Shown here one piece after another: positions 1 through 26,468 of a DNA stretch of 26,468 bases. Both the position numbers and the translations under genes were made by a program. The notes under the pieces are model-generated. The model did no database searches. It was not told the DNA's origin and was given only the letters and a program-made list of their open reading frames with translations. Position 1 is the stretch's first letter. Every line of letters starts with the position of its first letter. Source of the DNA: a virus; the IMG/VR virus record IMGVR_UViG_3300044948_000497, positions 1-26,468 of that record. One strand, given 5' to 3'.

Positions 1-773
1 GCACATTGCACACGCAAGCTAAAAACAGTTTGGACAGTTGTGTTGCTGGTTACTTCATTACGAGCAACAACTTCTGCACTGATTTGCAACAAGTTAAGGC
101 TGGTATCACCGTTAATAACATTGACAACATCAGTAATGCTTTGATTGGTATTAAGTGCAAGGCTAATTCCATTAATAATCATTGTTGCATTGCTGCCAAA
201 AACCGGTGTATCAGCTTGTGTGATTGGTGTTGCAGCAGAACCTTGTACTATTTTCTCTAAATCTGTTGCAGAATTTAGTACTAAAGGAGTTTTTGCTTTC
301 CAGGCAAATGCGGGATTCACATTGCCATCGCTTTGGAACAAGCCCCAAGTGCTGTCAGTTTGCAGCCAATAGCTGTTGTTTGTTGGTGTCCCAGTGGGTT
401 CAGTTGCGCTGGGTTCCAGTTGGTTCAAATCAACATCTGCTCGTATTACATAAGCGCGATTGGCTATTCCCAAATATTCGTAAGCAGTGAAAAGTCCAAC
501 TTCATTAAGTTCACTGTCATATTGTGGAGTGCCACCTACTGTGCTGAAGCTTGGTGAGCCATAATATTGCAACAAATCACGCTGACTTGTCATAAGCTCA
601 AGCTTGCCAGCATTGGCTTTTGTTGTACCTTCTGCTACGTTTGTAGTCCCTGTCACTATTTTGTCTTGCGCGGTGGCAATGACAACCAATGGAACAGTGC
701 CAACAGGAGCCGTAGCATAAAAGCTCTCGTCGGTTACCGTTACTGAAACGCCAGGGGAAACTAAGTCGGCCAT
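1..773 (-). CDS. 18: Contractile tail sheath protein gp18, 3' part missing
   Basis: The frame opens with ATG at 773 and stays open to base 1, so about 257 N-terminal residues are present and the C-terminal part lies outside the window. The start MADLVSPGVSVTVTDES is the typical N terminus of T4-family tail sheath proteins, and the following segment (LVVIATAQDK, then LLQYYGSP and AYEYLGIANRAYVIRADVD) fits the conserved sheath N-terminal domain. The sheath contracts around the tail tube at infection. A GAGG ribosome site lies six bases before the ATG, and a perfect T4 late promoter motif stands 30 bases upstream. Identification rests on recognisable N-terminal motifs; the polymerising C-terminal domain cannot be checked here. 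Confidence 0.9.
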   Translation of the reverse strand, partial: MADLVSPGVSVTVTDESFYATAPVGTVPLVVIATAQDKIVTGTTNVAEGTTKANAGKLELMTSQRDLLQYYGSPSFSTVGGTPQYDSELNEVGLFTAYEYLGIANRAYVIRADVDLNQLEPSATEPTGTPTNNSYWLQTDSTWGLFQSDGNVNPAFAWKAKTPLVLNSATDLEKIVQGSAATPITQADTPVFGSNATMIINGISLALNTNQSITDVVNVINGDTSLNLLQISAEVVARNEVTSNTTVQTVFSLRVQC

Positions 774-803
774 TGATTACCTCTCTAGAAAATGAATGCT
801 TGT

Positions 804-811
804 TATTTATA
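804..811 (-). promoter_or_regulatory. Late promoter TATAAATA for gp18
   Basis: On the minus strand this octamer is TATAAATA, identical to the T4 late promoter consensus read by gp55-bound RNA polymerase. It ends 30 bases before the gp18 start codon and precedes a good GAGG ribosome site. It is the best match in the window and anchors the wider NNTAAATA set. Confidence 0.8.
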
Positions 812-823
812 GGGAGGATGCCA

Positions 824-850
824 AAATACCAGGGTTCGTGCATGGTATTT
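824..850. other. Small inverted repeat between gp18 and the kinase gene
   Basis: AAATACC (824-830) and GGTATTT (844-850) form a 7-bp stem with a 13-base loop. It lies between two divergently read genes, upstream of both. It has no U-tract, so it is not a convincing terminator; it may be chance or a regulatory site. Confidence 0.25.
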
Positions 851-859
851 CAAATGCCG

Positions 860-887
860 TTGACTTTAGTTCACTAAAACTTATATT
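860..887 (+). promoter_or_regulatory. Possible sigma70-type promoter of the dNMP kinase
   Basis: TTGACT (860-865), 16 bases, then TATATT (882-887) matches the bacterial -35/-10 pattern 5/6 and 5/6. It ends only five bases before the kinase ATG at 893, so a transcript from it would be nearly leaderless. No late-type motif is seen here, which fits an early gene. Confidence 0.4.
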
Positions 888-892
888 TAGGT

Positions 893-1504
893 ATGAGAAA
901 AATTGTAGGTGTAGTGGGATTCATTGGCCATGGCAAGGGCACAGTGGGTGATTTTTTAGTTAGTGAATACAAGTTCACCTCATGTAGTTTTGCACACACA
1001 CTAAAAACTGCTGTTAGTGCTATTTTTCACTGGCCACGTGAGCTCCTTGAAGGTTCAACTTTGGAAAGTCGAGTTTGGCGTGAACAGCCTGATAAATGGT
1101 GGAGTGCCAAGCTTGGTAGAACAGTTACCCCTAGATGGGTTTTACAACATTTTGGAACAAATGTATTGCGACAGTATTTTCATACTGATATCTGGCTATT
1201 AAGTTTGGAAAAGACAATAGCAGATATCCCGGGAAATGTTGTTGTAACTGATGTTAGATTTCCCAATGAAATACAAGCCTTACAAGCATGGCAGGGCGAT
1301 CTTTGGTGGGTGAAACGTGATACCCTTCCCCTGTGGTTTGAGCACAGTGGAAATAAGGATTACATGCAAATGAATTTTCCTGAAGTGCATGAAAGCGAGT
1401 ATGCTTGGTTGGATTATAAAAAAGATTTCGTTGTGTTAAACAATACTGGCGATTTGCAAAACCTTTATCTACAAATACGTCAGCAGCTTTTAACTAACCA
1501 ATAA
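893..1504 (+). CDS. 1: Deoxynucleoside monophosphate kinase (T4 gp1-like)
   Basis: A 203-residue kinase that phosphorylates dNMPs to dNDPs for phage DNA synthesis. The P-loop GFIGHGKGT lies at residues 9-17. The segments SFAHTLKTAVSAIF, WPRELLEG, PRWVLQHFGTNVLRQ and DIWLLSLE are characteristic of the T4 gp1/cyanophage dNMP kinase family. T4 gp1 is longer (241 residues); this is the shorter form. The start is the only reasonable Met, directly before the P-loop strand, although the ribosome site (AGG one base away) is poor. It is one of few plus-strand genes here and overlaps the end of gp13 tail-to-tail by 11 bases, so its transcript would run antisense into gp13. It probably belongs to early metabolism and is inserted in a late structural cluster. 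Confidence 0.88.
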   Translation: MRKIVGVVGFIGHGKGTVGDFLVSEYKFTSCSFAHTLKTAVSAIFHWPRELLEGSTLESRVWREQPDKWWSAKLGRTVTPRWVLQHFGTNVLRQYFHTDIWLLSLEKTIADIPGNVVVTDVRFPNEIQALQAWQGDLWWVKRDTLPLWFEHSGNKDYMQMNFPEVHESEYAWLDYKKDFVVLNNTGDLQNLYLQIRQQLLTNQ

Positions 1505-2249
1505 TAACACCAAGAGGCATTGAATTATCGGTGTACTGCTGTAGCTCAATTTCCAAACGGTCCATCATTTCTTTGGCATCGTTTTTCAACGCTGCGCCGT
1601 TTAGTGTGGTTCCACCCTGCGGACCAATTATAGTAGCATACTTTTCATATGCCTCGCCCAGCATTTGTTTTGACCAAGCCAAGGTATAGTTGCGTATCCA
1701 GGGTCTAGCAAAAGGATCGCTTAACAGCTCATCTTCTGTTCTTGTCTTGTAAACCCAAAGCAACACTGCTTCACCACCTGTGGGTTTTCTCACAAGTTGC
1801 AGTTTTTTAGTTACTGTGTTAAAGGAATAGTTCAAATAAGCGCCGAACATACGCCCAGCTTGTTTGAGAAACTGGTTGAATGCTTCATATGTCAGTAGTC
1901 CCGCAGTGTAACCGCCACCAGCACCTGCTTGTAAAAGATACAAGTTAGTATATGCCAAGCTAAAGGGATCTAAACTTGTCCCACCATTAGTTTCACCCAA
2001 ACCTCTACGAAATATCTGTCGCACACTTATGATTTCTTGAGGTAGATAGTAAACGCCTTCTTCGTTCACTAACTCCAAAAACATATAAGCTTCTTCTTGA
2101 GCATTTCCGCTACGCAAGTTATAACGCTCAAAAGCCAAAGTAGCGGCTAGTTCGTAATCTTCAGATTCCAACTCACGATCAATCATGCTTCCACCTAGCA
2201 TTCTTTTAACTTCATTAATCAAGTTGACTCGCAAGGTACTAGTGGTCAT
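1494..2249 (-). CDS. 13: Neck protein gp13 (head completion)
   Basis: A 251-residue protein resembling the gp13 neck proteins of marine T4-like phages. Visible signature segments are YNLRSGNAQEEAYMFLELV, YYLPQEIISVRQIFRRG, DPFSLAYTNLYLLQAG and, near the C terminus, PWIRNYTLAWSKQMLGEAY followed by GPQGGTTLNGAALK. In T4, gp13 and gp14 seal the filled head at the portal so the tail can join. A strong AGGAG site lies six bases before the ATG. The gene is last in the cluster gp14, endolysin, gp15, gp13. The family is recognised with good confidence; the exact gp13 versus gp14 label rests on remembered cyanophage annotation rather than alignment. Confidence 0.72.
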   Translation of the reverse strand: MTTSTLRVNLINEVKRMLGGSMIDRELESEDYELAATLAFERYNLRSGNAQEEAYMFLELVNEEGVYYLPQEIISVRQIFRRGLGETNGGTSLDPFSLAYTNLYLLQAGAGGGYTAGLLTYEAFNQFLKQAGRMFGAYLNYSFNTVTKKLQLVRKPTGGEAVLLWVYKTRTEDELLSDPFARPWIRNYTLAWSKQMLGEAYEKYATIIGPQGGTTLNGAALKNDAKEMMDRLEIELQQYTDNSMPLGVIIG

Positions 2250-2264
2250 TTTGGTCTCCTGAGA

Positions 2265-2272
2265 TATTTAGC
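2265..2272 (-). promoter_or_regulatory. Late-promoter-like motif GCTAAATA before gp13
   Basis: Minus-strand GCTAAATA, part of CTAAATATCTC, which is also found before gp21. It ends 15 bases before the gp13 ATG, so a start 6-7 bases downstream would fall at the edge of the AGGAG ribosome site. This makes it weaker than the other members. Confidence 0.4.
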
Positions 2273-2274
2273 AG

Positions 2275-3912
2275 TTATATACTGAGATACCACTGGCCTG
2301 GTCTATATAGTCCGTTTACAAGGTTACTCCAATTTTCATTTTTCCATTGGAGATATCTACCTGTCAATAGACTGTAAACCCAGTAGGTGTCATCTACATG
2401 CGCAGTGGGATCAAAATCCACAAACCAACTGCTGCCATCATATTCCACAATACTGTTTGTCACAGCGGCCAAATTTCCCATCCAGGCAATATTGGTCTCG
2501 GGCATGTCATCTGTTAACAAGTATCTTTGTCCTGTCTGTGCAGGAGGCAATCCAGCATTGGGACCAGAAAGCTGAGGGTTAACTACTGCATTAATAGTTG
2601 TGATTTCTGTTCCTGGTAATGTGGAATCATCCAAGCGCCAGATAATTTTGTTTTGATCCTGTGGATCAAAATCCATGTAGCCTTCTATAGCAGGCTCAGT
2701 TTTATCGGGATTTTCCGTCAAGCGTATCTTGAGCTTGCTGCCTTGAGTTGCCCATTGATCATAACTGCGAAAATCACCAAAAGGTTTGAAAAATCTCCAC
2801 CAAGCCAAGTCACCACCATTGTAAGTAGCAGGCAAGCCCAAGCTATTCAAAACTCCCGGGGTTATTTCGGCAAAAGTTTGATCTAAAACATTGGTGCTAA
2901 TAAACTGTATTTGATTTTGATTGAATAGCAGACAGTTGTAAGTATCATTAGGAAGTTGACTGCGTATTTCACTAACCATGCTAGAAACATTTGTGCTGCT
3001 GGTTAAGGTATATGTATTTGAGTTCCATGTAAACTGACTGCCAGGATCTACCACAGGATTGGACCAACTCCAAACAACTGTGGGATTTTGATCAGTATCT
3101 GTAGTAACCCCGGCACTGTTGGCAAGTTTGATTTTAGTTAGACCGTTTTCCTGAACAACCACTATGCCGCTGTTGCCAGGTGTAGTCCACATTCTAGCTA
3201 GGAACTCTTCAGTTGTCCACTCCATGTCCGAAATAGGAGTTGAAGGATCAATAATATTGGTAATGATTTCTTGAATCAGGCTTTGTCGTTTAACTTTAGC
3301 TGGGGGATTGATCCAAATAGGAATACGGAAGTTCAAGGTCATAACATCAATTGGATTATCTGTGCCTTGCGGAATACTTCTACTAGACCAAGTTATGCTT
3401 TCTTGCATTTCAAGAACAGTTAACCAACTCCAATCCAGAGGATTAACACTGGTTTGAATATCAATGCTGGGATTGTAAAGCACTAAAATCTGTTCAGCAA
3501 GCTGCTCTTTGCTGTCCAAGTTATTGGTCCAAATATCCACTTGCACTGTCAAATCATAAGGCACTGGCATGTAACGTTGAACAGTATATCTGTTGCCTAC
3601 ATCATTACCGTATCGTTGTGTTTCAGTGTTGTAGTTTCGTTCGTTAACTTGCACAGTGTCTACCAAAGTGGGATCTTGGCGGCGAGTGTTATTCATGGCA
3701 ATGTCACGAATGAACACTGTTATAAAAGGGCAACTGAGTAGCTTGTTTTCACTGCCGCCGCGCACAACATTTTCAGCTATGCGGCTGGGATCGCCATATC
3801 TACAGGGGACACGACGCAACGTGCCGTCTCCATATTTCACAGAGAAGTTGCTAAATGCACGAATAATCTGCATTCGATAGTTGCGTAGTTGTCCGCTGTA
3901 AAAATGATCCAT
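2275..3912 (-). CDS. 15: Tail sheath stabiliser / tail completion protein gp15-like, enlarged
   Basis: The N-terminal half looks like T4 gp15, which caps the tail tube and sheath at the head-proximal end. It has an initial MDHFYSGQLRNYRMQI, then RRVPCRYGDPSRIAENV, RYMPVPYDLTVQVDIWTNN, LAEQILVLYNPSIDIQ, and FRIPIWINPPAKVK near residue 210. T4 gp15 is 272 residues; this protein has 545, so roughly 300 residues are added. The C-terminal part is rich in Trp and Asp (WFVDFDPTAHVDDTYWVYS, GRYLQWKNENW) and looks like a beta-rich virion domain. The start codon follows the endolysin stop by four bases and has no clear Shine-Dalgarno site, suggesting translational coupling. Its stop is followed almost at once by the gp13 promoter motif. 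Confidence 0.72.
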   Translation of the reverse strand: MDHFYSGQLRNYRMQIIRAFSNFSVKYGDGTLRRVPCRYGDPSRIAENVVRGGSENKLLSCPFITVFIRDIAMNNTRRQDPTLVDTVQVNERNYNTETQRYGNDVGNRYTVQRYMPVPYDLTVQVDIWTNNLDSKEQLAEQILVLYNPSIDIQTSVNPLDWSWLTVLEMQESITWSSRSIPQGTDNPIDVMTLNFRIPIWINPPAKVKRQSLIQEIITNIIDPSTPISDMEWTTEEFLARMWTTPGNSGIVVVQENGLTKIKLANSAGVTTDTDQNPTVVWSWSNPVVDPGSQFTWNSNTYTLTSSTNVSSMVSEIRSQLPNDTYNCLLFNQNQIQFISTNVLDQTFAEITPGVLNSLGLPATYNGGDLAWWRFFKPFGDFRSYDQWATQGSKLKIRLTENPDKTEPAIEGYMDFDPQDQNKIIWRLDDSTLPGTEITTINAVVNPQLSGPNAGLPPAQTGQRYLLTDDMPETNIAWMGNLAAVTNSIVEYDGSSWFVDFDPTAHVDDTYWVYSLLTGRYLQWKNENWSNLVNGLYRPGQWYLSI

Positions 3913-3916
3913 GCTT

Positions 3917-4528
3917 TTATGAAATTATTGACAAATAACGATTATAACGAGCTATTCTATCATCCAAACCATGTGTGCCACCATTGATGATTTTGGTCAG
4001 TTTAACATGATCCTGTTGATCAGCTACTGGATTGCAGTTGTTTGCTGTCCAGAACCAACAAGCACTGGCTAGAGCACCATCGGGAGTAACAAGGAAGTCG
4101 GGATCATCAAGCAGGCTTTCATCACTAAACACTGTTTGACTGCAACGAGTATAGTTGCTTTTGCCTGTTAGCTGAATTAATCCACGTCCGCGAAATCTAA
4201 AACCTTCGCCTGATTCTTCTGGACCATTGCCCATGCGTCCGCCATAAACTCTGTTCGCTATTTTTTGTGGTTGACGATGATACGGTTGTGCTTGTGCATC
4301 ACTGCTAAAATATTTTGGAAATACCACACGCAGACGTTCACTGCTGTAGTTGAGGTTTTCTTCTAGTATTTTCCAATCGGCACTTTCATGACCAGTTTGT
4401 GCTAGAAATGCTGCAATGCGATGTGGAGTGTTTATTTCCCAACGAGTTGCTGCTTGCACAAAAGGTTCATACCAAGTTTCCATTGAGGTTTTTGGGAAGC
4501 ATTGTTGTAGTTGTTCTTGTGTAATCAT
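3917..4528 (-). CDS. GH19 (chitinase-like) endolysin
   Basis: A 203-residue glycoside hydrolase family 19 protein; phage members cut the peptidoglycan glycan strand. Visible motifs are FLAQTGHESADW (catalytic Glu candidate E48), EENLNYSSERLR (second Glu at 56-57), RVYGGRMGNG and the hallmark GFRFRGRGLIQLTGKSNY at 109-126. There is no signal peptide or membrane segment, so a holin would be needed for release, and none is visible nearby. AGGA lies seven bases before the ATG. Its position between neck genes gp14 and gp15 is odd: it is co-transcribed with structural genes and closely coupled to gp15. It could be the lysis enzyme or a virion-associated lysin; the sequence does not decide. Confidence 0.9.
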   Translation of the reverse strand: MITQEQLQQCFPKTSMETWYEPFVQAATRWEINTPHRIAAFLAQTGHESADWKILEENLNYSSERLRVVFPKYFSSDAQAQPYHRQPQKIANRVYGGRMGNGPEESGEGFRFRGRGLIQLTGKSNYTRCSQTVFSDESLLDDPDFLVTPDGALASACWFWTANNCNPVADQQDHVKLTKIINGGTHGLDDRIARYNRYLSIIS

Positions 4529-4542
4529 TCCAGGGTCCTTTT

Positions 4543-5649
4543 TTAAATAATGTCTGGATCAAGTTTAGGAGGTATAACTTCGTTAAGCGGCTGCTTTTGT
4601 GTAATAGTTGTACCATCCTGTAAATTAGTTATATTGTCGTTGTTGATGAATGTTGCGAGCAAGCGGTTTGCTGGCAACCAAGGTGCGCGCCAGTTGGCTT
4701 CTGTTCTCCGCCAGCGATTTGCTTGCCATGTAAACAAAATAGCTGGACTCCAGTCGGTTCTAAGGAAGTAATCACCGTCGTGAGGAGTTGCAGGCCAACT
4801 ATTTCCACTGGCAACAGGCTTGCTTTGGTTGGGAGGAATACCATCGCCAGCCCAAATAGTTACTGGTTTGTCTAAGTCACCTTGTAAAACATAAAACTGT
4901 GCTCCTTGAACGTTACGGAACGGCACTTTTTGTTCCGCAAGTTCCAATATAGCATCATTTATTTCCAGCTCAGCTGTACGTGTGCTTACCACATCTCCCA
5001 CAGTGAGAGTGTTTCCACTGTTATCCAACACAGGGTTGCCCAAGCTATCCAAAAGCGGTTTATCTAATATATCCTTGAACTCTTGTGTGTCTTTCATAGG
5101 GTTGCACTTGATACGCCAAAGATGTGGCCACCAGCTAGGTGCATAACCTTCTGCTGGCCGAGTGCCTTCCTCTACCACATAATATTTGCTTATGGCTGCA
5201 ACACTGCCTTCAACTAAATCATCACGTTGATTCAAGATCTCTAGAACATCGCCAGCTGTAATACGTCGCCCCACTAAATCAACCATGGTGTTCATGTGAA
5301 ACGTGATAAAAAGGGTTTCGTTACTTAAAAACAAGCCAAACTGTCGCAAATCAAATTCTTGATCACTAACAGCATAATGTCCGCGAATACTGTAAACGTC
5401 GGGATCGTAACTACGATCTCTTATTTCCATGTTTAGCACGTCTTGAATGGTAAGATCACGGGAATCTGCACCAGTGAAATCTAGGTTCACAGTGGTGTCC
5501 GTAACCGCAACATTGGGGTTGGGACCCAGATACTTATGTAAATAAAACTCCACTCCACCAACTTGGTACTGTTGAGCTATTATTTTGTCAGTAAACTTGT
5601 AGTCAAGAGTTTTGGTGCCTAATCCGCGCCATAAACTCAGTTTTGCCAT
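4543..5649 (-). CDS. 14: Neck protein gp14
   Basis: A 368-residue protein of the T4-like neck gp14 type. The N-terminal segment (TDKIIAQQYQVGGVEFYLHKYLGP) parallels T4 gp14's 'MRGVECIYIPRE' region. Later come YDPDVYSIRGHYAVSDQEFDL, a segment on limits of use (GRRITAGDVLEILNQRDDL), and PSWWPHLWRIKCNPMKDTQEF. The last 100 residues are Trp-rich (DGDYFLRTDWSPAILFTW, NRWRRTEANWRAPWLP). In T4, gp14 works with gp13 in closing the packaged head. An AGGAG site lies six bases before the ATG, with CATAAATA 20 bases upstream. T4 gp14 is 256 residues, so this one is longer. The label is by motif and context, not alignment. Confidence 0.7.
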   Translation of the reverse strand: MAKLSLWRGLGTKTLDYKFTDKIIAQQYQVGGVEFYLHKYLGPNPNVAVTDTTVNLDFTGADSRDLTIQDVLNMEIRDRSYDPDVYSIRGHYAVSDQEFDLRQFGLFLSNETLFITFHMNTMVDLVGRRITAGDVLEILNQRDDLVEGSVAAISKYYVVEEGTRPAEGYAPSWWPHLWRIKCNPMKDTQEFKDILDKPLLDSLGNPVLDNSGNTLTVGDVVSTRTAELEINDAILELAEQKVPFRNVQGAQFYVLQGDLDKPVTIWAGDGIPPNQSKPVASGNSWPATPHDGDYFLRTDWSPAILFTWQANRWRRTEANWRAPWLPANRLLATFINNDNITNLQDGTTITQKQPLNEVIPPKLDPDII

Positions 5650-5669
5650 TGCCTACTCCTAGTTTCAAA

Positions 5670-5677
5670 TATTTATG
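5670..5677 (-). promoter_or_regulatory. Late promoter CATAAATA before gp14
   Basis: Minus-strand CATAAATA, 7/8 to the T4 late consensus, overlapping the stop of the upstream 454-residue gene and ending 20 bases before the gp14 ATG. The same octamer precedes portal and tape-measure genes. Confidence 0.65.
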
Positions 5678-7037
5678 AAGATTTGAATGGCTTGTATTTG
5701 AAACTGATTTTACCTGATATTCTGCTGCTGAAATAGCTTTTGCCTGCATCAAGATATACTGTGCCATTATATTCTGGTGGATATATGGCAGAAAATCCAG
5801 TTACAGCAACATTGTTACCTTGAACACGAGCTTGTGTATAAACTTGCAAAATACTAGCTTGGTTTAAAAATGCCAAGCAACCTTCACCAAACGATGGAAT
5901 CAGATTGATATGTTTACTTACATTTTTGGCTACATTGGCAATCAAAACATAACCTACTTTGAATCCTGGTACGTCTTGTTTACTGCCATATTCATTAAAC
6001 AAAGCTTGTGCTGCTTTAGATAGCTTGCTGGACTCAGTTAGGTCTTTTTGCACCACTGAGCGAATTTCATTTGCTAGTTTGGTTGTTATCAGCTCAAAAC
6101 GCAAAGCCAACGCCAGGGGTCCTTCTTCTGCAGAGTTGTCATTAATAACTTGCATGATATCAATCATGTCAGCATGTTCTTCTAGCAAATCATTGCGATT
6201 GTTTTGCTGTGCTTTCACAATAGCTGACCAAATATTTGCACTGCTTGCATTGGCCCCGCTGGCACCTTTGCTGCTGATTCCCAGCACAGCACCTTTTTTG
6301 CTCACAAAGTTGCTGTCTACCAAGTTGTTGTTTTTTCCTTGAGGCCATTGAACTTGACATGACTTCCAAGGTGCCCGTAGCACTTCACGTCTGGCCAAGT
6401 CAGCATCGCCTCCGATCATTCCCTGCCAAAGTGCAATAGGCTGCATGATTTCACCAAGGTAGTCTCTAATAGCTTCAAGATTTTCTGCTTGATTCTCAAA
6501 TACCGGCATTTGACCTTGAGCTAGCTGACGTAGTCCTGCCATGATTTCTTCATTAGCACCGCGACTTTCAATCCAATCTAGTAGTTGTGCAGTGTTTGCA
6601 AATGCCTGTTCACTACCTATCAAATCTTGAGGTGTTAGTCCAGTTTTCATTTTCTTGGCACTGCGAGTTTGCAAATGCCAAGTGCCGGGAGTTTCATTAT
6701 TACCCCAACTGCCTATTAGGTTTTTGGGAACGCTTTGATAGTGACGACCCCAAAGCATGGGTTCACCATTATCTAAAACCAGTTCGGCAATAGCAAATGC
6801 TAGATAATTTTTGTTACGAGCATTAACCCATAGGATTTTTTGCCCAGTTTGTTGTTCTATTTGCAGCTTGGCTTGATCACATTGGTCAATATCTGGAAAA
6901 CTATCCTTATCAGGATACATGGTTATTTTGGTAAAGCGAGCTGATTGATTGTTATCATCAGTAAAAACATCGCCAGGCTTGCGACCAAATAAACCTTTTG
7001 CTTCCCAAAGTGGTTGAATAAATTCCTGGTGTCGCAT
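5673..7037 (-). CDS. Unknown 454-residue protein, probable head-packaged protein
   Basis: I do not recognise the family. The start MRHQEFIQPLWEAKG resembles the T4 capsid-targeting sequence of internal head proteins (T4: MKTYQEFIAE). It shares QEFI and ends in LWE|A, matching the gp21 protease rule (Leu/Ile)-x-Glu followed by a small residue. After it comes GLFGRKPGDVF and a folded, mostly soluble sequence with no membrane segment. A Ser/Gly/Ala-rich stretch (ISSKGASGANASSANIW) lies near residues 255-275, and a beta-rich C terminus ends in SSRISGKISFKYKPFKSS. The ATG follows the stop of the 926-residue gene with no gap, so the two are an operon and probably made together. Inference: injected or internal head protein; its biochemical role is unknown. 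Confidence 0.55.
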   Translation of the reverse strand: MRHQEFIQPLWEAKGLFGRKPGDVFTDDNNQSARFTKITMYPDKDSFPDIDQCDQAKLQIEQQTGQKILWVNARNKNYLAFAIAELVLDNGEPMLWGRHYQSVPKNLIGSWGNNETPGTWHLQTRSAKKMKTGLTPQDLIGSEQAFANTAQLLDWIESRGANEEIMAGLRQLAQGQMPVFENQAENLEAIRDYLGEIMQPIALWQGMIGGDADLARREVLRAPWKSCQVQWPQGKNNNLVDSNFVSKKGAVLGISSKGASGANASSANIWSAIVKAQQNNRNDLLEEHADMIDIMQVINDNSAEEGPLALALRFELITTKLANEIRSVVQKDLTESSKLSKAAQALFNEYGSKQDVPGFKVGYVLIANVAKNVSKHINLIPSFGEGCLAFLNQASILQVYTQARVQGNNVAVTGFSAIYPPEYNGTVYLDAGKSYFSSRISGKISFKYKPFKSS

Positions 7038-9818
7038 TTACTGACCTGCTTTCATTGTGACTTCTTGGAAGATAGAACGACTTTCATCACGTTGTGGTTT
7101 GTGGCTAACACCCATGCCCTTGCGAGTTATGTCCATGAGATACTTGATCCAATCTTGCCCCAGAGCGGTTTCATCAAAACCTTGACTCCACACATTATAT
7201 TGTTGTTTGTCACTTGCTTGAGGATCTTTAAGGATGTTTCTCAGTTTGGTAAAACTCATGCCAGTTGTTCGCGGCGTGGGATTAAGAGAGACTTTGACAT
7301 GTTCATAGCCAGGAAACTTATTCACAGATTTCATTATAGCTTGTGCCAATGGCATGTCTTTCTGATCTTCACCAACCATTATAACAACGTTATCATAGCG
7401 AGGAGCTTGTCCCCGACGTGGATTGACCAACTCATGCTTGATCTTTTGCATAAGTGATCCTCCTTGTTGAACAGCACTGATATTCGAGGCATATTCAGGA
7501 TCTAGCTTGTGCCAAGTTTGTGTTTTAACAGAGGGTGGTATGGGATCATCAACTCCCACAGCATTGCCTATGAACAAATAAGGATCGGCTTGGAGTTTTT
7601 GTGCTTGTTCTTTTGTAAGCCTCCACAGCTCTTGATGACCTTTGTGTCCCACAAAACTTCCAATAGCTACTACAGCAGTTTTTGCCTTGCCTTTCACAGC
7701 AGGTGGGGCCTTGGCAGCCATGGCTTGTTTCATTTGAGGTGATGTTACTTTAAACACTTGTCCACTGGGCATGTTGACAATAATGCCTTCCATGGTATTG
7801 CCAAGAACATTTTTACCTCTTAGTTTGGGACTGGTCAAAATTGTTTGACTGAGCTTTTCTCTAGCAGCATCAAGTTTGTCTTTGTTTGCAACACGATTTT
7901 TGGGATCAAGGTCCGCAACCGGCTCAACTATTTTCTCGACATCCAATCCAGAATGTTCCAGTTGGTTGTTGATTATTTTTACATCACTTGTGCTGGCGTC
8001 CGTCAACTGCTTTTTGATTTCTGCGGATTGCTGTTCAGGTAGTTCAGTGCCTGTGCTGAACTTTTTAAAAGCAAATGGCACCAAGGTCATAACCTTACCA
8101 AGTTCCTTGGGATCGTAACTGATATTAACAAACTTTAAACCATCCTCAGTTTGCTGGGCCATGGGCCTATATAACATTTCCGCTTGAACCAATGTGTTAA
8201 CTGGAACTTTCTTGATAAAGTCACTGCCAGTAATGATTTTCAAAACTTGATCGTAGTTGCGTGCTCGAGCTTGTTGTTCTTGATTTTGACCTTGTTCTTT
8301 TGCATATTTAGAGAAAAATCCTTGGTCCTCGGCATATATTGGTCGATCCACCCTGCTAGTCATAAAAAATGGTTGGCCTTTTTGATCTCTACCAAAACGT
8401 ATGCCAGCCCCGTCAACTTTCAAGTTAATAGGCACATCATCCAAGTTGCCACCAAGTTGAGCTATTTCCTGACAAAGTTTAATAAAATCTGCGTCCTTCA
8501 TCTCCATGCTGCTGGCACGGCCGTCAGGCAGTCTACTGTAAATGTGTTGAACACCTTTTCTAGCAAAACTAGGTGTATCTTGAGCTTCTTGTATTATGCC
8601 TTTTTCTTTTTGTCTGCTACGAAACTTGCTTTCGTAATCTATTGCCATGTTTACAGCTTGCTGACGCAGTTGAGTTGAATTTGGCACTTTAAGTGGTTTG
8701 TGGTCTTTGGTTCCCAAAAGCATGATGTCAATAGCAGCGAACTTGGTATCGCGGTCACGTTGCGGATCGTCTTTTGTGATCATTTGTGCCCCAGCACCAA
8801 ACAAAATATCATAAAACGCTTCGACTACAGCACGGTTTTGTTCGGGTTTTAGATACTTGTTCATAAGTTGAATTGTGCCAACAAAACTACCTTGCAGTTT
8901 TCTATCAGCTTCCGTGCGTTTACGTCCAAACATCAGTTCAAACTGCTGATCAAGGTTTTGCACATAATGTCTATCTGCTGTTTCAATATATTGCATTATG
9001 GGAATATTCTTTTTGGTGGCAGGCTCACCTGTTTGAGGATCAAGGTAAGGACGGTATTTCAAACTAAGGCCACCACCTTGAGCACTGGTCACAGCAAAAC
9101 TATAGTTGCTGTCTTGAACAGGCTCATCACTTATTTTAACGCCACGTTTTTGAACTTTTGCAACATACTTTTTGGTTTGATGTGCTTGCACTAGGGCGCG
9201 ATTTATATACTTGTGGAATACACCTTTAATGCCTACTTCCATGTCGTCATAATGGCTGCTGTGACTGTAAGCAAACCATTCAGTGGGCTTTTTAGTTTTG
9301 GTATCATAAGGACCCAGCTCGTAGTCCACTTGCACACGCACAACAGGATCATCTAGCAACCAAATACTGCTTAAGGAACTGTTGAATCCCAAAAGCACAC
9401 CGTTTCCAACTTTTTGCCCTATGATACTTTCCAACCAAGTGGCTAATTCCTCACCAAGATTTTGATCAACTTGGGTATCAATATCACCAACTTTGGTTTT
9501 TTTCAGTTTGTTTAGGAAATCTTCAGTGTTAATTTTTTTGATATTGAAAAAATGCACACTGCTTCCACTAAACATGTCTCCACTTGTCAGCAAACTGGGT
9601 GCCCAAATATACTTGCCTGTGGCTTCGCGAAAGCTTTTATTTTGAGCAGCAAACAACTTTCTCAGTTGTTTGACCATGAAATCTCTATTATGCAGTTTGA
9701 GATCAATTTCTTGCGCGGCTTGATCTTGCGCACCTTTCCAACCAGGACTTTTGCTGCTTACATTGCCGCCTTCCATCAAATAAGGCAGTGGACTATATAA
9801 AATTTCAGATATGAGCAT
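7038..9818 (-). CDS. Ligase-like nucleotidyltransferase fused to NMNAT/PPAT-like domain
   Basis: A 926-residue multidomain protein. Residues 1-16 end in YLME|GG, a gp21-type cleavage site, suggesting head packaging. Residues 17-410 are not recognised. Residues about 420-700 carry an ATP-ligase/capping-enzyme set: motif I LKVDGAGIRFG (K467, D469, G470), an acidic LVQAEMLYRP (E547), motif IV MEGIIVNM (E677) and motif V-like FKV (K690). Residues about 713-900 look like an NMNAT/PPAT-type nucleotidyltransferase: GSFVGHKGHQELW (720-732, the HxGH site) and MSFTKLRNIL (854-863, the ISxTxxR site). A second gp21-like site, IIQE|AQ, lies at 411/412, just before the ligase domain. Likely chemistry is nucleotidyl transfer to RNA, DNA or NMN-like substrates; the actual substrate is unknown. 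It is co-transcribed with the 454-residue gene. Confidence 0.72.
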   Translation of the reverse strand: MLISEILYSPLPYLMEGGNVSSKSPGWKGAQDQAAQEIDLKLHNRDFMVKQLRKLFAAQNKSFREATGKYIWAPSLLTSGDMFSGSSVHFFNIKKINTEDFLNKLKKTKVGDIDTQVDQNLGEELATWLESIIGQKVGNGVLLGFNSSLSSIWLLDDPVVRVQVDYELGPYDTKTKKPTEWFAYSHSSHYDDMEVGIKGVFHKYINRALVQAHQTKKYVAKVQKRGVKISDEPVQDSNYSFAVTSAQGGGLSLKYRPYLDPQTGEPATKKNIPIMQYIETADRHYVQNLDQQFELMFGRKRTEADRKLQGSFVGTIQLMNKYLKPEQNRAVVEAFYDILFGAGAQMITKDDPQRDRDTKFAAIDIMLLGTKDHKPLKVPNSTQLRQQAVNMAIDYESKFRSRQKEKGIIQEAQDTPSFARKGVQHIYSRLPDGRASSMEMKDADFIKLCQEIAQLGGNLDDVPINLKVDGAGIRFGRDQKGQPFFMTSRVDRPIYAEDQGFFSKYAKEQGQNQEQQARARNYDQVLKIITGSDFIKKVPVNTLVQAEMLYRPMAQQTEDGLKFVNISYDPKELGKVMTLVPFAFKKFSTGTELPEQQSAEIKKQLTDASTSDVKIINNQLEHSGLDVEKIVEPVADLDPKNRVANKDKLDAAREKLSQTILTSPKLRGKNVLGNTMEGIIVNMPSGQVFKVTSPQMKQAMAAKAPPAVKGKAKTAVVAIGSFVGHKGHQELWRLTKEQAQKLQADPYLFIGNAVGVDDPIPPSVKTQTWHKLDPEYASNISAVQQGGSLMQKIKHELVNPRRGQAPRYDNVVIMVGEDQKDMPLAQAIMKSVNKFPGYEHVKVSLNPTPRTTGMSFTKLRNILKDPQASDKQQYNVWSQGFDETALGQDWIKYLMDITRKGMGVSHKPQRDESRSIFQEVTMKAGQ

Positions 9819-9822
9819 AAGG

Positions 9823-9861
9823 GCCTCGTAAAAATACCCAGTATTTAGTATTTTACGAGGC
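9823..9861 (-). promoter_or_regulatory. RBS-hiding hairpin with internal late-promoter-like motif
   Basis: On the minus strand, GCCTCGTAAAATAC (9861-9848) can pair with GTATTTTTACGAGGC (9837-9823), a 14-bp stem with one bulged base and a 10-base loop. The 3' arm contains GAGG, the ribosome site five to seven bases before the ATG at 9818. ACTAAATA (9849-9842), a member of the window's NNTAAATA late set, covers the loop. Read-through RNA from FkbM would fold and block translation. RNA started just inside would lack the 5' arm and leave the site open. T4 gene e is regulated this way. Confidence 0.6.
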
Positions 9862-9870
9862 TATTTGTGG

Positions 9871-10908
9871 CTAAAAGAATAAACTTGATGTGACAGTTTG
9901 AGGACGCGGAAACTCTAGGAAAAACTTTTCTGTAACCAGCACTTGATTGTCCAGTAGTTGATAAACTCTATTACTTTTGGACGGTTGATACCGTTGACCA
10001 TCTTGAACATAGGGCAATAAGTCAGGTACTTTGGCCGCTGGTGCTGGAGCCCATGGAACATTATCCTGCCATGTTATTGTTCCCGACATACGGTCTAACT
10101 GTTGTTGCCATATTTGATTCAAGTTTATGTTTCGGAAGTTGTGGTTGTGTGCACGCCAGGTGGGCACAGCCAGCAGGTCGTTTACTCGTGACAAAATTAC
10201 ATCACTAGCCAAGTTACTGATTTGCACATGTTGCTTGTGTGATATCACATGTTGGCTGGCACTGATACATGTGTAACCATGTTCTGTCAACCACTGTATA
10301 GCTTCATGACTGCGTGCAAGTTCATCAGGCGTTTTGTGATTGCACTCAAAAAATATCCAAGGTTGATCACGCTCAAGAAGCTGCGTGGCCCCTTGCAATA
10401 CTGCCAGTTCATGACCTTCCACGTCAATTTTCATAAGTTTAACAGGATCCAGTGTTAAACTGTCAAGGTTCACAATAGGCACTTGGCGATTACCTTGTCC
10501 CTGTTGGACAACATGGCTGGTGCCTGTTTGTGTTTTATTCCATGCAAACTCTACAACACCTGAAGTTTCACCTACAGCAGTGTTATGCAACTTCCATGCA
10601 ACCTCAGTTGCATGATATGTCCTAGTAATAGATTCACAGTTTTCTTGTATGGGTTCAAACATTTCTGTGGAAGTAACAAACCCTTGAGATAAAAACTCCC
10701 AACTGGCTACACCATAGTTTGCACCTACATCTAGCAAATGACCTGGACCGTGGAGGCCCAGTTCTTGCCATACTGGCCACCATTTGCGAAACAACCAGTT
10801 GTCATTTTGCAAACGTAGCTTGCTGCTCCAAAAGTCTTGTTTGGTCATATGAAGCTCAAGTCCATTAAATGGCAAAACTTCAGTTTTCAAATCAGCTAGG
10901 CGTTGCAT
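9871..10908 (-). CDS. FkbM-family SAM-dependent methyltransferase
   Basis: A 345-residue protein with the full set of FkbM motifs: SAM-binding HLLDVGANYG (56-65), MFEPIQENC (82-90), the conserved VNLDSL (145-150), LMKIDVEGHELAVLQGA (157-173) and WIFFECNH (183-190). FkbM enzymes O-methylate sugars or small molecules. The last 110 residues are an extension of unknown role that ends in a hydrophobic SLFF. AGAGG lies five bases before the ATG. It follows a host-type TTGACA promoter rather than a late motif, so it is probably expressed early. Its location between capsid and neck genes, next to a homing endonuclease, suggests acquisition. Substrate unknown; modification of host or virion glycans is possible. 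Confidence 0.9.
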   Translation of the reverse strand: MQRLADLKTEVLPFNGLELHMTKQDFWSSKLRLQNDNWLFRKWWPVWQELGLHGPGHLLDVGANYGVASWEFLSQGFVTSTEMFEPIQENCESITRTYHATEVAWKLHNTAVGETSGVVEFAWNKTQTGTSHVVQQGQGNRQVPIVNLDSLTLDPVKLMKIDVEGHELAVLQGATQLLERDQPWIFFECNHKTPDELARSHEAIQWLTEHGYTCISASQHVISHKQHVQISNLASDVILSRVNDLLAVPTWRAHNHNFRNINLNQIWQQQLDRMSGTITWQDNVPWAPAPAAKVPDLLPYVQDGQRYQPSKSNRVYQLLDNQVLVTEKFFLEFPRPQTVTSSLFF

Positions 10909-10930
10909 GGGACCTCTTTAATACTATGTT

Positions 10931-10959
10931 ATTCTTGCACATGATTTCACAGTTGTCAA
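10931..10959 (-). promoter_or_regulatory. Host-type promoter for the FkbM gene
   Basis: Minus-strand TTGACA (10959-10954), a 17-base spacer, then AAGAAT (10936-10931). The -35 box is perfect, the -10 matches 4/6. It lies 22 bases before the FkbM ATG, allowing a leader that includes the AGAGG ribosome site. Confidence 0.5.
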
Positions 10960-11009
10960 AACATTTTCTCAACTCTAGCTTTTTATGATTTAGAACAGTA
11001 AATATAGTT

Positions 11010-12578
11010 ATGGCATCAAATACACATGACCCTTTTGTTTCACAAATTCAACACTTGTTAAGCTCGCATGCGCCTGACGGCATAGCTACACGAGTAAAAA
11101 GCAACAAGGACCTAGCACTCGCTGTAACAGCATGGACCGCAAGCGCATCATGTTCCAACTGGAGTGAAAAAATCTATTGTTATGTGAATGGTTTGGAACA
11201 CCCACCTCTGTGTGCATGTGGTCAAGCTTTAACATTTGTCAGCATAAAAACAGGCTATCGCGAGTTCTGTTCACGATCATGTGATCATGCTAAATCAGCA
11301 GCAACTCAACGCAGAATCGCCAAAATGAAAAGTCAAGGCGGGGTAGGACTAGCCAATCCCAATACCAAAGCCAAAGCTAGAAAAACATTACAACAAATAT
11401 ATGGTGATGATATCATCAATCCCAGCCAAATATTAGAAAATCGAGCAAAGTTAAAAATCAACAATCCAATGCACTGCCAAGTTACCAAAGATAAAATTAA
11501 GCAAACTACATTACTGAAATATGGCGTTGATAACGTTGCCAAGCTACATTATTCACCTAAAACTATTGAAATCTTAAATGATAAAGAATTGTTAAAAGAA
11601 CTATTTCTAAGTATGCCTACTTCTGATATTTCATCTAAACTAGGTGTAAGTGATGGTGTTATATTTAAACAACTATATAGATTTGAACTTAGAAAGCCTC
11701 ATCAGTCATCTCCAGAGTTACAACTAAGAGAATACCTAACATCATTGGGCTGTGATGATTTTAAAAAAGATAGGAAAATACTAAAAGGCAAGGAACTGGA
11801 TTTCTATAGTGCTTCATTAAATGTTGCAATAGAATATTGCGGATTATATTATCATTCAGAATCTGTCTACCTAAATAGGAAATACCATAGGGAAAAGTAT
11901 TTACAATGTAAAGAAGCTGGTATAAAATTAGTTACTATATTTGAAAATGAATGGATACACCGACCAAATATAGTTCTGTCGCGCATTAAACATCTCGTTA
12001 AAAGATCTGAAACTGGTATCGGTGCTAGGAAGTTAGCAATAAAAGAAATTGATACAAACATCGCTAAGCAGTTTCTAGAGGTGTTTCACATTGACGGATA
12101 TGCAAATACATCAACAAAATTTGGTGCTTTTTATCGTGATGAACTAGTCGCTGTTATGACATTTGGTAAAAATAATCGAGTTAATTCTGCAAAGCTTTTA
12201 CAAGAGTGGGAAATGGTTAGATTCGCAACTAACGGTAAAAACTATCCAGGTGTTGCTGGTAAACTATTTTCAACATTTATCAAAAGTTATAATCCCACTA
12301 GTATTCTAAGTTACAGTAATCTACGATACGGAGAAGGCGATTATTTAAAATATCTAGGTTTTATTCGAAATAAAGATACCAGCGTGGGATATTGGTACTT
12401 TAAAAATAATGAATATAAATTATATCATCGTTCGAACTTTACCAAGGACAATATCTTAAGGAAGTTTCCTATGATTGATTTTACTGCTGTTACAGACGAA
12501 TATTCCATGGCCAAGCTTGCAGGATTAGATCGGATATGGGATTGTGGCAATGCAGTATGGGCATGGAACAAAAAATAA
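11010..12578 (+). CDS. Free-standing homing endonuclease, Vsr/EDxHD-like
   Basis: A 522-residue mobile nuclease on the strand opposite to its neighbours. A zinc-ribbon pair lies at C68/C70 and C87/C91 (CACG, CSRSC). It is followed by NUMOD-like DNA-binding repeats (QIYGDDIINPSQ, LLKYGVDNVAKL) and a helix-turn-helix at about 203-226 (TSDISSKLGVSDGVIFKQLY). The nuclease core starts at SSPELQLREYL with GKELDFYSASLNVAIEYCGLYYHSE (D264, E275, H282) and TIFENEW at 309-315, as in Vsr-related EDxHD homing enzymes. The C-terminal 180 residues (FHIDGYANTS, FGAFYRDELVAVMTFGK, YHRSNFTKDN) are the extra domain often seen in phage versions. After about 330 bases the DNA becomes visibly more AT-rich than neighbouring phage genes, suggesting transfer. 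No intron was seen; it sits just past gp23. Confidence 0.8.
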   Translation: MASNTHDPFVSQIQHLLSSHAPDGIATRVKSNKDLALAVTAWTASASCSNWSEKIYCYVNGLEHPPLCACGQALTFVSIKTGYREFCSRSCDHAKSAATQRRIAKMKSQGGVGLANPNTKAKARKTLQQIYGDDIINPSQILENRAKLKINNPMHCQVTKDKIKQTTLLKYGVDNVAKLHYSPKTIEILNDKELLKELFLSMPTSDISSKLGVSDGVIFKQLYRFELRKPHQSSPELQLREYLTSLGCDDFKKDRKILKGKELDFYSASLNVAIEYCGLYYHSESVYLNRKYHREKYLQCKEAGIKLVTIFENEWIHRPNIVLSRIKHLVKRSETGIGARKLAIKEIDTNIAKQFLEVFHIDGYANTSTKFGAFYRDELVAVMTFGKNNRVNSAKLLQEWEMVRFATNGKNYPGVAGKLFSTFIKSYNPTSILSYSNLRYGEGDYLKYLGFIRNKDTSVGYWYFKNNEYKLYHRSNFTKDNILRKFPMIDFTAVTDEYSMAKLAGLDRIWDCGNAVWAWNKK

Positions 12579-12602
12579 CACTTGCATAAAGATTTATGTA
12601 CA

Positions 12603-12632
12603 AAAAAATCCGGGATTTCTCCCGGATTTTTT
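12603..12632. terminator. Bidirectional intrinsic terminator between endonuclease and gp23
   Basis: AAAAAATCCGGG (12603-12614), loop ATTTCT, CCCGGATTTTTT (12621-12632): a perfect 12-bp inverted repeat with a GC core and a T-run on each strand. It serves the plus-strand endonuclease (stop 12578) and the minus-strand gp23 (stop 12668). Confidence 0.92.
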
Positions 12633-12667
12633 ATTGTTCACAACAAGCAGGATACTTGCTGAGTAAC

Positions 12668-13867
12668 TTAAATAAACTTCAAGTTAGCTGTGTTAATGGA
12701 AATACCAGCCAAGTAGTCAGCAGCATTGCCAAGGCTTGATGCTGTGTTGCTGAGTTCCAAATAGCCGTAACGTGACATAAAGCTCACAACTGGTTCAAAA
12801 GTTGTGGGGTCAATGATCACACCACTGCTTGTTAGAGGAACGTATGGGCAATAATATGCCGCCGCGTCGATTTCGCCAGGGCCTTTGTAACCAACCAATA
12901 CGTTTGTGTCGTCAGCAGCATATTGGTCAACATACACGCGCATGGTGTTGTTCAAAGTGCCAACGAACTTGGTGTTGGTTGGTGCTTCAAATGTACCTTC
13001 GGTTGTGCGAGCAAAAGCTGAAGTTGTTGCGCTTTGCAGGATTGTCAAAGCTGTGGGGCTTACCACAACCCAGTTACCTGCACCACGACGTGTGCGGGCA
13101 GCAATCAAGTTTGCACCACGGTTGATCAACACTGCTAGAGCAGCATGTTCGTCACCAACGTATGTTGCAGTACCGCTTACAGCACCTTGGTCATAAGTTA
13201 GTGTTGTGCCAGCCAATGTACGCAAGCTGGTCAAGATTTCTTGGTCAATTTCAGCTGTGATTTCTTGAGCCAAAGCAGCCATGATTTCTGCTTCGATGTC
13301 AATGCCTTGTTGGGCTTGTGCATCTTGAGCAGCTTCAAAGGTCCAGCGAGCTGACAACTTGCGTGTCTTGGCTTCCACTGTTTCCTTCAAGATTTGGATG
13401 TTCAGTCTCTTGCCAGCTGTACCTTCTAGCACGCTGGTTGGTGCAGCGCGAGGAGTTGTGCTGTTGCCATTACCGCTATAGAAGCGTGCAATGTCGAATG
13501 GGCTGAGAGCTTCAGTTCCAGCTGCTACTGCATTTGGTGTACCAAATGTATCAGCATAACGCACACGCAGGGTGTGGATTTGGCCCACAGGACCAGTCAT
13601 GGGCTGTACGCCAATGATTTCGTTAGCAATAACAGTTGGCATTACACGACGGATAACAGGCAAAATAACCTTGTTCAGGGTTGCGATGTTACCGGCGCTT
13701 GTGCTACCGGGACTGGCAGTCTCAAACAAGATGCCACTCATTTTGTTTAGTTCACGCTTGGTGTTGTCAAGGACTACGTCCATGACTTTTTTACGGTTAC
13801 CACTGAGACCTTCGCATAGGGCCTGTTTTGTAGCTGCCCAGTGTGTCTCAAAGAGATTTTTACTCAT
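12668..13867 (-). CDS. 23: Major capsid protein gp23
   Basis: A 399-residue capsid protein. The conserved gp23 segment LNKVILPVIRRVMPTVIAN, followed by EIIGVQPMTGPVGQIHTLRVRYADTF, begins near residue 64. Later KLSARWTFEAAQDAQAQQGID, EIMAALAQEITAEIDQEIL and the C-terminal FMSRYGYLEL are family hallmarks. It is short compared with T4 gp23 (521). The N-terminal propeptide is expected to be removed by gp21; GILFE|TAS at 49/50 is the best site. AGGAG lies before the ATG. No late-type motif stands directly upstream, so it probably shares the gp21/gp22 transcript; the strong terminator follows. No separate vertex protein gp24 is in the window. Confidence 0.95.
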   Translation of the reverse strand: MSKNLFETHWAATKQALCEGLSGNRKKVMDVVLDNTKRELNKMSGILFETASPGSTSAGNIATLNKVILPVIRRVMPTVIANEIIGVQPMTGPVGQIHTLRVRYADTFGTPNAVAAGTEALSPFDIARFYSGNGNSTTPRAAPTSVLEGTAGKRLNIQILKETVEAKTRKLSARWTFEAAQDAQAQQGIDIEAEIMAALAQEITAEIDQEILTSLRTLAGTTLTYDQGAVSGTATYVGDEHAALAVLINRGANLIAARTRRGAGNWVVVSPTALTILQSATTSAFARTTEGTFEAPTNTKFVGTLNNTMRVYVDQYAADDTNVLVGYKGPGEIDAAAYYCPYVPLTSSGVIIDPTTFEPVVSFMSRYGYLELSNTASSLGNAADYLAGISINTANLKFI

Positions 13868-13881
13868 TTTATTAGTTCTCC

Positions 13882-15090
13882 TTATTCTCTATGAATACCT
13901 GCCAGATACAGAATTTGGCCCAGGTCAGCCTGAGTTTCTTCTGATACTGATTCTGCAAGTTTATTGGTTCTGTTGCCTGTTACCACTGCTCGCTTTTCTT
14001 GTGTTTGTGATTCAGCAAGGGCTTGTTTGCCACGACCAGCAGGAGCAACATTACCCTGCATGACAGTGGGTAGATATCTGTTGAATGCTTCGCGCAGGTT
14101 TTGTGTGCGGATGCCTTTCAACAAATCTTCCATCACTGCTCGTTTTTCACGGCCCAATGGGGCTGTGATTTCCTGCAGGATTACCATGCGCTGGGCACGG
14201 TCTTCAGCAGTTTTTATGCGAGCTTGTGCATCTTCCACCAAACGAGTCTGAGCTTGTTTTTGACGGTCTACATGACGTAGAGCCGTGTCTAAACGACCGT
14301 TGGTTTCAGTAAGTTGACGAGTCAGCTTGCGAACTTCGCTATGTTCAGCTAGATAGCTGTTCATATACTCTGCTGCATATGCTTCAAATATCTTGCGTCC
14401 AAAGTTGTTTTCTCTTGCAACTTTGATGTCATCACGCCATTGACTGAGTTCTTCACGAATTACAGTGTTTAGAGTGCCTTCAACAAGATTTTTGGCTCGA
14501 TTAATGAATTGCGCGCGAGTTTCTTCAATACGTTGACGTCCTTGCTGTGCAAGCTTGACACGTTGTTCTACAAGTGCCTTCTTGTCAGCATGGAATTCAG
14601 CTATTTCCTCGCTTAGTTGTTTGAGAATGAATTCTTCCAGTTTGCGAACACGTTGACTGTATTCCAAGCTGGTGTTTTCACGAATATTCTCAAGTTCTTT
14701 TGCCATTTGGTGACGTTGAACTTTTAGTTGACGACGATCTTTTACAAATTCCGTCAGCTCTTCATTGAGTTGACGTGCAACAAATGCATTAATCGCCTTC
14801 ATGTGCTCACGCAAACGAGCATTGTAACGTTGGCTAGATGTCTTTGTTGCAGTACGCAATTTTGCACGATCTTCAGCAAACTCACCGAGTTCGCTACGAA
14901 TAGTGTCATTCAACATCCGGTCCATGGCTTCCACTAACACTGCTTTGTCATTTTGATAACGAGCAGCGTAGTCCTCATGAAGACGGGTCTCCATGCTGCG
15001 AATTTTATTTTCAAAAGCCTCCTGGAGTGTGGCTTTGAGTTCATCACCCAATGCTGTATTCTCCAGGAGATCTTTCAATGTAGTTTCCAT
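13882..15090 (-). CDS. 22: Prohead core scaffolding protein gp22
   Basis: A 402-residue, highly charged, helical protein between protease and capsid genes, as in T4. NFGRKIFEAYAAEYMNSYLAE at about 229-249 is a typical gp22 segment of marine T4-like phages. The scaffold directs capsid assembly and is then degraded by gp21. The first 225 residues contain four similar blocks (SELGEFAEDRAKL, EELTEFVKDRRQL, EEIAEFHADKKAL, EELSQWRDDIKV) spaced about 44-52 residues, indicating a repeated coiled-coil unit. AGGAG lies ten bases before the ATG. T4 gp22 is 269 residues, so this one is enlarged, perhaps through those repeats. Confidence 0.86.
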   Translation of the reverse strand: METTLKDLLENTALGDELKATLQEAFENKIRSMETRLHEDYAARYQNDKAVLVEAMDRMLNDTIRSELGEFAEDRAKLRTATKTSSQRYNARLREHMKAINAFVARQLNEELTEFVKDRRQLKVQRHQMAKELENIRENTSLEYSQRVRKLEEFILKQLSEEIAEFHADKKALVEQRVKLAQQGRQRIEETRAQFINRAKNLVEGTLNTVIREELSQWRDDIKVARENNFGRKIFEAYAAEYMNSYLAEHSEVRKLTRQLTETNGRLDTALRHVDRQKQAQTRLVEDAQARIKTAEDRAQRMVILQEITAPLGREKRAVMEDLLKGIRTQNLREAFNRYLPTVMQGNVAPAGRGKQALAESQTQEKRAVVTGNRTNKLAESVSEETQADLGQILYLAGIHRE

Positions 15091-15106
15091 TGGACGGTCG
15101 CTCCTT

Positions 15107-15745
15107 TTAAAGTTTCAGATCATCAATCCAGCTTAGCAAGGCGGACTTCAAGTGCTTTTGAGCCTTGGGGTCGTGCCTGACGCTTTGTGCTAGATCCAGA
15201 GTCCGATATCCATGTCTGCGATTCATTAGTTGTTCATACACTGGAGTGGGATATGCATTAGGTGCACTGGGGTTGGCAACAATGTCCACTGTAAGCATAT
15301 CAAAGTCGCTTACTCGACCTTCGTCATCAACGTTACCACTACCACGGCTGCTAACGCCAAGTTTGCAACCGCATTCCAGCAAAGTTTTTATAATATTACC
15401 CACTGGTGTAGGTAGTATTTGCAACTTGCCAATCCCATTATCTCCGTCCATCCACATGTCTGTGATTTTGTGGCTGACACGATCTAAATGAATCTGTAGT
15501 TCTTGAGGATGATCGCATTCGCCTAAAACACTGTTGTTTTTGCGAATTTGTTCTTTTATTTGCTCTACTGCTCGACGTATTTCTGGGGCAGGATAAACTC
15601 TGCCATTTTGGTTTCTGCGGGAACCTTCAATGAAGATCCCTTTCATATACATGTGTTTAGTTTGACCATTGCCATCTGTTTCAGTTAAAACTTCAGCAGC
15701 GGCTCGTTCATATGTAAGATGTTCAATAAGCAGAGCGCTTGTCAT
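15107..15745 (-). CDS. 21: Prohead core protease gp21
   Basis: The serine protease that trims scaffold, capsid and internal head proteins during head maturation. Motifs include MKGIFIEGSRRNQNGRVYP, GECDHPQEL (catalytic His), GVSSRGSG (catalytic Ser) and DFDMLTVDIVANPSAPNAYP. All belong to the T4 prohead protease family. Two ATGs occur at 15751 and 15745. GAGG abuts the first and stands six bases before the second, so the second (MTSALLIEH) is chosen. The length, 212 residues, equals T4 gp21. It is followed closely by gp22 and gp23, a conserved head-assembly order. Confidence 0.94.
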   Translation of the reverse strand: MTSALLIEHLTYERAAAEVLTETDGNGQTKHMYMKGIFIEGSRRNQNGRVYPAPEIRRAVEQIKEQIRKNNSVLGECDHPQELQIHLDRVSHKITDMWMDGDNGIGKLQILPTPVGNIIKTLLECGCKLGVSSRGSGNVDDEGRVSDFDMLTVDIVANPSAPNAYPTPVYEQLMNRRHGYRTLDLAQSVRHDPKAQKHLKSALLSWIDDLKL

Positions 15746-15774
15746 TTTCATCCTCGGACATTCTTTGTCAGAGA

Positions 15775-15782
15775 TATTTAGT
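15775..15782 (-). promoter_or_regulatory. Late-promoter-like motif ACTAAATA before gp21
   Basis: Minus-strand ACTAAATA within CTAAATATCTC, an 11-mer repeated exactly before gp13. It ends 29 bases before the chosen gp21 start and follows the terminator, so it is well placed to drive gp21-gp22-gp23. Confidence 0.55.
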
Positions 15783-15854
15783 AGCCAGGGTCTAAACCAT
15801 TAAAAAATAGTGTGGTTTTCTGTTGTTTCTTGGGATTTGGTTTATTCAAAAAGG

Positions 15855-15882
15855 AAAAACGGCTGTGTTACCAGCCGTTTTT
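15855..15882. terminator. Intrinsic terminator after the gp67-like gene
   Basis: AAAAACGGCT (15855-15864), 8-base loop, AGCCGTTTTT (15873-15882): a perfect 10-bp inverted repeat with flanking A/T runs. It lies 22 bases after the minus-strand stop at 15905 and before the gp21 promoter motif, separating the two units. Confidence 0.88.
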
Positions 15883-15904
15883 CACAAAAACTACAGTAAG
15901 TAGT

Positions 15905-16870
15905 TTATTTTGCAGGAGCGCGAGTTAGTGGGCTCTTTTTGTTGCCTTCAGTGCTTTTGTTAAGGATAGCACCGCTTGCGCCTTCTTTGCTTACATGTCC
16001 CATGTGATCAGTAGCCTTTTTGCGACGGTTGTCACCTTGGGTATGCTTTAGTGTTGCACTGCTGGGAGCAGATTCACGATTGTAACCGCTGTGATGACCA
16101 CCTTTTGTGGGATCAACAGGCTTTGCACCCATGCGTTCTTTTTGACTGGCTGGAACTGGGCTTTTGGCACGAGCACCTACGTCGCTAGCAAACTTACCGC
16201 TACCAACTTCACCAGGGGTTTTTTGGCTTTGCATGGGATTTTGATCCACTACGTCAAGGCTCACGGCCTCACTTAGTGAATCCCAATCTTCCTCAACTTC
16301 CTCAACCTCTTCTTCTTCACCTTCTTCTTCACCTTCAGGTTGATCCATAATGTCAACTTCTGTTTCGTCAGCTTCTAGATCTTCATCACCTTCATGGTCT
16401 TCTTCGCCGCCTTGGTCTTTAATACGTTCAAACTCAGCTTCTAGTTCTTCTAGAGCTTTGGTCAAAGCATCAATACCCTTTTCCATGCCGCTTAGTTCAC
16501 CGCCATGGTCAGCTGCGCCTTCCATGTCTGTCATGTCCTCCATGTCATCCATGTCATCTTCAGTTTCGTCTGAAACTTCAGTTTCCATGTCCATCATGTC
16601 TTCATCTTCTTCGCTCATGACTTCTTCAAACTCAATTTCAGCATCGTCATCAGAAATGTCGTCAGACATTTCTTTAACGTCATGCATGAAGTCTTCGCCT
16701 TGGTCGCCACTGCCACCAATTTCCATCATGTCGTCTTCTTCATGTGTCATCAGTTCTTCATGAATAGCACGAGCTTTTTCAATAAAGATTTGATGCAATA
16801 GTGCTTTAGCTTGACCCTCTTCATTATTTAGAAGGTGTTCTAAAACCTTCTCTAACTTTGTTTTACTCAT
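15905..16870 (-). CDS. Acidic prohead core protein, gp67-like
   Basis: A 321-residue protein in the place of T4 gp67/gp68, between portal and protease. The N-terminal helix (LEKVLEHLLNNEEGQAKALLHQIF, about 6-29) resembles the short gp67-type start 'residues in a helix that counts down to an Asp/Glu-rich tail'. Residues 43-205 are almost continuous Asp/Glu/Met, and the last 100 are basic and Gly/Ser/Pro-rich (GAKPVDPTKGGHHSGYN, ending SPLTRAPAK). T4 gp67 is 80 residues and is cut into internal peptides; this one is four times longer. An AGGAG site stands six bases before the ATG, a TGTAAATA motif is upstream and a terminator is downstream. Assignment is by position and composition; composition-biased proteins are easily misassigned. 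Confidence 0.6.
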   Translation of the reverse strand: MSKTKLEKVLEHLLNNEEGQAKALLHQIFIEKARAIHEELMTHEEDDMMEIGGSGDQGEDFMHDVKEMSDDISDDDAEIEFEEVMSEEDEDMMDMETEVSDETEDDMDDMEDMTDMEGAADHGGELSGMEKGIDALTKALEELEAEFERIKDQGGEEDHEGDEDLEADETEVDIMDQPEGEEEGEEEEVEEVEEDWDSLSEAVSLDVVDQNPMQSQKTPGEVGSGKFASDVGARAKSPVPASQKERMGAKPVDPTKGGHHSGYNRESAPSSATLKHTQGDNRRKKATDHMGHVSKEGASGAILNKSTEGNKKSPLTRAPAK

Positions 16871-16907
16871 TTCATGCTCCTTGTTAAAAAGCTTACAGAC
16901 TCAACGA

Positions 16908-16915
16908 TATTTACA
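16908..16915 (-). promoter_or_regulatory. Late-promoter-like motif TGTAAATA before the gp67-like gene
   Basis: Minus-strand TGTAAATA (6/8 to TATAAATA), 37 bases before the start codon. It is a weaker member of the set, accepted because it shares the TAAATATC core seen before gp13 and gp21. Confidence 0.4.
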
Positions 16916-16951
16916 CTGTATCACGGAAAATAATAAAAAACGCCCGGTTTT

Positions 16952-18037
16952 TTAACTGATTCTTTGAATATATGTAGTAGGGCCTTGTGTATATGTTCTT
17001 AAATCAGGTGTAGTGATGGAAACCCCTCCTGCACCAGTTACAGTTTGGCCATTGCATGCAGCAAAGTTGCTGGGGATAGGATATGTTTGCGGCCAAAGTA
17101 TAATGCCATATAAAGGCAGGTCCAAGCTAACAACACCTTGAGTCACCAAGCCTTTGCTATTAACTGTCACACTGTTGTAAGTTCCTGCACTAACACCTGA
17201 GTCAGCTAAAGCTACTGTAATATTTGCAATGGCACCATATAATGTTGATGTACCTAAAGCAGCACCATCTAAGTTCACTTGTTGTAGGGGTGTATATCCC
17301 AAACTGCTAATAACATCAACATTACTTAATGATATATTCCCTGCTATAACTCTGCCGCCATTGTCCACAGTAACTTTGCTATAAGTTCCTGCAACGTTTA
17401 TGTTACTAAACGACACAGCAATGTTGATATTTTGACTACCATCAAACAAAGCTGTTCCTGAAGCATCTCCACTTAAAGAAATAGCACGGGGGGTTTCTAA
17501 AACTTCTGCAGAACTAGCTCGCCCCGTTATAGCAAACAAGTTACCACTCTCTTGGGCCATGGTCAAGCCCTGCACTAGTCCCGTGGGAAATCTCACAGAC
17601 AAATCGTAACTCAAGCTGCCTATTACTATTACGCTTGGTAACTCAGCTGGTACAAACGCACGTTCGCTAAACGCAGCTACTATTTGTGCATCGCTTAAAA
17701 TCACAGTAATGTAATAATCAGTCAATCCTACTTTCACAACAACACTGTGGCTGCCAGCATTGCTGTCAGCACTGGGTGTGATAGTAGACCAAACACTTCC
17801 TGTGTAAATTTTCAACTCTTGAGTTGACGTCTCATACCAAAGCTGACCTTGTTGTGGATTTGCTGGTGAATTAATGCTAGCAAAATTTTGCAGCAAGTTA
17901 ACCAAGTTTTGATTTAAACTTAAACCATAGTTACTGGTATTTCTACCTGGCAAAGCCAAGCTTGTCAATGTAGTGTTTAAGACACTGTCTTTTAAACTAA
18001 CATTACCCAAGCCTGCGATATAGATGTTGTAAACCAT
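16952..18037 (-). CDS. Tail fibre / tail collar-like protein
   Basis: The start MVYNIYIAGLGNVSLKDSVLNTT lies one base after the stop of the upstream gene. An in-frame ATG at 18079 would overlap that gene by 41 bases and is less likely. The N-terminal 75 residues (LPGRNTSNYGLSLNQNLVNLLQNFA, then NPQQGQLWYETSTQELKIYTG, shown in two parts) match the N-terminal module of fibre-like proteins in marine T4-like phages. The middle contains fibre repeats (AGTYSKVTVDNGGRVIAG, AGTYNSVTVNSKGLVTQG). The end, GIILWPQTYPIPSNFAACNGQ, is the start of a tail-collar domain that stops soon after. It probably forms trimers and touches the host or the baseplate. Its place among head genes is unusual. Confidence 0.7.
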   Translation of the reverse strand: MVYNIYIAGLGNVSLKDSVLNTTLTSLALPGRNTSNYGLSLNQNLVNLLQNFASINSPANPQQGQLWYETSTQELKIYTGSVWSTITPSADSNAGSHSVVVKVGLTDYYITVILSDAQIVAAFSERAFVPAELPSVIVIGSLSYDLSVRFPTGLVQGLTMAQESGNLFAITGRASSAEVLETPRAISLSGDASGTALFDGSQNINIAVSFSNINVAGTYSKVTVDNGGRVIAGNISLSNVDVISSLGYTPLQQVNLDGAALGTSTLYGAIANITVALADSGVSAGTYNSVTVNSKGLVTQGVVSLDLPLYGIILWPQTYPIPSNFAACNGQTVTGAGGVSITTPDLRTYTQGPTTYIQRIS

Positions 18038-18038
18038 A

Positions 18039-18254
18039 TTAGATACCCATGCCTCCACCTTCTTCTTGAGGAGATCCATACATCAGTTGCAGTAAATCTT
18101 GTTTCATTAGTGTTTCTAAATCTCTAGCTGCTCGCATTTTTTTCAAACGATTCAAATGTGCCAAAGTAATTTTTGGTTTTCTGCTGTCGTTTATTTCTCT
18201 TTGACTGTATTCGTCTTGACTTATATCTGTGTAGCCAATCTCTTGTGCTTGCAT
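18039..18254 (-). CDS. Small basic protein downstream of portal (71 residues)
   Basis: A 71-residue protein with a central conserved-looking helix RKPKITLAHLNRLKKMRAAR, then LETLMKQDLLQLMYGSP and a Gly-rich end GGGMGI. Similar small proteins (K-ITL--LN-L-K-R, then KQDLL--MYG) follow portal genes in marine T4-like phages, in the gp67/gp68 region. GGAG lies six bases before the ATG. The start is two bases after the portal stop and the end abuts the fibre-like gene, so it is firmly within the operon. It may be a prohead core component; the role is not established from sequence. Confidence 0.6.
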   Translation of the reverse strand: MQAQEIGYTDISQDEYSQREINDSRKPKITLAHLNRLKKMRAARDLETLMKQDLLQLMYGSPQEEGGGMGI

Positions 18255-18256
18255 GA

Positions 18257-20005
18257 TTATACTCCCGGGGCTTCTGGTGCAGCGGCTGGTGCAGCTTCTG
18301 GAGCAGCAGGTGCAGCAACTTCAGGAGGAGCTTCTCCACCTGGTTCGCCAGGCAAACCAGGCTCTTCAAATCCTGACACATCACGAATACCCACACTAGC
18401 TAAATCCACATTATTTTCATCACTTGGTGCTTTACCAGTCTTTGCTTTTACTTTATCAGCGTTTTCTTCCTGGAATCTGCGTTCATTTTCAATAACATCT
18501 TCCTCTGTCCAACCAAGATAACGCATTAGTGCATATCGCTTGCTGATGTAACGATTTGCATCACTGCCCATGATGCTGGTAAACAAGTTGATTTGTTCGC
18601 TTTCTTTTTGTATGCGACGATAATCACTAAAGCTTTGAGGTTCCCAAAACTGCAAATCAAACAAGCTGCTGGAGATTTCTATGCCACGATGCTTGAGAAA
18701 TAGTTTAAACTCTCTATCTAAAACTGGAGCAACTAGATTTTGCAAACGCTGACAGTATTTGGTAAAACGATATTCTTGAACAAAGGCTGATCCTATTTTG
18801 CCATCACTGAATACAGTGGTGCCATCCTCGGGCCCTGTGGGCAAATAACTGCTGGGAATACCCAAGCCGCGAATCATTTTGTTGTTGAAGTATTTCAAGT
18901 CATCAATCTGTCCGAGATTTTCACCACCAGGCAAAGTTTCAATACGGGATCCTTTGCCTTCAGAGTTTTGTGCAAGGAAAAAGTCCTCATTTATGGCAAT
19001 AGGGCTATAAGCCGCATCCAAAATACTTTGTCCTCCACCTGTTCTGTTGGGGATTCGGCGTTGATAGATTTCGTTTTTAATACGCTCGACATATTGCATG
19101 GCACGTGGACCACTGAGATTGCCCACATCAATATAAAAAATTCTACGTTCTGGTGCCCGCACTATGCGATAAATGATAATGCTATCTTCCAGCAGGTCTT
19201 TTTGCTTGTAAACCTTGTAAATGCTTTCCAATATGCTGGTGCCAAAGGGCCATTGACTGTCCATGCCCTCACTTAAACTCAAATGCACAACATGGGTGCC
19301 ATCAATAGCATAGTTGTTGTCGGGTAAGTTGAAACGTGAGTTTCTACTTCCCGGACTACTAGCAACACCGTAGTTCACAGTGCCTGCACCAGCAGCAGGA
19401 TTACTGCTACGTGGATACCCTCCAGGAAAGCTATACTGGTCATGAACCAGCATGCTGGTGGCAACCATGCTTTGCAGATTTAAATCAATATCACGAATAA
19501 CATATTGCTCAATGTCTTTGCCACGATTTTCATTTACTATGATCTTTTCAACTTTTGTGGGATCAACCCAAATAAGCTCAAAAGTTTCAGGATCACGTAT
19601 GTAAATCTGATCGCCATATTTGATGACATTTCTAAATGCCCGCCAAAGGCGCTGCTGCCATTTGTTCAAGCTGCACCACTGCCGTAAAGTGTCCTTCAAC
19701 AACGTGATTTCTGTATCTGTTAGCTCGTCATGATACACTATGTCAAAAGGATCAGTGTCATTTTCAAAATTCTGTGTGCTGAAATCGCTTATAACATCAA
19801 GAGCTTTGCTGATTTCACTATCTAAATCCATTTGTTCATATTGAATATAACGCTCAACTCTATTAGGAGCCCCGCTATAAACCTCGGGCAAAAAACTACT
19901 GTATTTGCCGCTGGTTCCTCCTTGCCCACTGGTAGAGTTACCCACTTCACGAGTTGTTCTTGCAGGGCTAGGCACGGCGCTAAAGTATTTTTTCCAAGAA
20001 GACAT
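18257..20005 (-). CDS. 20: Portal protein gp20
   Basis: A 582-residue portal vertex protein that forms the dodecameric DNA gate and starts head assembly. Strong family segments are RYIQYEQMDLDSEISKALDV, DFSTQNFENDTDPFDIVY, KWQQRLWRAFRNVIKYGDQI, YVERIKNEIYQRRIPN, YFNNKMIRGLGIPSSYLPTG and YLGWTEEDVIENERRFQEE. T4 gp20 has 524 residues. The extra length is a low-complexity C terminus from about residue 549: GLPGEPGGE followed by Ala/Pro/Glu repeats. AGGA lies before the ATG and CATAAATA 23 bases upstream. It leads the run of head genes toward gp21-gp23. Confidence 0.94.
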   Translation of the reverse strand: MSSWKKYFSAVPSPARTTREVGNSTSGQGGTSGKYSSFLPEVYSGAPNRVERYIQYEQMDLDSEISKALDVISDFSTQNFENDTDPFDIVYHDELTDTEITLLKDTLRQWCSLNKWQQRLWRAFRNVIKYGDQIYIRDPETFELIWVDPTKVEKIIVNENRGKDIEQYVIRDIDLNLQSMVATSMLVHDQYSFPGGYPRSSNPAAGAGTVNYGVASSPGSRNSRFNLPDNNYAIDGTHVVHLSLSEGMDSQWPFGTSILESIYKVYKQKDLLEDSIIIYRIVRAPERRIFYIDVGNLSGPRAMQYVERIKNEIYQRRIPNRTGGGQSILDAAYSPIAINEDFFLAQNSEGKGSRIETLPGGENLGQIDDLKYFNNKMIRGLGIPSSYLPTGPEDGTTVFSDGKIGSAFVQEYRFTKYCQRLQNLVAPVLDREFKLFLKHRGIEISSSLFDLQFWEPQSFSDYRRIQKESEQINLFTSIMGSDANRYISKRYALMRYLGWTEEDVIENERRFQEENADKVKAKTGKAPSDENNVDLASVGIRDVSGFEEPGLPGEPGGEAPPEVAAPAAPEAAPAAAPEAPGV

Positions 20006-20028
20006 TCTAGTTCCTGATTTTTACACAA

Positions 20029-20036
20029 TATTTATG
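20029..20036 (-). promoter_or_regulatory. Late promoter CATAAATA before the portal gene
   Basis: Minus-strand CATAAATA, 7/8 to the T4 late consensus, 23 bases before the portal ATG and upstream of its AGGA site. Confidence 0.65.
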
Positions 20037-20060
20037 GTAGGAAACACATGCATAGATATT

Positions 20061-22550
20061 TTAAGATGCAGATAATCCTGCTCCTTGCACTGGTCGATCA
20101 GTTACTAAAGTTGCCAAGCTTGTATTCATGGAACTCAATAGGTCTTTCATGTTTTCATTAAGTTCACGTATGTTTTTCCAAATATTCAAAGTATCAGCTT
20201 GCCAATCAGTATTCATACCTTGATACTCAGGTGCAGATGCAGGAGTTTCTGCTCGACCACTCACTGCACCTAATACTCTAGAAAGATTATCAAAGCCTCC
20301 AGCACCAGGAGTCAAGCTAATAGCACTTATAACTTCACGGTAACCTGCGCTGAAATCTTTTAGGGCTTGACCAGTTTCACTGTATTGCAAGTTTAAACCT
20401 TGACGATCTTCTAACATTTTGTCAATCTGTTCAAGTAACGACATTTGCCCTGCAGCTTGCTCGGGACTGCGTTGTGCGTCTGCACCACCGCCGCCAAATA
20501 AAGTTCCGCTGTGTTGATATAGGCCCATGCCTGCGCCAGCTAGACCGCCTAATGCTCCGCCTACTAATGCCCCACCTGGACCTAAAAATGCACCCAACAT
20601 GGCGCCAGTGCCAGCTAATCCTGCAGCTTGTCCAAGAATATCAAGTCCCGCACCAGTTTTACCATAGCCTGCTCCAGTAGCAGCAGTACCTAAACCTCCC
20701 AAGGCTGCTCCTGCTACTAATCCGCCAATACTTCCTCGACCTAACATACTTCCCAACCTGCCAAATCTACCGCCACCTGCTTGGCCTGGTCGGCCAGGTG
20801 CGCCGCCCCCTAAACCACCGCCACCTAAACCACCTGCGCTTACTTCGCGGGTATATATGGGATTTTGAGGTGTAGAACCTGGAATACCAGGGCCTATACC
20901 GCTAGCGCCTATACCTGGCGCACCTTTTGGTCCACCAAACATTGATACAATGCTTCTAAAACCTTTCACTGCTAAAACTGAAGCACCTATAGCTGCTCCA
21001 AAAGCAATAACAGACCCTAATATTCCACCTTGTCCGCCTAGTCCAACAGCACTTGTTATAGCTTTATCAATGTCATTAAATTTTTCTGATAACCATGTAA
21101 TCCCGTCTGCTAGATAACCCAAAGGTGTAATTAAATAGTTTGCAGCACTTGCAAAGCTTCTAAATATTTCATTATTAAGTTTGTTGAATGCCTCCGTAAG
21201 CTTGTTTAATACTTCTTTACGTTTTTTATCCTCTTCAGCTTCTTTTGCACGCTCAGCTTTAAGTTCATTAAGAGTCATACCACGACGTTTAGCTTCGGCT
21301 TCCATCTGCTCTAGCTTGTCTTTTTCTGCTTGTTCAACATTTTTAGCATTTTTGATTAAATCACCAAGAGTTCCTGCTAGTTCAGGCATGGCAGCTAGCA
21401 GCTGGCGGCGCAGTGACTCAGGTGCAGCGATTAGTGTTTTTGCAAATTGTTTTTGTGCATCTTCATACTCTTCCCCACCTTTAACACTTGCTTCTGCTAG
21501 ATTGGCAAAACTACCTCCAAGCCCTGGCACTGTGCTAATCAAGTGCTGCATGCTTTCATCAAGCAGGCCAAAGGTGTTTGAACCGGCAAAATATTTTTGT
21601 ATGTTATCTGCTAGTAGCTTACCACCTTGTTGACCAAACTTAGCCAACTGAGCAGTAGCAGCAATTAAGTTTTCTCCTGCTTTTGCACTCATTGTGCTCA
21701 ATAACAAATAGCTGCTACCAGTTTTTGTTATACTACTAACAAAGTCTATTAACGCTTTTCTACTCAGTCCTGTGGCTTCACTTACTTTACCAAACTGGTT
21801 AATAAGCCCTTGGCTGCTGGCTACAAGTTGTTGGTTGTTTAGGCGGCCGGCTACACCAGCTTGCTGATAGATGTCCACAGTTTGCAAGAACATTTCTGCG
21901 CCATCCTGCAAGCTTAGGAGATATTCACCACCATATCGGCTGGTATCTTGAAATGTTTTAATTAACTTGGGAACATCACGCCCCCCTAACTGTGCAAATA
22001 CAGTGCTGTTTTTTGTAGCTAATGCACCAAACTCCTGTACGCTTAACCTAGCTGTGTTACTGCTTGTGATCAGTCCATTGATACCGCCTTGAAGTCTAAC
22101 ACCAGTTTCATATAAATCACTAAAGATTTTATCAGCTTCTATGAGCTTTTCCAAGCTTTTACTTACTAAGAGTGCAACTGTTGCAAATCTCTGCAAACCA
22201 CTTATTGCCAGCTTGTTTGCTTTACCTTGTTCCTCAAAGTCTTGGGCTAGTAATTTTGTACTCTGACTTATATTAGTAAAGAGCCCTTGTCCCCCTTGTA
22301 TGCCTTCCGTTAAAGCTGATTTCCAAACTTGTCCAGCTTGTTGAAGATAATACCGGGTTTTTTCTGAGTTATCTTTTAACTGTTGACTGTTCTCTTCTAA
22401 AGCTTGTCTGGCGACCTCCCCTTCCTTGCTTGGGGTTTTAGGATCTAATGCTGTTAGGAGTTTTTTAAGAGTGGTTTCTGTTGCCCAGCCAACATTTCCT
22501 TGACTAGCCATCGCAACAAATAATGGATTGTTAGCATTTGTTCCAGACAT
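20061..22550 (-). CDS. Putative tail tape measure protein
   Basis: An 829-residue protein with the build of a tape measure. It has a helical N-terminal half (repeated SKSLEKL, EFGALATKN, SQGLINQFGKVSEAT), a charged coiled coil at about 400-460 (NVEQAEKDKLEQMEAEAKRR) and hydrophobic Ala/Gly segments at about 505-530. A long Gly/Ala/Leu-rich hydrophobic stretch at 560-700 could insert in a membrane on injection. T4's tape measure gp29 is 590 residues, with little sequence conservation, so the call is by architecture. It faces, across a divergent promoter region, a gp26-like hub chaperone and a small protein, which suits a tail-hub role. It could instead be another large virion protein. The ribosome site is weak. 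Confidence 0.55.
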   Translation of the reverse strand: MSGTNANNPLFVAMASQGNVGWATETTLKKLLTALDPKTPSKEGEVARQALEENSQQLKDNSEKTRYYLQQAGQVWKSALTEGIQGGQGLFTNISQSTKLLAQDFEEQGKANKLAISGLQRFATVALLVSKSLEKLIEADKIFSDLYETGVRLQGGINGLITSSNTARLSVQEFGALATKNSTVFAQLGGRDVPKLIKTFQDTSRYGGEYLLSLQDGAEMFLQTVDIYQQAGVAGRLNNQQLVASSQGLINQFGKVSEATGLSRKALIDFVSSITKTGSSYLLLSTMSAKAGENLIAATAQLAKFGQQGGKLLADNIQKYFAGSNTFGLLDESMQHLISTVPGLGGSFANLAEASVKGGEEYEDAQKQFAKTLIAAPESLRRQLLAAMPELAGTLGDLIKNAKNVEQAEKDKLEQMEAEAKRRGMTLNELKAERAKEAEEDKKRKEVLNKLTEAFNKLNNEIFRSFASAANYLITPLGYLADGITWLSEKFNDIDKAITSAVGLGGQGGILGSVIAFGAAIGASVLAVKGFRSIVSMFGGPKGAPGIGASGIGPGIPGSTPQNPIYTREVSAGGLGGGGLGGGAPGRPGQAGGGRFGRLGSMLGRGSIGGLVAGAALGGLGTAATGAGYGKTGAGLDILGQAAGLAGTGAMLGAFLGPGGALVGGALGGLAGAGMGLYQHSGTLFGGGGADAQRSPEQAAGQMSLLEQIDKMLEDRQGLNLQYSETGQALKDFSAGYREVISAISLTPGAGGFDNLSRVLGAVSGRAETPASAPEYQGMNTDWQADTLNIWKNIRELNENMKDLLSSMNTSLATLVTDRPVQGAGLSAS

Positions 22551-22576
22551 TTTTTATCACTTCACGGAATTAACAC

Positions 22577-22584
22577 AATAAATA
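22577..22584 (+). promoter_or_regulatory. Late promoter AATAAATA before the gp26-like gene
   Basis: Plus-strand AATAAATA, 7/8 to the late consensus, 16 bases before ATG 22601. It lies back-to-back with the CATAAATA of the tape-measure gene, giving a divergent late promoter pair. Confidence 0.55.
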
Positions 22585-22591
22585 TTTCTAA

Positions 22592-22599
22592 TATTTATG
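22592..22599 (-). promoter_or_regulatory. Late promoter CATAAATA before the tape-measure gene
   Basis: Minus-strand CATAAATA, 41 bases before the ATG at 22550. The same octamer precedes portal and gp14. Confidence 0.6.
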
Positions 22600-22600
22600 G

Positions 22601-23464
22601 ATGTATTTCTCCACAATGAACCCACTTGAACCTTACTTTCGCAAACCGCAAGTTTATATTTCCTTACCCAGCCAAGGTCGTTGGTATAAACCACAAGATA
22701 TTACTTTAACAGGAGACAATGAACTTGCCATTTATGGCATGACAGCAAGAGATGATGTGCTTTTAAACACACCTGATGCTATGTTAAATGGCGAAGCTCT
22801 TAAAAAGGTTATTGCCAACTGTGTGCCAGATGTTCACAACATCAATGCGCTGGTAACACCAGATCTTGAAGCTATATTTGTGGCCATGAAACTAGCCAGC
22901 GGTGATGGAACTATAGAAATCAATCGCGATTGTCCCAAATGTGGACACGATTGCAGTTGGGATCTACAATGCCAACCTATTCTTGACAGACAAACTCTTA
23001 TTGAACATCAAGACGGTGTTGTAGTAGTTGATCAATCATTGGAAATCCATGTTAAACCCTATGATTACAAACAGCGCAGCATATTCATCCAACAAGAATA
23101 TCAAGAAGAGCGTGCTATAAGACAATGGGATACCTTGAATCCTGACAGTAGTGACTTATTAAAAGCTGAAGTCATGGCACAGGCTATTGATAACATCAGC
23201 CAAATTACTATAAAATTGGTCAGTGCAAGTATCACACATGTGAAAATACTACACTCAGGCGAAGTAGTCTCCGACCCAGATTTTATTATTGAATGGCTGC
23301 GATCAGCACCGCGAGCGCAAGCTGAAGCTATAATCTCCGCAGTGGACCAATTAAACAAATGCGGTCCAAATAAAAACATTGATGTTGAATGCCCCAGCTG
23401 TGCTAATACCTGGCAAGTAACTATAAGTTATGACCCTATAAGTTTTTTCGTCAAACGCTCCTAA
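22601..23464 (+). CDS. 26: Baseplate hub assembly chaperone, T4 gp26-like
   Basis: A 287-residue protein of the T4 baseplate hub chaperone family. It shows the family start (QVYISLPSQGRWY; T4 gp26 has a similar 'VDLPSTGQ'), MTARDDVLLNTPDAMLNGEALKKVIANCV and a central Cys cluster CPKCGHDC (C111, C114, C118). A second pair CPSC lies near the C terminus (C264, C267), so a zinc ribbon split across the protein is likely. T4 gp26 is shorter (208). A second in-frame ATG at 22616 (MNPLEPYF) is an equally plausible start; neither has a ribosome site. It reads away from the tape-measure gene and is followed at once by a 71-residue gene. Confidence 0.72.
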   Translation: MYFSTMNPLEPYFRKPQVYISLPSQGRWYKPQDITLTGDNELAIYGMTARDDVLLNTPDAMLNGEALKKVIANCVPDVHNINALVTPDLEAIFVAMKLASGDGTIEINRDCPKCGHDCSWDLQCQPILDRQTLIEHQDGVVVVDQSLEIHVKPYDYKQRSIFIQQEYQEERAIRQWDTLNPDSSDLLKAEVMAQAIDNISQITIKLVSASITHVKILHSGEVVSDPDFIIEWLRSAPRAQAEAIISAVDQLNKCGPNKNIDVECPSCANTWQVTISYDPISFFVKRS

Positions 23465-23466
23465 GC

Positions 23467-23682
23467 TTGGATCAAGAAACGATCCAAACCATGCTTGGGA
23501 GCATGAATAAAAACGTCATTGCTGTGGAAAAAGACATTGCTAGCTTGGTATATTACATGAACGGTGGATTGAGCTATAACGATGCTTGGTTGTTAACTTC
23601 CAATCAAAGAAAAATAATGGTGAAAGTCATTGAGGATCATTATAAAGCCATGAATCCCACTAAAAGCCAACAAGCTTTTTAA
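23467..23682 (+). CDS. Small tail-assembly-associated protein, unknown
   Basis: A 71-residue protein starting, in this reading, with TTG two bases after the stop of the hub chaperone; ATGs at codons 8 and 12 are alternatives, and no clear ribosome site distinguishes them. The C-terminal half YMNGGLSYNDAWLLTSNQ followed by RKIMVKVIEDHYKAM is the best-conserved-looking part. It resembles short proteins found beside hub and tape-measure genes in other marine T4-like phages. By analogy with tail chaperone pairs it may help the tape measure or hub fold, but no biochemical function can be read from it. The end overlaps a hairpin (23667-23690). Confidence 0.5.
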   Translation: MDQETIQTMLGSMNKNVIAVEKDIASLVYYMNGGLSYNDAWLLTSNQRKIMVKVIEDHYKAMNPTKSQQAF

Positions 23683-23690
23683 GTTGTTGG
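23667..23690 (+). other. Hairpin over the stop codon of the small tail gene
   Basis: CCAACAA (23667-23673) pairs with TTGTTGG (23684-23690), with an inner CTT/AAG pairing. It spans the TAA at 23680-23682. It is the first of a run of hairpins that continues to about 24190 and may protect the 3' end of the late mRNA. Confidence 0.45.
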
Positions 23691-23719
23691 TGATTCATTT
23701 AGTATTTCTTGATGATTTA

Positions 23720-23766
23720 GTTATTCAGGATTTAAGTGGTTGTGATAAACACAACCACTGAATAAC
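23720..23766 (+). promoter_or_regulatory. Hairpin that competes with the following terminator
   Basis: AGTGGTTGTG (23735-23744) and CACAACCACT (23750-23759) form a perfect 10-bp stem with a 5-base loop. Outside it, GTTATTCAG (23720-23728) can pair with CTGAATAAC (23758-23766). That outer pairing uses GAATAAC, the 5' arm of the terminator stem at 23760-23791, so the two structures exclude each other. Confidence 0.5.
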
Positions 23767-23797
23767 AACTAGCTAAAGCAAGTTGTTATTCTTTTTT
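23760..23797 (+). terminator. Intrinsic terminator after the gp26-like operon
   Basis: GAATAACAAC (23760-23769) and GTTGTTATTC (23782-23791) form a perfect 10-bp stem followed by six Ts. The stem is AT-rich, so it is weaker than the other terminators here. The 5' arm has an alternative partner upstream. Confidence 0.65.
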
Positions 23798-23803
23798 ATA
23801 AGT

Positions 23804-23814
23804 TATGATATAAC
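23804..23814 (+). promoter_or_regulatory. Possible -10 region of the structured RNA
   Basis: TATGAT (23804-23809) and the overlapping TATAAC (23809-23814) each match TATAAT 5/6, about 15-20 bases before the first hairpin of the structured stretch. No good -35 box is at the right distance, so this is tentative. Confidence 0.25.
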
Positions 23815-23827
23815 ATATGCTTTTTTA

Positions 23828-24100
23828 GCACTCATGTAGATTGTGATGCCATGATTTTCCCGACCCGGAAAAATCATGGGTCGCGGAGCATCATGTGAGT
23901 TGCTCAGCCATGCTGAATGCATCCTAGCTCTGTCCAAGAGCAGCGGGCGGCGTGCCTATTTCCCTGCTTGTAGATGCGGATTTTGATTGTTACCAATCCA
24001 CGCGGTTATGGTTGTCCAAGCTGTTGTTGTTGATATTCAGCCACCAACAACAGCATCACAGATGAAGTGTCCCTCAGAGCTGTGATCCTTTTTACTTTAC
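23828..24100 (+). ncRNA. Candidate structured noncoding RNA, unknown class
   Basis: This gene-free stretch is packed with nearly contiguous stems on the plus strand. H1 is GCACTCA/TGAGTTGC (23828-23834/23896-23903) enclosing TGATGC/GCATCA and CATGATTTTCC/GGAAAAATCATG. H2 is TCAGC/GCTGA with a 3-base loop (23904-23916). H3 is GCATC/GATGC (23919-23923/23973-23977) enclosing GCTCT/AGAGC. H4 is GATTG/CAATC (23985-23998). H5 is GCTGTTGTTG/CAACAACAGC (24020-24054). H6 is ATCACAG/CTGTGAT (24055-24086), followed by CCTTTTTACTTTACTTTT, which would act as a terminator. H1/H2 and H5/H6 abut with no spacer. The U-rich end exists only on the plus strand. No tRNA, tmRNA or RNase P signature was found, and open frames are under 20 codons. 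Function unknown. Confidence 0.5.
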
Positions 24101-24242
24101 TTTTCCTGGCCAAGGTGTATCTAAGCTATTATCCTTGGAGTGCAGTATGATATTTCTATCCTTGGGCACTAACGAACTTACTTCGTCACTTATATTGCCA
24201 GTATGCAGACTTAAATGTTAACGGCAGGTGCCTGTTGTGTGC
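24101..24242. other. Gene-free remainder with further small inverted repeats
   Basis: CCAAGG/CCTTGG (24110-24115/24133-24138) and ACGAA/TTCGT (24172-24176/24182-24186) form small stems, and TATCCTTGG occurs twice (24130-24138, 24157-24165 region). No coding signal. It may be the 3' untranslated part of the minus-strand gene ending at 24243 or an extension of the structured RNA. Confidence 0.35.
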
Positions 24243-25076
24243 CTATCTTAGACCTGGTGTAATTTTTCTAGATTGTGCCCAGGGTTTTTTAGTTTCGTCA
24301 CGATATTTAATAAGGTATCTATCTCTAGTGGTTCTCAAAGAGATTTGCAAGTTTTCTGAGTTAGTAAAGTCTGGATCAACTTGGCTGACAACCAAAATAT
24401 CCCAACGAGTGTCTTGAATATTTTGTTCATTTAGCAGCAAAGGCTCACGGCAATAGGGAATGGTAATTTCACTACGGTTTTTCATGGCATTATATGCAAT
24501 GCTAACCAACTGCCGGGGAATTTGCACATGGCGTTTTGTGGACCATTCATGTTGCGGAAGAGTTTGAACAGGTGTGCGGAGTTCCTCAGTCTTTTGTGCA
24601 GCATGCAGGATTTCTGCTTGATGACAAACTTGATTTAGTATTTCCTCTGCCATGTTACGACGCACATCTGGATGTAAATGACACGTTGTAGCAAGAATAT
24701 TCATGACACTTTCTGTTCCACTGCTCATTTGCCATTGATTTTTATTATTGTAAGCAGTGGACCAGCAGTGCTCAATTTGCTGAGGCCAAGTTTTGCGAGG
24801 CTGAGTTTTGAGTTTGTCGCTACTGACAGAAAACTGTGCAGCAAACAACCATAGTTGGCGAACGTTTGTGCTAACTTGCACAAAGTCTTCGGGAAACGCA
24901 CGCATGCGTATTCCCAACATGTGACTCAAAGCTTGATAATAAGCCAGTTCATTTTTAATGAAATGACCTAAAGTTCTGGACTGACTTTCGGTTGCAGTCA
25001 ACTCAAAAGTCTTTTGCCAAGTGTTGTTGCGATTATATGCTGAATGACTCATGTTTATTGCGATTCCTGTAGTCAT
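24243..25076 (-). CDS. Unknown protein, probably early expressed
   Basis: A protein of about 277 residues that I cannot assign. The N-terminal part (NTWQKTFELTATESQSRTLGHF, then KNELAYYQALSHMLGIRMRAF) is helical. The C-terminal part contains RQLVSIAYNAMKNRSEITIPYC and WDILVVSQVDPDFTNS and ends in a basic tail (KPWAQSRKITPGLR). No signal peptide, membrane segment or catalytic motif is evident. Three starts are possible: TTG 25106, ATG 25076 and ATG 25052 (MSHSAYNR). A strong host-type promoter covers 25075-25103; if it is used, translation must begin at 25052, where AGGA is 12 bases upstream. It lies between the structured RNA and recombination genes, in a different regulatory class from the virion genes. 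Confidence 0.6.
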   Translation of the reverse strand: MTTGIAINMSHSAYNRNNTWQKTFELTATESQSRTLGHFIKNELAYYQALSHMLGIRMRAFPEDFVQVSTNVRQLWLFAAQFSVSSDKLKTQPRKTWPQQIEHCWSTAYNNKNQWQMSSGTESVMNILATTCHLHPDVRRNMAEEILNQVCHQAEILHAAQKTEELRTPVQTLPQHEWSTKRHVQIPRQLVSIAYNAMKNRSEITIPYCREPLLLNEQNIQDTRWDILVVSQVDPDFTNSENLQISLRTTRDRYLIKYRDETKKPWAQSRKITPGLR

Positions 25077-25103
25077 TATTGTATGTTCTTGTAAGTTTGT
25101 CAA
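25075..25103 (-). promoter_or_regulatory. Near-consensus sigma70 promoter
   Basis: Minus-strand TTGACA (25103-25098), exactly 17 bases, AATAAT (25080-25075): 6/6 and 5/6 to the bacterial consensus. It overlaps the two upstream candidate starts of the 24243-25076 gene and favours the start at 25052. It is back-to-back with the plus-strand motif at 25108. Confidence 0.55.
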
Positions 25104-25107
25104 CAAG

Positions 25108-25115
25108 CTTAAATA
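25108..25115 (+). promoter_or_regulatory. Late-promoter-like motif CTTAAATA before the nuclease gene
   Basis: Plus-strand CTTAAATA keeps the TAAATA core and ends 20 bases before the nuclease ATG, followed by the AGGTGA ribosome site. Weaker than the CATAAATA members. Confidence 0.35.
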
Positions 25116-25135
25116 TTTTTTTTAGGTGAAAAAAC

Positions 25136-25648
25136 ATGCCCAGTGCAGGCAAAAACAAAGGTAATACAGGCGAGCGTATAATCGCTAACTTTTTAACTGA
25201 ACTTTATCAGGCCAAGTTTATTCGTGTTCCGAACAGTGGAGCATTTTTAGGAGGTGCGAACAATCATCGCCAACAACTAATGGATCAAGGACAAATAGCT
25301 AGTTTTCGTGCTGACATCATTCCACCCAGTGACATGAGAGGTTTGGTTATTGAAAGCAAGTTTTACAAAGAGTTTCCTTTTAGCAAACTGTTGAAAAATG
25401 AAAAAATACCTCTATTAGACGGCTGGATCAAACAACTGGAAGAAAACATTACCAGCCAAGATTTCAGTGTGGTGGTATTCCGTATTAACAGACAAGGTAG
25501 TTTCGCTGTGTTCCATGAAAAGTGGCACGCACAACTGCAAATAGGCAATTATGCTAGGTATCAACATTATATTGTCACGGATTTCAATGACTTGTTCACT
25601 GTTAATCGCGATGTAATACGCAACATAGTGAAAACTCAACCTTCATAA
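25136..25648 (+). CDS. PD-(D/E)XK nuclease, Holliday junction resolvase-like
   Basis: A 170-residue small nuclease. GNTGERIIANFL (E13), RVPNSGAFLGG (30-40), FRADIIPP (D60) and LVIESKFY (E73-x-K75) form the E...D...ExK pattern of the archaeal-type Holliday junction resolvase/PD-(D/E)XK group. This suits resolution of branched DNA before packaging, a task done by the unrelated gp49 in T4. AGGTGA lies before the ATG. It converges on gp46, with a 13-base overlap of coding ends, and this recombination neighbourhood supports the call. It could instead be a restriction-like nuclease of another function. Confidence 0.6.
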   Translation: MPSAGKNKGNTGERIIANFLTELYQAKFIRVPNSGAFLGGANNHRQQLMDQGQIASFRADIIPPSDMRGLVIESKFYKEFPFSKLLKNEKIPLLDGWIKQLEENITSQDFSVVVFRINRQGSFAVFHEKWHAQLQIGNYARYQHYIVTDFNDLFTVNRDVIRNIVKTQPS

Positions 25649-26468
25649 CCCCATTCAAATCTTGAAAAGTTATCCTCTTTGATAACTGTAAGGACGTTAC
25701 TGACTCGTGACACAAGTTCTTCTCGATGACTGACTAGAAATACATTTTTGTTTCTGTCTCGACTATGGGCTTTGAGGATTTCCACACTTTTTTCCAAGCC
25801 CTGAGGATCCAGTCCTTGATCAAGTAACTCGTCAACAAAAATCAAGTTAATGGGTTGGTTGTTGTTTTCCCAAATGTCTCGAAAACTCCAGCTCAAGCTG
25901 AGAATTAAACGGGTGCGTTCGCCGCGGCTGAGTTGATCAAAATCCATTTCTGTTCCCAAGTGAGTAATTTCCACGCCAAGATCATTTTGAAACTTCACTT
26001 GGTGAGGTAGGCCCACACGGTTTAGATAATCTTGCAAACGTGTATTGAGATAGGCAAGATTTTGATCAATAATCTTTTTGCGGATGAAACTTTCTTTGTT
26101 GGTAAGCAACTTCAACAAAAACTCTTGGTGTTCACGTTGACTATTGAGTTGATTCAGTATGTTGTGGTTTATAGGTTGCAGTGTGGCTGTCAAACTGTGT
26201 TGTTGATCAAGATAGGGATTGGTTTCCTGTTGCAGCCGTGACATTTCCTGCTGAAGGTTTTCCATGCTGTTGAGATGGCTCAAAGCTTGTTCAAGATTAT
26301 TGTATAAAGTGTTGGGTATATCAAAACTACGTTCTGCTTGCGCTAGTTCCTGAATGTATTCTTGATGTTGTTTAACTTCTAGATTTAACGGTTGCAGTTG
26401 TTGATCCAACTGCAAAATCTGTTGCTCAAGATTACCCAGAATTTCTTTGTGATTGTGATCACTTAGCC
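25636..26468 (-). CDS. 46: Recombination endonuclease subunit gp46 (Rad50/SbcC-like), 5' part missing
   Basis: The frame is open to the right edge, so only the C-terminal 277 residues are present and the start lies outside. The first part is a coiled coil rich in Gln, Leu and Glu (LEQALSHLNSMENLQQEM). Then come a QVKFQNDLGVEI strand, the ABC signature LSRGERTRL, Walker B INLIFVDELLDQGLD, and the H-loop FLVSHREEL. These are the C-terminal ATPase half of Rad50/SbcC-type proteins; in T4, gp46 with nuclease gp47 resects DNA ends for recombination-dependent replication. The stop overlaps the end of the convergent nuclease gene. Confidence 0.88.
   Translation of the reverse strand, partial: LSDHNHKEILGNLEQQILQLDQQLQPLNLEVKQHQEYIQELAQAERSFDIPNTLYNNLEQALSHLNSMENLQQEMSRLQQETNPYLDQQHSLTATLQPINHNILNQLNSQREHQEFLLKLLTNKESFIRKKIIDQNLAYLNTRLQDYLNRVGLPHQVKFQNDLGVEITHLGTEMDFDQLSRGERTRLILSLSWSFRDIWENNNQPINLIFVDELLDQGLDPQGLEKSVEILKAHSRDRNKNVFLVSHREELVSRVSNVLTVIKEDNFSRFEWGYEG

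Follow-up and report, generated by a model that had tools for sequence, protein, structure and literature searches.

The closest described counterparts of the RNA considered here are GOLLD and ROOL, both encoded by phages and prophages. GOLLD is large, elaborate and pseudoknotted, its function is unknown, and many of its members are over 800 nt long and are located close to tRNA islands (accessible part of PMC12286853). ROOL contains multiple pseudoknots and forms RNA-only cages, one example being 659 nt long (accessible part of PMC12286853). OLE, an RNA of Gram-positive bacteria, is also large and intricately folded, and acts in ribonucleoprotein complexes (accessible part of PMC9723947). Unspecified non-coding RNAs of phage phiKZ are mentioned in the accessible part of a review.

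The window analyzed here, a stretch of viral DNA of 26,468 nt, contains an intergenic gap that, judging from its sequence, appears to encode a structured RNA with a core at 23826-24211 (about 390 nt, ends uncertain). Its relatives comprise type A, to which the window belongs, and type B, present in several copies per genome in isolated jumbo phages. Like GOLLD and ROOL, this RNA is large, phage-encoded and pseudoknotted, and we read the family as comparable in kind to these two but unrelated to them. Unlike GOLLD, ROOL and OLE, it has no Rfam match: with Rfam 15 no family reaches the gathering level in the window, in 12 type-A loci or in 13 other loci, and the GOLLD and ROOL covariance models in particular are not matched at gathering in the window and these 25 loci. 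Relaxed thresholds yield only sub-threshold matches to unrelated families; RNase P, 6S, hammerhead, group I and II introns, tRNA and tmRNA have no Rfam match. In contrast to the GOLLD setting, ARAGORN finds no tRNA or tmRNA gene in the 26,468-nt window. The initial annotation, which had proposed a structured phage RNA outside the recognized classes, agrees with these results. A blastn search of phages with the gap and two diverged members returned at best matches of about 30 bases, megablast of window positions 1-25000 returned no match, and searches of the open-access literature gave no description of this RNA. We consider the RNA family new, while large structured phage RNAs as a broad kind are already known.

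The intergenic gap and the parts of the RNA

The gap occupies positions 23683-24242. Its length of 560 nt, pointed out before as unusually large, is confirmed: the next largest gaps between the 21 ORFs taken as genes are 177 and 153 nt. The stretch 1-892, where no gene was named, was left out of this comparison, and an ORF at 18039-18254, if counted as a gene, would fill the 177-nt gap. The gap lies after a plus-strand gene of a baseplate hub protein similar to gp26 of phage T4 (22601-23464; PHROG 150, E 5.8e-18); an ORF of 71 aa separates this gene from the gap. Beyond the gap, the minus strand carries a gene (24243-25106) for which no PHROG match was obtained, and a gene of a RusA-like resolvase (25136-25648) comes next. 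Elsewhere in the window, a plus-strand homing endonuclease gene (11010-12578; PHROG 3339, E 8.8e-99) neighbours the major head protein gene. No stop-free frame in the RNA core exceeds 48 codons.

The features of the gap are listed below from the 5' side of the RNA, minus being its probable strand.

24228-24245, minus strand: AGGCAC twice, immediately 5' of the RNA; the motifs overlap the stop codon of the gene at 24243-25106
23826-24211, minus strand: RNA core, 5' end near 24211 and 3' side near 23826, conserved and covarying in 19 aligned sequences
24106-24201, minus strand: 5' domain, closed by CUGGC (24201-24197) with GCCAG (24110-24106)
24172-24186, 24140-24169 and 24110-24138, minus strand: three hairpins inside the 5' domain
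24055-24086, minus strand: hairpin AUCACAG / CUGUGAU (helix 8), two-sided change in 5/5 pairs, 98.9% paired
24020-24054, minus strand: hairpin GCUGUUGUUG / CAACAACAGC (helix 11), two-sided change in 8/8 pairs, 88.0% paired
23999-24003, minus strand: pseudoknot arm 1, GCGUG, immediately 3' of ACC
23920-23976, minus strand: helix CAUC / GGAUG, closing the pseudoknot sub-domain
23943-23967, minus strand: hairpin GCAGG / CCCGC (helix 17), with pseudoknot arm 2 in its loop
23950-23954, minus strand: pseudoknot arm 2, CACGC, immediately 5' of CGC
23941-23927, minus strand: variable hairpin GCUCU / AGAGC, inside the 23920-23976 helix (helices 16 and 19 for this helix and hairpin together)
23888-23900, minus strand: repeat 1 flanking the 3' hairpin, ACUCACAUGAUGC, identified by eye
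23850-23878, minus strand: 3' hairpin CAUGAUUUUUCC / GGAAAAUCAUG (helix 21), one-sided change in 4/5 pairs and two-sided in one
23828-23841, minus strand: repeat 2 flanking the 3' hairpin, AUCUACAUGAGUGC, identified by eye
23735-23758 and 23760-23791, no strand assigned: pair of inverted repeats 3' of the RNA with one base between them, the second followed by TTTTTT

In the type-A whole-molecule alignment, two-sided change is observed in 13 of the 26 pairs of the 5' domain (helices 2-6) and in four of the five pairs of the pseudoknot (helix 14), which is 100% paired. The hairpin at 23943-23967 shows it in two of five pairs and is 97.9% paired in the type-A core alignment; helices 16 and 19 show it in 2/5 and 2/2 pairs, respectively.

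The initial annotation had placed here an RNA of 273 nt ending at 24100. The region is indeed structured, but conservation extends to about 24211. The stems described are present, and of two pairs said to abut, the one formed by the hairpins at 24020-24054 and 24055-24086 does so, while the repeats upstream of the region are one base apart. The second of these repeats looks like the intrinsic terminator proposed at that place, and on the plus strand, together with TTTTTT, it looks like the terminator of the hub-gene operon; similar hairpin pairs are seen by eye at this position in many relatives. The stem and U-rich run near 24086-24107 had been regarded as the end of the RNA; since the functional strand is most likely minus, this is instead a conserved AAAAAGGAUCACAG segment within the RNA and not a terminator.

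A similar short motif flanks the 3' hairpin on both sides in the aligned sequences of both types (by eye). From group to group the copies on the two sides mostly vary in concert, being AUCAGAA, ACCAGAA or ACAUGA in type A and CGUCA, UGUCA or CUUCA in type B (also by eye), as if a single partner reads both of them; the second copy deviates in L046 and L050.

Of 20 type-A flanks, 18 (all but those of L054 and L058) contain the motif AGGC(A/T)C, in one to three copies that directly precede the RNA on its strand. In several contigs it is followed by AAATCTCCCC or a similar sequence, and TAGGCAC is also present within the pseudoknot loop of the window RNA itself. In 14 loci, non-coding matches to AGGC(A/T)C are found mostly at the RNA, with few elsewhere; as a candidate general promoter the motif was rejected, as in these 14 loci none is found within 120 nt upstream of ORFs of at least 90 aa.

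Type-A and type-B relatives

Besides the window, a whole or partial type-A RNA is present in 37 IMG/VR contigs (counted by hand, some of them near-identical). A profile search with the hub protein gathered 34 loci, and a fuzzy motif search detected the RNA in 19 of them. Reading of the sequences added L050 and L058, as well as L038 and L043, cut by contig ends, and L065, with an unrecognizable middle. Nine loci with a gp26 relative have an intact hub gene and show no RNA (L055-057, L061-064, L066, L067), and L069 stops within the hub gene. The RNA is more conserved than the adjacent hub gene, being 97% identical over 379 nt in one phage whose hub protein is 81% identical.

A looser DNA pattern, in which the outermost pair of the pseudoknot was fixed and the other four were left free, matched 54 stretches. 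Of these, 11 were already in the set, and the pseudoknot test was scored on the 43 newly obtained matches: all five pairs form in 24 and at most four in 19, and 13 of the 24 fully paired ones lie on previously unseen contigs, including contigs of 518,643 and 216,498 bp. A strict type-A pattern has no match in 84,980 genomes of bacterial and archaeal species. Covariance model R1, run over seven whole type-A contigs, gave a single strong match in six of them and none in a 111-kb contig, whose copy is cut at the contig end. A second match in a 452-kb contig (E 0.001) was judged by eye to be due to chance.

The covariation of the stems among relatives, proposed earlier as a check, is strong. With the register fixed, the pseudoknot has 5/5 Watson-Crick pairs in all 16 type-A sequences, formed by nine combinations of arms, while arms swapped between different pairs give 5/5 pairing in just 7 of 72 cases. 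In the type-A core (20 sequences, 19 distinct), 96.0% of cells are paired, two-sided change is observed in 12 of 20 pairs, and covariation is 0.504, compared with 0.193 ± 0.017 in shuffles and at most 0.156 with slid partners. For the whole molecule (19 sequences, window included) the value is 0.402, compared with 0.198 ± 0.009 and at most 0.127, respectively, with two-sided change in 48 of 84 pairs; the share of paired cells, 91.0%, is inflated, because the structure was derived from the same alignment and badly paired columns were removed. The two-sided changes and the fixed-register pseudoknot are much less affected by this. Further pair types show a modest excess in the whole molecule, 108 compared with 101.7 in shuffles, a value reached by 26 of 500 shuffles.

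Some sequences were excluded from particular analyses. L044, with an RNA like that of the window, was left out of the pseudoknot set, the comparison of strand energies and the mismatch census, and L040 and L042 were also left out of the latter; L054 was left out of alignments A4 and A5 and of a part of the GU/AC strand analysis. Later alignments do not contain L065 and the contig-end copies (L005, L010 and duplicates).

Isolated jumbo phages, 121Q, CBB, GAP32 and Munch among them, carry type B at the corresponding locus. Relatives of the hub protein occur in 61 records of the phage collection; the 40 listed are all 30-33% identical to it, and 39 of them come from records longer than 280 kb. 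The gene order kept, with variations, in the records read is portal, structural protein, hub, small ORF, large unannotated gap, and resolvase or endonuclease VII. The type-B gaps are about 650-910 nt long in the records read, and are empty or contain small hypothetical ORFs. Such ORFs are annotated within the RNA in Hallingskeid, Kaldavass and some other records; they look spurious, because the base pairs are conserved. The initial annotation was correct about a phage RNA but incomplete in scope, as this is a family of jumbo phages with several copies in some genomes.

With blastn, the 121Q gap matches 161 places in 40 records. Search of the whole records of ten phages yielded four copies in 121Q, three in RaK2 and five in each of XaC1, Munch, Hallingskeid, pEa_SNUABM_44, CBB, GAP32, XbC2 and Kaldavass, all on one strand within each genome; covariance model R2 confirmed the counts for 121Q, GAP32 and RaK2. 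The copies in GAP32 are 63-84 kb apart, and the copy at the hub locus is present in all six phages read there (121Q, XaC1, Munch, Hallingskeid, CBB and GAP32). Several copies per genome and a large pseudoknotted fold would also suit a ribozyme or what is left of a mobile or self-splicing RNA element. This is most improbable: the nearly coinciding positions of the five copies in CBB, GAP32, pEa_SNUABM_44 and XbC2 suggest vertical descent, none of the loci read was seen to contain an interrupted gene, and no Rfam family is matched at the gathering level.

Type-B covariation, measured on 27 of the 47 loci, is 0.502, compared with 0.180 ± 0.007 in shuffles and at most 0.112 with slid partners. In the corresponding alignment A6, 93.8% of cells are paired over 91 pairs, 61 of which show two-sided change, the structure again being taken from its own alignment. 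The counterpart of the pseudoknot is paired in 19/19 core sequences (alignment A8, 19 of the 47 loci), with two-sided change in all five pairs, three of them through one sequence only. In L186, L188, L191, L204 and L211, a hairpin with a GGAG loop is situated downstream of the RNA, directly before an ATG, which suggests translational control of the following gene.

The models do not cross between the types: R1, built for type A, found nothing at E 1 in 121Q, CBB and RaK2, and the best match of R2, built for type B, in 15 type-A sources has E 1.5. The kinship of the types therefore rests on the locus, the pseudoknot rule and the layout, the latter comprising in both types a repeat-flanked hairpin 3' of the pseudoknotted core. 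The rule, derived from type A, requires ACC, five bases starting with G, a spacer of 10-60 nt, the reverse complement of these five bases and (C)CGC. The resulting pattern, ACC-GNNNN..NNNNC-(C)CGC, is present in 17/17 type-A sequences (by construction, window included) and in 45 of 47 type-B sequences (all but L189 and L201), compared with none on the opposite strand and with 11 of 3400 and 10 of 9400 shuffles for types A and B, respectively. Over both strands of the whole GAP32 genome it has six matches, five of which are the five copies. Types A and B very likely share common descent, to judge by these common features.

PA5oct and Phosso retain the locus with a large gap, in which R1, R2 and the pseudoknot rule identify no member; the sub-threshold matches are those of R1 in Phosso (E 0.085 and 0.73) and R2 in PA5oct (E 0.975). 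Hairpins are seen in the unannotated gaps of both phages (L071, 5224-6237, in Phosso; L070, 4526-5188, in PA5oct).

The probable strand of the RNA

The RNA is probably encoded by the minus strand, which is favoured because of the type-B promoter motif, the pseudoknot rule and the GNRA loops; the plus strand named by the initial annotation is thus probably wrong. From type A alone, the assignment of the strand is less certain.

In particular, TGnTATAAT is present on the 5' side of the RNA, in the window-minus orientation, in 40 of 47 type-B loci, compared with 0 of 47 for the other flank and 86 of 4700 shuffles. TATAAT is present in 43 type-B loci; in 29 of these it is accompanied by a -35 box out of seven variants chosen by eye beforehand, with a spacing of 17 bases in 27 loci and 18 in two. 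The -35 box is TGAAAC in eight of the ten copies of CBB and GAP32. No recognizable promoter was seen in type A. A promoter class with -35 TGAAACG is described, in the accessible part of PMC5259590, with 18 examples, 11 of which precede genes in the range CBB_258-329, where many products function in DNA synthesis; the class is also present in GAP32.

The covarying type-B pairs point in the same direction as the promoter motif: in minus letters, GU outnumbers AC 38 to 15 (and 40 to 17 when the opposite strand's structure is used). In type A this preference for minus is 22 to 11 on alignment A3, and the strands are tied, 14 to 14, on alignment A5. Parts of the type-B strand analyses were done without L201 and/or L202. 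The 3' hairpin is GNRA-capped in 8 of the 19 aligned type-A sequences, and all eight four-base loops among these 19 hairpins are GNRA on the minus strand (GCAA in seven, GUAA in one); the hairpin of the window itself has a longer loop.

Folding is less decisive, and here the alternative of a plus-strand RNA, such as the 3' part of the hub-gene transcript, has to be considered. On the plus strand, the stretch 23820-24100 folds better than 200/200 shuffles (z -3.26), as the initial annotation had led one to expect, and the evidence from pairing is nearly strand-blind. Moreover, minimum free energy fails to separate the strands, that of plus being lower in 7/16 type-A and 22/46 type-B cases, and the mismatch census over all hairpins gives a weak strand signal. 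For the window core (23820-24215), minus has z -4.17 (none of 100 shuffles as good) and plus has z -2.28 (two of 100). The consensus folding energy favours minus in both types (in type A, -122.1 compared with -115.4 for plus), while its covariation term went either way. Given the one-sided promoter motif, the GU excess in type B, the pseudoknot rule and the GNRA loops, all on minus, a plus-strand RNA seems quite improbable.

Structured transcripts are known to prime DNA synthesis, as in the case of ColE1 RNA II and the R-loop origins of T4. Dispersed type-B copies preceded by a promoter-like motif, on one strand per genome, could likewise mark a replication origin. We consider this very improbable: in GAP32, the one genome tested, there is no GC-skew switch at the copies, and such extensive compensatory change speaks for a folded product.

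Expected mode of action

Most neighbours in the probable direction of the RNA are convergent with it. For 28 of 30 type-A loci (all but L053 and L054) the nearest ORF of at least 60 aa is a convergent one, and a convergent neighbour is found at the hub locus in five of the six type-B phages (121Q, Munch, Hallingskeid, CBB and GAP32), XaC1 having a co-directional gene after the RNA. In several loci, a terminator-like, bidirectional hairpin is situated between the RNA and the convergent gene. This arrangement argues mostly for a product acting in trans. An ORF of 62 aa in L053 and L054 and one of 117 aa in L060 lie on the RNA strand near the 3' side of the RNA.

The same neighbourhoods bear on the possibility of a cis-acting leader, that is, a structured 5' part of an mRNA controlling transcription or translation of the genes after it, for example by put-like antitermination. 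The put RNAs of phage HK022 are structured elements present more than once per genome, behind promoters, and are cis-acting and short. The RNA described here differs from them in being much longer and in that most hub-locus copies face a convergent gene. GAP32 copies 1, 2, 4 and 5 are, on the likely strand, co-directional with the flanking genes and have a gene start within a few hundred bases, the XaC1 hub locus is similar, and one group of copies has the GGAG-loop hairpin just ahead of ATG. At such GAP32 loci the transcript may also be a leader, or may be processed out. As an explanation of the family a leader is nevertheless unlikely, considering the convergent genes and hairpins at the hub locus, the type-A loci with one convincing copy per contig, and the five GAP32 copies, for which no common downstream gene was noticed on reading the loci.

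The preferred reading, and a rather likely one, is that the gap is a gene of a minus-strand, pseudoknotted noncoding RNA that would act in trans. Transcription on the minus strand would begin near 24211 or slightly upstream and proceed toward about 23735. In the folded transcript, hairpins would make up the 5' domain, the pseudoknot (ACC-GNNNN ... NNNNC-CGC) would form the central core, and the 3' hairpin would stand between the two copies of the short repeat. We infer that it accumulates during infection as a free, stable, compactly folded RNA, and that conserved unpaired segments around the rigid pseudoknot may be presented to a protein or RNA partner in trans; alternatively, the RNA may self-assemble like GOLLD and ROOL. 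In the CBB group expression would be expected in mid-infection, because the -35 TGAAAC of CBB and GAP32 matches the published promoter class.

More broadly, we give about even credence to an undescribed RNA class, ancestral to a wide group of jumbo myophages and multi-copy in some of them, that would serve in mid-infection as a machine or scaffold acting in trans and having a fold of its own.

The recorded hosts of phages with copies include Escherichia, Salmonella, Klebsiella, Cronobacter, Erwinia and others, and for the E. coli phage Sharanji the recorded host is K-12 MG1655, which makes expression studies, structure probing and partner capture feasible in a common laboratory strain. Large structured RNAs whose function is unknown are few, and this family stands out by its deep conservation, by covariation that is unusually clear and, in these phages, by several copies of its gene in one genome.
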